NCBI GenBank assembly: GCA_030715195.1
Contig: JAUYVI010000001.1
Coordinates: forward strand, 744,001-808,000
Direction of reading: 5' to 3'
DNA: 64,000 nucleotides
DNA from: Dongia sedimenti
GTDB lineage: Bacteria; Pseudomonadota; Alphaproteobacteria; Dongiales; Dongiaceae
The first letter of the stretch is position 1, and every line of letters begins with the position of its first letter. Shown here one piece after another: positions 1 to 64,000 of this stretch. The notes below the pieces were generated by a model. The model did not search any database, was not told where the DNA came from, and was given only the letters and a program-made list of their open reading frames with translations. Position numbers and translations under genes: made by a program.

Positions 1-509
1 GCATCATCGATGCGCTCTACAAGGCGAGCGGCGCGGGCGTGAAGGTGCACCTCGTGGTGCGCGGCATCTGCTGCCTCAGACCCGGCGTGCCCGGCATGTC
101 GGAGAACATCCGGGTCAAGAGCATCGTCGGCCGCTTCCTCGAGCATTCGCGCATCGTATGCTTCGGCGCCGGCCATGCGCTGCCCTCGCGCAACGCCAAG
201 CTCTTCATCTCCTCGGCGGACTGGATGCCCCGCAATCTCGACCGCCGACTCGAGCTCTTGGTACCGATCGAGAACCCGACGGTGCATCAGCAGATCCTCG
301 AGCAGATCATGGTCGCGAATCTGAAGGACAACCTGCAGAGCTGGGAAATGGACCAGAGCGGCGAGTACAAGCGCCTGAGCCCGCCCGAAGGCAAGGAAGG
401 CTTCAGCGCCCACACCTACTTCATGACCAATCCAAGCTTGTCAGGGCGCGGTTCGGCGCTTAAGAAGCAGAAGAAAGCACCAAAGCTCGATCTGCTGCAG
501 AAGGCGTAA
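1..509 (+). CDS. ppk1: Polyphosphate kinase 1, C-terminal part (5' end outside window)
   Basis: Reversibly transfers the terminal phosphate of ATP to inorganic polyphosphate. Only the last 168 or so codons are present; reading frame starts at base 3 and ends at the TAA at 507-509. The visible part contains the family's C-terminal catalytic segment: [20 protein letters not shown] near the start, then [21 protein letters not shown], the conserved region around the second phospholipase-D-like domain. The tail is lysine-rich and ends in LLQKA. The exopolyphosphatase gene begins 18 bases downstream in the same direction, so synthesis and breakdown of polyphosphate appear to be co-transcribed. Confidence 0.95.
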
Positions 510-527
510 AGCCAAAGGGACTGAAGC

Positions 528-2033
528 TTGACCGCATCGCTTCGGAAAGCCGCGGCCGCCGCACGGGCCGCGCGGCCCGGCCGCGTCGCCGTGATCGACA
601 TCGGCTCGAACTCGCTCCGACTCGTCGTGTTCGACAAGCGCTCGCGCTGCCCGGTTCCCGTCTTCAACGAGAAGGCGCAGCCCGGCCTCGGCAAGGGGCT
701 GGAGCGAGACGGCGTGCTCAATCCGGATGGCGTCAAGGCGGCGCTGATCAACATCGCGCGCTTCGTCACTATGGCGGAAGCGATGGGCGTCGAGGAAATC
801 GACATGCTCGCCACCGCCGCGGTGCGCGATGCCGGCGACGGCAAGGCCTTCACCGCCGAGATCGAGAAGAAGACCGGCCGCAAGGTGCGGATCGTCAGCG
901 GCGAGGAAGAGGCGCGCCTTTCGGCGATGGGGGTCATCGCCGGCGTGCCGGAGGCCGACGGCTTGATGGGCGATCTCGGCGGCGGCAGCCTGGAACTGGT
1001 CGCCATCAACAAGGGCAAGATCGGCCATCACGTGACCTTGCCGCTGGGACCCTTGCGCCTGGTCGAAGCGACCGGCGGCGATCTCGACGCGGCGCAGAAG
1101 CTGATCGACAAGCAGTTCGAGAAGCTGGATTGGCTGAGCGAGGTCAAGGGCAAGACGCTCTATCCGGTCGGCGGCACCTGGCGCGGCTTCGCCCGCATCC
1201 ACATGGAGCAGACCGATTATCCGCTGCGCGTGATCCACGAGTACCGGATGCAGCGCCGCGAGGCCGAGGATCTTGCGAAGTTGCTGAGCCGGCTCGGCAA
1301 GCGTTCGCTCGCCGACATCGCGGGTGTGTCGCGCCGGCGCATGGAGACGCTGCCGCTCGGCGTCCTGGTACTCGAACGCCTGCTCAAGATCATCAAGCCG
1401 CAGCTCATCCTGTTCTCGGCCTATGGCTTGCGCGAAGGTTTCCTGTTCAGCCGGCTCGACGAGGAGGCGCAGAGCGCCGATCCGCTGCTGGTCGGCTGCG
1501 CCGACCTCGCCGGCGCCGAAGGCCGCTTCGGCCAGGTGATGGACCAGCTCGACGACTGGCTGCTGCCGCTGTTCCGCGGCGAGGGCCATGCCCGCGCGCG
1601 GTTGCGCGAAGCCGCCTGCATCCTCTCCGACATCGCCTGGCGCGAGCATCCGGATTACCGCGCCGAGCACGCCTTCATGCGCGCGCTACGCCTGCCGGTG
1701 GCCGGCATCACCCATCCGGAGCGCGTCACCTTGGCGCTCATTCTCGCGATCCGCTATGGGGGCTCCGCCGATGCGACGGAGTTCGATCCGGTCCGCCATC
1801 TGGTGACCGAAGACGACATGGCCTTCGCCGCGCAGGTCGGCACGACGATCCGCCTGGCCTACGCGTTGAGCGGCGGCACCGAGCACATGCTCGGCCTGAC
1901 CTCGATCGAGAAGAGCGGCACGCGCCTGACCCTGCACCTGCCGAAAGGCGGCGAGGCGCTGTTCGGCGAAGCGGTGCAACGCCGCCTCGACGCGGCGGGC
2001 CGCGCCTTCGGCCTCGCGACCGCGATCGCCTGA
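528..2033 (+). CDS. ppx: Exopolyphosphatase / Ppx-GppA family phosphatase
   Basis: Removes terminal phosphate from polyphosphate (or hydrolyses pppGpp in the GppA branch). 501 aa. The sugar-kinase/actin-like fold is shown by VAVIDIGSNSLRLVVFD near residue 20, the GEEEARLSAMGV motif near 125, and GDLGGGSLELVAINKG near 148. The C-terminal half is the helical extension usual for long Ppx proteins. The start is a TTG, the first initiation codon ahead of the conserved core, with AAAGGGA upstream as a ribosome-binding site; a later start would cut into the first motif. It directly follows ppk1, which favours Ppx over GppA as the main role. Confidence 0.93.
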   Translation: MTASLRKAAAAARAARPGRVAVIDIGSNSLRLVVFDKRSRCPVPVFNEKAQPGLGKGLERDGVLNPDGVKAALINIARFVTMAEAMGVEEIDMLATAAVRDAGDGKAFTAEIEKKTGRKVRIVSGEEEARLSAMGVIAGVPEADGLMGDLGGGSLELVAINKGKIGHHVTLPLGPLRLVEATGGDLDAAQKLIDKQFEKLDWLSEVKGKTLYPVGGTWRGFARIHMEQTDYPLRVIHEYRMQRREAEDLAKLLSRLGKRSLADIAGVSRRRMETLPLGVLVLERLLKIIKPQLILFSAYGLREGFLFSRLDEEAQSADPLLVGCADLAGAEGRFGQVMDQLDDWLLPLFRGEGHARARLREAACILSDIAWREHPDYRAEHAFMRALRLPVAGITHPERVTLALILAIRYGGSADATEFDPVRHLVTEDDMAFAAQVGTTIRLAYALSGGTEHMLGLTSIEKSGTRLTLHLPKGGEALFGEAVQRRLDAAGRAFGLATAIA

Positions 2034-2037
2034 TCCA

Positions 2038-3450
2038 TCACTCCGCGCGATAGAGCGTCCAGGACGAGCCGGAAAGGCCCCAGAACGGGGTGGCGGATTC
2101 GCGTCGGAAGGCTGCCGTACAACCGGGCTGGGTGAAGGTCAGGCGCTCGGGCGCGCCTTCGTCGCTGGTCAGCATGAAGGCGGGGCGCTTCCGGCAGAGT
2201 TCGGCCGGTTCGACCGTCGTGACCCCGATGCCATGGCGCCGGCCGAGATAGGCCACCACCACCTGATCGCGGACATTGAGCAGGACGGCCTGGTCGGCCG
2301 CCGCGATCTGCCGCATGGCCGGCAGGGGATCGCCGCGTCCGTAGCGGAACAGCTTGACGATCTCCGACGCATTGCCGAATGCGATTGCGATGGCGAGCAC
2401 GCCGGCGACGACGCGCCAAGCGAGGCCGCGCTGCCAAGCCGCGGCGAAGAGCTCCGCGAGCAGCAGCAGAAACACGACACCAGAGGCGAGATAGTAGCGC
2501 GGAAACTGGACGTTGGGTGGCTGCACCACCAGCACCATCAACGGGAACAGGATCAGGGCAATGATCCCGAGGCTCGTCCGGGTCGACCGCAACACCATGC
2601 CGACGGCAATCAGCGTGACCAGTGGAACGGCCAGGACAAGCAGATCCGGAACGGCATCGGGAATGCCGAGCAAGGCGCGAAAAAGACCGGCATAGCCTTG
2701 GAGAAGATTGGCCGGCGAGAACGGCGTCTTCGCGGCGATCAAATACGTGCCGGAGCGGAAGACCGCGCCGCCGATCAACACCACGATCGGCAGCAGCCCG
2801 GCCAGCGCCGGCATGAAGAGGCGCCAAGTCGCCTGGACGCTGCGCTTGACGTCGCCGCTCGCGCGCCAGGAGGCCCAGAGCGCCCAGAGGCCGAGGAGGC
2901 CGAGGCTCAAGACCATGATCGGCTGAAACAGAAAGCCGGCCACGGCGACGATGCCGAGCGCCGTGGCCGTCGCGCGCTCCGGCTTTTCCAACCCCCGTTC
3001 GACCAGCACGAGGGCGAGCAGGGTCATCAGGATGAGACCGGCATAGCCCCGCGCCTCGGAACCATAGTTCACGAAGAGATAGGCCGCGGCGAAGACCGTC
3101 ATGCCCGCGATCATGCCGGAAAGGCCGATGCGCCGCATCGCAGTGCCCGCAACGGGAACGGCCGCCAGGCCGAGCAGGATGGAGAAGCTGCGCAGGACCG
3201 GCGCCGGCGCATCCGGTCCCACCAGCAGGAGGAAGAGCGTGTTGAGATAATGGTTGTTGTCGACCGCGAGGCTCTCGACCAGGAAGCGGCCCTCGCGCAG
3301 CAGCGCGACCAGCCGCAGCGACCAGATCTCGTCGAGCCAGAGATCGCCTTCGGCGCCCCGTATGCGCAGCGCCAGCCCCAACGACAGTGCGATTCCACCG
3401 GCCAGCCAGGCCATGGCCGGCACGCGATGGGCGAGCCTTCGCCCGCTCAT
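2038..3450 (-). CDS. GT-C type membrane glycosyltransferase, copy B
   Basis: 470-aa polytopic membrane protein with about ten hydrophobic segments. The first periplasmic loop carries LWLDEIWSL (residues about 35-45), the acidic loop-1 motif typical of GT-C glycosyltransferases (PMT/ArnT/GT39-like) that use polyprenyl-phosphate sugars. I chose the ATG at 3450 because it overlaps the stop of copy A in the classic ATGA arrangement; an in-frame ATG 45 bases earlier would lie inside copy A. It is a clear paralogue of copy A: both contain DNNH(Y/P)LNTL, NYGSEARGYAGLIL and FPRYYLASG(V/I)VFLLLL, and end in WGLSG(S/L)(S/P)W. Substrate unknown. Confidence 0.75.
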   Translation of the reverse strand: MSGRRLAHRVPAMAWLAGGIALSLGLALRIRGAEGDLWLDEIWSLRLVALLREGRFLVESLAVDNNHYLNTLFLLLVGPDAPAPVLRSFSILLGLAAVPVAGTAMRRIGLSGMIAGMTVFAAAYLFVNYGSEARGYAGLILMTLLALVLVERGLEKPERATATALGIVAVAGFLFQPIMVLSLGLLGLWALWASWRASGDVKRSVQATWRLFMPALAGLLPIVVLIGGAVFRSGTYLIAAKTPFSPANLLQGYAGLFRALLGIPDAVPDLLVLAVPLVTLIAVGMVLRSTRTSLGIIALILFPLMVLVVQPPNVQFPRYYLASGVVFLLLLAELFAAAWQRGLAWRVVAGVLAIAIAFGNASEIVKLFRYGRGDPLPAMRQIAAADQAVLLNVRDQVVVAYLGRRHGIGVTTVEPAELCRKRPAFMLTSDEGAPERLTFTQPGCTAAFRRESATPFWGLSGSSWTLYRAE

Positions 3451-4937
3451 GGCTGCACGCGATAGACGACCCAGGGCAGGCCGGACAGCCCCCATTGCGG
3501 AAAGGCGGCCTGCTTGGCGAAGAGCTTTTTGCAGCCGATCCCGGACGTGTCGATGGAATCCGGCATCTCGGATTCACGGGAGCTCGAGAGCAGCCAGGTG
3601 ACCGGCTGCTTGCAGATCTCGGCCGACGGCACATAGGTGATGGGGAGCTTCATCCGAGCGGCAAAGAACGCGACCAGCGGCCGGTTGCGTACGTCCTGAT
3701 CGCTGCTGACCAGCACCGGCCCGGCTGCGCCGATCATCCGGATCACCGCCGCCGACCGATCGCGCCCGTCGCGCAGCAGCCGCGCGTCCGCCGCGGCGTT
3801 GCCGGTCAGGATTGCGATCAAGAGCAGGAGGCCGAGCGCGCGCGCCGCGCCGCCGCGCTGCCAGGCGCCCGCGAAAAGATCGGCGAGCAGCAGCAGGAAG
3901 ACGATGCCCGAAGCGAGATAGTAGCGGGGAAAATTGATGTTCGGCAGCCGCGCGGCGAGCATCGCCAGCGGAATGCCGAGCAGGAAGATGCAATAGAGGC
4001 TGAGGCGACGATCGTCGCGGGGTTGCGTCATCAGGAAGGCAAGACCGAGCGCACCGGCGCCGATCACCAGGGCGACCCAATCGGGCATTGCCTCCGGCAG
4101 CCCGAGCATGAGATGCAGCAATCCGCCATAGCCGGCGATGAAGCCCGCCGCCGTGAACGGCACCGCGCCCTGGATCCGGTAGCCTCCGGCCTGGATCGCG
4201 CCGAAGGCGATGATCGCCGCGAAGGGGATGAGGAAGCGGGCGGTCCAACTGAAGCGCCGCAGGGTGATGGCCATGCTCGTGCGCGCATCGCGCCAGGTGA
4301 TCGCGCCGGCCGGCCGGTTGATCCAGGCGGTCCAGGCCATCAGCCCGAGAATGGCGCTCAGCATGATCGGCTGGAACAAGGCTCCGGCTGTGCAGACGAC
4401 GCCCAGCCAGACCGTCAGCTTGCGCCTGGGATCCGACGGCGCCGCCATCGCGACACGCTGGGTCAGCAGGAGCGCCCCCAGGATGGCGAGGATGAGGCCG
4501 GCATAGCCGCGGGCCTCCGATCCATAGTTGACCAGCGGATAGCTGACGGCGAAGAGCGCCATGGCACCGAGCGTGCCGGCGGATCCGGCGCGCAGCATCG
4601 CCAGCGCCGCGATGAGAACCGTCGCTGAACCCAGCGCGATCGCGAGCGCGCGTTGCAGCAGGACCGGCGCGTCGGCGCCGACAAGATAGAGGTAGAGCGT
4701 GTTGAGGGGGTGGTTGTTGTCGGCCGAGAGGATCCAGAAGAGGTCGTGTCGCGCCTTGGCTTCGTCGATCAGCATCAGGCTCCACAACTCGTCGAGCCAG
4801 AGAGTGCCGTGCGCCGCGAGGATGCGGAGCGCGACCGCGACGACCAGGATCGCCGTCGCGGCGATTCCGAGGGACGAGAGGCTGAAATGTCGGGACGCGT
4901 GCTGCGCGGCGATCCTGGGCGGGGGACCGTCGTGCAA
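3447..4937 (-). CDS. GT-C type membrane glycosyltransferase, copy A
   Basis: 496-aa multi-pass membrane protein paralogous to the next gene. LWLDELWSL in the first extracytoplasmic loop is the GT-C acidic motif; ADNNHPLNTLYLYLVGADAP and the NYGSEARGYAGLIL segment are shared with copy B. Translation most likely starts at a TTG at 4937 with AAGG a few bases upstream; no ATG or GTG lies before the first transmembrane helix. It begins five bases after the rnd stop codon, so rnd, copy A and copy B probably form one transcript. The donor and acceptor cannot be told from sequence; cell-surface glycan modification is an inference. Confidence 0.75.
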   Translation of the reverse strand: MHDGPPPRIAAQHASRHFSLSSLGIAATAILVVAVALRILAAHGTLWLDELWSLMLIDEAKARHDLFWILSADNNHPLNTLYLYLVGADAPVLLQRALAIALGSATVLIAALAMLRAGSAGTLGAMALFAVSYPLVNYGSEARGYAGLILAILGALLLTQRVAMAAPSDPRRKLTVWLGVVCTAGALFQPIMLSAILGLMAWTAWINRPAGAITWRDARTSMAITLRRFSWTARFLIPFAAIIAFGAIQAGGYRIQGAVPFTAAGFIAGYGGLLHLMLGLPEAMPDWVALVIGAGALGLAFLMTQPRDDRRLSLYCIFLLGIPLAMLAARLPNINFPRYYLASGIVFLLLLADLFAGAWQRGGAARALGLLLLIAILTGNAAADARLLRDGRDRSAAVIRMIGAAGPVLVSSDQDVRNRPLVAFFAARMKLPITYVPSAEICKQPVTWLLSSSRESEMPDSIDTSGIGCKKLFAKQAAFPQWGLSGLPWVVYRVQP

Positions 4938-4942
4938 GACCT

Positions 4943-6118
4943 TCAGACCTCGATGACCTTGACGCGCTTGCCGGCCGCCGTGAGGGCGAGCTTGCCGTGC
5001 TTCAGGTTCAAGGCCTCGGCACCGAACAGATCGCGACGCCAGCCCTTCAGCGCGGGCACCTCGGCGTTGTCGTCGGCGGCGATCAGCTCGAGGTCGCTGC
5101 TGTTGGCGACCAGCTTCTGCGCCACCTCATGCTGGTCGCAGCGGGTCTTCAGCAGCACGCGGAGGAGGTCGATCAGCGGCCCCAATCCCGGCGGCACTTC
5201 CGGCCGCATCTCGGGCTTCGGGCATTCGCTCTCGGGCGTATCGAGGCCGCGCTTCACGGCGTCGAGGATCGCCTCGCCCATGCGGCCGTCGGCGAAGCTC
5301 TTGGAGAGACCGCGGCAGCGCGACAAGGCATCGGCGTCGCGCGGCGGATGCGCGGCGATCTCGACCAGGGTCTCGTCCTTCAACAGCCGGCTCCTGGGCA
5401 CGTCGCGGCCCTGGGCCTCGCGCTCGCGCCAGGCGGCGATCTCGCGCAGCACCGCGAGGAAGCGCGGCTTGTCGGAGCGGGTCTTCAGGCGCATCCAGGA
5501 TTTCATCGGATCGACCGTGTAGGTCGCGGGCGATTCCAGGATCGCCATCTCGTCGGCCAGCCATTCCATGCGGCCGGTCGATTCCAGCTTCTTCTTCAGC
5601 TTCTCGTAGATCACCTGGAGGTGCGTGACGTCGTCCAGCGCATAGGCCAGCTGGCGGTCGGTCAGCGGCCGCTGCGCCCAGTCGGTGAAACGGGAGAGCT
5701 TGTCGACCCGCGCATTGGCCAGCTTGCCGCAGAGCGTCTCGTAGCTCGCGGAATCGCCGAACCCGGCCGCCATGGCCATGACCTGGCTGTCGGCCACCGG
5801 GGCGGGGACCTCGCCCATCAAGTGATAGAAGATTTCGAGATCCTGCCGCGCGGCATGGAAGACCTTCACCACCGCCCGGTTCTTCATGAGCTCCAGCAGC
5901 GGCCCGAGGTCGAGGCCCTCGACCAGGGTGTCCACGGCGGCCGCCTCATGCGGCGAGGCGAGCTGGACCAGGCAGAGCTGCGGCCAGAAGGTCTTGTCGC
6001 GCAGGAACTCGGTATCGATGGTGATATAGGGCTCTTGCGCCAGCCGGCTGCAAAGCGCTGCCAGGCTTGCGGAATCGGCGATCAGGACCCCGCCGTGGGG
6101 CTTTTGCTGTACGTTCAT
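4943..6118 (-). CDS. rnd: Ribonuclease D
   Basis: 391-aa 3'-5' exoribonuclease involved in tRNA 3'-end maturation. DEDD exonuclease motifs are visible: TIDTEFLRDKTFWPQLCLVQ near residue 30, VFHAARQDLEIFYHLMG near 85-100, and LAYALDDVTHLQVIYEKL near 180. An HRDC domain follows at roughly residues 205-290 (KPRFLAVLREIAAWREREAQ). The ATG at 6118 precedes MNVQQKPHGG; longer in-frame extensions run through the intergenic region towards aspS and look non-coding. Divergent from aspS; followed closely by the glycosyltransferase pair. Confidence 0.95.
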   Translation of the reverse strand: MNVQQKPHGGVLIADSASLAALCSRLAQEPYITIDTEFLRDKTFWPQLCLVQLASPHEAAAVDTLVEGLDLGPLLELMKNRAVVKVFHAARQDLEIFYHLMGEVPAPVADSQVMAMAAGFGDSASYETLCGKLANARVDKLSRFTDWAQRPLTDRQLAYALDDVTHLQVIYEKLKKKLESTGRMEWLADEMAILESPATYTVDPMKSWMRLKTRSDKPRFLAVLREIAAWREREAQGRDVPRSRLLKDETLVEIAAHPPRDADALSRCRGLSKSFADGRMGEAILDAVKRGLDTPESECPKPEMRPEVPPGLGPLIDLLRVLLKTRCDQHEVAQKLVANSSDLELIAADDNAEVPALKGWRRDLFGAEALNLKHGKLALTAAGKRVKVIEV

Positions 6119-6275
6119 GGGGCAAGCTATAACGCCTTTTGCCGGGGGCTGAAAGCGGCGCGGCGGGATACCCGGCCCCGGTCTGCCGCATGGCCCGAAA
6201 CCCTTGACAAAGCGCGGTTTCCCGTCTCTTTTGCGCCCCGATTCCAGCGCTTTTCCCACGAGAAGGACTATGCCC

Positions 6276-8057
6276 ATGCATCCCTACCGCACCCATACCT
6301 GCGGCGCCCTTCGTGCCGCCGATTCGGGTTCCCAGGTGCGGGTCTCGGGCTGGGTCCACAGGAAGCGCGACCACGGCAACCTGGTGTTCATCGACCTGCG
6401 CGACCATTACGGCCTGATCCAGTGCGTGCTCGACATTTCGAGCCCGCTGTTCAAGGCGGTCGAGCCGACGCGCCTGGAGAGTGTCGTCACCGTCACCGGC
6501 AAGGTGGTGAAGCGGACGGCCGAGACCATCAACCCGAAGCTCCCCACCGGCGAAATTGAAATCCAGATCCAGGAATTCACACTGCAGTCGGCCGCCGACC
6601 AGTTGCCGATCCAGGTCAACAGCGACGAAGATGCGGGCGAAGAGTTCCGCCTGCGCTACCGCTTCCTCGATCTCCGGCGCGAGCGGGTCCACAAGAACAT
6701 CGTGCTGCGTGCGAACGTGATCGCCTCGATCCGCCGCCGCATGGTCGCCGCGGGCTTCACCGAGTTCCAGACGCCGATTCTGACCTCGTCCTCGCCGGAA
6801 GGGGCGCGCGACTACCTGGTGCCGTCGCGCAACCATCCGGGCAAGTTCTATGCGCTGCCGCAGGCACCGCAGCAGTTCAAGCAGCTGCTGATGGTCGCCG
6901 GCTTCGACCGCTATTTCCAGATCGCGCCCTGCTTCCGCGACGAGGACGGCCGTGCCGACCGCAGCCCGGGCGAGTTCTATCAGCTCGATTTCGAGATGAG
7001 CTACGTCACGCAGGAAGACGTCTTCAACACGATCGAGCCGGTGATCCACGGCGTGTTCGAGGAGTTCGCCGACGGCCGCACGGTGTCGGCGCTGCCATTC
7101 CGCCGCATTCCCTATGTGGAGTCGATGCTGCGCTACGGTTCGGACAAGCCCGACCTCCGCAACCCGATCCTGATCTCCGACGTGACCGAAGTCTTCCGCG
7201 GCTCCGGCTTCGGCATCTTCGCCAAGGCGGTCGAGGCGGGTTCGGCGGTGCGCGCGATCCCCGCGCCGGGTGCCGGCACCAAGCCGCGCTCGTTCTTCGA
7301 CAAGTTCAACGATTGGGCCAAGGAGCAGGGCGCGGCCGGCCTCGGCTACGTGATCTTCGAGACGGGCGGCGGCAAGGGCCCGATCGCCAAGAACCTGGAC
7401 GAGGCGCGCCTGGCAAGCCTGCGCGAAGCGACCGGCTGCAAGGATGGCGATGCGGTGTTCTTCGCCTGCGACAAGAAGCTGGTCGCCGAGAAGTTCGCCG
7501 GTGCGGTGCGCACCAAGCTCGGCGACGATCTGGCGCTGATCGACGCCAAGCGCTTCGAGTTCTGCTGGATCGTCGACTTCCCGATGTTCGAATACAACGA
7601 GGAGCTCAAGAAGGTCGATTTCAGCCACAACCCGTTCTCTATGCCGCAGGGCGGGCTGAAGGCGCTGAACGAGCAGGATCCGCTCACCATCAACGCCTAT
7701 CAGTACGACATCGTCTGCAACGGCGTGGAGCTCTCCTCGGGCGCCATCCGGAACCATTTGCCGGAGATCATGTACAAGGCGTTCGAGATCGCCGGCTATC
7801 CGGCCTCCGAGGTCGAGAACAAGTTCGGCGGCATGCTGAACGCGTTCAAGTTCGGCGCACCACCGCATGGCGGCTCGGCGCCGGGCATCGACCGCATCGT
7901 CATGCTGCTGGCGGAAGAGAAGAACATCCGCGAGGTGATCGCCTTCCCGCTCAACCAGCGCGCTGAAGATCTTCTCATGCAAGCGCCGGCCGAAGTGCCG
8001 TCCGCTCGGCTGAAGGAGCTTCACCTGAAGCTCGATTTGCCTTTGGTTAAAAAGTAA
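6276..8057 (+). CDS. aspS: Aspartyl-tRNA synthetase
   Basis: Charges tRNA-Asp (or, in bacteria lacking AsnRS, both tRNA-Asp and tRNA-Asn). 593 aa, the bacterial-type length. N-terminal OB-fold anticodon-binding domain ([20 protein letters not shown]), class II motif 2 at [19 protein letters not shown], a GAD insertion domain in the middle, and motif 3 at [14 protein letters not shown]. Of two ATGs six bases apart I chose the second ([10 protein letters not shown]) because AGAAGGA sits eight bases upstream and because this matches the usual family start; the first is only two bases from that site. Confidence 0.97.
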
Positions 8058-8146
8058 GACAGACTCCGGCTCCCTCGCGCGGCCGACAAGAGCCGCCGGG
8101 ATCTGGGATCGGCTTTCTGGCGGATCAACGGCGACAGACAGGATCG

Positions 8147-9187
8147 ATGTCGAATCCTTTCGACGACGGCTTCACGATGCCCGCCGAGTGGGCGAACCAC
8201 GCGCGCTGCTGGATGGCATGGCCGGTCCGTGAGGAGGCCTGGGGCGATCACATCGATGCCGCCCGGGAAGCCACCGCGGAGCTCGCCAACACGATCGCGC
8301 AGTTCGAGCCGGTCAGCATGGTGGTAAAGCCGAAGAACGTGGCCGAGGTCTCGCTGCTGACCAAGCAGGGCGTGAACCAGGTCTCGATGCAGCAGGACGA
8401 TTGCTGGATCCGCGACATGGGCCCGGTGTTCGTGACCAGCGCCGACAACCAGGTCGCCGGCATCGACTGGAACTTCAACGGCTGGGGCCATCGCTATCCG
8501 GAATACGACCGCGACGCCGCGGTGGCCGAGGCGATCCTCGAAAGCCTGAAGATGCGGCGCTATGACGGCGATCTCGTGCTCGAGGGCGGCGCGCTCCATG
8601 TCGATGGCGAAGGCACCTTGCTGGTCACCGAAGCGGTGCTGCTCAACCCCAACCGCAACCCCGACAAGACCCGCGAGCAGGTCGAGGAATCCCTGATCCG
8701 CCATCTCGGCGTGAAGCAGGTGATCTGGCTGGGCGAGGGCCTGCAGGACGATTTCGGCGGCGGCCATGCGCAGAACCTGGCGCGCTTCGTGAAGCCGGGT
8801 GTCGTGCTGGCGCTGACCTGCAGCGACAGCGCCGATCCCAACCACCGGGTCCTTTCCGACAATCTCGCGCGGCTGAAGGCGGCGAAGGATGCGGCGGGCC
8901 GCGATCTCGAGGTGATCGAGGTCGAGCAGCCAAGGCCGCAGTTCGATGCCGAGGGAAGGCGACTGGCGCTCTCCTATGTGAACTTCTACCTGCCGAACGA
9001 CGCCGTCATCCTGCCGGCTTATGAGGATGGGGCGGCGGACAAAAAGGCCTATGACACCATCGCCAAGCTTTTCCCCAAACGCGAGGTGATCCAGCTTCCC
9101 GCCATCGAGCTCGCTTATGGCGGCGGCGGCATCCACTCGATCTGCCTGCCGCAGCCGGCCGGGAACGCCGCTTCCGTCCCTGCCTGA
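8147..9187 (+). CDS. Agmatine-deiminase-like protein with altered active site
   Basis: 346 aa, full length for the agmatine deiminase family (agmatine to N-carbamoylputrescine, guanidino-modifying enzyme fold). Family landmarks are QQDDCWIRDMGPVFV (about 82-96), NFNGWGHRYPEYDRD, LEGGALHVDGEGTLLVTE and LNPNRN. However the usual GHxDN motif reads GGGHAQNLARFV (H207 kept, Asp position is Gln209), and the usual catalytic GGGxIHC reads GGGGIHSICLPQP, so Ser331 stands where the nucleophilic Cys is expected and Cys333 lies two residues on. It may be a divergent enzyme with another substrate or an inactive relative. I therefore give no aguA symbol. Confidence 0.8.
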   Translation: MSNPFDDGFTMPAEWANHARCWMAWPVREEAWGDHIDAAREATAELANTIAQFEPVSMVVKPKNVAEVSLLTKQGVNQVSMQQDDCWIRDMGPVFVTSADNQVAGIDWNFNGWGHRYPEYDRDAAVAEAILESLKMRRYDGDLVLEGGALHVDGEGTLLVTEAVLLNPNRNPDKTREQVEESLIRHLGVKQVIWLGEGLQDDFGGGHAQNLARFVKPGVVLALTCSDSADPNHRVLSDNLARLKAAKDAAGRDLEVIEVEQPRPQFDAEGRRLALSYVNFYLPNDAVILPAYEDGAADKKAYDTIAKLFPKREVIQLPAIELAYGGGGIHSICLPQPAGNAASVPA

Positions 9188-9233
9188 ACGGGCGCATAAT
9201 TCCCCGGTCTTGCAACAGCCGGGGGGCTCGACC

Positions 9234-9485
9234 ATGCAGGATTCCGACGAGATGCAGGCGGTTCTGATGAACCTGCTGGCCCAGGTTCAGCGCAGCTTCA
9301 CGCCGAGCGAAATGGGCGAGGTCGAGAGCCTCGTCACCACAGGCAGCCATCGCCAGGCGGTGGAGACCGTGTGCCGCTTCGCCAACCAAGGCCATCACCC
9401 GCTGCCGATGCAGGCGCGGGCGATGGTGTTCAAGCTGGCCGACCGGCTGGGGATGGACCCTGAGCAGCTCGGCTTGATGGGCTGA
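9234..9485 (+). CDS. Small uncharacterised protein (83 aa)
   Basis: An 83-aa, probably cytoplasmic and mainly helical protein beginning MQDSDEMQAVLMNLLAQVQR and ending GMDPEQLGLMG. The ATG at 9234 follows a G-run (GGGGGG about eight bases upstream) that can act as ribosome-binding site; codon use matches the neighbours. It lies 46 bases after the agmatine-deiminase-like gene in the same direction and may be co-transcribed. The stop abuts the stop of the convergent dioxygenase gene with no intervening base. No recognisable domain, membrane segment or signal peptide. Confidence 0.65.
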   Translation: MQDSDEMQAVLMNLLAQVQRSFTPSEMGEVESLVTTGSHRQAVETVCRFANQGHHPLPMQARAMVFKLADRLGMDPEQLGLMG

Positions 9486-10346
9486 TCAGGCGGCGCGCCG
9501 GGCGACGCCGCATGGCGCCTCTCCGGCGGTGGTGGTGCGGTAGAGCAGGCGGCGGTGGCCGTCGTAATCATTGACCGCGAGATGCATCAGGCAGCGGTTG
9601 TCCCACATGGTGAGCGTGCCCGGCGACCAGCGGAAGCGGCAGCAGAACTCCGCGCGCGTACCGTGCTGGTGGAGATAGTCGAGCAGCGGCTTCGACTCAG
9701 GCACCGTCATGCCTTCGAAGCGCTGGGTGTAGACCGGGTTGACGAACAGCGCCTTCCGGCCGGTCACCGGATGCACGCGTACCACCGGGTGAAGGACCTC
9801 CCGGTCGGCGGAGGGATCGTTGCGCACCATCTTGATCGACTTCGAGACCGGCACGTCCGGGTTCGGCCCCATCGTGCCGTGCGGCCAGCCGGTATGCACG
9901 GCCCGCAGGGGATCGAGCAGCGCCTTCATGCCGTCGGACAGCGCCTCATAGGCGAGATACTGGCTGGCCCAAATGGTGTCGCCGCCGACCGGGGGCAGCT
10001 CGACCGAATAGAGCAGCGTGGCGGCCGGCGGCTCGGCGAGGAAGGAGAAATCGCTGTGCCAGGTGCCGCCGAAGGTGGAGATCTTCTTCTCCGACGCCTC
10101 TTTCAAGACGGCGATGACGTCGGGATGCGAAGCGACACCCTGAACATAGGGCACGCGCAGGACGGATCCGAACTTGCGGGTGATGGCGAGTTGATCATCC
10201 AGCGTCAGATCTTGGCCGCGGATGAACAGCACCGCGTGTTGGGCGAAGGCCTGCTGGATCGCCGCGATCTCCGCGGCATCGGCGGTGCGGAGATCGATAC
10301 CGGAAATCTCGGCGCCGAGGTCGGGAGTGACCGGGATGATGTTCAT
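9486..10346 (-). CDS. TauD/TfdA-family Fe(II)/2-oxoglutarate dioxygenase
   Basis: 286 aa, typical length for the family, which hydroxylates substrates such as taurine or aryloxyalkanoates with 2-oxoglutarate as co-substrate. The iron-binding facial triad is visible: H97-x-D99 in GGTWHSDFSF and H255 in CLMHLAVND; R270 in HRRLLYRTT is the likely 2-oxoglutarate-binding Arg. N-terminal GAEISGIDL and GDTIWASQYLAYEAL are family hallmarks. No sulfonate transporter genes adjoin it, so taurine is not supported as substrate. Tail-to-tail with the small gene to its left. Confidence 0.88.
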   Translation of the reverse strand: MNIIPVTPDLGAEISGIDLRTADAAEIAAIQQAFAQHAVLFIRGQDLTLDDQLAITRKFGSVLRVPYVQGVASHPDVIAVLKEASEKKISTFGGTWHSDFSFLAEPPAATLLYSVELPPVGGDTIWASQYLAYEALSDGMKALLDPLRAVHTGWPHGTMGPNPDVPVSKSIKMVRNDPSADREVLHPVVRVHPVTGRKALFVNPVYTQRFEGMTVPESKPLLDYLHQHGTRAEFCCRFRWSPGTLTMWDNRCLMHLAVNDYDGHRRLLYRTTTAGEAPCGVARRAA

Positions 10347-10403
10347 GGGCGTAGTTTAGCGGGATCGGCTGGTCGGGCAATGCTTGGAACATTGCGGCTG
10401 CAT

Positions 10404-10442
10404 ACCCTCTCCCTGACCCTCCCCCATGTCGGGGGAGGGGAC
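10404..10442. repeat. Palindromic REP-like element, copy 1
   Basis: Inverted repeat of nine bases: CCCTCCCCC (10417-10425), five-base spacer, GGGGGAGGG (10431-10439), preceded by CCCTCTCCCTGA. It lies between the dioxygenase gene and the end of the DapA-family gene. A closely matching element, in the same orientation and with the same CCTGACCCTCCCCC lead-in, occurs at 13021-13054. This is a widespread kind of intergenic palindrome in alphaproteobacteria; function here unknown. Confidence 0.75.
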
Positions 10443-10467
10443 TCTTTGGGTGGGAAAGCAGAGGGTA

Positions 10468-11427
10468 TTAAGCGGCGCGCACCGTGCCGCTCCAGCGGCC
10501 GATTTCGCGGTCGATGCGTTCGGCCAAGGCGGGCGTGACCTGGGTGAGCGGCAGCCGGACTTCGGGGCTGTCGATCAGGCCCTGGCGGTAGAGCCAGTAT
10601 TTCACCGGTGCCGGGCTCGGTTCCGCGAACAGCAGGCGCGGCAGGTCCGAGAGGTCGTGCCAATGCTTGAGTGCGGTCCTGGTGTCGCCGTCGTCACGGT
10701 GCGCCGCGTGGATGGTGGCGAAGCGTTCGGTCTCGACATGCGCCGAGGCCAGGATGCCGCCATCGGCACCCTGGGCCAGGGCGACGTGGAATTGCGCATC
10801 CTCGCCGCACATCACCGCGAAACCAGGCGGCTTCCGGCGGATCAGGTCGAGGCTCTGGGCGGGATCGGCGCAGCAATCCTTGATGCCGATGATGGTCGGG
10901 ATCTCCGCCAGGCGCAGCAGCGTGTCGTTGGCGAGATTGACGCCGGTCCGATAGGGGATGTTGTAGATCAGCACAGGACGCTCCGCCGCCTCGGCCAGCA
11001 CGGAGAAGTGCCGATAGAGGCCTTCCTGCGACGGCCGGACGTAATGAGGACAGGCGATCAGATAACCCGCGACCGGCCAGTGCGCGATGCGGTGGAGTTG
11101 CTGCGCCACCTTGCGGGTGTCGCTGCCCGAAACGCCCAGATAGATCGGCAGCAGGTCGCCGATCTCGTCGGCGGCGATGGCGGCGATGCGCTCCATCTCG
11201 CGCTCGTCCAGCATCGGGCCTTCGCCGGTGGTGGCCGCGATCACCAGGCCGTCCACCGGGCGGCCGGAGACGTGGCGCAGCAGGCGTTTCAGCGAGACTT
11301 CGTCGAGCGCGCCGTCCTTGAACGGCGTCACCAGCGGCAACCAGATGCCGCGGACTTCCGAGCGGGTGGAATCCGAAACCACCCGCTCGGTACTGGGAGG
11401 GATGGCAATCGTGCTGGTCTGGGTCAT
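10468..11427 (-). CDS. DapA-family (dihydrodipicolinate synthase-like) class I aldolase
   Basis: 319-aa member of the Schiff-base-forming DHDPS/N-acetylneuraminate lyase superfamily. The catalytic residues are present: T66-T67 in ATTGEG, Y155 in YNIPYRTG, R160, and the Schiff-base lysine K183 in GIKDCC. The ATG at 11427 has GGAGGAGC upstream. Length is slightly above a housekeeping DapA because of a roughly 20-residue N-terminal extension. It may be the lysine-pathway enzyme, but without lysine-pathway neighbours another pyruvate-dependent aldolase is equally possible. A strong intrinsic terminator lies 54-82 bases upstream. Confidence 0.88.
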   Translation of the reverse strand: MTQTSTIAIPPSTERVVSDSTRSEVRGIWLPLVTPFKDGALDEVSLKRLLRHVSGRPVDGLVIAATTGEGPMLDEREMERIAAIAADEIGDLLPIYLGVSGSDTRKVAQQLHRIAHWPVAGYLIACPHYVRPSQEGLYRHFSVLAEAAERPVLIYNIPYRTGVNLANDTLLRLAEIPTIIGIKDCCADPAQSLDLIRRKPPGFAVMCGEDAQFHVALAQGADGGILASAHVETERFATIHAAHRDDGDTRTALKHWHDLSDLPRLLFAEPSPAPVKYWLYRQGLIDSPEVRLPLTQVTPALAERIDREIGRWSGTVRAA

Positions 11428-11480
11428 GGCGCGCTCCTCCGTTCAAGGTCTGTCGTCAGACCGCCGGGGAGTGGGGCAAA

Positions 11481-11510
11481 CAAAAACCCCGCTCGATCCG
11501 GCGGGGTTCT
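11481..11510 (-). terminator. Intrinsic terminator upstream of the DapA-family gene
   Basis: On the minus strand, AACCCCGC (from 11508) pairs with GCGGGGTT (to 11485) around an eight-base loop and runs into TTTTT. It sits in the 5' region of the DapA-family gene, so it either ends a short upstream transcript or acts as an attenuator in the leader. The shape (CCCCGC/GCGGGG followed by T-run) is like alphaproteobacterial amino-acid attenuators. Confidence 0.75.
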
Positions 11511-11521
11511 CACTGGTCCTG

Positions 11522-11779
11522 CTATGTCTGCGCGTTTAGCGCAGGCAGCATCCAGCGGCCCCCGGGGAGGGTCGCTTTTGCCACATAACGCAGGTGTGCC
11601 GCAGATCGGTCATGCCGGAGATTATTGGGCAGCTGCGACATTCTGTCAATGGGTTCGACGGCAAGCTGGGCAACGGCGCCGCGCGCCGGCGGGAACAAGA
11701 TGGGGGTCTTGCAATGCCCGCGTTCAAATTCGCACAGGCTCGGCTTCCAGTCCTCACATTGAACGCGGATCAAGCGCAT
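11522..11779 (-). CDS. Possible small gene (85 aa) ending just before the terminator
   Basis: An 85-codon reading frame beginning MRLIRVQCEDWKPSLCEF and ending LPALNAQT, with AAGGCGG close upstream of its ATG. Its stop lies 12 bases before the intrinsic terminator, which would make a neat one-gene transcript. Against this, third-position GC looks lower than in neighbours and no domain is recognised. Overlapping frames also hold short leader-like peptides, one containing MWQKRPS and ending GCCLR. The whole 11428-11918 gap holds nothing else I can identify apart from the importer's promoter region. Confidence 0.3.
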   Translation of the reverse strand: MRLIRVQCEDWKPSLCEFERGHCKTPILFPPARGAVAQLAVEPIDRMSQLPNNLRHDRSAAHLRYVAKATLPGGRWMLPALNAQT

Positions 11780-11809
11780 TGCCGCCTTCAGTCCTGCATA
11801 CGCGAGTAA

Positions 11810-11838
11810 CTGTCATCTACCGCCACAGAAACCGTCAT
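11810..11838 (+). promoter_or_regulatory. Weak Pho-box-like repeats upstream of the importer operon
   Basis: CTGTCAT at 11810-11816 and CCGTCAT at 11832-11838 are spaced 22 bases start to start, i.e. two helical turns, with a weaker CCGCCAC at 11820-11826 between them. PhoB-type boxes are 7-base CTGTCAT-like direct repeats at 11-base steps; the middle unit here is one base out of register. The site is 81 bases or more upstream of the binding-protein start. Confidence 0.3.
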
Positions 11839-11918
11839 ATGCGGCCACTAGTGTCCCCGCGTTTCCAGCCTGCTGGAATCGAATCGCACTCTTTCTTTCT
11901 CTTTTGGAGGACACGTTC

Positions 11919-12977
11919 ATGGGAATGATCAAGACCGGCGCAGTCGCGGGTCTGCTCGCGCTGATCTCGGCGCTGAGCTTCGGCCCGGCGCAGGCCGGCA
12001 ATCTGGATGAGCTCGCCGTCGAAGCCAAGGCCGGTGGCACGGTGGTGAGCGTCGGCATGCCCGACGACTGGGCCAACTGGGGCGAGATCTGGAAGGGCGT
12101 CACCGCCAAGTACGGCGTCACCCACACCGACACCGATATGTCGAGCGCCGAGGAGCTCGCCAAGTTCGAGGCCGAGAAGTCGAACGCGTCCACCGATATC
12201 GGTGAGATCGGCATCGAGTTCTCGCCGGTTGCGATCAAGCGCGGCCTCTCAGTGCCGTTCAAGACCAGCAACTGGGACAAGATCCCCGCCTGGGCACATG
12301 ACCAGGACGGCCATTGGGCGGTCGGCTACACCGGCACCATCGCGTTCGTGATCAGCAAGGACGTGAAGAACCCGCCGAAGAGCTTCGCCGACCTGCTGAA
12401 CGGCGACTACAAGGTGTCGGTCGGCGAAGTCGGCAAGGCGGCGCAGGCCAATGCCGCGGTGCTGGCGGCGGCGGTGGCGCTGGGCGGCGGCGAGAAGAAC
12501 CTCGAGCCCGCCATGCAGTTCTTCGCCAAGCTCGCCGAGCAGAAGCGCCTGCTGCCGATCAACGTCAACGCGGCGTTGATGGAGAAGGGCGAGGTCCAGG
12601 TCGGCCTGGTCTGGGACTTCAACGCGCTCGCCTACCGGGACAAGGTCGGCGGCAAGGACAAGTGGGACGTGGTCATCCCGTCCGACGGCTCGATCACCAG
12701 CGGCTATTCGACGGTGATCAACCCCTATTCCAAGCATCAGGCGATCGCCAAGCTGGTGCGTGAATACGCTTTCAGCGAAGCGGGGCAGATCGCCTTCGCC
12801 CGCGGCTATGCCCGGCCGATCCTGATCGACCAGATCAAGCTGCCGGAAGACGCGGCGGCGAAGATGCTGCCCTCGGAACAGTATGCCAAGGCCAAGCCGA
12901 TCGATGCCGCCATCTGGCCAGAGGCGGCGAAGACGTTGACCAAGATGTGGCAGAACGAAGTCGCGTCGCAGCTCTGA
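11919..12977 (+). CDS. ABC importer periplasmic substrate-binding protein
   Basis: 352-aa secreted binding protein of the iron/thiamine/polyamine (family 1) type. Signal peptide at residues 1-27 ending PAQA-G. The ATG at 11919 has GGAGG eight bases upstream. The mature part shows the usual bilobed pattern (GYTGTIAFVISKDV, KSFADLLNGDYKVSVG, GLVWDFNALAYRD, YSTVINPYSKHQAIAKLV). It is first in a four-gene importer operon. The substrate is not evident; the neighbouring metallophosphoesterase and the Pho-box-like site hint at a phosphate-containing compound, which is inference only. Confidence 0.88.
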   Translation: MGMIKTGAVAGLLALISALSFGPAQAGNLDELAVEAKAGGTVVSVGMPDDWANWGEIWKGVTAKYGVTHTDTDMSSAEELAKFEAEKSNASTDIGEIGIEFSPVAIKRGLSVPFKTSNWDKIPAWAHDQDGHWAVGYTGTIAFVISKDVKNPPKSFADLLNGDYKVSVGEVGKAAQANAAVLAAAVALGGGEKNLEPAMQFFAKLAEQKRLLPINVNAALMEKGEVQVGLVWDFNALAYRDKVGGKDKWDVVIPSDGSITSGYSTVINPYSKHQAIAKLVREYAFSEAGQIAFARGYARPILIDQIKLPEDAAAKMLPSEQYAKAKPIDAAIWPEAAKTLTKMWQNEVASQL

Positions 12978-12999
12978 GCCTGCCGCGGTTCTGACCGAG

Positions 13000-13905
13000 A
13001 TGGACGGCACCAGCCGTACCCCCACCCTGACCCTCCCCCAAGCTGGGGGAGGGAACGGCAAGGTGCGGCTGGGCGTCCAGAGCAATAAGAAGACCATCGC
13101 CTTCCTGTTCGCGATGCCTTTGCTGGGGATCATGGCGCTGTTCGAGATCGCGCCGCTGCTGCAGATCGCCTGGAACAGCCTGCACGATGCCGACGGGCAG
13201 ATGACCTGGACGAACTACGCCGAAATCCTCGGCAGCCGGTTCCAGCGCAAGAGCTTCGAGACCAGCATCATCATCTCCGTGGGCTCGGCGTTGTTCGGCA
13301 TCGCGGTCGGGCTGCCGATCGCCAACACGCTCCGCACCATGCCGGTGCGCCTGCAGCAGACCGTGCTGACCTACGCCAATATCGGCTCCAACTTCACCGG
13401 CTTTCCGCTGGCCTTCGCCTTCATCATCATGTTCGGGATGAGCGGCTCCTTCACGCTGCTGCTGGTGAAGGCCGGGATCGTCGACACGCTCAACATCTAT
13501 TCCACCGGCGGCCTGGTGCTGGTCTACGCCTATCTACAGGTGCAGCTCGGCGTGCTGCTGTTGTTTCCGGCCCTCGGCGCCATCACCGCGGATATCGAGG
13601 AGATGGCGACCATGGTCGGCGCATCCAGGCTGAAGTTCTGGTGGCGCATTGGCCTGCCGATTCTGGCGCCGAGCCTGATCGGCAGTTTCATCCTGCTGTT
13701 CGCCAACGCCATGGGCACCTATGCCACGGCCTATGCGCTGGTCGGCCTCAACGCCAACCTGGTGACCCTGCGGATCGGCGAACTCGCCGCCGGCGACGTC
13801 TATTCCGACCCGCAGCTCGCCGACACGCTGGCGACCCTGCTGATCCTGGTGCTGGTGGTGCCGGTGATCGTCGAGCAGACCCTGCTCAGGCGTCGCCGGA
13901 AATGA
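13000..13905 (+). CDS. ABC importer permease 1
   Basis: Inner-membrane permease, 301 aa from the ATG at 13000, with six predicted membrane segments and the cytoplasmic EAA loop near residue 205 (EEMATMVGASRLKFWWRIGLP). The first 21 codons run through a palindromic repeat and encode TPTLTLPQAGGGNG, which is unlike a permease N-terminus. An in-frame GTG at 13063, with GGGAGGG from the repeat as ribosome-binding site, would give a more normal 280-aa protein. Which start is used cannot be settled by eye. The stop overlaps the next start (ATGA). Confidence 0.88.
   Translation: MDGTSRTPTLTLPQAGGGNGKVRLGVQSNKKTIAFLFAMPLLGIMALFEIAPLLQIAWNSLHDADGQMTWTNYAEILGSRFQRKSFETSIIISVGSALFGIAVGLPIANTLRTMPVRLQQTVLTYANIGSNFTGFPLAFAFIIMFGMSGSFTLLLVKAGIVDTLNIYSTGGLVLVYAYLQVQLGVLLLFPALGAITADIEEMATMVGASRLKFWWRIGLPILAPSLIGSFILLFANAMGTYATAYALVGLNANLVTLRIGELAAGDVYSDPQLADTLATLLILVLVVPVIVEQTLLRRRRK
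13021..13054. repeat. Palindromic REP-like element, copy 2, inside a gene start
   Basis: Ten-base perfect arms CCCTCCCCCA (13031-13040) and TGGGGGAGGG (13044-13053) with a three-base loop, preceded by ACCCTGA as in copy 1 at 10404-10442. It falls inside the annotated 5' end of permease 1, in frame, and its right arm could serve as a ribosome-binding site for the GTG at 13063. Confidence 0.75.
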
Positions 13906-14693
13906 GCAGGCGCGGCCACAGGGCCCAGATCGTCGTGGTGGGCCTGTTCGTGGTGCTGCAGGTGCTGCCGGTGCTCGCGGTGGCGCTGAACGCCTTCGCC
14001 GGGGAATGGGCCGGCACCGTGCTGCCCGAGGAGCTCACCTGGCGCTGGGCGGCGCAGATCTTCGCCGATCCCCGCTTCATCGAGGCGCTGCGCAATTCGC
14101 TGTTGATCTCCTTCGGCGCGATGACGGTCTCGGCGCTGGTCACCATCCCGGCGGTGCTGGCGGGACATTGCTACCTGCCGAGTCTCGACCGGTGGCTGGG
14201 CGCGCTGGTGATCCTGCCCTATGCGGTCCCGGGGATCGCCCTCGCCCTCGGGTTGATGCGGATCTATTCGGGACAGTACGGCGTGCAACTGAACGGCACA
14301 CCCTGGGTGCTGATCTTCGGCTACGTGCCGCTCGGTGCGTCGTTCTACTATCTGCCGATCAAGAACAACCTGCGCGCGGTGCCAGTGCAGGAGATCATCG
14401 AGGCCGGGCACCTAGTCGGCGCGGGCGACCTTGCGATCATGCGCCGGGTGATCCTGCCGGCGGTGATGCGCGGCGTGGTGGTCGGCTTGGTGATGAATTT
14501 CGCGCTGGCGATCAGCGAGTTCGTCTATGCCAATCTGCTGGTCGGCGGCTTCTATCCGACCCTGCAGATCTTCATGAACGTGCTGCGCCAGGGCAGCGGG
14601 CATCTGACCAGCGTGGTGGTTACCGTCTATTTCGTGGTGGTCTGGATCCTCTCCACCGCGGTGGTGGCGGTGATGGCGAAACGGGAGGCTTGA
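13902..14693 (+). CDS. ABC importer permease 2
   Basis: 263-aa inner-membrane permease, partner of permease 1. N-terminal helix VVVGLFVVLQVLPVLAVALNAF, further helices, and an EAA-type loop around residue 165-185 (EIIEAGHLVGAGDLAIMRRVILP). The ATG at 13902 overlaps the stop of permease 1 by four bases, indicating translational coupling. Much longer in-frame readings upstream overlap permease 1 and are shadows. Confidence 0.92.
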   Translation: MSRRGHRAQIVVVGLFVVLQVLPVLAVALNAFAGEWAGTVLPEELTWRWAAQIFADPRFIEALRNSLLISFGAMTVSALVTIPAVLAGHCYLPSLDRWLGALVILPYAVPGIALALGLMRIYSGQYGVQLNGTPWVLIFGYVPLGASFYYLPIKNNLRAVPVQEIIEAGHLVGAGDLAIMRRVILPAVMRGVVVGLVMNFALAISEFVYANLLVGGFYPTLQIFMNVLRQGSGHLTSVVVTVYFVVVWILSTAVVAVMAKREA

Positions 14694-14696
14694 GGC

Positions 14697-15725
14697 ATGA
14701 GCTATGTCGAGATCCGCGGTCTTTCCAAGCGCTTCGACGATGCGTCGGTGTTCGAGAAAATCGACTTCGAAGTCGAACGCGGCGAGATGTGCGTGCTGGT
14801 CGGGCCCTCGGGCTGCGGCAAGACCACGCTGCTCCGGGCGATCGCCGGACTGGTCGATCCCGACGAGGGCCGCATCGCGATCGACGGCCGCGAGATCACC
14901 GCATTGCCGCCCAAGGCAAGGGGCATCGGCATGGTGATGCAGCAATATGCCCTGTTTCCCAATATGAACGTGGAGCAGAACCTCTCCTTCGGCCTGGAGC
15001 AGCAGAAAGTGCCTGCGGCAGAGATCCGGCGCCGGGTCGCGGCGATGGTCGCGCTGGTCGGCCTGGAGGCACGGGCCAAGGCGCGGCCGCATGCGCTCTC
15101 CGGCGGGCAGAAGCAGCGCGTGGCGCTGGCCCGCGCGCTGGTGCTGGAGCCGAAACTGCTGCTGCTGGACGAGCCGATGTCGGCGCTCGACGCACAGATC
15201 CGGAAACGCCTGCGCGACGAGTTGAAGCGGCTGCAGCGCGAGATCGGCTTCACGGCGATCATGGTGACCCACGACCAGGAAGAGGCGCTGGTGCTCGGCG
15301 ACCGGATCGCCGTGATGCAGGCCGGGCGACTCTCCCAGGTGGGCTCGCCGCACAAGGTCTACGGCGCGCCGGCCAGCGCGGAAGTGGCGTCCTTCATCGG
15401 CGACTTCAATATCCTGGTCCCGGCGGCAATCGAACGGGTGTTCCATCACCGGCCGGAGCGGAGCTGGGCGATCCATCCCGGCGCCTTCGAGGTGGTCGGC
15501 TTTCGGCATCTGAACGGCAGCGTGAGCCTCGCGCCGGAACGCGGCTTCGAGGCCGACGCGACGGTCGCCGGCATGCAGATGCTGGGCCCGGTGATCCGCT
15601 ACCACCTCCAGGCGGACACGATCGCGCTCAAAATGGACGTGCTCAACAAGCCCAGCCACGGGCCCCTGGCGCCGGGGAGCCCGCTGCGGATTCGCCTCGC
15701 CGCGGCGGACGTGCGGGAGATCTAG
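14697..15725 (+). CDS. ABC importer ATP-binding protein
   Basis: 342-aa ATPase that energises the importer. Walker A GPSGCGKTT (residues about 37-45), Q-loop QQYALFPNM, signature [15 protein letters not shown], Walker B LLLLDEPMSALD, switch His in MVTHDQEEA. The C-terminal 100 residues form a TOBE-like regulatory domain, as in polyamine, sugar-phosphate and iron importers. Starts three bases after the permease 2 stop; last gene of the operon. Confidence 0.95.
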   Translation: MSYVEIRGLSKRFDDASVFEKIDFEVERGEMCVLVGPSGCGKTTLLRAIAGLVDPDEGRIAIDGREITALPPKARGIGMVMQQYALFPNMNVEQNLSFGLEQQKVPAAEIRRRVAAMVALVGLEARAKARPHALSGGQKQRVALARALVLEPKLLLLDEPMSALDAQIRKRLRDELKRLQREIGFTAIMVTHDQEEALVLGDRIAVMQAGRLSQVGSPHKVYGAPASAEVASFIGDFNILVPAAIERVFHHRPERSWAIHPGAFEVVGFRHLNGSVSLAPERGFEADATVAGMQMLGPVIRYHLQADTIALKMDVLNKPSHGPLAPGSPLRIRLAAADVREI

Positions 15726-15773
15726 GCCAGAGTTCTCACGCGCGTCGAGGCGCCGCGCCGCGACGGGTCATTG

Positions 15774-16637
15774 CTATCCGGCCAGGGCCTGTTCGACGGT
15801 GAAGCGCGGGGTGAATCGCATGGCGCGGTGTTGCTCCACCAGCCGGGTGTTGTCGCTCGCGACCATGCCGGCCGGCTTGACGAGGGCGAACTCGACCCGG
15901 TCGTCCTCGAACCGGTAATGCACCAGGCCCGGTTCGTGAATGCCGTGATAGGGCGCCTCTTCGGCCACGAGCTGGCCGGTCGAGGGGCCCCAGACGATGG
16001 CGGTCCTGCCGTGCTGAACGGTGCGGTAGCAGTGATTGTGACCACAGGCGACGAGCCGGAGGTCCGCGCCGGCGAGGATATCCAGGACCGGGGCGCGACC
16101 GGCGCCGCTGACGGCGAAGACGGGAGCATCCGCCTCGGCCGCATGCTCGAGGAACAGGGGCTTGTGCAGGAAGAGGGCGACCGGGCGGCCGCGCGCTCCG
16201 GCGATCACGCCCTCCAGCCAGGTGTTCTGCTCGTCCTCGGCCTCGAGGCCGCTGCCGAGAAGCTGGGCGTTGATGCCGATCAGAGACCAGCGGCCGAGAT
16301 CGCGCGTCCAGCGATCGGTGCCGAAATGCCCGAGCCAGCGGGCGCGCCGCGCCGCGGTGATGAACTGGCCCATATAGGGCGCGGGGCCGCTGTCGCCGAG
16401 ATCGTGGTTGCCGGGGAGGGCCGCCCAGGGCGCCTCAATCCGCTCCAGCTGGGACCGGACGAAGGCGTGGTCCGGCACGTGATCGGGATCGCAGAGCACG
16501 AGGTCGCCGGTGACCGCGACGAAATCCGGGCGGGCCTGGTTGATATGCTCGAGGCAGGCCTGCCAACCGACGTAGTTGTAGGCGCGCTCGGCGCTGAGAT
16601 GAAGATCGGTGATCTGGATGACGTGGGCGACGGCCAT
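15774..16637 (-). CDS. Calcineurin-like metallophosphoesterase (CpdA/GpdQ-like)
   Basis: 287-aa binuclear-metal phosphoesterase. Metal-binding motifs in order: QITDLHLS (DxH) near residue 8, VAVTGDLVLCDPDH (GD) near 40, LPGNHDLGD (GNHD) near 75, LFLHKPLF (His) near 150, and CGHNHCYRT (GHxH) near 190. This subgroup includes cAMP phosphodiesterases and glycerophosphodiesterases. The ATG at 16637 has GAGGA five bases upstream. It is convergent with the importer operon, so a shared substrate (a phosphodiester) is plausible but unproven. Confidence 0.88.
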   Translation of the reverse strand: MAVAHVIQITDLHLSAERAYNYVGWQACLEHINQARPDFVAVTGDLVLCDPDHVPDHAFVRSQLERIEAPWAALPGNHDLGDSGPAPYMGQFITAARRARWLGHFGTDRWTRDLGRWSLIGINAQLLGSGLEAEDEQNTWLEGVIAGARGRPVALFLHKPLFLEHAAEADAPVFAVSGAGRAPVLDILAGADLRLVACGHNHCYRTVQHGRTAIVWGPSTGQLVAEEAPYHGIHEPGLVHYRFEDDRVEFALVKPAGMVASDNTRLVEQHRAMRFTPRFTVEQALAG

Positions 16638-16785
16638 GCTGTCCTCGGCGTTGAAGGCAGCCCCTTGGTAGCGGGCAAGCATTGCAGGCGTATGAAGGAG
16701 ATCGGTGGGACGTCTCGAGAGTCACTCCTGACAGATGCTGTCAGAGGTTCCGGTTAAGCTTCGTGGTTTCGGGAAGGGAGGCGTC

Positions 16786-17463
16786 ATGACCGAGCGAATC
16801 CTCTATGTCGGGCCGTTGAGCCTGTTTTCACGCAAGGTGGAGATCGCCTTGCGCGAGAAGGGGCTGCTCTATGCACGGGAGCTGGTTCCCTTCACCCAGG
16901 CCAAGGGCTACAGCCCGAAGCATCCGGGGGTGGTCGCCGGTAATCCCCTGCAGAAGGTGCCGGTCCTGGTGGAGGGCGATTTCACGCTCTACGATTCCAC
17001 GGTGATCCTGGAATATCTCGAGGATGCCTATCCGGAGCCGCCGCTCTATCCCAGAGGCGCAAAGGCGCGGGCGAAATGCCGGCTGGTGGAGCAGGAGGCG
17101 GATGAGATCCTGTTCCTGCCGGTGCGCAGCCTGCTCTATCGCACCGAGCCGCCGCTTACCGACGCTGCGAAGCAGGCGGCGCGGGAGGCGGAGGGCGCCA
17201 AGGCCGAGGTCGAGATCGACCGGCAGTTCGGCGGGTTGGATGCGCGGCTCGAGGCGCGCGACTTCTTCTGCGGCGAATTCTCGGCGGCCGATATCGGGAT
17301 GTTCATGACGGTGCTGTTCACCCAGCGCCTGAAAGGCCCGCGCGTGTCGGGCCATCCGCGGCTGGCGGCCTGGTATGCGCGGATGCTGAACCGGCCATCC
17401 TGTGCCAAAGCCGCCGAGGAGATCGCGGCGGCGGATCGGGCGTTGTCGCCGAGCCTGGGGTGA
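16786..17463 (+). CDS. Glutathione S-transferase family protein
   Basis: 225-aa protein with an N-terminal thioredoxin-like domain (SLFSRKVEIALREKGL, then NPLQKVPVLVEGDFTLYDSTVILEYLEDAYP, the cis-Pro and glutathione gamma-glutamyl binding segments) and an all-helical C-terminal domain. The ATG at 16786 follows GGGAAGGGAGG and is preferred over an upstream in-frame ATG. Serves detoxification or redox roles; substrate unknown. Stands alone between a convergent and a co-directional gene. Confidence 0.9.
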   Translation: MTERILYVGPLSLFSRKVEIALREKGLLYARELVPFTQAKGYSPKHPGVVAGNPLQKVPVLVEGDFTLYDSTVILEYLEDAYPEPPLYPRGAKARAKCRLVEQEADEILFLPVRSLLYRTEPPLTDAAKQAAREAEGAKAEVEIDRQFGGLDARLEARDFFCGEFSAADIGMFMTVLFTQRLKGPRVSGHPRLAAWYARMLNRPSCAKAAEEIAAADRALSPSLG

Positions 17464-17596
17464 GCGCCGGGGCGGCGTCTCCCCCCGGGAGGGGCCGGTG
17501 GCGCACCGATCCGCCTTCGTCTTATAGTGTTTCCTGTCCAGTGATCGTTGCTGACGCGTCTGCCGATGCGGGCGGCGCTCATTCACTTCGACAGAC

Positions 17597-18583
17597 ATGG
17601 GTTTGCAGATGGCACGATTGAGCGAAAGCAGGGTTCCGCCGGCGGCGCAGCCGCAGCCAGGGGATTACAGTTTCGATCTCGGCGCGACACTGTCGGCCGT
17701 CGTGGGTCTGCATTCGCTGGTGCCGGCAGGCGCGTTCACCGCGGAGGCGCTGGGAACCGAGCGTGCCGGCAACGGCGTCGTGATCGACCAAGGCCTTGTG
17801 CTCACCATGGGCTACCTCATCATGGAAGCCGAGACGGTGTGGATTCATCCCAACGAAGGCAATGCGGTGGAAGGCCATGTGCTCGGTTTCGACACCGAAA
17901 CCGGCTTCGGCCTGGTGCAGCCGCTAGGCCGTCTCGATCTCTCGCCGCTGGCGCTCGGCGCCTCGGACGACGCGCAGGTCGGCAGCCGCGTCGTCACGGG
18001 CGGCGCCGGAGGCCGCGCCAATTCGGTGGCCGGAAGCGTGATCGCGCGCGAACCGTTCGCCGGCTATTGGGAATACGCGCTCGACGCGGCGATTTTCGTC
18101 ACACCCGCGCATCCGAACTGGGGTGGAACCGCGCTGATCTCGGAGCGCGGCAATCTGATCGGCGTGGGCTCGCTGCAGCTCGAAAGTGCAGCCAAGGGCA
18201 ATACCACGCGCCACGTCAACATGATGGTGCCGACCGACCTCTTGAAGCCGTTGCTTCCGGATCTCACCGCCTATGGCCGGGTCAACAAGCCGGCGCGGCC
18301 GTGGCTCGGGGTCTACGCCACGGAGATCGAGAACAAGGTGGTGGTGGCGGACATCGCCGGCAAAGGCCCCGCCGCGCAGGCGGAGCTGAAGAGCGGCGAC
18401 GTGATCCTCGCGGTGAAGGGCGAGCCGGTGACGACGCTCTTTGAATTTTACCACAAGCTATGGGCGCTCGGCACCGCCGGGGTCGATGTGCCGCTGACGC
18501 TTTACAGCCATGGCGTCACCTTCGACGTGACGTTGAAGTCGGTCGACCGCGCCAAGATGATGCGCGCACCGAAGCTGCATTAA
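17597..18583 (+). CDS. HtrA/Deg-like PDZ protein lacking the catalytic triad
   Basis: 328 aa. The first 220 residues follow the trypsin-like fold of HtrA proteases, and a PDZ domain follows at about 232-315 (ARPWLGVYATEIENKV, SGDVILAVKGEPV). All three triad positions are replaced: the LTNAHVV motif reads LTMGYLI (His to Tyr73), the DLAVL Asp position is Gly103 in TETGFGLVQ, and GNSGGP reads PNWGGT (Ser to Trp175). No signal peptide is visible, so it may be cytoplasmic, unlike most HtrA. Probably a non-proteolytic binding protein or chaperone. Convergent with the sensor kinase gene. Confidence 0.82.
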   Translation: MGLQMARLSESRVPPAAQPQPGDYSFDLGATLSAVVGLHSLVPAGAFTAEALGTERAGNGVVIDQGLVLTMGYLIMEAETVWIHPNEGNAVEGHVLGFDTETGFGLVQPLGRLDLSPLALGASDDAQVGSRVVTGGAGGRANSVAGSVIAREPFAGYWEYALDAAIFVTPAHPNWGGTALISERGNLIGVGSLQLESAAKGNTTRHVNMMVPTDLLKPLLPDLTAYGRVNKPARPWLGVYATEIENKVVVADIAGKGPAAQAELKSGDVILAVKGEPVTTLFEFYHKLWALGTAGVDVPLTLYSHGVTFDVTLKSVDRAKMMRAPKLH

Positions 18584-18598
18584 GGCGCGCGCAACGGT

Positions 18599-20977
18599 CT
18601 ACGCCGCCGGCAATACGACGTGAACGGTGGAGCCCTGGCCGCTCCGGCTCTCGATCTCCAGCCTGCCATTGTGCTGTTCGATCAGGCGGCGGCAGATGGC
18701 GAGGCCGAGGCCGGCGCCGCCTTTCGGGCGGGCCTTGTAGGGATCGACCTGACTCGGATTGGCGGCCAGCGTCGCGGCCAGCGCACTGGCCCGCTGCAAC
18801 TCGGTCATGCCGAGGCCGGCATCCTCGACCTGGATCCGGATGCCCTCCGGCTGCCGCACGGCGCGCAACGCGATGCGACTGCCGCCCGGGCTGAATTTGA
18901 TGGCGTTGCCCAGGAGGTTCACCAGGATCTGCGTCAAGGCGCGCTCGTCGGCGCGGACCATGATGTCGGTCGGCTGGAAATCCAAGTGGATCATCGCTTG
19001 CTCGGCCTGCGGCTGCACCATGCTCAAGGCAGCCACCGCGACATTGTCGAAGTTGCACGCACCGATATCCAGCACCTGCCGGCCGATCTCGATATTGGAA
19101 AGATCGAGCAGATCGTTGACCATCTTCAGGAGATGCTCGCCGGACCTTCGGATGTCGGCGACGTATTCCTGCTGCTTGTCGTCGAGCGAGCCCAGATAGC
19201 CGTTCGCCAGCATGTCGGCGAAACCGATGATCGCGTTCAGCGGCGTGCGCAATTCGTGGCTCATGCTGCCGAGGAAGGCGATCTTTGCCCGGTTGCCGGC
19301 CTCGGCCTTCTCGCGCTGCGCCACCAGCTCGGCCTCGATCTGCTTCAGCCGGGTGATGTCGACACCGCAGGTGATGATGCCGGTGACCTTGCCGTCGGCG
19401 TCGCGGAACGGCGTCTTCAACGACCAGATGATCGCCGGCTTGCCGTCCGGTCCGGTTCGCGTCTGCTCGAATTGCTGGGCCTCGCCGCTGGCAAGCAATT
19501 CGCGGTCGGCGGCTTCCACCAGTGCGCTGGACTCGCCCGGGGCGACCTCCGACAGGCGATACCCCACGAGCCTGGCCCCACCGTCCTCTTGGCCGTTCCC
19601 CGGCCGCTCCCCGATGGCCGAGACGATCGCATGACGTCGCGAGCGGTTGGCGTAGCGATAGCGGAGATCGGTGTCCTTGAAGGTGATGCTGACCGGCATG
19701 GCGTCGATCAGGGTCTCCAGGAATTGCCGCATCTCGTGTTCCTGCAGCCGTCGCCCGTGCTCTTCCACCTGGCGGCGGAACACGATCAGCGCGCGCGCCA
19801 TCTCGCCGATTTCGTCGTTGCGCCCGGCGTCCTGGATGACAAAGTCGTCTTCACTTCCGGTGCCGCCAACAGTCTCAAGGCGGCTGTCCGATTCCTTGAG
19901 CCTGGACATTTGCCGCGTGATCCGGCGGATCGGTCGGCTCACGCGCTGGTGCACGACGGCGATGCCGAGGCCGGTCATGCACAGGATGACGAACAGCAAA
20001 GTGACGGTGACGGCGAGGCTGACCATGGCGTCGTGTTGATAGCGTTTCGCCTGGGTCACCATCTCGGTCATGGATTCCCGCAGCACGGTGTCCAGCGGAT
20101 CCAGCAGCGCGGTGTTGAGCTGCTGCAGGTCCGAGACGGACAAGCCGCCGGGAAGCCCCGCCTGCAGCGCGAGGATGACCGCCGCCTGTCGGTCGGCATC
20201 CGGGCTGGTCCTGGAGACCTTGGCGGCGTCGATCGCCTTGAGCAGCGCTTGCGGAAGGCCGGGATCGGCGGCAACGCCGAGCACCAATTTCCAGGCCAGA
20301 TCGGCCCGGCCTTGATCCTCGGCGGCCTCGACGATGTCTTTCGGGCGCCAGGGGAGGTCGAACGCCACGGCGCTCTCCATCCGCAGCGTGATCAGGCTGG
20401 TATAGTAACGCGCGGCCGTGGCCGAACGGTTGAGCGAGATCAGGCGGTCGATTTCGGGATCGAACAGGGTGGTGGCCTGCTCCACGGCGTCGGCGGCGGC
20501 GCTGATTGCCTTGACGTAGTCCAAGGAAATTTCGCTGTAGCCCGCGAGCAGATCGGGATCGCGCTGATTCAAGGGAAGACGGATTGCCGCATCGATCTTC
20601 GAACGGAAGGCCACGGCGTGGTCGTGGGCGGCAGCCAGCCGATCGGCCAAGTCCCCGGCGTCCGGAAGCCAAGAGGTGCGCAAGGCCGCGATGCTCTGTG
20701 CGCACATCGAGTCGGTGATCGGCCGATGCACCGACAGGCGCTGCCACGAGGCGGCGTCGGCCGGAGCTGCCGCCATCAACGCCACCTGCGCGGTGCGGCG
20801 TTCGATCCGGCTCGAAATGAGCGTCGGGAGCAACGACTGGCCGATTTCCGCCAGCGTGACGACATCGTTGGCACGGGCGTTGCGCTCGGCGTCCGAGAAC
20901 ATCCGTATCCCCGCAACGGCCAGGAGCGCCGCGCCCATGACGGCGATCACCAGGGTCAGGAAGGTGCGGATGGACAT
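18599..20977 (-). CDS. Membrane sensor histidine kinase (sensor-HAMP-PAS-HisKA-HATPase)
   Basis: 792 aa. Transmembrane helix 1 near residues 5-25, a roughly 300-residue periplasmic helical sensor domain, helix 2 near 335-360 (VSLAVTVTLLFVILCMTGLGI), HAMP, a PAS domain (ETLIDAMPVSITFKDTD), then HisKA with MSHELRTPLNAIIGF and HATPase_c with NLLGNAIKFSPGG, VEDAGLGM and GGAGLGLAI. No receiver domain and no adjacent response regulator gene, so it is an orphan kinase. I chose the ATG just before the first helix; an in-frame ATG 60 bases upstream would add a non-membrane extension. Confidence 0.9.
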   Translation of the reverse strand: MSIRTFLTLVIAVMGAALLAVAGIRMFSDAERNARANDVVTLAEIGQSLLPTLISSRIERRTAQVALMAAAPADAASWQRLSVHRPITDSMCAQSIAALRTSWLPDAGDLADRLAAAHDHAVAFRSKIDAAIRLPLNQRDPDLLAGYSEISLDYVKAISAAADAVEQATTLFDPEIDRLISLNRSATAARYYTSLITLRMESAVAFDLPWRPKDIVEAAEDQGRADLAWKLVLGVAADPGLPQALLKAIDAAKVSRTSPDADRQAAVILALQAGLPGGLSVSDLQQLNTALLDPLDTVLRESMTEMVTQAKRYQHDAMVSLAVTVTLLFVILCMTGLGIAVVHQRVSRPIRRITRQMSRLKESDSRLETVGGTGSEDDFVIQDAGRNDEIGEMARALIVFRRQVEEHGRRLQEHEMRQFLETLIDAMPVSITFKDTDLRYRYANRSRRHAIVSAIGERPGNGQEDGGARLVGYRLSEVAPGESSALVEAADRELLASGEAQQFEQTRTGPDGKPAIIWSLKTPFRDADGKVTGIITCGVDITRLKQIEAELVAQREKAEAGNRAKIAFLGSMSHELRTPLNAIIGFADMLANGYLGSLDDKQQEYVADIRRSGEHLLKMVNDLLDLSNIEIGRQVLDIGACNFDNVAVAALSMVQPQAEQAMIHLDFQPTDIMVRADERALTQILVNLLGNAIKFSPGGSRIALRAVRQPEGIRIQVEDAGLGMTELQRASALAATLAANPSQVDPYKARPKGGAGLGLAICRRLIEQHNGRLEIESRSGQGSTVHVVLPAA

Positions 20978-21201
20978 AGCCGAATATGCATCCCCAAGTC
21001 CGGTGGCGGCGCAAGCGGTCGGCGCCGCAGCCTTCATCCCAGGCCAAATAACAGCGCCAGGATGATAATAATGTCCTAATTTTCGTTGAATATCTACCTA
21101 GGCGCGATAGCGCGCGCCGGGATTGGGCCGGAATCCGGCCGAGCGTTCGGCCCTGCAGATCACCCAGGGGTGGTTGAACGAAAAGAAACCCTTGCCGGCC
21201 C

Positions 21202-21753
21202 TTAGAGCAGCCCCTTCAGTCTCAGCAAGCCCAGGGACGCAATGGTGGACGCATCCTTGATCACGCCCTGCTGCACCATGTCCAGGACCTCCCCCGTTGC
21301 GAAGGCGCGGGTGATCAGGTCCTGTTCGGTCGCTTCGAGCCTGGCTTCGGCGCGGCGAAGATTCCGCGCGAGGTAGATGTTGTAGCTCTGGGTGGCGTAG
21401 CCGCAGGCCTGAAACAGGTGGCCGGCATGGATGATCTCGCCGGCGTCGAGGCCGGTTTCCTCGCGGAGCTCGCCGCGGGCGAGTTCCAGCGGATCGGCGT
21501 CAGGCTGGCCCTCCCAGGCGCCTTGCGGGAATTCCCAGGAGCGGATGCCGATCGGATAGCGGTATTGCTCGACCAAATGCAGCTTGCCGTCGGAATCCAG
21601 TGGGGCGATGACGACGAAGTTCGGCTTCACGACCACACCGTAGATGCCGGTCGAGCCGTCGCGGTAGCGAATCTCGTCCTCGCGGACGCGCATCCAGCGA
21701 TTCTCGTAGACGACGCGCGTCGCGAGGGTTTCGATGTCGGGGCGCTGGGTCAT
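21202..21753 (-). CDS. Nudix hydrolase (ADP-ribose pyrophosphatase-like)
   Basis: 183 aa. The Nudix box is visible as FPQGAWEG followed by ELARGELREETGLDAG, with the REEXXEEXG-type core intact. VEQYRYPIG upstream and HLFQACGYATQSYNIYLA downstream resemble ADP-ribose/GDP-mannose pyrophosphatases. The ATG at 21753 opens MTQRPDIETLATR; longer readings run into the neighbouring exporter gene. It lies 60 bases after the exporter gene's stop in the same direction. Confidence 0.88.
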   Translation of the reverse strand: MTQRPDIETLATRVVYENRWMRVREDEIRYRDGSTGIYGVVVKPNFVVIAPLDSDGKLHLVEQYRYPIGIRSWEFPQGAWEGQPDADPLELARGELREETGLDAGEIIHAGHLFQACGYATQSYNIYLARNLRRAEARLEATEQDLITRAFATGEVLDMVQQGVIKDASTIASLGLLRLKGLL

Positions 21754-21814
21754 CGCTCGTCCATTGGCGTTGCTGTGGAAAGAGAGTGCGATCTCGGCGC
21801 GCGATCGTCCAGGC

Positions 21815-23710
<1,896 letters not shown>

Positions 23711-24044
23711 GGTCCCGGCAGGCGGAGTTTCATTGCACCGCAGCCGGTCGGCGGCGATGTTGGGAATAGTGATACGGCGCGAGGGGGTAAGACTACGCGC
23801 TTTGCCGAGTCGCCAGGGTTGCGGAAGACGCGGGGTGGGGGTGCAACCAGCGGGAGGGTTAAAATCTCAGTCCGCGACCCGGTTTCAGCATCGAGGTCGG
23901 TGCGGTGGGCGCAGCGTCCTTATGCTCCACGCGCATGTGCTTCTGCTTCAGGTGAATTCGGGAATATGCGGTGGGCGTTCTGCGCCGTCGAGCGCTGGCC
24001 GGACCTTATCCACAGGGCACGAGACGTGCTCCGCGCAGCAGCGC
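23711..24044. other. Intergenic gap without recognisable gene
   Basis: 334 bases between the exporter start and the cysA stop. I see the exporter's 5' region on the right-reading minus strand and no coding pattern, terminator with T-run or repeat. A single perfect DnaA-box sequence TTATCCACA lies at 24006-24014 but without companions. Confidence 0.6.
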
Positions 24045-25100
24045 TCAGCCCGCAGCAAACACCCGCGCGCCGCTGAATGTCAGCGAGACCTCGGTTCCCG
24101 GGGTCAGCAGCAGTTGGCGGCTGGCGTCGTGCGGCAGGTCGGCTTCGATCGCGGTCTTGGTGTCGCGGCGCTGCAACTCGACGCGGATGCCGGGGCCGGC
24201 GGTGAAGACGTGACGAATCACGGCGGGGAGGCCGGGCTCGTCGGCGGCGCGCAGCGTGATGTCGTGGGGGCGGACGTAAGCCAGGCCCGGCAGGTCGCGG
24301 GCTGACGGGAATTCCGGCGCGGCGACCACCAAAGGTCCGACCCGCGCATGACCGTCCTGGATGCGGCAGTCGAAGCGGTTCACGTTGCCCATGAACTCGT
24401 AGACGAAAGCGGTCTCGGGACGGTGATAGACATCGTCGGGCGTGCCGACCTGCTCGATCTTGCCCTGGCTCATCACCGCGACGCGGTCGGCGAGCTCCAG
24501 CGCTTCCTCCTGGTCGTGGGTGACGAAGACGCTGGTCAGCTGCATCTCGTCATGCAGACGGCGGAGCCAGCGGCGCAATTCCTTGCGCACCTTGGCGTCG
24601 AGCGCGCCGAACGGCTCGTCGAGCAGCAGCACCGAGGGTTCGATGGCAAGCGCCCGCGCCAAGGCGACCCGCTGGCGCTGGCCGCCGGAGAGCTGGCTCG
24701 GGAAGCGCTGACCCATATGCTCGAGCTGGACCAGGTGCAGCAGTTCGTCGACGCGGCGCTTGATCTCCGGCGGGCTGGGCCGGGTCTCATGGGGGCGCAC
24801 CTTCAGGCCGAAGGCGACGTTCTCCGAGACGTTCATATGGCGGAACAGCGCATAGTGCTGGAACACGAAGCCGACCTTGCGGTCGCGCAGCGATCGGCCG
24901 CTGACATCCTCCTCGTCGAAGCGGATCTCGCCGCTGTCCTGGGTGTCGAGGCCGGCCATGATCCGGAGCAGCGTGGTCTTGCCGGAGCCCGAGGGGCCGA
25001 GCAGGGCCATGAACTCGCCGCGCTGGACGGTGAGGCTGACATCCTTCAGCGCCTGGAAGCTGTTGAAGGTCTTCGAGATGTTCTTCGCTTCGAGACTCAT
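24045..25100 (-). CDS. cysA: Sulfate/thiosulfate importer ATP-binding protein
   Basis: 351-aa ATPase of the sulfate permease. Walker [11 protein letters not shown]-loop [12 protein letters not shown] (the RHM sequence is characteristic of CysA), signature [15 protein letters not shown], Walker [17 protein letters not shown], switch [10 protein letters not shown], then a TOBE domain. Last gene of the cysT-cysW-cysA operon, 15 bases after cysW. Confidence 0.95.
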
Positions 25101-25115
25101 GGTCTGCCTCTCATA

Positions 25116-26021
25116 TCAATGTCCACCGCGTGCGAGGCGGCGGCCGATGCGCCATTCGAGGATGCTCTTGCCGACCAGGGTCACCAGCGCGAGCAGCGCC
25201 AGCAGCGAGGCCACGGCGAAGGCGCCGACGAAGTCGTACTCGTTGTAGAGGATCTCGACATGCAGCGGCATGGTGTTGGTCTGGCCGCGGATGTGGCCGG
25301 AGACCACCGATACGGCGCCGAACTCGCCCATGGCGCGGGCGTTGCAGAGCAGCACACCGTAGAGCAGGCCCCAGGCGACATTGGGCAAGGTCACCCGGAA
25401 GAAGGTCTGCAAGCCGCCGGCGCCGAGCGAGATCGCGGCCTCTTCCTCCTCGGTGCCTTGCTCCTGCATCAGCGGGATCAGTTCGCGCGCGATGAAGGGG
25501 AAGGTGACGAAGATGGTCGCCAGCACCAGGCCGGTCACGGTGAAGATGATCTTGATGCCGTGTTCGGCGAGGAACGGGCCGAACCAGCCATGGGCGCCGT
25601 AGAGCAGCACGTAGATCAGGCCCGAAATCACCGGCGAGACCGAGAACGGGAGATCGATGAAGGTGATCAGCAGGCTCTTGCCGCGAAACTCGAACTTGGC
25701 GATCGACCAGGCGGCGCAGAGGCCGAACACGAGATTGAGCGGCACCGCGATGGCGGCCACGATCAGGGTCAGGCGGATCGCCGACCAGGCATCGGGATTG
25801 GCGATCGAGGAGAGATACTTGCCGACGCCGTCATGCAGGGCTTCGACGAAGACCGCGACCAGCGGCAGGACCAGCATCAGGCCGATGAAGGCGAGCGCCA
25901 AACCGATCAGCAGGCGGCGCGCCCAGGCTGGATCGCGGGTGCCGATGCCGGCCGGTAGCGGCGTGCCGGTCCTGGCGCGGGTCACCGGCGCCGGCAGGTC
26001 GATCGCGCTTTCCGCATTCAT
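25116..26021 (-). CDS. cysW: Sulfate/thiosulfate importer permease CysW
   Basis: 301-aa inner-membrane permease with six helices. CysW hallmarks include LNLVFGLCAAWSIAKFEFRGK, FSVSPVISGLIYVLLYG and EFGAVSVVSGHIRGQTNT; the EAA loop is AAISLGAGGLQTFFRVTLPN. The ATG at 26021 overlaps the cysT stop by four bases (ATGA), showing translational coupling. Confidence 0.95.
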   Translation of the reverse strand: MNAESAIDLPAPVTRARTGTPLPAGIGTRDPAWARRLLIGLALAFIGLMLVLPLVAVFVEALHDGVGKYLSSIANPDAWSAIRLTLIVAAIAVPLNLVFGLCAAWSIAKFEFRGKSLLITFIDLPFSVSPVISGLIYVLLYGAHGWFGPFLAEHGIKIIFTVTGLVLATIFVTFPFIARELIPLMQEQGTEEEEAAISLGAGGLQTFFRVTLPNVAWGLLYGVLLCNARAMGEFGAVSVVSGHIRGQTNTMPLHVEILYNEYDFVGAFAVASLLALLALVTLVGKSILEWRIGRRLARGGH

Positions 26022-26866
26022 GCGCCGCGTTCCTCGTGGCGGCGCGACCAGCGCTGCAGCAGGTTGATCACCAGCAGCATCAGGAACGAGGCGATCAGCA
26101 TGACGACCGCGATCGCGGCGGCGCCGGCATAGTCGTATTGCTCGAGCTTGGTGACGATCAGCAGCGGGGCAATCTCGGACTTCATCGGCATGTTGCCGGC
26201 GATGAAGATCACCGATCCGTATTCGCCGACCGCGCGGGCGAAGGCGAGGGCGAGGCCGGTGAGCAAAGCCGGGAAGATCGAGGGCAGGATCACCAGCCGG
26301 AAGTTCTGCCAGCGCGTAGCGCCGAGACTGGCCGCGGCGTCCTCGACCTCGCGGTCGAGGTCGAGCAGCACTGGCTGCACCGTGCGCACGACGAAGGGCA
26401 GGCCGATGAAGATGAGGGCGATGACGATGCCCAAGGGCGTGAACGCCACTTTGATCCCGAGCGGCGCCAGAAGGCTGCCGATCCAACCGTTCGGCGCATA
26501 GAGCGAGGTCAAGGCGATACCGGCAACGGCGGTGGGGAGCGCGAAGGGCAGATCGACCAGTGCATCGACCACCCGCTTCAGCGGAAACTGATAGCGGGCG
26601 AGCACCCAGGCGACGATCAGGCCGAAGGCGCAGTTGATGAGCGCGGCGATGGCCGAGGCGCCGAAGGAGAGCTTCAGCGAGGCGATGACCCGGGGCGCGG
26701 TGACCGCCTTCCAGAATCCGTCGAGCCCGAGCTCGGCGGGGCGAAGCAGCAGAGCGGCCAAGGGCAGCAGCACGATGATGCTCAGGTAGACCAGGCTATA
26801 GCCGAGGGTCAGGCCGAAACCCGGCAGCACGCTCGGCCGCTTCCAGGTGTAGGCGGCGGCGGTCAT
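26018..26866 (-). CDS. cysT: Sulfate/thiosulfate importer permease CysT (CysU)
   Basis: 282-aa permease, first gene of the cys operon. Begins with a short cytoplasmic tail (KRPSVLPGFGLTLGYSLVYLS); LVDLPFALPTAVAGIALTSLY and EYGSVIFIAGNMPMKSEIAPL are typical of CysT, and the EAA loop reads AAASLGATRWQNFRLVILP. No sulfate- or thiosulfate-binding protein gene (sbp/cysP) adjoins, so that subunit must be encoded elsewhere. The promoter region shares an operator-like site with the Rrf2 regulator gene. Confidence 0.94.
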   Translation of the reverse strand: MTAAAYTWKRPSVLPGFGLTLGYSLVYLSIIVLLPLAALLLRPAELGLDGFWKAVTAPRVIASLKLSFGASAIAALINCAFGLIVAWVLARYQFPLKRVVDALVDLPFALPTAVAGIALTSLYAPNGWIGSLLAPLGIKVAFTPLGIVIALIFIGLPFVVRTVQPVLLDLDREVEDAAASLGATRWQNFRLVILPSIFPALLTGLALAFARAVGEYGSVIFIAGNMPMKSEIAPLLIVTKLEQYDYAGAAAIAVVMLIASFLMLLVINLLQRWSRRHEERGA

Positions 26867-26924
26867 CGCATCCCGCGGACAAGGGTAAGGCAGTCCATCC
26901 GGCCTCCAGCCGTCGAAATCACAT

Positions 26925-26949
26925 TAACTCTAGTAAATAAGTAGGATAT
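26925..26949. promoter_or_regulatory. Putative Rrf2-type operator in the cys promoter
   Basis: CTCTAGTAA at 26928-26936 followed after three bases by AGTAGGATAT. The same nine-base left half and a TAG..TAT right half occur upstream of the regulator gene at 27423-27447. It lies 59-83 bases upstream of cysT. Confidence 0.55.
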
Positions 26950-26968
26950 CAGCGACGGCTAGAGATAA

Positions 26969-27415
26969 TCATATGCCGGCGCCCTCGACAAGTTCCGCCG
27001 TGCCCTTGACCATGACGTCGGCGAGGCTGGTGTTGTCGAGGATTCGTGCCGTGGAATCACGGACTTGCAGCATGACTTGGCGAATCTCGCAGGTCTGCTC
27101 ATTCTCGCAGTCGTCGCAGCGGCGGTAGGCGGTGCGGCTGGCGCAGGGGAGCTGGGCCAAGGGCCCGTCGATGATGCGAATGACCTGGCCGAAGTAGATC
27201 TGGTCGGGAGTCTTGGCGAGGGCATAGCCGCCCTTCTTGCCGCGATAGGAATGGACCAGGCCGTGGCGCTTCAGGTCGAGGAGGATGAGCTCCAGGAACT
27301 TCTTCGGGACCGATTGCTGGTCGGCGATCTCAGAAATGAACACCGGGTTTTCCGGCTGCGCCTGTGCCAAATAGAGCAGGGCGCGCATCGCGTACTTGGC
27401 TTTCTGCGAGAGCAT
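26969..27415 (-). CDS. Rrf2-family transcription regulator with cysteine cluster
   Basis: 148-aa winged-helix regulator. The N-terminal YAMRALLYLAQ and the helix-turn-helix ISEIADQQSVPKKFLELILLDLKRHGLVHSYRGKKGGYALA are typical of IscR/CymR/NsrR proteins. Four cysteines at C91, C100, C103 and C109 sit where IscR-like proteins ligate an iron-sulfur cluster. It is just upstream of, and in the same direction as, the sulfate importer operon, and both promoters share an operator-like sequence, so control of sulfate uptake and of itself is likely. A role like CymR (cysteine metabolism) is inference. Confidence 0.9.
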   Translation of the reverse strand: MLSQKAKYAMRALLYLAQAQPENPVFISEIADQQSVPKKFLELILLDLKRHGLVHSYRGKKGGYALAKTPDQIYFGQVIRIIDGPLAQLPCASRTAYRRCDDCENEQTCEIRQVMLQVRDSTARILDNTSLADVMVKGTAELVEGAGI

Positions 27416-27422
27416 GTCGATA

Positions 27423-27447
27423 ATTCTCTAGTAATTCGATAGAGTAT
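27423..27447. promoter_or_regulatory. Putative Rrf2-type operator in the regulator's own promoter
   Basis: Imperfect palindrome: CTCTA (27426-27430) and TAGAG (27440-27444) within ATTCTCTAGTAATTCGATAG. It matches the cys promoter site at 26925-26949 in the nine-base block CTCTAGTAA. Centre lies about 20 bases upstream of the regulator start, well placed for autoregulation. Confidence 0.6.
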
Positions 27448-27563
27448 AAATGTTTCAGCGCCGAATCGTCAAGATCGGCAGGCGCCTTGCCCCCGCCAAA
27501 TTCGACGGTTACGAAGCCACATTCACGTGAAGAGACAACTGATTCCCGCATGTTCTCACCCCC

Positions 27564-29105
27564 ATGTTTAGCCTGAAATCCGTCGCCACGGTCGGCGGCC
27601 TCACCCTGGCCAGCCGAGCGCTCGGCTTCCTGCGCGAGGTCCTGATCGCGCGGTTGATCGGGACCAGCCCGGTGGCCGAGGCCTTCTTCGTCGCGATGCG
27701 GCTGCCCAACCTGTTCCGGCAGCTGTTCGCCGAGGGCGCCTTCAACTCGGCCTTCGTGCCGATGTTCGCCCGGCAGCTCGAGGAGGGCGGCCCCAAGGCG
27801 GCGAAGCTGTTCGCGGAGCATGTGCTGGGCGTGCTGCTGATGGTGCTCCTGCTGCTGACCATGGTGGCGGAACTCGCCATGCCGTTCCTGATCCGCGTGT
27901 TCGCGCCGGGCTTCCACGAATATCCGGAGAAGTTCCAGCTCGCGGTGCTCTACACCCAGATCACCTTTCCCTATCTCGTGTTCATGTCTTTGGGCGCGCT
28001 GCAGGGCGGGATCCTGAACGCGTTCGGCCGGTTCGCCGATGCGGCGGCGGCGCCGATCCTGTTGAACGTGGTGCTGATCGTCGTGCTGTTCGGTGTCGTG
28101 CCTTACACCGGGCATACGGGCGAGGTCCTGAGCATCGCCGTCACCGTCGCCGGAGTGTTCCAGTTCCTGTGGTTGGCGATCTCCTGCCGGCGCTTGGGCA
28201 TGCATCTGCGCCTGCCGATTCCGCGCTTCGGGCCGGATGTGAAGCGCATGCTGGTGCTGATGGTCCCCGGGCTGATCGGCGGCGGGGTCAACCAGATCAA
28301 CCTGACGGTCGCCACCATCCTCGCCACCCTGCAGCCCCAGGCGGTCGGCTATCTCTATTACTCCGACCGGCTCTATCAGCTGCCGCTGGCGCTGATCGGC
28401 TCGGCGATCGGCGTGGTCCTGCTGCCTTCGCTGACCCGCGCACTCAGGGGCCCGAACCCGGAAGAGGGGATGCGGATTCACAACCGGGCGATCGAGATGG
28501 GTTTCTTCCTGTCGCTGGCGGCGACCGTCGCGCTGGCGGTGGCGGCGAAGCCGATGATCACCGTGCTCTATCAGCGCGGCGCCTTCACGCCGGACGACAC
28601 GATGAAGGTCGCGGCGGCGTTGACCGCGATCTCGCTGGGTCTGCCGGCCTATATCCTCAACAAGGCGCTCACCCCCGGCTTTCTCGCCCGGGAAGACACC
28701 ATGACGCCGTTCCGCTTTGCGATGATCGGAGTCGGCGCGGATATCGCGATCAGCCTGGTCCTGTTCCATTTCATCGGCTATGTCGGCATCGCGCTCGGCA
28801 CCGCCTGTGCCGCCTGGGTCAATTGCGCGCTGCTCTACTTCACGCTGCGGCGGCGCGGCCTTCTGGTCATCGATGGCAAGCTGAAGCGCACCTTGCCGCG
28901 GCTGTTCCTGGCGGCGGCCGGGCTCGGCCTTGCACTCTGGTTCGGGATCAAGCCGTTAGAGCCCTATCTTGCGGATGGAGAAGTGGTGCGCGCGCTGGCG
29001 CTCGGCGTGTTGGTCGCAAGCGGACTCGGCGTCTACCTCATCCTGGTGATCGCCACCGGCGCGATCCAGCTCGCCGATCTCAAGCGATTCCTCCGCCGCG
29101 GGTAG
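27564..29105 (+). CDS. murJ: Lipid II flippase MurJ (MviN family)
   Basis: 513-aa inner-membrane protein with about 14 helices that flips the peptidoglycan precursor lipid II to the periplasm. Family hallmarks: TLASRALGFLREVLIARLIG, AFFVAMRLPNLFRQLFAEGAFNSAFVP near the start, and YYSDRLYQLPLALIGSAIGVVLLP in the middle. The ATG at 27564 opens MFSLKSVATVGGLT. Transcribed divergently from the Rrf2 regulator. Confidence 0.96.
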   Translation: MFSLKSVATVGGLTLASRALGFLREVLIARLIGTSPVAEAFFVAMRLPNLFRQLFAEGAFNSAFVPMFARQLEEGGPKAAKLFAEHVLGVLLMVLLLLTMVAELAMPFLIRVFAPGFHEYPEKFQLAVLYTQITFPYLVFMSLGALQGGILNAFGRFADAAAAPILLNVVLIVVLFGVVPYTGHTGEVLSIAVTVAGVFQFLWLAISCRRLGMHLRLPIPRFGPDVKRMLVLMVPGLIGGGVNQINLTVATILATLQPQAVGYLYYSDRLYQLPLALIGSAIGVVLLPSLTRALRGPNPEEGMRIHNRAIEMGFFLSLAATVALAVAAKPMITVLYQRGAFTPDDTMKVAAALTAISLGLPAYILNKALTPGFLAREDTMTPFRFAMIGVGADIAISLVLFHFIGYVGIALGTACAAWVNCALLYFTLRRRGLLVIDGKLKRTLPRLFLAAAGLGLALWFGIKPLEPYLADGEVVRALALGVLVASGLGVYLILVIATGAIQLADLKRFLRRG

Positions 29106-29190
29106 CTCCAACCTTCGTCGTGCTGTCAAAGCACCGGGAACTGTGACATCGTTCCGGCGTCTTGTCGTTCGCGTCACAGGGAGACTCCCA

Positions 29191-29538
29191 ATGGCCAAGA
29201 AGTCGAAGACCAAGACCAAAGCGAAAGCCAAATCGAAGACCAAGAAGAAGGCGGTCAAGGCGAGAGCCAAGAAGACCGCAAGGCGGAAGGCCGCGCCGAA
29301 GCGCAAGGTCGCGAAGCGGAAAGTCGCCAAGCGCAAAGTCGCCAAGCGGGCCGCACCGAAGCGCAAGGTTGCGAAGAAGGCTGCGAAGAAGAGCGCACCG
29401 AAGCGCGCGGCGCGGAAGGCCGTCCCAAAACCGCGGCAACCCGAAGCTCCCGCAGGTTTCAGCGAGCCGCCGATGATCGAAAAGCCGGCGGAAGCGGCGG
29501 TGAGCGCGGAGGTCACCACGGCGAAGGAACCGAGTTAG
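29191..29538 (+). CDS. Histone H1-like lysine/alanine-rich basic protein
   Basis: 115 aa. Residues 1-85 consist almost wholly of K, R and A in short repeats (KRKVAKRKVAKR and AKKTARRK types), followed by a Pro/Glu-rich acidic tail ending AEVTTAKEPS. Such proteins (HC1/AlgP-like) bind DNA non-specifically through the basic part. AGGGAGA precedes the ATG at 29191; a longer frame upstream has no such site. The low-complexity repeats make copy-number variation between strains likely. Follows murJ after about 85 bases. Confidence 0.75.
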   Translation: MAKKSKTKTKAKAKSKTKKKAVKARAKKTARRKAAPKRKVAKRKVAKRKVAKRAAPKRKVAKKAAKKSAPKRAARKAVPKPRQPEAPAGFSEPPMIEKPAEAAVSAEVTTAKEPS

Positions 29539-29565
29539 GCTCCGTCGGCGGGTTCGCCCGCGGGC

Positions 29566-30531
29566 CTAGACCACGCGATCCAGGAGCGGCTTGCCGGCGA
29601 AGAAGGCGTCGAGATTGTCGAGCGCCTTGAAACCCATGGCGTTGCGGGTGTCGACCGTGGCGCTGCCCAGGTGCGGCAGCAGGAACACGTTCGGGAGCTC
29701 GCGATAGGCGGGATTCAAATTCGGCTCGTTCTCGAAGACGTCAAGACCGGCCGAAAACAGCTTGCCGGACTGCAGGGCCGCGATCAGCGCCGCGTCATCG
29801 ACCAGGGTGCCGCGGGCGGTGTTGATGACGATCGCGCCGTCCGGGAGCTTGGCGATCCGGGCGGCATTCAGCCAATGAAAGGTCTCGGCGCTCGCGGGCG
29901 CGTTGATCGAGAAGAAATCGCTGACCCCCAGCAGCGCCTCGGGGTCGGCATGGAAGGTGGCGCCTTGCTCCAGATCGGCGGAGAGGCGGCGACGGTTGGA
30001 GTAGTGGATCTCCATGTCGAAGGCGCGTGCCCGCTTGGCGACGGCCTGGCCGATCCGGCCCATGCCGAAGATGCCGAGGCGCTTGCCGGTCATATGGACG
30101 CCCAGCATGTAGGTCGTCGACCAGGACTTCCAGCTGGCCTCGCGGACCGCGCGCTCGCCTTCATAGGCGCGGCGGGCGGCACCCAGCATCAACAGCAGGG
30201 TGATATCGGCGGTGGCATCGGTCAGCACGTCCGGCGTGTTGGAGACCGGGAAGCCGCGTTTCTTGGCCGCTTCGAGGTCGATATGCTCGTAGCCGACCGA
30301 GAAAGTGGCGATCATCTTCACCGATGCGGGCAGGCGTTCGATCAGGGCGGCGTTGACCTTGTCGGCCGGCGTGACGAGCAAGGCGTCCTTGCCTTGGGCC
30401 TTCTCGATCACTTCGTCCGGCGACATGATATGGTCGTCGGCGTTGGTGACGGCGTCATAGGTGGCGTTCAAGCGTTCGGTCACCGCGGGCGGCAGGCGGC
30501 GCGTCACGAGCAGTTTCGGTTTGCTGGCCAT
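29566..30531 (-). CDS. D-2-hydroxyacid dehydrogenase (glyoxylate/hydroxypyruvate reductase type)
   Basis: 321-aa NAD(P)-dependent dehydrogenase. Nucleotide-binding GxGxxG is GIFGMGRIGQAVAKRA near residue 150; catalytic Arg in INTARGTLVDD, Glu in DVFENEPNLN and His in FLLPHLGSATVDTR are all present. GYEHIDLEAAKKRGFPVSNTPDVL is typical of the GRHPR/D-glycerate dehydrogenase group. The ATG at 30531 is preceded by GAGGGGAG; upstream in-frame sequence is intergenic. Confidence 0.92.
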   Translation of the reverse strand: MASKPKLLVTRRLPPAVTERLNATYDAVTNADDHIMSPDEVIEKAQGKDALLVTPADKVNAALIERLPASVKMIATFSVGYEHIDLEAAKKRGFPVSNTPDVLTDATADITLLLMLGAARRAYEGERAVREASWKSWSTTYMLGVHMTGKRLGIFGMGRIGQAVAKRARAFDMEIHYSNRRRLSADLEQGATFHADPEALLGVSDFFSINAPASAETFHWLNAARIAKLPDGAIVINTARGTLVDDAALIAALQSGKLFSAGLDVFENEPNLNPAYRELPNVFLLPHLGSATVDTRNAMGFKALDNLDAFFAGKPLLDRVV

Positions 30532-30676
30532 TCTGGCTCCCCTCATCGGACATTGACGCCGATCCGGGGGGCCGGCCGGCAGACGGTGATAACGCGGATG
30601 GCAATCTTGCGGTTTCGGTCCTTGCGGGGCTGCCTGGAAACGGCTTGAATTGCCCCGCAAACGACAATGGTTTCCC

Positions 30677-31486
30677 ATGAAGCGTGCAGGACTTTCAAGA
30701 CGCGTTGCAGCCGTGGCGGCGACGCTGATCCTCCTTTCGGCGGAGAGTGCCTTGGCCGAGGGGCTGCGGGCGCACCATGCGACCTATATTCTCAGCATCG
30801 GATCCGGGAACGGCAGCAGCAGCGTCACCGGCGCGGACGGGCTGATGATCTATGATCTGAAGAACACCTGCGACGGCTGGGCGACCGATCTCAAGCTCAA
30901 GCTGGTGATGGGAACGGAGAGCGGCGAGGGCCACGGCCTCGAGATCAGTCAGGTCACCTGGGAGTCGAAGGACAGCACCGCCTATCGCTACGTGATCAAG
31001 AACGGCGATGGGAACGGTCGCGCCGAACAGATGCGCGGAGAGGCGCGCAAAGCCGGCGGCAAGGTCACGGTGACCGCCGACCAGCCGGCCCAGGCCCAGG
31101 CGGAGCTTCCGGACGACACCTTGTTCCCCCTGGCGCATACGCGGGAATTGTTGAAGCAGGCGGCGGCCGGCGAGACGGTGTTCACCGCCAACTATTTCGA
31201 CGGCACCGCCTCGACCGAAGCGATGCAGGCGAGTGCCGTCATCGGCACCGGCGAGACGGATTGGAGCGGCCTGCCGAAGCCGTTTCCGGCATTGAAGGGC
31301 GTCACCTCATACCCGGTCGGCCTCGCCTTCTATCAGGGCGACCAGGCCGACGGCACGCCGGACAGCGAGCAGACGATGCGGCTCTACGACAACGGCGTGA
31401 TCGGTGCGCTGACCTTCTCGCTCGGCAACATCAAGATCCGCGCGGTGCTGGATTCGCTGCAACTGCTACCGGATAGCGGGTGCTGA
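30677..31486 (+). CDS. EipB/DUF1849 periplasmic cell-envelope integrity protein
   Basis: 269 aa with a signal peptide (residues 1-27, ending ESALA). EipB proteins form a periplasmic beta-spiral with one conserved disulfide. Two suitable cysteines are here: in LKNTCDGWATDLKLK (about residue 75) and at the last residue (LLPDSGC). RAHHATYILSI after the signal and YPVGLAFYQG in the C-terminal half also fit the family, known from Brucella as an envelope-stress protein. Start chosen at the ATG giving the clean signal peptide. Confidence 0.85.
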   Translation: MKRAGLSRRVAAVAATLILLSAESALAEGLRAHHATYILSIGSGNGSSSVTGADGLMIYDLKNTCDGWATDLKLKLVMGTESGEGHGLEISQVTWESKDSTAYRYVIKNGDGNGRAEQMRGEARKAGGKVTVTADQPAQAQAELPDDTLFPLAHTRELLKQAAAGETVFTANYFDGTASTEAMQASAVIGTGETDWSGLPKPFPALKGVTSYPVGLAFYQGDQADGTPDSEQTMRLYDNGVIGALTFSLGNIKIRAVLDSLQLLPDSGC

Positions 31487-31516
31487 TTCGCCAAGTCCGT
31501 CACCGGAGGCAGCGGG

Positions 31517-32836
31517 TCACCGCAAGCTCCGCCCCTTGACGATCGCCTTGCCGCCGAGTTTGCGGCGAACTTCGTCGATGGCTTGCTCGACCTTGCGGCG
31601 GCGTTCGGCGTTGGGGTCGGCGAGATCGACCGGGTCGGCATCTTCCGCCGGGTAGAGGTCGTCGGCGCCGACGCCGATCAGTCGGAAATGGGTGCCGTCC
31701 GCCTCGCGCTTCAGCAGCATCTCCGCGGTGCGGTAGAGGCTCTCGGCCAGCTGGGTCGGGGTGGAAAGTCTGGCCTGGCGCGAGACCAGCTTGAAGCCCG
31801 CGGTCTTCAGTTTCAGGTGCACGACATGGCCCGAGAGCTCGGCGTGTTTCAGGCGGGCGGAGACCTTCTCGCAAAGCGGCCAGAGCTCCTTGGAGAGATC
31901 GTCGAGATCGGCGATGTCGGTGTCGAAGGTGGTCTCGGCGGAGATGCTCTTGGTCTCGCCTTCGGGATCGACCTTGCGGTTGTCCTCGCCACGCGCCAGG
32001 TGAAAGAGGTGCGAGCCCATCTTGCCGTAGCGACGGGCGAGGTCCACTTCGGTCATGGTCTGGAGCCGGCCGATACTCGCAATGCCGTCATGCTCCAGCC
32101 TTTCGCGCATGACCTTGCCGACGCCCCAGATCAGCGAGACCGGTTTCTCGGCCAGGAAGGCGAGGGTCTCGGCGCGGCCGATCACCGAAAGGCCGCGCGG
32201 CTTGTCGAGATCCGACGCGATCTTGGCGAGGAACTTGTTATGGCTAAGGCCGATCGAGACGGTGATGCCGATCTCGCGCTCGATCTTGAGCGCGAGGCGG
32301 TTGAGCGCCCGAGCCGGGCTCATATGGTGCAGCCGTTCCGTGCCGGTCAGATCGAGGAAGGCCTCGTCGATCGAAACCGGCTCGACCAACGGCGTCAGCC
32401 CCAGCATGAGGGTGCGGACCTGCTCACCGACCTCGCGGTACTTTGCCATATTGGGCGGCACGACCACCGCCTCCGGGCAGAGCTTCCTGGCCTTGAACAT
32501 CGGCATGGCCGAGCGTACCCCGGACATCCGGGCGATGTAGCAGCAGGTCGAGACCACGCCGCGATGGCCGCCGCCGACGATCAGCGGCTTGTCGCGCAAG
32601 GATGGGTCGTCGCGCTTCTCGATCGCGGCATAGAAGGCGTCGCAGTCGATATGGGCGATCGACAGGCGGTCGAGCTCGGGATGGCGGGCGAGCCGGGTTG
32701 AGCGGCAGGACGGGCATCGCCGGGTCGGCGCGGCGTCAGCGGCCGGGATATCGGCCCCGCAATCGCGGCAGAACCCGCCGGTTTCGCGTGGCGAAACGGG
32801 AGTTTCGGGGGTATTCGTGCTGTTTGGGCCGTTCAT
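31517..32836 (-). CDS. dinB: DNA polymerase IV with N-terminal zinc ribbon
   Basis: Y-family translesion polymerase, 439 aa from the ATG at 32836. A four-cysteine zinc ribbon (CRDCG ... CPSCRS) occupies residues about 22-45, as in many alphaproteobacterial DinB proteins. The polymerase core shows IDCDAFYAAIEKRDDP (metal-binding Asp), SIDEAFLDLTG (catalytic Asp-Glu), SIGLSHNKFLAKIASDLDKP and a little-finger domain. An ATG 36 bases upstream would add MISCFSKAEFTK; neither start has a strong ribosome-binding site. I did not find a GTTC-N7-GTTC LexA box in the promoter. Confidence 0.93.
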   Translation of the reverse strand: MNGPNSTNTPETPVSPRETGGFCRDCGADIPAADAAPTRRCPSCRSTRLARHPELDRLSIAHIDCDAFYAAIEKRDDPSLRDKPLIVGGGHRGVVSTCCYIARMSGVRSAMPMFKARKLCPEAVVVPPNMAKYREVGEQVRTLMLGLTPLVEPVSIDEAFLDLTGTERLHHMSPARALNRLALKIEREIGITVSIGLSHNKFLAKIASDLDKPRGLSVIGRAETLAFLAEKPVSLIWGVGKVMRERLEHDGIASIGRLQTMTEVDLARRYGKMGSHLFHLARGEDNRKVDPEGETKSISAETTFDTDIADLDDLSKELWPLCEKVSARLKHAELSGHVVHLKLKTAGFKLVSRQARLSTPTQLAESLYRTAEMLLKREADGTHFRLIGVGADDLYPAEDADPVDLADPNAERRRKVEQAIDEVRRKLGGKAIVKGRSLR

Positions 32837-32903
32837 CTTGGTAAATTCGGCCTTTGAAAAGCAAGAAATCATTCATTATCATGGTTTATATTTTGTTCGG
32901 CAG

Positions 32904-32922
32904 CACAAAATCGTCTTTTGTG
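32904..32922. promoter_or_regulatory. Inverted repeat between dinB and divK
   Basis: CACAAAA and TTTTGTG arms of seven bases separated by TCGTC, in an unusually AT-rich stretch for this genome, between the divergent dinB and divK genes. Possible operator; regulator unknown. Confidence 0.4.
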
Positions 32923-33022
32923 TTGTGATCGTTAGCGCATCCGCACTGGTAAGGGTCCGTTCGGGACCATCCGGCGAGGAAGCGGGGGACAGCGTCCGCG
33001 GAAGGCGCTCGTTGGAGGGGCC

Positions 33023-33436
33023 ATGAGTGACAAGCAGCCACTTTCTCTCGAAGAGAAGCGCAAACGCGCTGCGGAAAAGACGATCCTGATCGTCGAGGAC
33101 AACGAGCTCAATATGAAGCTCTTCCACGATCTCATTCAGGCGCACGGTTATAACATCCTGCAGACCAAGGACGGGATGGAGGCGCTGAAGCTGGCGCGCC
33201 AGCACAAACCCGACCTGATCCTGATGGACATCCAGCTGCCCGAGGTCTCCGGGCTGGAAGTCACCAAGTGGATCAAGGAAGACGACAACCTGAAATCGAT
33301 CCCGATCATCGCGGTGACCGCCTTCGCGATGAAGGGCGACGAGGAAAAGATCCGCGAAGGCGGCTGCGAGGCCTACATCGCCAAACCGATCTCCGTCGTC
33401 CAGTTCCTGGAAACCGTCGATCGCTTCCTGCAGTAG
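33023..33436 (+). CDS. divK: Single-domain response regulator DivK
   Basis: 137 aa, a lone receiver domain with a 20-residue N-terminal extension. Acidic pocket and phospho-acceptor are in [11 protein letters not shown] and [16 protein letters not shown]; the conserved Thr/Ser in [16 protein letters not shown] and Lys in YIAKPISV complete the site. DivK relays cell-cycle and polarity signals to the DivL-CckA-CtrA pathway and partners with PleC/DivJ kinases. GGAGG precedes the ATG. Six bases separate it from pleD, as in Caulobacter. Confidence 0.93.
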
Positions 33437-33442
33437 CCGCCC

Positions 33443-34828
33443 ATGTCGGCACGCATACTGGTGGTCGACGACATAGCCGCCAATGTGCGGCTGTTGGAAG
33501 CCAAGCTCGCAGCCGAATATTTCGAAGTGGTGACCGCCTCCAGCGGCCCCGAGGCGCTGGAGATCATCAACCGCAACGCACCCGACATCGTCCTCTTGGA
33601 CGTCATGATGCCGGAGATGGACGGGTTCGAGGTCTGCACAAGGATCCGCGCCGATCCGAAGACGCGTTTCCTGCCCGTGGTCATGGTGACGGCGCTCTCC
33701 GATCCCAGCGATCGGGTGCGCGGTCTCGAGGCCGGGGCCGATGATTTCCTGACCAAGCCGGTCAACGATCTCGCCTTGTTTGCGCGGGTCCGCTCGCTCG
33801 TGCGTCTCAAGATGATGATGGACGAATGGCGGATGCGGGAGCAGACCTCCGGCCAGTTCGACATCCTGACCGCCGAGGCCGAGCCCGGACCGGAAGACGA
33901 CCGCAATGCCGAGATCCTGCTGGTCGAAAGCTTCCAGCCGGCGGCGCAACGGATCGTCGGCGTGCTGTCCGGCGACGGCAACAAGGTCGAAGTCGCGGAA
34001 TCGCTCGCCAAGGGTATCGAGATCGCTTCCAAGCAGCCGCACGACCTCATCATCACCAACATCCAGGTGGCGGGGGAGGATGGGCTCCGGCTCTGCTCGC
34101 ACCTGCGCTCCCAGGAAGACACGCGGCAGGTGCCGATCCTGCTGATCGTCGAAGACTACGACATGCCGCGGCTGATCAAGGGCCTCGACATCGGCGCCAG
34201 CGACTACCTGATGAAGCCGATCGATCCCAACGAGTTGCTGGCGCGCGTGCGAATCCAGATCCGCCGCCGGCGCTACCAGGACCGCCTGCGCGCCAACTAC
34301 GAGCGCAGCCTGTCACTGGCGCTGACCGACAGCCTGACCGGGCTCTACAACCGGCGCTATGCGATGCGGCATCTCGACGGCTTGATGCGGCGCGTGGCGA
34401 CGACCGGCAAGACCATGGGCGTGCTGGTCTGCGATCTCGACCGCTTCAAATCGGTCAACGATTCCTACGGCCACGCGGCCGGCGACGAGGTGCTGAAGCA
34501 ATTCGCCCAGCGCGCCACCGCCTGCATGCGCAACATCGACATGCTGGCCCGCATGGGCGGCGAGGAATTCATCGCCTTCCTGCCCGATACCGACGGCCCC
34601 ACGGCGCTGCGCATCGCCGAGCGCTTGGTGAAAAAGGTGGGCGAGACGCCGATGCAGGTCGATGCCGCGCCGAACAGCGCCTTGACCGTGACGGTTTCGG
34701 TCGGCGTCGCCTCGACCAGCGTCGATATGCCCGGCGAAGAGCTGATCAAGATGGCCGACGCCGCGCTCTACCGCGCCAAGGAAGGCGGCCGCAACCAGGC
34801 GATCGCCGATCCGGGCAGTCTGCTGTAA
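33443..34828 (+). CDS. pleD: Diguanylate cyclase response regulator PleD
   Basis: 461 aa, order receiver-receiver-GGDEF. First receiver has phospho-Asp in IVLLDVMMPEMDGF and Lys in FLTKPVND. The second, adaptor receiver has Asn in place of the acceptor (LIITNIQVAGEDGL) while keeping LMKPIDPNEL. The cyclase carries ARMGGEEFIAFLP and, five residues before GGEEF, the RxxD inhibitory site (RNID) for product inhibition. Makes cyclic di-GMP in control of polar development. Translationally close to divK. Confidence 0.95.
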   Translation: MSARILVVDDIAANVRLLEAKLAAEYFEVVTASSGPEALEIINRNAPDIVLLDVMMPEMDGFEVCTRIRADPKTRFLPVVMVTALSDPSDRVRGLEAGADDFLTKPVNDLALFARVRSLVRLKMMMDEWRMREQTSGQFDILTAEAEPGPEDDRNAEILLVESFQPAAQRIVGVLSGDGNKVEVAESLAKGIEIASKQPHDLIITNIQVAGEDGLRLCSHLRSQEDTRQVPILLIVEDYDMPRLIKGLDIGASDYLMKPIDPNELLARVRIQIRRRRYQDRLRANYERSLSLALTDSLTGLYNRRYAMRHLDGLMRRVATTGKTMGVLVCDLDRFKSVNDSYGHAAGDEVLKQFAQRATACMRNIDMLARMGGEEFIAFLPDTDGPTALRIAERLVKKVGETPMQVDAAPNSALTVTVSVGVASTSVDMPGEELIKMADAALYRAKEGGRNQAIADPGSLL

Positions 34829-34867
34829 AGCCGATAGCGGCATCCTCCTTTCGGAGGATTTGCGGCT
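34828..34867 (+). terminator. Hairpin after pleD
   Basis: ATCCTCC (34842-34848) pairs with GGAGGAT (34853-34859) around TTTC, extended by outer AAGCCG/CGGCTT pairing. Only a short T-run follows, so it is a probable but weak intrinsic terminator of divK-pleD. Confidence 0.5.
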
Positions 34868-34963
34868 TCCTGCTCGAGTTGTTGCCAAGACCCGGATCTC
34901 GTGACCTAGTCGCGAGATGATGGAGTTTGTAGACTTGTCCGGTTTTGACGAGACAGGCGGGTG

Positions 34964-35749
34964 ATGGCGAAGGGCTTCGCAGTCTGGATCCTGGTTTTGG
35001 CGTTCGGCGCGGGCGGCGCTGCGGCCGAGCCGATGACCGTGAAGCAGATCTCGCAGATCCTGTTCAAGGCGGCACCCGGCTCGGCGCCGGATCTCAGCCA
35101 TGCCGATCTCGGCGGGCTCGATCTCAGCGATCTCGATTTCAAGCATGCAAAGCTCGTCGGTGCCGATCTCTATGGCGCCAATCTGGCGCGGGCCAATCTG
35201 GCCGGGGCGGATCTGCGCGGCGCCAGCCTCGATCACACGATCATCACCACCACGAATTTCACCGGCGCCAATCTGGAGAAGGCGACGTTGTACGGCACAG
35301 CGGCGTATTCGACCTTGGACGCGATGACCCGGGCGGAGGCGCCGAGTTTTGCCGGCGCCAATCTCTCCGGCGCCCTCGTCATGTCGCCGCTGGCCCGGGT
35401 GGATTTCCGCGGCGCCAACATGAGCCATCTCAAGACCCAGCAGGGGCGGGCACGGCTGGAATGGATTCTGTGGAGCGATTTCTCGGGCTCCGATTTTACC
35501 GGGTGCGACCTGTCCTATGCGGAGTTACCGCAGGCGAAGCTGCGCTTCGCCAAACTGGTCAATGCGAACCTGACCGGCGCGCTGCTGGCGGGCGCCGATC
35601 TCTCGCACGCCGACTTGACCGGGGCTGACCTGACGGGCGCGGAACTGACCGGCGCGGATCTCGACGGCGCAATCCTCAAAGGGGTCGTAGGGCTCGACCA
35701 GGCAAAGGGGCTGGATGCGGCGAAGAACCGGGACAAGGCGATCTACTGA
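34964..35749 (+). CDS. Secreted pentapeptide-repeat protein, copy 1
   Basis: 261 aa. Signal peptide ends near GGAAA-E (residue 21). Two blocks of A(D/N)LxG pentapeptide repeats, at roughly residues 40-90 and 175-245, flank a less regular segment, predicting two right-handed beta-helical coils. It ends QAKGLDAAKNRDKAIY. AGGCGG precedes the GTG-ATG start; I take the ATG. The next gene is a paralogue whose start codon lies inside this gene's last 35 bases. Function unknown; most pentapeptide proteins of this kind are structural or binding proteins. Confidence 0.85.
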   Translation: MAKGFAVWILVLAFGAGGAAAEPMTVKQISQILFKAAPGSAPDLSHADLGGLDLSDLDFKHAKLVGADLYGANLARANLAGADLRGASLDHTIITTTNFTGANLEKATLYGTAAYSTLDAMTRAEAPSFAGANLSGALVMSPLARVDFRGANMSHLKTQQGRARLEWILWSDFSGSDFTGCDLSYAELPQAKLRFAKLVNANLTGALLAGADLSHADLTGADLTGAELTGADLDGAILKGVVGLDQAKGLDAAKNRDKAIY

Positions 35750-36524
35750 CGCCTGCGCGGCTGTTGCGCTGATGCTCGCCGCCTTGCTGCCGGCGGCGGC
35801 TCAGGCGCTGACCCTGAAGCAGGTGAGCCAGGCACTGGTGAAGGCGACGCCGGGCAATCCGGCGGACTTCTCCCATGCCGATCTCGTCGGCCTGGATCTC
35901 AGCGATCTCGACTTCAAAGGCGCAAGGCTGGTCGGTGCCGATCTCCTCGGCGCCAACCTGTCACGCGCCAACCTCGCCGGCGCCGATCTCAGCGGCGCCA
36001 AGCTCGACCGCGCGACCATCACCAGCACGAATTTCGCCGGCGCCGATCTCTCGGATGCCAGCCTGTTCGATATCGCGGCCTATTCGACCACCGAGTTTCC
36101 GAAGCCCTCCGAGGCGCCGAATTTCGCCGGCGCCGATCTCTCGGGCACGAATATCCAGGCGCGGCTCACCGGCGCCAACATGCGGGGCGCCGATCTTTCC
36201 AACGCGCGCTTGGGGCTCAGGCGCGGCCAGCTGAAGTCGCCGATCTGGCACGATCTCTCGGGCTGCGATCTCTCCGGTGCAAAGCTCCGCAACACCGATC
36301 TGCATGGCGTCCATCTGCAATTCACCAAGCTGGTCGGCGCGGATCTGACTGGTGCCAATCTCACCGTGGCCGATCTCTCGCATGCAGATTTGACGGGAGC
36401 GGATCTGACGAGCGCGGACCTGACCGGTGCCGATCTCGAAGGCGCGATCCTGCGCGATGCCAAGGGCCTGGCCGAGGCGAAGGGAATGGGTGATGCGAAG
36501 AACCGGGACAAAGCGGTTTACTGA
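35715..36524 (+). CDS. Secreted pentapeptide-repeat protein, copy 2
   Basis: 269 aa, paralogue of copy 1: after the signal peptide (MRRRTGTRRST then a hydrophobic stretch ending PAAAQA) it reads LTLKQVSQALVKATPG, matching copy 1's MTVKQISQILFKAAPG, and both continue into LVGLDLSDLDFK-like repeats. The ATG at 35715 overlaps copy 1 by 35 bases and has AAAGGGG upstream within copy 1. It ends AEAKGMGDAKNRDKAVY, again overlapped by the next gene. So tandem duplication carried the overlapping junction with it. Confidence 0.85.
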   Translation: MRRRTGTRRSTDACAAVALMLAALLPAAAQALTLKQVSQALVKATPGNPADFSHADLVGLDLSDLDFKGARLVGADLLGANLSRANLAGADLSGAKLDRATITSTNFAGADLSDASLFDIAAYSTTEFPKPSEAPNFAGADLSGTNIQARLTGANMRGADLSNARLGLRRGQLKSPIWHDLSGCDLSGAKLRNTDLHGVHLQFTKLVGADLTGANLTVADLSHADLTGADLTSADLTGADLEGAILRDAKGLAEAKGMGDAKNRDKAVY

Positions 36525-37224
36525 GACGCTGGCGGCGCTCCTCGCCGCGCTGCTACTCCCGGCAACGGCGGCAAGGGCCGAGACCGAGATGGTCGACACC
36601 GCCCTGGTGCTGGCGGTCGATGTCTCGCAGTCGGTCGATGACGCGCGCTTCGCCCTGCAGATGGAGGGCATCGCCAAGGCCTTCGAGGATGCGGAGGTGC
36701 AGCGCTCGATTCTCTCCGGGCCGCATCGCGCGATCTTCGTGACGCTGGTGGAATGGTCGGACAAGGCCGCGGTGGCGGTGCCCTGGACCTTGATCACCAG
36801 CCCCGGGGACGCGAATGCCTTCGCGGCAGCCTTGCGCAAGACGCCGCGGCACGGCGCGGAATTCACCTGCATGTCGCGCGCCCTGCAGCTGATCGGCGAC
36901 AAGATCCTGCCCTTCCTGCCGATGCCGGCGAACCGCACGGTCGTCGACGTCTCGTCGGACGGGCACGACAACTGCAACCTCTCGCCCCCGGTCGATGTGC
37001 TGCGTGACGAACTGGTGGCCAGCGGCGTCACCATCAACGGGCTGCCGATTCTGGAAGGCGACGAGGCCGCGACGCTCGATGGCTGGTACAAGGCGCATGT
37101 GATCGGCGGCACCTCGGCCTTCACCGTGCCGGCGCATGGCTACGGCGACTTCGAGCGCGCCATGCGAAGGAAGTTCGTGACCGAGATCAGCGAAGTGCCG
37201 GCAGTTTTCTTTCCCAACCAGTAG
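36493..37224 (+). CDS. DUF1194-family secreted protein (von Willebrand A-like)
   Basis: 243 aa with a signal peptide (MRRTGTKRF, hydrophobic core, cleavage near TAARA). The mature part starts with a MIDAS-like DVSQSVDDARF (DxSxS), followed by FVTLVEWSDKAAVAVPW and VDVSSDGHDNCNLSPP, characteristic of DUF1194. Function uncharacterised; a metal-dependent adhesion or scaffold role is inferred from the fold. The ATG at 36493 overlaps pentapeptide copy 2 by 32 bases with AAGGGA upstream; the three genes form a coupled unit. Confidence 0.85.
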   Translation: MRRTGTKRFTETLAALLAALLLPATAARAETEMVDTALVLAVDVSQSVDDARFALQMEGIAKAFEDAEVQRSILSGPHRAIFVTLVEWSDKAAVAVPWTLITSPGDANAFAAALRKTPRHGAEFTCMSRALQLIGDKILPFLPMPANRTVVDVSSDGHDNCNLSPPVDVLRDELVASGVTINGLPILEGDEAATLDGWYKAHVIGGTSAFTVPAHGYGDFERAMRRKFVTEISEVPAVFFPNQ

Positions 37225-37227
37225 TCT

Positions 37228-37317
37228 CCGTCATCCCGGCGCTAGGCGCCGGGATCCACGCCTTGGGGCTCGAAGAAAGTAAGGCGTGGATCCCGGGACC
37301 AAGTCCCGGGATGACGG
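37228..37317. repeat. Compound palindromic intergenic element
   Basis: Nested inverted repeats: outer CCGTCATCCCGG (37228-37239) with CCGGGATGACGG (37306-37317), inner GGGATCCACGCCTT with AAGGCGTGGATCCC, and two local CCCGG hairpins. About 90 bases, in the tail-to-tail gap between the DUF1194 and methyltransferase genes. The GTCATCCCGG core is a common intergenic palindrome of alphaproteobacteria; it may also stop transcription from both sides. Confidence 0.8.
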
Positions 37318-37355
37318 CGGATTTGGGAAAGCTCCGTGCGAGGCTTGGGGTGCCG

Positions 37356-38279
37356 CTATCCGACCCTGGCAAGCACCGCACAAGCCTTCAAGAACGCTTC
37401 CTGCGGCATGTCCGTGGTCGCCCAGAGCGGCTGCATGCCGTGGGCGGGCAGGTCGGCGATGCGGGCGCGCAGGTAGTCGCGGGCGACCACGTAGCGGCGG
37501 GCGATGCCGCTGGCATTCGCTTCGCGGAAGGGCTCGATCATGAAGGCGTGGCCGGCGCTGACCCGGGCGATCTCGTTCAGGGCCTGGTCGCGGATGCGCT
37601 CCATCTGTTCCAGGGCGAGCACGGTGATGACCAGGTCGAAGCTCTTGTCGGCGAAGGGCAGGGCAGAAGCGTCGCCGTTCCGGAATGTGACGCGCTTGAA
37701 GGCCGCGGGGTCGTGCAGCGAGAGCGGGGCGAAGGCCTGGAGATGGGTTGGCAGCAGGTCGTTCTGCTGCTGCACGCGCTGGGCGGCGGCGGGGCCCTCC
37801 TGGGTGAGATCGATGCCGGTGAACTCCGTCTCGGGAAAGCGGCCCGCCAGCAGCAGCAGGTTGATCCCGTTGCCGCAGCCGACCTCGAGCACGCGCTTCG
37901 GCTTCAAGAGCTCGATCACGCGGACCAGCAACAGCTGCCGCACGCGGGTGCCGCCCCGGTTGCTGGCGAGGGCGAGCTGGTTGCCCCATTGCCAGAGGCT
38001 GCGCTTGTCCGGCACCGCATCGAGGCTGTAGCTGCGAGGGTCGATGCTGAGCCATTCGTTGTTGTATTCGCGGGCGACGGCGCTTTTCCGGCGCTGGCTC
38101 TGCTTCCGCCAGCCGAACAGGCGGCGATCGAGATATTGCCGCCAGATCTTGCGGTTGCGCTTGGCGAATCGATGCGCCCAAGCCTCGTCGTCGGTTTTGA
38201 CGAAAGGGGCGAACAGGCGCTCGACCTCGAGTCGGGTGACGCCCAGCGGGAGGTCTTCAAGCGGCGACAGCGGAATCAC
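37356..38279 (-). CDS. Class I SAM-dependent methyltransferase
   Basis: 307 aa from a GTG start. A basic N-terminal region of about 110 residues (RRLFGWRKQSQRRKSAVARE) precedes the Rossmann methyltransferase domain: motif I VLEVGCGNGINLLLLA, acidic motif II FTGIDLTQEG, and motif III-IV DASALPFADKSFDLVITVLALEQM. Target unknown. Same direction as rpmG but separated from it by an intrinsic terminator. Confidence 0.85.
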   Translation of the reverse strand: MIPLSPLEDLPLGVTRLEVERLFAPFVKTDDEAWAHRFAKRNRKIWRQYLDRRLFGWRKQSQRRKSAVAREYNNEWLSIDPRSYSLDAVPDKRSLWQWGNQLALASNRGGTRVRQLLLVRVIELLKPKRVLEVGCGNGINLLLLAGRFPETEFTGIDLTQEGPAAAQRVQQQNDLLPTHLQAFAPLSLHDPAAFKRVTFRNGDASALPFADKSFDLVITVLALEQMERIRDQALNEIARVSAGHAFMIEPFREANASGIARRYVVARDYLRARIADLPAHGMQPLWATTDMPQEAFLKACAVLARVG

Positions 38280-38300
38280 AAAGGGACTCTGCTCCAGGAA

Positions 38301-38328
38301 CTAAAAAAGGGGCGCAGCGGCCCCTTTC
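38301..38328 (-). terminator. Intrinsic terminator of rpmG
   Basis: On the minus strand AAAGGGGC pairs with GCCCCTTT across a six-base loop and continues into a T-run. It lies 54-81 bases after the rpmG stop and 20 bases or so before the methyltransferase start. Confidence 0.8.
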
Positions 38329-38381
38329 AACAGGTGGGCGCTCGCCCCTTTGACCGGCTGCCGGCGATGGCCGGCGCGGTG

Positions 38382-38549
38382 CTACTTGATCTTCGCTTCC
38401 TTGAAGGCGACGTGCTTCTTCACGACCGGGTCGTACTTGCGGAACTCCATCTTCTCGGTCACCGAGCGCGGGTTCTTCTTGGTCACGTAATAGAAGCCGG
38501 TGTCAGCGGTGCTCACCAACTTCACCAGAATGGTCGCGGATTTCGCCAT
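38382..38549 (-). CDS. rpmG: 50S ribosomal protein L33
   Basis: 55 aa, beginning [19 protein letters not shown] and containing [20 protein letters not shown], then [16 protein letters not shown]. This is the usual proteobacterial L33 of the form lacking zinc-binding cysteines. It is a small component of the large ribosomal subunit. ATG at 38549; TAG at 38382-38384. Followed by an intrinsic terminator and preceded by the Nudix gene in the same direction. Confidence 0.97.
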
Positions 38550-38615
38550 GGCGCGTTCTCGATCAAAGGCTTGGGTTCAAAAGTTGGGCGCAAAATAGCG
38601 AGAAAGCCCGCCCTG

Positions 38616-39341
38616 TCAAGGCCGGGTTGGCCCGCGCAGCTCCCCTGGGCGCGCCCGGTGGCGCGAGAGGGTCATGATATCATTGCGATAGTTCAATAAC
38701 TTGGGCAGTTCCGTGCCGGCCGGGCGCCCCTCCTGGACCCTGGCCTGCCAGCGCCGCAGGGCTTCTTTCAGCACATATTCGGTGACATCGACGATCTCGA
38801 GCCCGGCCAACGCCGAAACCGGCCGCCAGGCCAGATCTTCCAATTCGCCGTTGCTGTCGAGCGATCCGACCGCCTGGGCGCCGTCCGCCAGGAAGAAGCG
38901 GGTGTTGTAGCGCCGGGCCGAGGTCACCGGGGTGATCGCCCGGCAGATGAAATCGAGGGCGCCGAGATCGGGGGCCAGGCCGGCCTTCCGATAGGCTTGC
39001 CAGACGGGGAGATCGCCGACGGCTTCCGATCCGCCGGGCCGGCCGACCACCAGCCCGGTCTCTTCAAGGGTCTCGCGCAGCGCGGCGCGCGGGAAGGCGA
39101 GCACCGGCCGTCGGCTGCCCCCGCTCGCCAGCGCAGCCGCAACGGCGGGGTGCAGGGTTTCGGCGAAGCCGCTCGGTCTATGGTCCTCGGGATCGACCCG
39201 GCCGCCGGGCACGACATAGATGTCGGGCAGGAATCCGGCGCGGCGATGGCGCCGGCCGAGGAGGATCTCGGGCTCGCCCTTGGATCCGGCGCGAATCAGC
39301 ACCAGTCCCGCGGCGTCCACCGGTTTGACCACCTTCGCCAT
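38616..39341 (-). CDS. Nudix hydrolase (NUDT19/CoA-pyrophosphatase-like)
   Basis: 241 aa. PDIYVVPGGRVDPED gives the GG start and ALRETLEETGL the REEXXEEXG core of the Nudix box, separated by a long insert of about 35 residues. Such inserted boxes occur in the NUDT19-like group. C-terminal LPKLLNYRNDIMTLSRHR is unassigned. Ten bases separate it from the upstream Ctp stop codon, and it precedes rpmG, an order seen in other alphaproteobacteria. Confidence 0.85.
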   Translation of the reverse strand: MAKVVKPVDAAGLVLIRAGSKGEPEILLGRRHRRAGFLPDIYVVPGGRVDPEDHRPSGFAETLHPAVAAALASGGSRRPVLAFPRAALRETLEETGLVVGRPGGSEAVGDLPVWQAYRKAGLAPDLGALDFICRAITPVTSARRYNTRFFLADGAQAVGSLDSNGELEDLAWRPVSALAGLEIVDVTEYVLKEALRRWQARVQEGRPAGTELPKLLNYRNDIMTLSRHRARPGELRGPTRP

Positions 39342-39351
39342 GGCCGGCAGC

Positions 39352-40980
39352 CTAGGGCAGGATCGTGTAGTCGTCTTTAACGGAGGAATCGCTGGCCGAC
39401 TGGATCGGCGGGGCCGCCAGGTGAATCGCGTCGGCGAACAGGGTCGGCCGGTTCAGCAGGCGGACGGCGGTTTCAAGGTCGATCGGGTCGGCCTCATGTC
39501 GGGCCGGGCAGGTCTTCCGGAGGGCATCCATGCCGGCGATGTCGTCCGGGCGCACGGTGTTGCGCTTCATGGTCGGAACCTGCTTCAGCTCGCCGGCGGC
39601 GAGCTCGTTGATCAGCACGCCGGGATCGTTCTCGCCCGAAGTGCAGACCGTCGGCAGCACGCCGAGGTGATGCAGGCTGTAGCCGGAGGGCGCGTGATAG
39701 CGGGCCCAGGTGAGCGCGATCTCGCCCTTGTTCGGCAGGCTCATCACGTTCTGGACCGTGCCCTTGCCGTAGGAGTTGCTGCCGATCAGCACGGCGCGCT
39801 CGTTGTCCTGCAAGGCGGCCGCCACGATCTCGGCGGCGGAGGCGGAGTTGCCGTCGATCAGCACGGCGATCGGCTTGCCGCGCGCGATGTCGCCCTCGGT
39901 CGCCTCGAAGAACTGGTGGCTGTCTGGATTGCGGCCGATGGTCGAGACGATCTTGCCGCGGTCGAGGAACAGATTTGAGGTCGAGATCGCCTGGCTGAGC
40001 AGCCCGCCCGGATTGCCGCGGAGATCGAGGATGTAGCCCTTGATGTTGTCTTCGCCGATCTCGGCCTTGGCGTCGCGAATCTCGCGCCGCAGGGTCTCGG
40101 TGGTGCCGGAATTGAAGCTGTAGATGCGGAAATAGGCGATATCGCCTTCGCGCTGATAGGCGACCGTCTCCGGCACGACCAGGGCGCGGATCAGCGAAAC
40201 CTGGAACGGATTCTCCTGGGTCTTGCGCTTCAGGGTCAGGGTCACGCGGCTGTCCACCGGGCCGCGCAGCTTGTTCACAACCTCGCGCTGCGGCAGGCCG
40301 CCGATCGGCGTGCCGTCGATCTCGGTGATGATGTCGTCGCGATGGATGCCGAGGCGGTCGGCCGGCGTGTAGTGCATCACCGAAACGACGCGGACCTGGC
40401 CGTCCTCGACCGAGATGGTGACGCCGATGCCGCCGAAGCCGTCGCGCTGGGCGCGGAGATCCGCAGCATTGGCCGCGGAGGCATAATGCGAGAACTGGTC
40501 GAGCTTGCCGACGATGCCGTCGAACATCGCCTCGTAGAGCTTCTCGGCCGGCGCGCCGGCGATCTTGTCCGAGGATTCGCGGGCCTGATCGAGGATGTCG
40601 GCGGTGACGTCGCCCCAATGGCGTGCGTCGAGGCCGTCATTGACGGCGATGCTCTCGACCGAGCGGTTGTTGACCAGCAGCTCGAGCGTGTCGCCGCTGC
40701 GCCGCGCGACCACGGCGGGATCGATCGAGGAGAGCTGCTGCATGCCGGCGAGCGCCATGGCGCCGATATCGGGTTCGGTGACGTAGATGTCCTCGATGTC
40801 TTCGAAGCCGGTCACGAACATGTCGTGGTCGAGCTGGCGGGAGGATTCCGCGGAGGTGAGCGTGCCGTCGCTGGAACAGGCGCTGAGAGTCAGCAACGCG
40901 CCCGCAAAAGTCAGCAGGCGGAGTCGGGCTCCGGGCAGCCACCCCGCACCGGATACGCGTAACAGCAGCACTTTGGGCAT
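39352..40980 (-). CDS. S41 (carboxy-terminal processing) protease, lipoprotein, active copy
   Basis: 542 aa from the ATG at 40980. Lipoprotein signal with lipobox LSAC (Cys35). A PDZ domain (about residues 180-260) precedes the S41 protease core; the Ser-Lys dyad is present as S381 in NSASAAE and K406 in SYGKGTVQ, 25 residues apart as in Prc and D1 protease. Cleaves periplasmic proteins at their C-termini; substrates unknown. A 13-codon longer start at 41019 is possible. It has an inactive-looking paralogue upstream. Confidence 0.9.
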   Translation of the reverse strand: MPKVLLLRVSGAGWLPGARLRLLTFAGALLTLSACSSDGTLTSAESSRQLDHDMFVTGFEDIEDIYVTEPDIGAMALAGMQQLSSIDPAVVARRSGDTLELLVNNRSVESIAVNDGLDARHWGDVTADILDQARESSDKIAGAPAEKLYEAMFDGIVGKLDQFSHYASAANAADLRAQRDGFGGIGVTISVEDGQVRVVSVMHYTPADRLGIHRDDIITEIDGTPIGGLPQREVVNKLRGPVDSRVTLTLKRKTQENPFQVSLIRALVVPETVAYQREGDIAYFRIYSFNSGTTETLRREIRDAKAEIGEDNIKGYILDLRGNPGGLLSQAISTSNLFLDRGKIVSTIGRNPDSHQFFEATEGDIARGKPIAVLIDGNSASAAEIVAAALQDNERAVLIGSNSYGKGTVQNVMSLPNKGEIALTWARYHAPSGYSLHHLGVLPTVCTSGENDPGVLINELAAGELKQVPTMKRNTVRPDDIAGMDALRKTCPARHEADPIDLETAVRLLNRPTLFADAIHLAAPPIQSASDSSVKDDYTILP

Positions 40981-41165
40981 CCGCAATCCTGTCGGCCAGC
41001 CTCCGAGCAGGGAATTCATCCCATCCGCATCGGATCCGGCCCGTCGCGTTAACTTTAGCAGAATTATTTCCCCCCGCCAGTGCATTCTGGCAACAGTCGC
41101 CCGCAAATTCTGCAGAACTCCGCAGAAATCAAGCGCAGGGAGCCGTTTACGGAACGTTAAGGCTG

Positions 41166-41212
41166 GTGGCCCGCGGGCCACAACGAAGCGGGCTGTGGCG
41201 CGGATGCCACAG
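41166..41212. repeat. Two adjacent hairpins between the S41 paralogues
   Basis: A perfect 16-base palindrome GTGGCCCGCGGGCCAC at 41166-41181 and a second hairpin CTGTGGC/GCCACAG at 41193-41212. They sit about 60-105 bases after the stop of the second S41 gene. No T-run follows, so a terminator role is uncertain. The rest of the 40981-41272 gap shows nothing recognisable. Confidence 0.6.
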
Positions 41213-41272
41213 GCGGCTAACGCCGTTTCCGCGATTTGCGAGACCGGGTGGGCGCAGCGGCGGGGCGGCGGG

Positions 41273-42823
41273 TCACGGCCCGACCAACTGACGGGCGCGG
41301 TCGTAAAGCTGTCGATCCGCGAGCAATGCAGTGGCTATCCCTATGTCACGGTCGTCGCCCGCGGTGGCCGTCGGTTGTCCACAGGCGGTGCGGAGGGCTC
41401 GAAGGGCAGAGGCGTCAGTCTTGACGATGTGTCGCTTGGCAATGATCGGAAACTCCTGTTCCGAAAGGTCGGCACGCTGCAGATCCTTGGACCATGCGTC
41501 GCCGATCCGTGCGGTGCAGAGCGAAGGGATCACGGCTGTGTCGGTCAGCTGCGCCCCGTCCGGTGTCAATGTTTGAGCCCAGGTCAACGCAAGTTCGCTG
41601 CCGTCGGGCAGAGCCACGACGTTCTGTATGGAGCCGCGCCCAAGCGATGCTCCTCCGATGATCACGGCACGACCCTCGGCCTGAAGGGCCATAGCAACGA
41701 TCTCGGCGCCAGCCGCCGCGCTCCCGTCGATCAGCACGGCGATCGGTTTGCCCTGCGTGATGTCGCCCTCGGTCGCCTCGAAGAACTGGTGGCTGTCGGG
41801 GTTGCGACCGGTCGTCGAGACGATCTTGCCGTGTTCGAGGAAAAGGTTCGAGGTCGAAATCGCCTGGCTCAAGAGGCCGCCCGGATTGCCGCGGAGGTCA
41901 ACCAGATACGCTTTGGGCGCGTTTCCGCTACTTTCGAAGTCGCGGAAGGTCTTCCGCAATACCGTTGTCGTCTCACTGGCAAACGTGCAGATCTGCACGA
42001 AGCCTACGGAACCGATTTGATCGCTGTGGACCTGTGCGCGATCCGAACCGCGACGGCGGACGAGCGATTGATGCAGCGGCTGAGCAACGCCCGGCCGCGA
42101 TACCTCGATATCCACCTTGGAGTCGGGCGGACCGTAAAGCAGTCGATTCGCCTGCAGGGGAGTCATCGCCGACACGTCCTGACCGTCGATGGTCAGCACA
42201 ACATCGCCATAACGCGGGCTGCGCAAAAGCGGTGAAATACAGTCCGTGTTGGACATGATCGCCAGATTGCCGTCGATCTGTCCCAGTCCGATGCTCGCCC
42301 TTGCGCGGCCTCCCGTCTGTTGCTCCCGCAGGAATTTCGCATCGTCCGCCGACGCATACCCGGAGTCCCGGTCCAAGCGCGAAAGGATCCCCGCGAATAC
42401 CTGCTCTTGAAGCTGGTCCGCCGGCATCTTCTGCAGCTTTGGAGAATGAGCCGTGACGGATTCCAGAAGTCGTTCCATCGCCGCGCCCCAAGTTGCAGGC
42501 GGCGCTGATTCGTCGATCGGAACATGCTCGATGACACCGCCGTTCTGCAGCAGCTCCAATCTCCCGGACACGAACCGAGCATCCAAGGAACTATCCAGAT
42601 CGGAAAGCTTGTGGATGCCGGCTACGGCGATCTCCGGAAAGTTTGGATTGGCGATGTAGAGTTCGTCGATCGACCTGAGAGCGGCCTCATACAAGCCTTC
42701 CGAAGTCCGGGCTCCTGCGCCCGATGGCGCTGGTTGGGCGCAACCACCGAGCACCAGGAGTGTGAACAAGGCCGCTTTGCAGCAACGGAGAGCCTTCCCC
42801 TGCGCCGGTGCATCTGCGTTCAT
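41273..42823 (-). CDS. S41 protease paralogue lacking the catalytic dyad
   Basis: 516-aa lipoprotein (lipobox LGGC, Cys28) with the same domain order as the adjacent S41 protease. At the positions of the catalytic Ser and Lys it has Ala371 (in IDGSAAAGAE) and Arg396 (in ASLGRGSIQ), with the 25-residue spacing kept. Sequence outside the core is far diverged, yet residues about 308-367 (DLRGNPGGLLSQAIS through GKPIAVLIDG) are almost identical to the active copy at protein and DNA level. Reading frame is intact, so it is not simply a decayed gene; a binding or regulatory role is inferred. Confidence 0.85.
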   Translation of the reverse strand: MNADAPAQGKALRCCKAALFTLLVLGGCAQPAPSGAGARTSEGLYEAALRSIDELYIANPNFPEIAVAGIHKLSDLDSSLDARFVSGRLELLQNGGVIEHVPIDESAPPATWGAAMERLLESVTAHSPKLQKMPADQLQEQVFAGILSRLDRDSGYASADDAKFLREQQTGGRARASIGLGQIDGNLAIMSNTDCISPLLRSPRYGDVVLTIDGQDVSAMTPLQANRLLYGPPDSKVDIEVSRPGVAQPLHQSLVRRRGSDRAQVHSDQIGSVGFVQICTFASETTTVLRKTFRDFESSGNAPKAYLVDLRGNPGGLLSQAISTSNLFLEHGKIVSTTGRNPDSHQFFEATEGDITQGKPIAVLIDGSAAAGAEIVAMALQAEGRAVIIGGASLGRGSIQNVVALPDGSELALTWAQTLTPDGAQLTDTAVIPSLCTARIGDAWSKDLQRADLSEQEFPIIAKRHIVKTDASALRALRTACGQPTATAGDDRDIGIATALLADRQLYDRARQLVGP

Positions 42824-42863
42824 TTCTGCTCCAAAGCTGGATCACACGCATGCGAGATTTTCA

Positions 42864-45236
42864 TCAACGACGCCTGCGCTTCGCGGCTTTGCGCGAATGG
42901 ATCGGTGGCCCGGCCGGGCGGCCGGGCTTGTTGCGTGATCCTTTGGCGCCGGGTCGGGCAGGCCGGTGGGACGGGGCGGCGGCCGGCTGGTCCTGGCCGC
43001 CACCCTCGATCAGCTCGAAGGTGATGCCGCCGGTCAGGGGCTGGGCGGCGACCAGGCGGACCTGGACGCGGTCGCCGAGCCGGTAGACCTGGCCCCAGCG
43101 CCGGCCGACCAGGGCGTGCCGCGCCTCGTCATGTTCGTAGAAGTCGTTGGGCAGCGAGGAGACCGGGATGATGCCGTCGGCGCCGGTTTCGTCGAGGGCG
43201 ACGAACAGGCCGGCGCGGATCACCCCGGAGACACGCCCGGAGAAGATTTCGCCGATGCGCTTGGAGAGGAAGGCGGCGGTGTAGCGATCGACCGATTCGC
43301 GCTCCGCCGCGGCGGCCCGTCGCTCGGTGGCGCTGATATGCTCGCCCAATTCCTTGAAGCCCTTCACCTCGCGGTCGAGGCCGTCTTCACCGAAGCCGTA
43401 GGCCGCGATCAGCGCGCGATGCACCAGCAGGTCGGAATAGCGCCGGATCGGCGAGGTGAAATGCGCATAGCGGCTGAGCGCCAGGCCGAAATGGCCAAGG
43501 TTCTCCGGCGAGTACACGGCCTGCGACTGCGAACGCAAGACCAAGCTGTTGATCATGTCGGAATAGGGCGTGCTCTTCGCTTTTTCCAGCAGCTTGGTGA
43601 AATGCGCCGGCCGGATCACCTGGCCGCGCGGCAGCCGCAGGTCGAGGCCTTCGAGGAACTCGCGCAGCGCTTCGACGCGGGTCGGATCGGGCTGGTCGTG
43701 CACCCGGTACATGCAGGGCCAGCGGCGCTTCTCCAACGCTTCCGCCGCCGCGACATTGGCGGCGATCATGAACTCCTCGATCAGGCGATGGGAATCCAGG
43801 CGGTCGCGCGCCTCGATCTTCAAGACCTCGCCCTGATTGTCGATGAGCACTCTGCGCTCAGGCAGGTCGAGTTCCAGCGTGCCGCGTTCCTGGCGTGCTT
43901 TCAGCAGGGCGCGGAAGGCGCCGTAGAGCGGCTGGATCACGGGTTCGAGCAGAAGGCCGGTAACGGCATCGGTGCGCCCGTCCATCGCGGCCTGGGCGCG
44001 CTCATAGGTCAGCCGCGCGGCCGAGCGCATGAGGCCGCGCAGGAATTGATGGCGCTTCTTGCGGCCCTCCGCGTCGATCACGATCTCGACCGCCATGACC
44101 GGACGGTCCTCGTCGGGACGCAGGGAGCACCAGCCGTTGCTGAGCTCCTCGGGGAGCATCGGCACGACGCGGTCGGGGAAGTAGACCGAATTGCCGCGCT
44201 CGCGCGCCGACTTGTCGAGCGGGTCGCCTTCGCGCACGTAGTGCGCCACGTCGGCAATCGCGACCAGCAGCTTCCAGCCGCCGGGGTTCTTCGGATCGGT
44301 GTCGGGCTGGGCATGCACCGCGTCGTCGAAGTCGCGCGCGTCCTCGCCGTCGATGGTGACCAGCGGGACATTGCGGAGATCGGTGCGATGGCCGAGGGGC
44401 GCGGGCCCGGCTTCCGCGGCCTGGGTCAGCGCGGCGGGCGGGAAGTCGGTCGGAATCCCATGGGCGGCGATCGCGATCAGGCTGACCGAGCGCGCCTCGC
44501 CGGTGCGCCCGAGCCGCTCGACCACGCGGGCGCGCGGCGTGCCCATCGGTCTTCCGGGCTCGACCTCGGCCACGACGATCTCGCCGCTTTTCACGCCGTG
44601 GATGCCGCGCGCGTCGATCGCGAACTCGGTGCGGATGCGCTTGTCCGCGGGCGTGATGCGGAGCGTGCCGTCGGAGGCGCGGGTGATCAGCCCGACCACG
44701 CGCGCGGCACGGCTCTCCAGCTTGCGGATCGGTCGCGCTTCGTATTCGTCGGCATCGGTGCGGTTGAGGCGCACCAGCACGCGGTCGCCGGGGCCCAATG
44801 GCTGGTGCGGGCGCCCGTGATGCTCGCGCTTGTCTTCGATGACCAGGATCTTGGGTTCGGCGTCGTCGGGCCGGAGATCGACCGGTCGCGCCCAGAGATC
44901 GCCGTCCTCGTCCGGCCCGATGATCTGCACCACGGTGACTTCGGGGAGCTGGCCGGCGGCGCCCAGCCGGCGGTGCTTGCCGCGATCGACGGCGCCGTCG
45001 CGCTCCAGCTCCTTCAGCAGCGCCTTCAGCGGAATCCGATCGGAGCCTTTGAGATGGAAGGCGCGGGCGATCTCTCGCTTGCCGATCGGCGTCGGGCTCT
45101 CGCGGATGAAGGCGAGCACCTGCTCCTTGGTCGGGAAGGGCGCCGCCTTCTTGCCGTGCCGCTTCTCGGGCTCGGCCGGCGCTTTCTTGCCGCCGCGCGC
45201 CTTGCGATCAGGCTTGCTTGAGCTCGATTTCGACAA
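42864..45236 (-). CDS. rnr: Ribonuclease R
   Basis: 790-aa processive 3'-5' exoribonuclease. Lys-rich N-terminus, a winged-helix segment (REIARAFHLKGSDRIPLKALLKELE), cold-shock OB domains, the RNB catalytic domain with the metal-binding Asp cluster in TIDGEDARDFDDAVHA near residue 300, and a C-terminal S1 domain ending in a basic tail (HSRKAAKRRRR). The only usable initiation codon before the conserved part is a TTG at 45236, which overlaps the upstream cupin gene by 29 bases and lacks a clear ribosome-binding site. Confidence 0.94.
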   Translation of the reverse strand: MSKSSSSKPDRKARGGKKAPAEPEKRHGKKAAPFPTKEQVLAFIRESPTPIGKREIARAFHLKGSDRIPLKALLKELERDGAVDRGKHRRLGAAGQLPEVTVVQIIGPDEDGDLWARPVDLRPDDAEPKILVIEDKREHHGRPHQPLGPGDRVLVRLNRTDADEYEARPIRKLESRAARVVGLITRASDGTLRITPADKRIRTEFAIDARGIHGVKSGEIVVAEVEPGRPMGTPRARVVERLGRTGEARSVSLIAIAAHGIPTDFPPAALTQAAEAGPAPLGHRTDLRNVPLVTIDGEDARDFDDAVHAQPDTDPKNPGGWKLLVAIADVAHYVREGDPLDKSARERGNSVYFPDRVVPMLPEELSNGWCSLRPDEDRPVMAVEIVIDAEGRKKRHQFLRGLMRSAARLTYERAQAAMDGRTDAVTGLLLEPVIQPLYGAFRALLKARQERGTLELDLPERRVLIDNQGEVLKIEARDRLDSHRLIEEFMIAANVAAAEALEKRRWPCMYRVHDQPDPTRVEALREFLEGLDLRLPRGQVIRPAHFTKLLEKAKSTPYSDMINSLVLRSQSQAVYSPENLGHFGLALSRYAHFTSPIRRYSDLLVHRALIAAYGFGEDGLDREVKGFKELGEHISATERRAAAAERESVDRYTAAFLSKRIGEIFSGRVSGVIRAGLFVALDETGADGIIPVSSLPNDFYEHDEARHALVGRRWGQVYRLGDRVQVRLVAAQPLTGGITFELIEGGGQDQPAAAPSHRPARPGAKGSRNKPGRPAGPPIHSRKAAKRRRR

Positions 45237-45501
45237 AAGCGTACTCGAAGTCGTTGGCGTTGATGACGTTGTGCTCGACTCCGACCGGACGGTTGTAGGA
45301 GCCGCCGGCCTTCATCTCGGCCGTATGGATCTGTTTGCCGTCATCGATCGCCAGCTTGCCGTCCAGCAGCGGCACCACGATGTAGTCGTGTCCGTGGCGA
45401 TGCCAGCCGGTCTCGGCGCCGGGCGCGAACCGCCATTCGGTGACGATCACCCGGTCATTCTCGATCTGCTTGGTGCCGATGGCCTTTGGCCGCTCGCTCA
45501 T
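45208..45501 (-). CDS. Small cupin-domain protein
   Basis: 97 aa forming one beta-barrel. The metal-binding motif 1 is ETGWHRHGHDYIVVPL (two His plus a third) and the C-terminal His is in VGVEHNVIN. Such single-domain cupins bind a divalent metal and may be small enzymes or sensors. Its end overlaps the rnr start by 29 bases, so the two are probably translationally coupled. Confidence 0.82.
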   Translation of the reverse strand: MSERPKAIGTKQIENDRVIVTEWRFAPGAETGWHRHGHDYIVVPLLDGKLAIDDGKQIHTAEMKAGGSYNRPVGVEHNVINANDFEYAFVEIELKQA

Positions 45502-45580
45502 GCTCCGCCTCGATTCTCAGCCGGTTCCGGGCGCACCATAGCATGGTCGCCGGAACCGGGGGGAAGTCGAGAGGCGGGGG

Positions 45581-46657
45581 CTAGAGGCCCAGCGAGAGAT
45601 TGACGCCGCCGAAGATGACGCGGTTGCCGTCCTGGCCGTCGAATTCCTTGGTGCGATAGGTGGCCGAGGCATCCATCCGGAAGGCATCCGACCAGAACAA
45701 GGCCACGCCGGCCGAGAGATCGCCGACCAGCGGCTTCTTGTCGACGCTGCGGCTGTCCTCGAACGTGTTGCCGTCGAGGAAGATGTTGCGGCCGACCGCG
45801 CGGCCCTGGGCCGCGACGTAGAAGTAGTAGCCGAACGGGCTGGTCATCGCATCGGCATTGAAATAGCTGGTGCCGGAGGTCGAGGGCCGCATCCGTTGCT
45901 GACCGTAATCCGCGAGCAGGCCCTGGCCGAAGCGCAGGGTGACGCCGGTCTCGCCATAGGTCATGACATTGCCGACCGTGGCGCCGAGCTCGGGGATCGC
46001 CTCGATCTCCTGGCCCCAGAACAGCGGCTGGTTGAAGCGCCACTTGCGCTCGTAGGAAATCATGACGCCGGGCTCGGTATGGATCTGGTGGTCCCAGCCC
46101 TGGGCCTCGCCGATTCCAATGAACTGGTGCCAGTCGTTCTGTGCATTGCTGCCCATCGAATGCGGTCCGATGATACCCGCGGTGATCTCGAGATGGCTGA
46201 ACTCGCGGTGATCGGTGTCCTGCATCATGCCGAGGCCGGCATACAGCCACCCGGCATAGGGCCGATCGTCCTTGGGCGGGTTCGAAAGGCTGATGTCGGA
46301 CGGCGTGAACACCTGCTGCCCCAGCAGGATCTCGTAGCGCTGCTGGTGCCACTGGCCACCGCCGCGGAAGGGCATGAAGGGGCCACCCGACAAGGCCGCG
46401 AACGGCCCGGAAAAGGCACTGTCGGCCCCGACGCTGGGCGAGAGCCAGGTGAACTGCGCACCCTGGGTGTAGTAGCGATCGTCGCCGAGGTAGATCGAGT
46501 CGTTCTCTTCGATGATCGTCAGCCGGCCGTAGCTGTCTTCCTTGGGATCGTCGGCGGAGGCCGGCCCCCAGGCGAGCAGGGTCAAGCCGGCCAGGCTGAT
46601 TGAGAGTGCAGTGCGCCGTGCCGGCCAGCGCCGGAGCCTGGAAAACGCCGATTTCAT
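45581..46657 (-). CDS. LpxR-like (DUF2219) outer-membrane lipid A deacylase family protein
   Basis: 358 aa with a signal peptide (ending GPASA). LpxR-family signatures: IIEENDSIYLGDDRYYTQG at the mature N-terminus (the Asn-Asp pair is catalytic in Salmonella LpxR), DDRPYAGWLYAGL, and GPHSMGSNAQNDWHQFIG carrying the likely catalytic His. It ends in a beta-strand terminating in Leu (GGVNLSLGL). LpxR removes the 3'-acyloxyacyl group of lipid A; whether this homologue does so is untested. Confidence 0.85.
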   Translation of the reverse strand: MKSAFSRLRRWPARRTALSISLAGLTLLAWGPASADDPKEDSYGRLTIIEENDSIYLGDDRYYTQGAQFTWLSPSVGADSAFSGPFAALSGGPFMPFRGGGQWHQQRYEILLGQQVFTPSDISLSNPPKDDRPYAGWLYAGLGMMQDTDHREFSHLEITAGIIGPHSMGSNAQNDWHQFIGIGEAQGWDHQIHTEPGVMISYERKWRFNQPLFWGQEIEAIPELGATVGNVMTYGETGVTLRFGQGLLADYGQQRMRPSTSGTSYFNADAMTSPFGYYFYVAAQGRAVGRNIFLDGNTFEDSRSVDKKPLVGDLSAGVALFWSDAFRMDASATYRTKEFDGQDGNRVIFGGVNLSLGL

Positions 46658-46819
46658 TGAAGATCCCACCGTAAGGAGACTGTCTCCCGGGAGTAAGTCC
46701 TGGATTCCACACTGGTTCCCTGCCTTGGGCCGATGATCGGGCGGCCGGGATTGCTCCAGATCAATTCTCCCCGCCGCCTCGTATGCGAATATTCGGCAGC
46801 CAGCGAGAGGAAGGCTGCC

Positions 46820-47101
46820 ATGCTGACTTACGAGGACTGCATCGCCCTGTGCGGCTTGAACCGGCGCGAAGTGGAAGCCATCGCGGAGCATGAGCATATT
46901 CCGCCGATCGTCGCGGCCGAGCTCGGCAACTATCTGTGCCGGAATGCCGAAGGCGAGCTCTGCATCCAGCGCTACATCCTGGACGACATCGCCACCGCGG
47001 AGCACCGGGGCGATCAGCACCATGTCAACGTCCTGAAGGCCGTGCTGAAGCACTTTGTGACCACGCATCCGAAGCGCGGCGGCGCGAAGGCCACCGCTTA
47101 G
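46820..47101 (+). CDS. Small conserved hypothetical protein (93 aa)
   Basis: 93-aa soluble helical protein beginning MLTYEDCIALCGLNRREVEA and containing IAEHEHIPPIVAAELGNYL, with a basic C-terminus. GAGAGGAAGG lies just upstream of the ATG at 46820. It starts 13 bases before phaC and is likely in the same operon. I recognise the MLTYEDC pattern as recurring in Rhodospirillales-type genomes but no function is known to me. Confidence 0.75.
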   Translation: MLTYEDCIALCGLNRREVEAIAEHEHIPPIVAAELGNYLCRNAEGELCIQRYILDDIATAEHRGDQHHVNVLKAVLKHFVTTHPKRGGAKATA

Positions 47102-47114
47102 CAGGAGACTGGAG

Positions 47115-48962
47115 ATGGCAGCGACCGATCCGGCACGCAAGCCCGCCGGAGCCCGAAGCGCGGCGAATGACGACACGGCGGGGCCGGCGGTCTCGGCGCC
47201 GCCGCGGAATGATGCCGTGCCGGCGGAGCCGGTCGATATCAGCGAGACGCGCGCGGATTCCATCGATCGATTGATCCATGCCTGGCAGGCGCGGTTCACG
47301 GCCTCGATCTCGCCCGCCGCCTTGCGCCTCGCTTTCTCCGACTGGGCGATGCAGTTCCTGAACTCGCCGGGCAAGCAGCAGCAGCTCACCGAGAAGGCGG
47401 CGCGCAAGTGGCTCCGCCTGATGCTCTATCAGGCACAGAGGTTGCGGGACGCCGATTGCGCGCCTTGCATCGAGCCGCTGAAGCAGGACCGTCGGTTCAA
47501 CGATCCGGCCTGGCGGCAGCCGCCTTTCGATTCGATCTATCAGAGCTTCCTGCTCGGCCAGCAATGGCTGCACAACGCGATGACCGGCGTTCGCGGCGTC
47601 TCCAAGAGCAACGAGCGCATCGTCGATTTCACCATGCGCCAGCTGCTCGACATGGTCTCGCCGGCGAATTTCCCGTGGACCAATCCCGAGATCCTGAAGA
47701 AGACGGTCGCGGAGAACGGGCAGAACTTCCTCCGCGGCGCGATGAACTTCGCCGCCGATTGGGAGCGTGCCATCGCCGGCCGTCCGCCGGTCGGCAGCGA
47801 GAACTTCGCGGTCGGCCGCGATCTCGCCGTCACGCCCGGCAAGGTGATCTACCGCAACGAGCTGATGGAGCTCATCCAATATGCGCCGAGCACGGCGGAG
47901 GTGCGGCCGGAGCCGGTGCTGATCGTGCCGGCCTGGATCATGAAGTACTACATCCTCGATCTCTCGCCGCAGAACTCGCTGGTGCGGCACCTGGTGGCGC
48001 AGGGCCATACCGTCTTCATGGTCTCCTGGCGCAATCCCGGCGTCGCCCAGCGCGATCTCGGCCTCGACGACTACCGACGGCTCGGGATCGAGGCGGCGCT
48101 CGACGCGATCGGCAAGGTCTGCGGGCCGGAGAAGGTGCATGCCTGCGGCTATTGCCTCGGCGGCACCTTGCTGGCGATCGCCGCCGCGCATCTCGGGCAG
48201 AAGCATGACGAGCGCCTGGCCACGGTCACGATGTTCGCGGCGCAGACCGACTTCACCGAAGCCGGCGAGCTGATGCTGTTCATCAACGAGAGCCAGGTCT
48301 CCTATCTCGAAGACATCATGTGGGAGCAGAGCTTCCTCGACACGCGGCAGATGGCGGGCGCCTTCCAGCTCCTGCGCTCCAACGATCTCATCTGGTCGCA
48401 GATGGTGAAGGAATACATGATGGGCGAGCGCGCGCCCATGACCGACCTGATGGCCTGGAATGCCGACGCGACCCGCATGCCCTATCGCATGCATTCCGAA
48501 TACCTGCGCAGCCTGTTCCTGGACAACGACCTGGCGGAGGGTCGCTTCGAGGTCGAGGGGCGCCCGATCGCGCTTTCGGACATCCAGGTGCCGGTCTTCA
48601 TCGTGGCGACCGAGAGCGATCACATCGCGCCTTGGCATTCGGTCTTCAAGTTCCACCTGCTGGCGGATACCGGGGTCACTTTCGTGCTGACGACCGGCGG
48701 CCACAATGCGGGCATCGTCAGCGAGCCCGGTCATCCCCGCCGCGCGTTCCGGATCGCCGCGCGCCACGACCACGAGACCTATCTCGACCCGGAGACCTGG
48801 GCGGCCGCGGCCGAGCGCCGCGACGGTTCCTGGTGGCCGGCCTGGTGGCAATGGCTCGGCGCGCATTCGGGCACGGCCAAAGCGCCGCCGGCCATGGGTG
48901 CGCCGGAGCAGGGCTTGCCGCCACTCGGCGACGCGCCCGGAACCTATGTGAAGCAGCTATGA
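47115..48962 (+). CDS. phaC: Class I poly(3-hydroxyalkanoate) synthase
   Basis: 615 aa; polymerises (R)-3-hydroxyacyl-CoA into storage granules. An N-terminal PhaC domain (FAVGRDLAVTPGKVIYRNELMELIQY) precedes the alpha/beta-hydrolase core. The catalytic triad is visible: C347 in the lipase-like box GYCLGG, D502 in ATESDHIAPW and H530 in TTGGHNAGI. Length and lack of an adjacent PhaE/PhaR subunit gene indicate class I. No thiolase, reductase or phasin gene lies nearby. Confidence 0.96.
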   Translation: MAATDPARKPAGARSAANDDTAGPAVSAPPRNDAVPAEPVDISETRADSIDRLIHAWQARFTASISPAALRLAFSDWAMQFLNSPGKQQQLTEKAARKWLRLMLYQAQRLRDADCAPCIEPLKQDRRFNDPAWRQPPFDSIYQSFLLGQQWLHNAMTGVRGVSKSNERIVDFTMRQLLDMVSPANFPWTNPEILKKTVAENGQNFLRGAMNFAADWERAIAGRPPVGSENFAVGRDLAVTPGKVIYRNELMELIQYAPSTAEVRPEPVLIVPAWIMKYYILDLSPQNSLVRHLVAQGHTVFMVSWRNPGVAQRDLGLDDYRRLGIEAALDAIGKVCGPEKVHACGYCLGGTLLAIAAAHLGQKHDERLATVTMFAAQTDFTEAGELMLFINESQVSYLEDIMWEQSFLDTRQMAGAFQLLRSNDLIWSQMVKEYMMGERAPMTDLMAWNADATRMPYRMHSEYLRSLFLDNDLAEGRFEVEGRPIALSDIQVPVFIVATESDHIAPWHSVFKFHLLADTGVTFVLTTGGHNAGIVSEPGHPRRAFRIAARHDHETYLDPETWAAAAERRDGSWWPAWWQWLGAHSGTAKAPPAMGAPEQGLPPLGDAPGTYVKQL

Positions 48963-48991
48963 ACGTCGCAATCTAGTCAGGACCACAGACC

Positions 48992-50005
48992 ATGCGTGCC
49001 GATGAAATCATGACCTCTCCGGTGGTGACCGTGACGCCGGACACCCCCGCGAGCCGTATCGCCAAGCTGTTGCTGGAGAACCATGTCAGCGCCGTGCCGG
49101 TCGTCGACGCGTCCGGTGCGCCGCTCGGCATCGTCAGCGAAGGCGATCTGCTGCGCCGCGACGAGTCCGGCCGGGCGGCGCGCCGGGCCTGGTGGCTGGA
49201 AATGCTCGCCGAGGGCGAGCCGCTCAGCCAGGAATATCTGTCCCAGCTCCGCACCAAGGACCAGCCGGCCAAGGAGATCATGTCGGCGCCGGTGGTCACG
49301 GTGACCGAGGCCAGCGATGTCGCGGAACTGGCGCACCTGTTCTCGTCCTATCGCATCAAGCGGGTCCCGGTTCTGCGCGACGGCCGGGTCGTCGGGATCG
49401 TCAGCCGCGTCGATCTGCTGCGGTCGTTCGACAAGGAGGAGGGCGGCGAAGGCGAATCGCGGCCGAGCCTGCTGCATCCGCTGGATGCGCTGATCTCGCT
49501 CGAAGAGCGGCTGAAGCGCGTACGCCGGTCCGATGCAGCGGTGGGCGCACCGGCGGCTCCGGCCCAGGCTTCGGCGGATACATTCGACGTCGCGCACTTC
49601 CAGGCGCTGGCGCTCGATTCCAAGCATGAGGAGGATCTGCGTCGGGCGGAGCTGCGCCGGGCCGAGGCGGCGGCACGGCGGCGGACGGTCGAGCAGCTCA
49701 TCGATCACCACGTCGGCGATGAGACTTGGCGCAACATGCTGCACAAGGCCCGTGAGGCGGCCCAGCATGGGCAGAAGGAGTTCATGCTGCTGCGCTTCCC
49801 GCACGATCTCTGCAGCGACGGTGGCCGCGCGATCAACGTCCCGGAGCCCGAATGGCCGAAGACGCTCCGAGGCGAGGCGGCCGAGGTCTATCTGCGCTGG
49901 GAGCGCGAGCTGAAGGAGCGCGGGTTCCGATTGGCCGCGCGCGTGCTGGACTTCCCCGGCGGATTTCCCGGCGATATCGGGCTGTTCCTGGTCTGGGGCC
50001 AGTAG
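48992..50005 (+). CDS. CBS-pair protein with extra C-terminal domain
   Basis: 337 aa. Two CBS motifs at residues 1-60 (MTSPVVTVTPDTPASRIAKLL) and about 92-150 (EIMSAPVVTVTEASDVAELAHL) form a nucleotide-sensing Bateman module. A charged helical linker (RRAELRRAEAAARRR) leads to a C-terminal domain of about 110 residues (EFMLLRFPHDLCSDGG, RWERELKERGF, GFPGDIGLFLVWG) that I do not recognise. Begins 29 bases after phaC in the same direction; possibly senses adenylate or NAD state. Confidence 0.82.
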   Translation: MRADEIMTSPVVTVTPDTPASRIAKLLLENHVSAVPVVDASGAPLGIVSEGDLLRRDESGRAARRAWWLEMLAEGEPLSQEYLSQLRTKDQPAKEIMSAPVVTVTEASDVAELAHLFSSYRIKRVPVLRDGRVVGIVSRVDLLRSFDKEEGGEGESRPSLLHPLDALISLEERLKRVRRSDAAVGAPAAPAQASADTFDVAHFQALALDSKHEEDLRRAELRRAEAAARRRTVEQLIDHHVGDETWRNMLHKAREAAQHGQKEFMLLRFPHDLCSDGGRAINVPEPEWPKTLRGEAAEVYLRWERELKERGFRLAARVLDFPGGFPGDIGLFLVWGQ

Positions 50006-50034
50006 CACGCCGCCGGCGGGCGAAGAGGTGCCAT

Positions 50035-51390
50035 GTGAATCGCATCAAGATCGCGTTCTGGGCGGCGCTGGCGCTGCTGAGCCTGCTGTGGCTCGCGGCC
50101 GATCCCGGAGCCTTGCAACCGGCCGGCTTCTTCGCGTTGCGCAGCGGGATGGTACAATGGAGCGGCATCCTCGCCATGGGGTGCATGAGCCTCGCCATGG
50201 TTCTGGCCTTGCGCCTGCGCTGGCCGGAGCAGGCGCTGGGCGGCCTCGACAAGACCTATCGCCTGCATAAATGGCTCGGCATCGGCGGCTTGTGCCTGTC
50301 GGTCGCGCATTGGCTCTGGACCCAGGCACCCAAATGGGCGGTCGGGCTCGGCTGGCTGCAGCGTCCCGCCCGCGGTCCGCGCGGGCCCGTCGGCAATGCG
50401 ATCGAGCAATTTCTGGGCTCGTTGCGCGATCCGGCGGAAGGGCTGGGCGAATGGGCTTTCTACGCCAGCGTTCTGCTGATCGCGGTGGCGCTGATCCGGC
50501 TCGTTCCCTATCACGTCTTCTACAAGACGCACCGGCTCTTGGCGGTCGCCTATCTGGTGCTGGTCTTCCACAGCGCGGTGCTGACCCAGTTCGGCTACTG
50601 GGCGACACCGCTCGGCGGGCTGCTGGCGGTGCTGCTGGCGGCCGGGTCCGTTGCCGCCGTCGTCTCCCTCTTCGGAAGGATCGGCGCCGGACGCAAGGTT
50701 CGTGGATCGATCGCCAGCCTCACCTATTATCCGCCGCTGCGCGTGCTGGAAGGCGAGATCGATATCCCGGAGGGATGGCCGGGGCACAAGGCGGGTCAGT
50801 TCGCCTTCGTGCGCTCGCAGCCTTCTGAGGGCGCGCATCCCTACACGATCGCCTCGGCCTGGCATCCGGCGGTCCACCGGCTGACCTTCGTGGTGAAGGC
50901 GCTCGGGGACCACACGGCCCGGCTCCGCGATTCTCTCCGCGTCGGCCAGAGCATCGAGATCGAAGGTCCCTATGGTGGCTTCACCTTCGACGACGACTGC
51001 CGGCATCAGATCTGGGTCGGCGGCGGCATCGGAATCACGCCCTTCATCGCGCGCATGAAGCAGCGCGCCCTGCAGCGGCGCACCGAGCCGGGCGCGCCGG
51101 CGGTGCAGACCGTCGACCTCTTCCACACCACGGCCGACTTCAGCGCGGAAGCCATCACCAAGCTGGAGGCGGATGCACGCGCCGCCGATGTCCGATTGCA
51201 CGTCCTGGTCGATTCCCGGCACGGTCGCCTGAACGGCGAGCGGATCCGCGCCGAGGTTCCCGGCTGGCGCGATGCCAGCTTATGGTTCTGCGGTCCGTCG
51301 GGCTTCGGCGTCGCACTGAGCCGGGACTTTGCCGCGCACGGATTCCCCGTCGGCACGCACTTTCATCAGGAACTGTTCGCGCTCCGCTAG
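50035..51390 (+). CDS. Ferric-reductase-like membrane flavoprotein
   Basis: 451 aa from a GTG start with AAGAGG upstream. The N-terminal half has six hydrophobic segments with heme-binding-type His residues (LHKWLGIGGLCLSVAHWLW and FYKTHRLLAVAYLVLVFHS), the ferric-reductase/NOX-like membrane domain. The C-terminal half is a ferredoxin-NADP reductase module with FAD-binding HPYTIAS and NAD(P)-binding GGGIGITPFIARM, ending HFHQELFALR. Transfers electrons from NAD(P)H across the membrane; acceptor unknown. Confidence 0.88.
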   Translation: MNRIKIAFWAALALLSLLWLAADPGALQPAGFFALRSGMVQWSGILAMGCMSLAMVLALRLRWPEQALGGLDKTYRLHKWLGIGGLCLSVAHWLWTQAPKWAVGLGWLQRPARGPRGPVGNAIEQFLGSLRDPAEGLGEWAFYASVLLIAVALIRLVPYHVFYKTHRLLAVAYLVLVFHSAVLTQFGYWATPLGGLLAVLLAAGSVAAVVSLFGRIGAGRKVRGSIASLTYYPPLRVLEGEIDIPEGWPGHKAGQFAFVRSQPSEGAHPYTIASAWHPAVHRLTFVVKALGDHTARLRDSLRVGQSIEIEGPYGGFTFDDDCRHQIWVGGGIGITPFIARMKQRALQRRTEPGAPAVQTVDLFHTTADFSAEAITKLEADARAADVRLHVLVDSRHGRLNGERIRAEVPGWRDASLWFCGPSGFGVALSRDFAAHGFPVGTHFHQELFALR

Positions 51391-51604
51391 CGGGCGCCAG
51401 GGCGCCGGCAGCTCCGGGACCACGCTCTCCCGTTTCACAGACGGTCGGCGTCGAGACACACCCTGGTATCATCGCTTCAACCACATGGACGACCCGCATT
51501 GCGGCCGCGCAACGAGGCGGGGGAACAAGAAAACGTGATAGAAATCGCTTTGTTGCCGTTGCAATGAAAACGCCGCTTGCGGAAATCCGCCGGTAAGCCC
51601 CGCG

Positions 51605-51641
51605 CCTCACTCTGGCGTCTGTTGAAACAGACAGAGTGAGG
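51605..51641 (+). promoter_or_regulatory. Strong hairpin covering the ribosome-binding site of the next gene
   Basis: CCTCACTCT (51605-51613) pairs with AGAGTGAGG (51633-51641), and GTCTGT with ACAGAC inside it around a TGAA loop; only a three-base bulge interrupts 15 base pairs. The right arm contains GTGAGG, the apparent Shine-Dalgarno sequence, and ends five bases before the ATG at 51647. It could be an RNA switch or a DNA operator. The rest of the 51391-51646 gap holds nothing recognised. Confidence 0.75.
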
Positions 51642-51646
51642 GCATC

Positions 51647-52945
51647 ATGCGACAGCTCCATAGCGCAGTTGAACGTGCCACCGCGCCGGCCGGCGAGAGT
51701 CTGCCGCCGCAGGAGGTTCGTCCGCTCGGCGCGTTCGAGAACCTCTTTGCCGCCTATTGCGAGGAGGCGTCCGCCACATTCACGCTGATGGCGGAACTGG
51801 AGGGAGATATCACCAAGGTCGGCATTCGGCGCGCGCTCGACCAGGTCCAAGCACGGCACCCGCTGTTGGCGGTCGGCATCCGGCGCAATGCGAGCGGCCG
51901 GCGCGTCTTCGTGCGCAGTGCGCGCGCGATTCCGCTGAAGGATCTGCCGACCGGCGCCGTGCCCTGGGAGCTTGCCGCCGGACTCGAGATCCGCCGCCGT
52001 TTCGACGTGGAAGCCGGGCCGCTGATGCTGGCCTCGGTCCGGTTCGAGGCGAAGAGTGTCCGGATGTTCTTCACCTTCCATCACGGCATCGCCGACGGCC
52101 TCTCGGCCGCCTTCATCATTCAGGATTTCGCCCGGGCGTTGAGCGGCGAACGGCTCGGCTCGTTCTTCGATGCGGCCACGCTCGATCGCCGCCTGGCGCT
52201 GCTGCCGCGCGAAGCCCCGGCCGTTCCCGAGGAAGCCGGTCCGACCGATGCGCGCGGGGTGCTGGATCCGCAGGCGCTCCAGCGTTGGGGGCGCGGCATG
52301 AGCGCGATGCCGATCGTCGCCTCGCACGGCTTCGCCCGGGACTTCACGCGCCGCCTGCGCGAGGTCGCGCGATTCCACGATGCGACGGTGCATGCCGCAC
52401 TCTCCGTGGCGCTGGCGCGCGCCATGGGCGCGCTGCGGCCATGGGGACGGCCGATCTGCGTCATGTCGCCGATCAGCCTGCGCGGCATGCTGGGGGTGGA
52501 GGGCGAATGCGGTATCTTCATCGGCGGCGGGAGCGCGGCGCTGGATCCCGCCGGCGACTCGTTCTGGGACGAAGCGCGGAAGGCGCGGGCCGCACTCGAG
52601 CCCTTCATGAACAACGAGGCTGCCCACGCCATGATCGCCGGCATGACGGCGTTCCGCGACAACGACGACAGTCCGGCCGGCGCGCGCGCCGGCTTTGCCG
52701 CCGGCTTCGATTTCGACGCCATGCTGACCAATCTCGGGGCGCTGCCGATCGAGGCAAGGCATGGCCGCGTCCGGATCAAGGCCGTCGCCGGCCCGATCGT
52801 GCTGGCTTCGGTCCAGGATGAGCATATCGTCGGGGTCGCGACCCTGGAGGATGAGATGCGGCTCACCTATACCAGCGTCGCGCCGCTGTCCGGCTTGCTG
52901 AAGCGCGTGGAGAAAAAGCTGTTCGAGGCTTGTGCGGGGTGGTGA
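51647..52945 (+). CDS. Stand-alone condensation-domain-fold acyltransferase
   Basis: 432 aa. The catalytic HHxxxDG motif is intact as HHGIADG (H145, H146, D150) in FTFHHGIADGLSAAF, and the second-half structure of the chloramphenicol-acetyltransferase/condensation fold (ICVMSPISLRGMLG, FDAMLTNLGALPIE) is present. Resembles PapA/WS-type acyltransferases that esterify or amidate a carrier- or CoA-bound acyl group. There is no NRPS or PKS gene nearby. Its translation may be controlled by the upstream hairpin. Convergent with topA, 15 bases apart. Confidence 0.8.
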   Translation: MRQLHSAVERATAPAGESLPPQEVRPLGAFENLFAAYCEEASATFTLMAELEGDITKVGIRRALDQVQARHPLLAVGIRRNASGRRVFVRSARAIPLKDLPTGAVPWELAAGLEIRRRFDVEAGPLMLASVRFEAKSVRMFFTFHHGIADGLSAAFIIQDFARALSGERLGSFFDAATLDRRLALLPREAPAVPEEAGPTDARGVLDPQALQRWGRGMSAMPIVASHGFARDFTRRLREVARFHDATVHAALSVALARAMGALRPWGRPICVMSPISLRGMLGVEGECGIFIGGGSAALDPAGDSFWDEARKARAALEPFMNNEAAHAMIAGMTAFRDNDDSPAGARAGFAAGFDFDAMLTNLGALPIEARHGRVRIKAVAGPIVLASVQDEHIVGVATLEDEMRLTYTSVAPLSGLLKRVEKKLFEACAGW

Positions 52946-52960
52946 GGGGACGCGGCGGAC

Positions 52961-55732
<2,772 letters not shown>

Positions 55733-55807
55733 GGAGTGCTTCGTTCAGCCTCTGACGATCGCGGTTAACCTTTGACGAACCGGCTTCGGTCCCGGTTCAG
55801 GAGGCCC

Positions 55808-56938
55808 TCAAGCTGCCTGCATCAGCAGGGAGACCCGGTTGCCCGGATGCCGTTCCAAACGGCCCGCCAGGTCCAATTCCAGCAGCACCATGCCCAGAAC
55901 GGGCGGCGAGCAATGACATTGCCGGACCAGTTCGTCAACCATGACCGGGCTGGGACCTAGGAGTGAAAGCACTTCGTCCCGGACCCGGTCGGCCTCGCTT
56001 AATGTATTAATTTCAGTATCTTGAGTATCGAATTTCAAGTTCTCGCGAAACTTTAAGTCTGGCCGGTTAAAGCCGTCCAGAGACTCCAGAACCTGCTCGA
56101 AATCCTCCACCAGGCGGGCGCCGTCCCGGATGAGGCGATTGGCCCCACGACAGCGCGGGTCCAGGGGAGAGCCGGGGACTGCCATGACCTCGCGCCCCTG
56201 ATCTAGGGCGAAACGCGCCGTGATCAAGGAGCCGGATCGCAGCGCCGCCTCCACCACCACGACCGCCCGCGAGAGGCCGGAGATGATCCGGTTGCGCCGG
56301 GGGAAGTGCCGGGCGGCCGGTTCGGTGCCGGGCGCCGCCTCGGCCACGATCAGGCCTTTGGTCCCCAGGCGGTCGAACAATTGGGCGTTCTCGGGCGGGT
56401 AGAGGACATCGATGCCGCCGGCCACGACCGCGATGGTGCCGCCGCTCTCGGACTTGGCGTCGAGGGCACCGAGATGGGCGGCGGTATCGATGCCGCGGGC
56501 CATGCCGCTGACCACCACGGCCCCGGCGCGGGCCAGCCCGGCCGCCATGTCGGCGGCGATCCGGCGCCCATTGGCCGAGGCATTGCGGGCCCCGACCAGC
56601 GCGATCATCGGCGCCTGCAGCAGCTCGGCGCGGCCTTTGACCGTGATGACCGGCGGTGCGTCTTCCAGCGCGGCCAGGGCTTCCGGGTAGTCCGGGTCCG
56701 GGCGGGCGACCAGCCGGGCACCCAGCCTTTCCAGTGTCTCGATCTCGCGCTCGGCCTCGCTCCGCGCGCAGATCCGCACCGGCCGCGACCGGCCGCCGCG
56801 CCGGGCGAGATCGGGAAGGGCGTCGAGCGCCTTCGCCGCCGTGCCGAAATAGGCGATCAGGTCACGGATCGTGACCGGCCCGATGCCGCCGCTGCGGGCC
56901 AAACGCAGCCAGTCCAGCCGTTCTTGCGGGTTCCCCAT
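55808..56938 (-). CDS. dprA: DNA-processing protein DprA (Smf)
   Basis: 376 aa; loads RecA on incoming single-stranded DNA during transformation. N-terminal SAM-like helices, the Rossmann core with VGARNASANGRRIAADMA and VVVSGMARGIDTAAHLGAL, and a C-terminal winged helix (VMVDELVRQCHCSPPVLGMVLLELDLAGRLERHPGN). I chose MGNPQERLDW (ATG at 56938); an in-frame TTG 33 bases upstream is possible. Sits between plsY and topA as in many alphaproteobacteria, but with gpx and a repeat region inserted before it. Confidence 0.93.
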   Translation of the reverse strand: MGNPQERLDWLRLARSGGIGPVTIRDLIAYFGTAAKALDALPDLARRGGRSRPVRICARSEAEREIETLERLGARLVARPDPDYPEALAALEDAPPVITVKGRAELLQAPMIALVGARNASANGRRIAADMAAGLARAGAVVVSGMARGIDTAAHLGALDAKSESGGTIAVVAGGIDVLYPPENAQLFDRLGTKGLIVAEAAPGTEPAARHFPRRNRIISGLSRAVVVVEAALRSGSLITARFALDQGREVMAVPGSPLDPRCRGANRLIRDGARLVEDFEQVLESLDGFNRPDLKFRENLKFDTQDTEINTLSEADRVRDEVLSLLGPSPVMVDELVRQCHCSPPVLGMVLLELDLAGRLERHPGNRVSLLMQAA

Positions 56939-57090
56939 GGGATGAGAACATAGCCGCAACTTCAGCGGCAATCAATTGCAGCACCGGCAATGCCTAGTTG
57001 CATTAGTTCAAGCCGGTGGTTGTGAGGATTTCTTCTTGCGGATTTCGGTGCTTCGCCCGCGGCTTGGGAATCAGCTATGTACGCGAGAGC

Positions 57091-57594
57091 ATGACCAGCG
57101 TTTACGACTTCACCGTCCGCGATCTCCACGAGCGAGAAGTGCCGCTCAGCCGATTTCGCGGCGAGGTGCTGCTGATCGTCAACACCGCGAGCCATTGCGG
57201 CTTCACCCCGCAATATGCCGGGCTGAACCAGCTGCATAAGGACCTGGCGCCGCGCGGCTTCTCGGTGCTGGCCTTTCCCTGCAACCAGTTCGGCGAGCAG
57301 GAGCCTGACGCGGCCGAGGTGATCGAGCGGTTCTGCCACCAGATCTATGACATCCGCTTTCCGATCTTCGCCAAAGTCGAGGTCAACGGCGCGCAGGCGC
57401 ATCCGCTCTTTCGCTGGCTGCGGCGCGAGGCGCGCGGCTTTCTCGGCACGCAATCGGTCAAGTGGAACTTCACCAAGTTCCTGATCGATCGCGCGGGGAA
57501 GCCGGTCCGGCGACTTGGCTCGATCGTGAAGCCCGATGCTATCCGGCCGCGGATCGAGCGGCTGCTCGGCGAGATCGGGGTGAAATTCGATTGA
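57091..57594 (+). CDS. Glutathione peroxidase family protein
   Basis: 167 aa; reduces hydroperoxides with thioredoxin or glutathione. Peroxidatic C36 in VNTASHCGFTPQYAGL, Gln in LAFPCNQFGEQEP, and Trp-Asn in VKWNFTKFLIDRAG complete the catalytic tetrad, with Cys rather than selenocysteine. The ATG at 57091 opens MTSVYDFTVRDL. Oriented opposite to the pyrB-plsY-dprA-topA series that it interrupts. Confidence 0.93.
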   Translation: MTSVYDFTVRDLHEREVPLSRFRGEVLLIVNTASHCGFTPQYAGLNQLHKDLAPRGFSVLAFPCNQFGEQEPDAAEVIERFCHQIYDIRFPIFAKVEVNGAQAHPLFRWLRREARGFLGTQSVKWNFTKFLIDRAGKPVRRLGSIVKPDAIRPRIERLLGEIGVKFD

Positions 57595-57770
57595 TCACTC
57601 CGGCAGCGAGAATTCGGGCCGCGGAGCATGCCGGCGTGTCTGCCGAATATTCCTGAATTCACACGCTTGCTGCAGGGACTTTCTGCGCCGATCGTGGTAT
57701 GATCAGCACGCTGTTTGACATCGTGAACGCCGTATCGAAATTCGCGCCGGCGCGACCGTGATTGATGCTC

Positions 57771-58145
57771 TGCAACGCAGACCCGACGCAGACAGAATCC
57801 GAAGTAGACGCGGTGCGCGCTGCCGTCTCGTGCCGAGCTTGGACCCGGCTTTTACAGAACGCAGAATCGCTCCGCCGGCTGAAGCACATCAAAAGCATTC
57901 ATCGTCAGCGACTTGTTGTGCTTGAACGTCTCAAAAAAGGACCGATCCGGTAAAAGCCTGCAACGCAGACCCGACGCAGACGGAAGCGGCGTCGTTCGAC
58001 CGGTTCGCCGAGGACAAGGTTTACCCAGGGTTTACGGAACGAAGAATCGCTCGGTCGACGCGATCGAGAGAAAGGCCATCATCGTCAACGGCTTGGTTCG
58101 GATTTACGCCTCTGCACCGGGCCGCGGCCGTAAAGATAAGCGCGC
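57771..58145. repeat. Imperfect tandem duplication of about 188 bases in non-coding DNA
   Basis: A 23-base block beginning TGCAACGCAGACCCGACG occurs at 57771-57793 and again, identical, at 57959-57981. Further matching blocks follow at the same spacing: TTTACAGAACGCAGAATCGC near 57851 and TTTACGGAACGAAGAATCGC near 58032; CATCGTCAGCGACTTG and CATCGTCAACGGCTTG. In one frame both copies read CNADPTQTE and later FTERRIA, but frameshifts separate the blocks, suggesting decayed coding repeats. The wider gap 57595-58145 holds no intact gene I can support. Confidence 0.65.
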
Positions 58146-58823
58146 TCAGTTCTTTCCGTCGCTGAGCGGAGGACCGCCGTTGTGCCCCATCGCGGAATCG
58201 GCGGCCGGCGCCGGCTTCTTCTTGCCGATCTTCGGCTCCTCGCCCTTGAGCAGGCGGCGGATGTTCTCGTGGTGGCGGATCCAGACGAGGATGGCCACGC
58301 CGATGCCGAACCAGACCAGCGGCGGCGTGCCCAGCCAGATCGCGTAGACCGGGGCGAGCGCCACAGCGAGCAAAGCGGAGAGGGAGGAGTAGCGGAAAAT
58401 CAGCGCGATGATCAGCCACGACAGGCAGGCGAGGATGCCGATCGGCCAGGCCAGCGCCAGCCAGGTGCCGAGCGCCGTGGCGACGCCTTTGCCGCCTTTG
58501 AACTTCAGCCAGACCGGGAAGACGTGGCCGAGGAAGGCGAAGGCGCCGGCGACCACGGCGAGGTCGTCCTGGACCACGCGGGCGAGCAGCACTGCCGCGG
58601 CACCCTTGCCGCCGTCGAGCAGCAGGGTCGCGAGCGCCAGCCCCTTGTTGCCGGTGCGCAGCACGTTGGTGGCGCCGATATTGCCGGAGCCGATGTTGCG
58701 GATGTCGCCCAGTCCGGCCAGCCGGGTCAGCAGCAGGCCGAACGGGATCGAGCCCAGCAGATAGCCGAGCACCGCCGCGGCGATCAGGAAGGGGCCGTTC
58801 ATGTCGAGACCGATATCCGACAT
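58146..58823 (-). CDS. plsY: Glycerol-3-phosphate acyltransferase PlsY
   Basis: 225-aa inner-membrane enzyme transferring acyl from acyl-phosphate to glycerol-3-phosphate, the first step of phospholipid synthesis. Conserved motifs: [35 protein letters not shown], and [17 protein letters not shown]. The extended C-terminus ([20 protein letters not shown]) is hydrophilic. Its ATG overlaps the last base of the pyrC' stop (TGATG), so it is translationally coupled. Confidence 0.96.
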
Positions 58824-60169
58824 CAGGCCGTGCCCTCGGCCGCGAAGACCTGGCGGCCATCGACAAAGGTCCGGCGCACGGCGCCTTGCACCGGCCGTCC
58901 GTCATAGGGCGAGTTCTTCGACTTGCTGTGGAAGCTCGCGACATCGATCTTATGCTGTCGCTCCAGATCGATCAGCGTCATGTCGGCGGGAGCACCCTTG
59001 GCCAGCCGTCCCTGCGGCAGGCCGAGAATCTCGGCCGGGCGACTGGTCATGCATTTCAGCAGGTTCGAGAGCGAGACCGAGCGGTTGTGATAGAGGCCGA
59101 GGCTGACCGGGAGCAGCGTCTCCAGCCCGATCACGCCGCAAGCCGCCTGGGCGAAGGGCACGCGCTTGCTCTCCACGTCGTGGGGCGAATGGTCGCTGGC
59201 GATGCAGTCGATGATCCCTTCGGCGACGGCGGCGGCGATGGCGCGCCGGTCGTTCTCGCCGCGCAGCGGCGGCGACAGCTTGGCGAAGGTGCGGTAGTCG
59301 CCGATCTCGGCCTCGTTCAGCGAGAAATAGGGCGGGGCGGTGTCGCAGGTGACATGCAGGCCCTCTTGCTTCGCGTTGCGGATTGCCTCGACCGCGGCAG
59401 CGGTGGAAACATGGGCCACGTGATAGCGGGCGCCCGACATGCGCACGAGGTGCAGATCGCGCTCGATCAGCATCACTTCGGCACAAGCCGGGATGCCGGG
59501 GAGGCCGAGCCGGGTCGCCAGCTCCCCGTTGTTCATGGCGCCGCCGGCGGCGAGACGCGGCTCTTCCGGATGCTGGATGATCAGCAGGCCGAAGGCCTTG
59601 GAGTAGTTGAGGGCGCGGCGCATGACCTGCGTATCGGCGACGGCGTTCAGCGCGTCGGTGAAGCCGAGCGCGCCGCTCTCCGCCAGCATGCCCATCTCGA
59701 CCAGATCCTTGCCCTCGAGGTTCCGGGTGAGGGCGCCGTAGCAATAGATCTTGGCCCGCTTGGTCTCGCGGGCGCGGCGGGCGATGAACTCGACCCCGGC
59801 GACGTCGTCGAGGATCGGATCGGTGTTGGGCAAGGTCACCATCGAGGTGACGCCGCCGGCAGCCGCCGCCAGGCTGCCGGTCTCGATCGTCTCCTGGTGC
59901 TCCTCGCCGGGCTCGCGCAGCTGGACCCGCATGTCGATCAGGCCGGGGCACAGCACGTCGCCGTTGCAGTCGATCACCTCGGCGCCCTCCGGCAGGCCGG
60001 TGCGGGTGATCTGCGGCCCGAGGTCGCGAATGACGCCGTCCTCGACCAGCACGCCGCCGGTCTCGTCGCGGTTGCTGGCCGGATCGATCAGCCGCGCATT
60101 GACCAGAGCCAGGGGACGGGTCTGGCGCTTGGGCGGGCGATTGCTGCCGATCGCTTGGCGGGTGCTCAT
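58823..60169 (-). CDS. Dihydroorotase-like protein lacking the HxH metal site (PyrC')
   Basis: 448 aa of the type I dihydroorotase family. The metal-binding signature DxHxHLRxPG reads [10 protein letters not shown], so both histidines are replaced. Other landmarks remain ([45 protein letters not shown]). Family knowledge: in Pseudomonas a non-catalytic PyrC' encoded with pyrB is needed for assembly of the aspartate transcarbamoylase dodecamer. The four-base overlap with pyrB fits that role; a functional dihydroorotase should then exist elsewhere in the genome. Confidence 0.9.
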
Positions 60170-61131
60170 GTGTTGGCACCGGTGAGATCGCGGGTCAGCG
60201 CATCGAGGCAGGCCATGCGGACCGCGACGCCCATCTCGACCTGCTCGCGGATGACCGAGCGGTTGATGTCGTCGGCCAATTCGGAATCGATCTCGACGCC
60301 CCGGTTCATCGGGCCGGGATGCATGATGATGGCGTCCGGCTTGGCGATTTCCAGCTTGTCGTAGTCGAGGCCGTAGAAGTGGAAGTATTCGCGGATCGAC
60401 GGCACGTAGGCGCCCTGCATGCGCTCGAGCTGAAGGCGCAGCATCATGACGACGTCGGCATCCTTCAGGCCCTTGCGCATGTCGGTGAAGACCTCGACCC
60501 CCATCTTGTCGATCTGCGAGGGCAGGAGGGTGGTGGGCGCGATCACCCGCACCTTGGCGCCGAGCTTGGTGAGCAGGTGGATATTGGAGCGCGCGACCCG
60601 GCTGTGCAGCACGTCGCCGCAGATCGCGACGATCAGGCCCTGGATCCGGCCGCGCCGGCGCCGGATGGTCAGCGCATCGAGCAGGGCCTGGGTCGGGTGT
60701 TCGTGGCGGCCGTCGCCGGCATTGACCACGGCGCCGTCCACCTTTTGTGACAGCAGGCTGACCGCGCCGGATTCCGGGTGGCGGACGATCAGCACGTCCG
60801 GCCCCATCGCATTCAAGGTCATCGCCGTGTCGAGCAGGGTCTCGCCCTTCTTGATCGAGCTGGTGCTGACCGCCATGTTGATCACGTCGGCGCCGAGCCG
60901 CTTGGCCGCCAGCTCAAACGAGGTCAGGGTCCGGGTCGAGTTCTCGAAGAACAGGTTCATGACCGTACGGCCGCTCAGCAGGCTGCGGGCGCGGTGGTCG
61001 TCCTTGGGTCGCTCGGCGTAAGACTGGGAAAGATCGAGCAACCGGGTGATCTCATCCGCCGAAAGTCCTTCGATTCCCAGCAGATGCCGGTGGGGATAGA
61101 AGGCGGCGGGCTTGCGGGCGGGGTCGCTCAT
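60166..61131 (-). CDS. pyrB: Aspartate transcarbamoylase catalytic chain
   Basis: 321 aa; condenses carbamoyl phosphate and aspartate, committing step of pyrimidine synthesis. Carbamoyl-phosphate site [22 protein letters not shown] (STRT) near residue 65, [12 protein letters not shown] near 145, and [18 protein letters not shown] near 285. First gene of pyrB-pyrC'-plsY, overlapping pyrC' by four bases. Divergent from the AI-2E family transporter gene. Confidence 0.97.
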
Positions 61132-61244
61132 CGACCGCGCATCATAGGGGCGGCCGGCCCGAGGTCAACGATTCGTGGCGGTCTTTTTGCACCCGCAATA
61201 TGATAGCTTGAAGACCGCCGGAGAGGCGCTATTTCAGAACCCAG

Positions 61245-62318
61245 ATGAAGCATCGCTCGCAAGTCGCTGCCAAACCCGAGACCCGGATCGAGCCGGTCCG
61301 CTACCCCGACCAGCGGCTGATGTTCCGCTGCGATGTCGCGGCCTGGGTGATCATGGGGATCACCCTGGTGGCGGTGCTGTGGCTGCACCTGATCGCCGGG
61401 CTGCTGGCCGGGCTGATGGTCTTCGAGCTGGTCCAGGTCATTTCGGCGCGGCACCATTATATCGGCGTCAGCCGCCGGGCCGGCGGCTGGATCGCGGTCG
61501 GCCTGGTCGCGCTGGTGGTCGTGCTGGCCTTGGTGCTCGGCGGCCTGAGCGTTGCCAATATCGTCACCGACAAGTCGGACAACCTGCCGGCCCTGGTCCG
61601 GAAGATGGCCGACATCATCGGTTCGGCCCGGGCCTATCTGCCGCCTTGGGCGCGCGAATACCTGCCGGCCAACGTGAACGAGATCGAGAACACCGCCGCG
61701 GCATGGCTGCGGGCGAACGCCCGGGAGCTGCAGGCGTTCGGCGAGCGGGCCGGGGGCATGCTGCTGCATCTGCTGGTCGGCATGATCATCGGTGCCATGG
61801 TCGCGCTGACCGATCTCCGACCGACCCGCGAGCTGCCGGTCCTGTCGCGGGCGCTGGAGCAGCGGGTGTCGCGCCTCGGCCAGTCGTTCCGCCGCATCGT
61901 CTTCGCGCAGATCCGCATCTCGGCCCTGAACACCTTCCTGACCGCGATCTACCTGGTGGTGATCCTGCCGCTCCTCGGGGTCAATCTGCCGCTGACCAAG
62001 ACCATGATCCTGGTCACCTTCGTGGCCGGCTTGATGCCGGTCATCGGCAATCTCATTTCCAACACCGTCATCGTGGTGGTCAGCCTCAGCGTCTCGATCT
62101 ACGCCGCGCTGGGCTCGCTGGTCTTCCTGGTCGCGATCCACAAGCTCGAGTATTTCGTCAACGCGCGGATCATCGGCGGGCAGATCCACGCCCGGGCCTG
62201 GGAATTGCTGCTGGCCATGCTGGTGATGGACGCCGTCTTCGGCATCCCCGGTGTGATCGCCGCGCCGATCTACTACGCCTACATCAAGGACGAGCTCCGG
62301 GCGCGCGGGCTGGTCTAG
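61245..62318 (+). CDS. AI-2E family transporter / PerM-like membrane protein
   Basis: 357 aa with about eight hydrophobic segments. VIMGITLVAVLWLHLIAGLLAGLM at the N-terminus, a soluble central region, then QIRISALNTFLTAIYLVVILP, FVAGLMPVIGNLISNTVIVVVSLS and a C-terminal EYFVNARIIGGQIHARAWELL with IPGVIAAPIYYAYIKDEL, the conserved UPF0118 end. Exports an unknown small solute; several homologues are ion-coupled exporters rather than AI-2 transporters. Confidence 0.85.
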   Translation: MKHRSQVAAKPETRIEPVRYPDQRLMFRCDVAAWVIMGITLVAVLWLHLIAGLLAGLMVFELVQVISARHHYIGVSRRAGGWIAVGLVALVVVLALVLGGLSVANIVTDKSDNLPALVRKMADIIGSARAYLPPWAREYLPANVNEIENTAAAWLRANARELQAFGERAGGMLLHLLVGMIIGAMVALTDLRPTRELPVLSRALEQRVSRLGQSFRRIVFAQIRISALNTFLTAIYLVVILPLLGVNLPLTKTMILVTFVAGLMPVIGNLISNTVIVVVSLSVSIYAALGSLVFLVAIHKLEYFVNARIIGGQIHARAWELLLAMLVMDAVFGIPGVIAAPIYYAYIKDELRARGLV

Positions 62319-63532
62319 ACGATACCCCTCGCGCGCAGCGCCGCGATCTCCTTGTCTTCCATATGCAGCAGCTCCTTCAGCACCTCGTCGGTGTGCTGGC
62401 CGCAGGTCGGCGGCGGGAGTTTGTAATCGACGGGCGAGTCCGAAAGCTTGATCGGGTTGCCGATCAGATCGACATGGCCGGACCCGGCCATCGGATGCGG
62501 CATGCGCACCTTCATGCCCCGCGCCAGGACTTGCGGGTCGGAGAAGACCTGGCCGATATCGTTGACCGGGCCGACCGGCACGCCGAGCTTCTCCAACCCT
62601 TCCATCCAATACGCGGTCGGTTTGGTTTCGGTGACGGCATTGACCAGGCGATAGCATTCCACCCGGTTCTTGACCCGCGCCGGATTGGTCTTGAAACGCT
62701 CGTCCGCGGCCCATTCCTGTTTGCCGGCGAAGGCGCAGAATTTCTGGAACTGGGAATCGTTGCCGACCGCGAGAATGAAGAAACCATCGGCCGACTTCAC
62801 CACCGAATAGGGCACGATCGAGGGATGCTCGTTGCCGAGCCGCTGCGGCACCTGGCCCGAGGTGAGGTACTGCAGCCCGGCGTTCGCCAGCCAGCCGACC
62901 TGGGAGTCGAGCAGGCTCATGTCGATGTACTGTCCATGGCCGGTGACATGGCGATTCTGCAGAGCGGCGAGGATCGCGGTCGAGGTGAAGATGCCGGTCA
63001 CGATGTCGGTCGCCGCGACGCCGACCTTGGTCGGCGCGCCGTCGCCCTGGCCGGTGATGCTCATGATGCCGCCCATGCCCTGGGCCAGGAAATCGTAGCC
63101 GGCGCGATGGGCATAGGGCCCGGTCTGGCCGAAGCCGGTGATCGAGCAATAGATCAATCGCGGGAACTCGAGCTTCAGCTCTTCATAGTTCAGGCGATAC
63201 TTGGCCATATCGCCGACCTTGAAATTCTCGATGAAGATGTCGCAGCGCGCGATCAGCAGCCGCGCCAGCGCCTGACCTTCCGGCTTGGAGATATCGAGGG
63301 TCACCGAGCGCTTGTTGCGGTTGATGGCGAGATAATAGGCGCTTTCGGTGGTGTCGTTGCCGGCGGAGTCCTTGACGAAGGGCGGGCCCCATTTGCGCGT
63401 GTCGTCGCCCGCACCGGGCCGCTCGATCTTGATGATATCCGCGCCGAGATCACCGAGAATCTGCGTGCACATCGGCCCCGCCAGGATGCGCGTCAAATCG
63501 AAAACCCGAAGGCCGGTCAGCGGTCCGGACAT
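62315..63532 (-). CDS. CaiB/BaiF family class III CoA-transferase
   Basis: 405 aa. Family features: LTGLRVFDLTRILAGPMCTQILGDLGADIIKIERPG at the N-terminus, NRNKRSVTLDISKPEGQAL, VENFK-type FIENFKVGDMAKY, GYDFLAQGMGGIMSITG, and the catalytic Asp in YIDMSLLDSQVG near residue 170. Moves CoA between organic acids; substrate unknown. GGGAG precedes the ATG at 63532. It overlaps the convergent AI-2E gene by four bases at the stops. Confidence 0.92.
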   Translation of the reverse strand: MSGPLTGLRVFDLTRILAGPMCTQILGDLGADIIKIERPGAGDDTRKWGPPFVKDSAGNDTTESAYYLAINRNKRSVTLDISKPEGQALARLLIARCDIFIENFKVGDMAKYRLNYEELKLEFPRLIYCSITGFGQTGPYAHRAGYDFLAQGMGGIMSITGQGDGAPTKVGVAATDIVTGIFTSTAILAALQNRHVTGHGQYIDMSLLDSQVGWLANAGLQYLTSGQVPQRLGNEHPSIVPYSVVKSADGFFILAVGNDSQFQKFCAFAGKQEWAADERFKTNPARVKNRVECYRLVNAVTETKPTAYWMEGLEKLGVPVGPVNDIGQVFSDPQVLARGMKVRMPHPMAGSGHVDLIGNPIKLSDSPVDYKLPPPTCGQHTDEVLKELLHMEDKEIAALRARGIV

Positions 63533-63602
63533 GAAGACTCCCATGCATTCCTGCCGCCAATCTCTGCGGGCGGATGGGCAAAAGCAAGCGGGGAGTGAAG
63601 CG

Positions 63603-64000
63603 TCAGTCGCGCCTGAACGCGATCGTGGTGCCGAGGCCGACCAGGACCGAGCCGGAGATCCAGTTCTGCAGCTTCTGGAAGATTGGACGCCGGCGGAGCA
63701 AGGCGGCGGCCTTGCCGGAGAGGATGGCGACGACGGCGTCGCAGGGAATGGCGGTCAGCGTGACGATGCAGCCAAGCAGCAAAAGCTGCGGCGCCAGCGG
63801 GCCCGCATGCGGATCGGCGAATTGCGGCAGGAAGGCCAGGAAGAACAGCGCCGTCTTCGGGTTCAGGATCTCGACGACGCAGCTCTCGCGGAACACACGC
63901 CCCAGCGGCTTCCTTGGCAGGAGCGCGTCGGGATTGAGCGCCGCCGATTTCGCGAGCAGCATCTTCAATCCGAGAAAGACCAGATATCCGGCGCCGGCGA
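63603..64000 (-). CDS. LysE/RhtB family amino-acid exporter, N-terminus outside window
   Basis: Partial: the frame is open to the window edge, so the first part is missing. About 132 codons of the C-terminal portion are present, including AGAGYLVFLGLKMLLAK, the diagnostic FRESCVVEILNPKTALFFLAFLPQF (NPK motif) and two more helices ending GLGTTIAFRRD. Exports amino acids or homoserine lactones; substrate not determined. An internal ATG at 63968 is not the true start because family sequence continues upstream of it. Confidence 0.88.
   Translation of the reverse strand, partial: AGAGYLVFLGLKMLLAKSAALNPDALLPRKPLGRVFRESCVVEILNPKTALFFLAFLPQFADPHAGPLAPQLLLLGCIVTLTAIPCDAVVAILSGKAAALLRRRPIFQKLQNWISGSVLVGLGTTIAFRRD

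Follow-up and report, generated by a model that had tools for sequence, protein, structure and literature searches.

A catalytically dead S41 protease homologue beside its active paralogue in Dongia sedimenti: a possible non-cutting partner

An intact gene of Dongia sedimenti encodes an S41 protease homologue in which both residues of the catalytic dyad are replaced, next to a paralogue that retains them. As judged from its sequence, the protein is a pseudoprotease in the sense that catalytic residues were lost from an intact gene. Our preferred reading, held tentatively and at somewhat less than even confidence, is that the lipoprotein S41 protease linked to rnr has a second, lineage-restricted copy here, without catalysis and without the activation switch, which may be retained as a partner that does not cut but serves alongside the active protein. 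Beyond what a first-pass annotation of this DNA had noted, the new elements are a conversion tract, probably received from the active gene, and the apparent loss of the activation residues.

The locus and the catalytic dyad

On the minus strand of the window (the whole stretch of DNA that was analysed, 64,000 nucleotides), rnr (45236-42864) is followed by the dead S41 gene (42823-41273), then by its active counterpart (40980-39352) and finally by a Nudix gene (39341-38616). The features are as follows.

42864..45236, minus strand: rnr, the upstream neighbour at a distance of 40 nt from the dead gene, with RNB, CSD2 and S1 domains
41273..42823, minus strand: dead S41 homologue of 516 aa, with lipoprotein-like signal, N-terminal region, cap, degenerate PDZ, S41 core and C-terminal region
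42740..42823, minus strand: residues 1-28 of the dead copy, by eye a lipoprotein-like signal (LVLGGC with Cys28)
41711..41713, minus strand: Ala371 at the nucleophile Ser position, from alignment with S41 rows and solved CtpA chains
41636..41638, minus strand: Arg396 at the general-base Lys position, from the same alignments
39352..40980, minus strand: active-type lipoprotein S41 protease, 542 aa from the likely start at 40980 (a presumed start choice)
39838-39840, minus strand: catalytic Ser of the active gene, Ser448 of the 609-aa ORF, or S381 if the start is at 40980
39763-39765, minus strand: catalytic Lys of the active gene, Lys473 of the 609-aa ORF, or K406 if the start is at 40980
38616..39341, minus strand: Nudix gene, downstream neighbour

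The two S41 genes are adjacent and in the same orientation, with 292 nt between the end of the dead gene and the likely start of the active one, and a lipoprotein-like signal was seen by eye in each. The active ORF is open from 41181 (609 aa) and has an ATG at 40980. The dead-copy ORF begins with ATG, 5 nt behind a GGAG, and runs over 516 aa. It has no internal stop, in agreement with the intact frame of 516 codons described in the first-pass annotation. The lipobox described there was likewise seen by eye as LVLGGC with Cys28, which we take to be lipobox-like. The Pfam lipoprotein model scored the active protein at 11.5 bits (cut-off 20) and did not list the dead one. Promoter-like and terminator-like sites numbered 0 and 3, respectively, and shuffled sequences gave no fewer. 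In the N-terminal part of the active protein (window 40477-40833, minus strand; about residues 117-155 of the 609-aa ORF) a stretch looks by eye like a candidate second copy of the N-terminal motif of C-terminal processing proteases (CTPs), a motif that recurs near residues 196-235.

The dead copy matches PF03572 with 127.8 bits against a curated cut-off of 24 and is thus a real S41 homologue. NCBIfam TIGR00225 (prc; cut-off 218.6 bits) was passed by the active neighbour with 261.1 bits and missed by the dead copy with 162.4. An alignment of 54 S41 rows was assembled from the two window proteins, the genome's own CtpA and 51 rows from relatives. Ser and Lys occupy the dyad in 53 of these rows; the sole exception is the dead copy with Ala371 and Arg396. 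The spacing between the two positions is 25 in both the dead and the active protein, so that the dyad replacement and the spacing claimed earlier are borne out. When the protein was aligned by sequence to solved chains, Ala371 and Arg396 fell on S300 and K325 of HpCtpA and on S302 and K327 of PaCtpA. The third active-site position is kept, with Gln400 on HpCtpA Gln329. According to PMC11021448, the PaCtpA substitutions S302A and K327A each abolish in vivo activity.

Structure prediction of the dead copy from three rows gave a poor model (pLDDT 48.8). Six rows, built with five S41 rows, gave a middling one (pLDDT 66.3, pTM 0.53), with low confidence at residues 392-399. Its best Foldseek match was 8sxh_B (E 5.2e-23, TM-score by query 0.47, rmsd 12.5). 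Both by sequence and by Foldseek, the best PDB matches were PaCtpA and HpCtpA.

Retained positions, PDZ and activation residues

Among 17 active-type family proteins 138 columns are invariant; the dead copy keeps 85 of these and loses 53, compared with losses of 0 to 9 in a leave-one-out control for each active protein. With region borders set by eye, invariant columns are kept at 7/10 in the N-terminal region, 8/10 in the cap and 10/13 in the C-terminal region (together 25/33), compared with 6/25 in the PDZ (Fisher P 0.00015). Looser cut-offs gave 31/52 vs 12/39 (at least 15 of 17 rows, P 0.010) and 35/69 vs 14/48 (at least 13 rows, P 0.023). The core keeps 5/13 before the conversion tract described below, 24/24 within it and 25/43 after it. 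Against the core outside the tract (30/56), the contrast of the three outer parts had P values of 0.044, 0.15 and 0.42 across the cut-offs. The aligned sequences thus suggest that the outer parts are better kept than the PDZ, and their contrast to the core outside the tract is weak or absent.

The entire PDZ ligand loop of the dead copy is replaced, not deleted. Pfam PDZ models gave no match above cut-off, the PDZ_6 score being 22.2 bits against 27. Two replaced residues lie at positions that matter for the activation of HpCtpA:

42305..42307, minus strand: Arg173 on HpCtpA Phe105; the other 53 rows have Phe (50) or Tyr (3)
42134..42136, minus strand: Tyr230 on HpCtpA Arg162 and BsCtpB Arg168; the other 53 rows have Arg (50), His (2) or Lys (1)

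These positions were mapped by index arithmetic on the solved-chain alignment, in two gap-free blocks; the sequence context of the R162 primer served to anchor the numbering. In addition, Phe164 falls on HpCtpA Glu96, a column with 27 E, 14 D and 12 other residues in the remaining 53 rows. PMC12749690 describes that Glu96 pairs with Arg162 in active HpCtpA subunits, that R162A and R162E lose activity, and that F105R yields an all-resting hexamer. It seems from these alignments that the dead copy lacks the substrate-triggered switch, since hinge Phe, sensor Arg and the acidic partner of the latter are all replaced. As the whole PDZ loop is replaced, it may be by accident that an Arg falls on Phe105. 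In two further S41 proteins, whose dyad is intact, the sensor column holds Ser (L091) and Lys (L089); loss of the sensor Arg alone need not mean rest.

Gene conversion, maintenance and origin

One segment of the dead copy is far more similar to the active gene than the rest:

41726..41896, minus strand: residues 310-366 of the dead copy, a putative conversion tract ending five codons before the nucleophile position
39853..40023, minus strand: counterpart of the tract in the active gene, the presumed donor

Segment by segment over residues 309-368, the dead and active copies show 90% protein identity and 86-90% DNA identity, including one run of 39 identical nt, whereas protein identity outside residues 304-370 is 29%. 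Matching polymorphic sites form a run over residues 310-366 (92/111 match) with a score of 54, compared with a maximum of 16 in 2000 permutations, a test whose model leaves regional constraint aside. Comparisons of the dead copy with the other 16 family proteins scored at most 17. Scores of 22 to 56 also arise between the active protein and its orthologues, where similarity extends over the full length; what counts is hence how the tract stands out from the remainder of the dead/active pair. At amino acids common to both proteins the same codon is used at 40/54 positions in the tract vs 64/128 outside (P 0.003). A tree of the tract joined the dead and active copies with support 100/99. Its stem (0.5) resembles the active protein's own branch in the tree of the rest (0.57) and not the dead-copy branch, from which we infer the direction from active to dead. 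Taken together, the sequences indicate that residues ~310-366 of the dead copy were probably overwritten by the active gene. Because the tract stops five codons short of the nucleophile position, the dead site escaped overwriting. The locus would thus present gene conversion that overwrites part of a pseudoenzyme core while the dead site stays dead.

The tract also allowed us to ask if the gene is maintained. The selection tests assume equal rates and a single conversion event, on a tract delimited by its own similarity; with differences in residues 309-368 taken as post-conversion, Nei-Gojobori counting gave 14.5 synonymous and 7.5 nonsynonymous differences (dS 0.434, dN 0.057, dN/dS 0.13), and so few replacements under free drift at the active gene's rate have P 0.018. 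In simulations (400 each, indels ignored) a neutral frame remained stop-free in 0.5-1% of runs at 0.217 changes per site, in 4-10% at 0.1 and in 18-27% at 0.05. A neutral frame of the length of the dead gene would have acquired a mean of 4.4 to 6.0 stops since conversion, indels not counted. The GC3 of the dead gene, 0.71, is the lowest of 12 window genes measured (0.78-0.90 in the other 11). Together with a branch of 6.97 changes per site, this value fits relaxed constraint. Judged from one genome, the dead gene is probably kept by selection; the earlier suggestion of a maintained protein is favoured by the tract dN/dS and by frame survival in this genome.

At E 1e-55, two matches were present in the window's own genome and one in each of the other 16 family genomes (n = 17). 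Searches for orthologues of the dead copy were negative in the genus (7 genomes), in the family and order (the same 17 genomes), among 61 relatives, and in samples of the class (385 genomes) and the phylum (398 genomes), for both of which at most 3 candidates per genome were scored. At E 1e-50, 98 of the 385 class genomes match. Besides the window's own, three of these have two matches, the second lying on a different contig and spanning only about residues 129-439. In the phylum sample 2 of 398 genomes match at 1e-70, namely the window's own and a genus mate. A GTDB scan with six peptides, from which very near records may be left out, returned 35 stretches with one relative, of the active type. 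Plasmid searches at E 1e-40 gave 19 records, all below 60% identity, and among the matches listed none was identified as an orthologue. Viral contigs showed few S41 rows or none on scanning.

The order rnr, single S41, Nudix was seen in 13/13 relatives whose surroundings were compared. In one relative a dicarboxylate-transporter-like gene (by eye; L069:4850-6169, plus strand) lies between rnr and S41. Extra S41 copies were also inspected, in 12 stretches picked by eye, from which 13 S41 ORFs were read. Ser and Lys are present in 8/13; four distant ORFs have Ser, but their Lys column holds a different residue or has nothing aligned to it, and one (L088) lacks both. Weaker extra copies in three family genomes (G008, G009, G015) were considered as orthologues of the dead copy and rejected, as none resembles it. 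A relative (G020, stretch L081) has two adjacent S41 proteases, each with Ser and Lys, which indicates that tandem CTP pairs need not include a dead member. The ORF without both residues (L088:918-1856, minus strand, also in L092) is a second dead S41 homologue, from a genome of the same class and a different family (G030). Its 312 aa comprise a core and a PDZ-like part; in the dyad columns Gly stands in place of Ser and Asp in place of Lys. By eye, its neighbours resemble a glycine-zipper lipoprotein and a membrane protein.

In a free tree calculated without the tract, the dead copy stood on its branch of 6.97, grouped with another long branch and not with the active protein. AU tests rejected none of the constrained groupings: dead plus active (p 0.696), dead plus active plus genus (0.91) and dead plus family (0.757). 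These constrained trees beat the free tree by 5.4, 7.6 and 5.0 log units, respectively. At columns that separate family from class the dead copy has four family, three class and four other states. If anything, the trees favour a duplication inside the genus.

Possible roles of the dead copy

In the preferred reading, the dead protein would dimerise with the active protease and occupy the place of a resting subunit in the mixed pair. PMC12749690 reports that no more than one subunit of each N-terminal dimer of HpCtpA can be active, its partner resting; the authors point out the cost, half of the molecules. The LbcA-bound PaCtpA dimer is asymmetric, according to PMC11021448. A copy confined to rest would hold the resting place permanently and could determine how many sites are active, or where they lie. 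The dead paralogue, which retains the outer parts of the fold but seems unable to switch on or cut, would suit that place; alternatively, it might act as a brake. In a more specific form, which we consider possible but doubtful, the locus would encode a natural heteromeric CTP. Its dead subunit, with the Phe-to-Arg change that freezes HpCtpA, would permanently fill the resting position that otherwise costs homomeric CtpAs half their active molecules. In BsCtpB both subunits can be active, as stated in PMC12749690, and this counts against the resting-partner reading. If the reading is true, a separate and permanently idle copy would mean that resting is a function in its own right, and the locus would offer a natural mixed system for testing the role of the resting subunit.

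An independent function has a smaller but real chance. The gene may have been neofunctionalised into a stand-alone binding lipoprotein, the S41 fold being reused for a ligand or protein and unrelated to the activity of the neighbour, as in IRBP/RBP3. Very fast divergence outside the tract and a PDZ loop replaced rather than deleted are in line with this, and vertebrate dead S41 domains became retinoid carriers (PMC10450429, PMC11750400). There is, however, no ligand clue, and tandem adjacency and conversion with the active gene suggest, without proving, a shared role. It is rather unlikely that the gene is a decaying duplicate, a functionless relic on its way to a pseudogene. Its presence in 1/17 family genomes, low GC3 and loss of 53/138 family-invariant columns, compared with 0 to 9 in active proteins, agree with decay, but the open 516-codon frame, the lipobox-like signal, the GGAG before the ATG, the tract dN/dS of 0.13 (P 0.018) and the 4.4 to 6.0 stops expected neutrally since conversion (indels not counted) argue otherwise.

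The first-pass annotation had proposed a substrate adaptor or an inhibitor. An adaptor or decoy, whose PDZ would present C-termini to the active protease, appears improbable: the remnant of the PDZ does give a subthreshold PDZ_6 match (22.2 bits, cut-off 27), but ligand loop and sensor Arg are replaced and 6/25 invariant PDZ columns are kept. The inhibitor half of the proposal is conceivable and overlaps the resting-partner reading. We regard it as highly improbable that the protein is still a protease using another nucleophile or base. Ser368 stands three residues ahead of the lost nucleophile and Gln400 is kept, but Ala and Arg occupy the dyad in both alignments (54 rows; solved chains), and arginine is a poor general base.

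Compared with the S41 CTPs PaCtpA, HpCtpA and BsCtpB, the dead copy shares an S41 core above the Pfam cut-off and a PDZ remnant, and differs in lacking Ser, Lys, hinge Phe and sensor Arg. Some of its changes resemble engineered forms: it has a natural Ala at the Ser position (PaCtpA S302A; HpCtpA S300A/K325A/Q329A) and a natural Arg at the Phe105 position (HpCtpA F105R). In contrast to these, it evolved, carries many further changes and keeps the Gln329 position. ClpR and similar proteins are dead paralogues that serve as subunits of mixed protease complexes; they belong to another family and offer an analogy for how the dead copy may work. Dead S41 proteins as such are already known, from IRBP/RBP3 and from the second one seen here (L088). 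IRBP/RBP3 is likewise S41-derived, with catalytic residues lost and a new role, but has several repeated domains, carries retinoids and was horizontally acquired (PMC10450429, PMC11750400), whereas the dead copy is a single bacterial lipoprotein-like protein beside an active paralogue. Among the matches listed in the open-licence literature, there was neither a bacterial CTP that is dead and has an active paralogue as its pair nor one partly overwritten by an adjacent active paralogue.

Further genes were observed around the locus. An LpxR-type outer-membrane protein (window 45581-46600, minus strand; PF09982, 316 bits) has rnr on one side and, by eye, a polyhydroxyalkanoate synthase-like gene on the other. 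At 34961-37224 (plus strand) two tandem pentapeptide-repeat proteins are followed by a DUF1194/VWA protein, the listed ORFs overlapping slightly.
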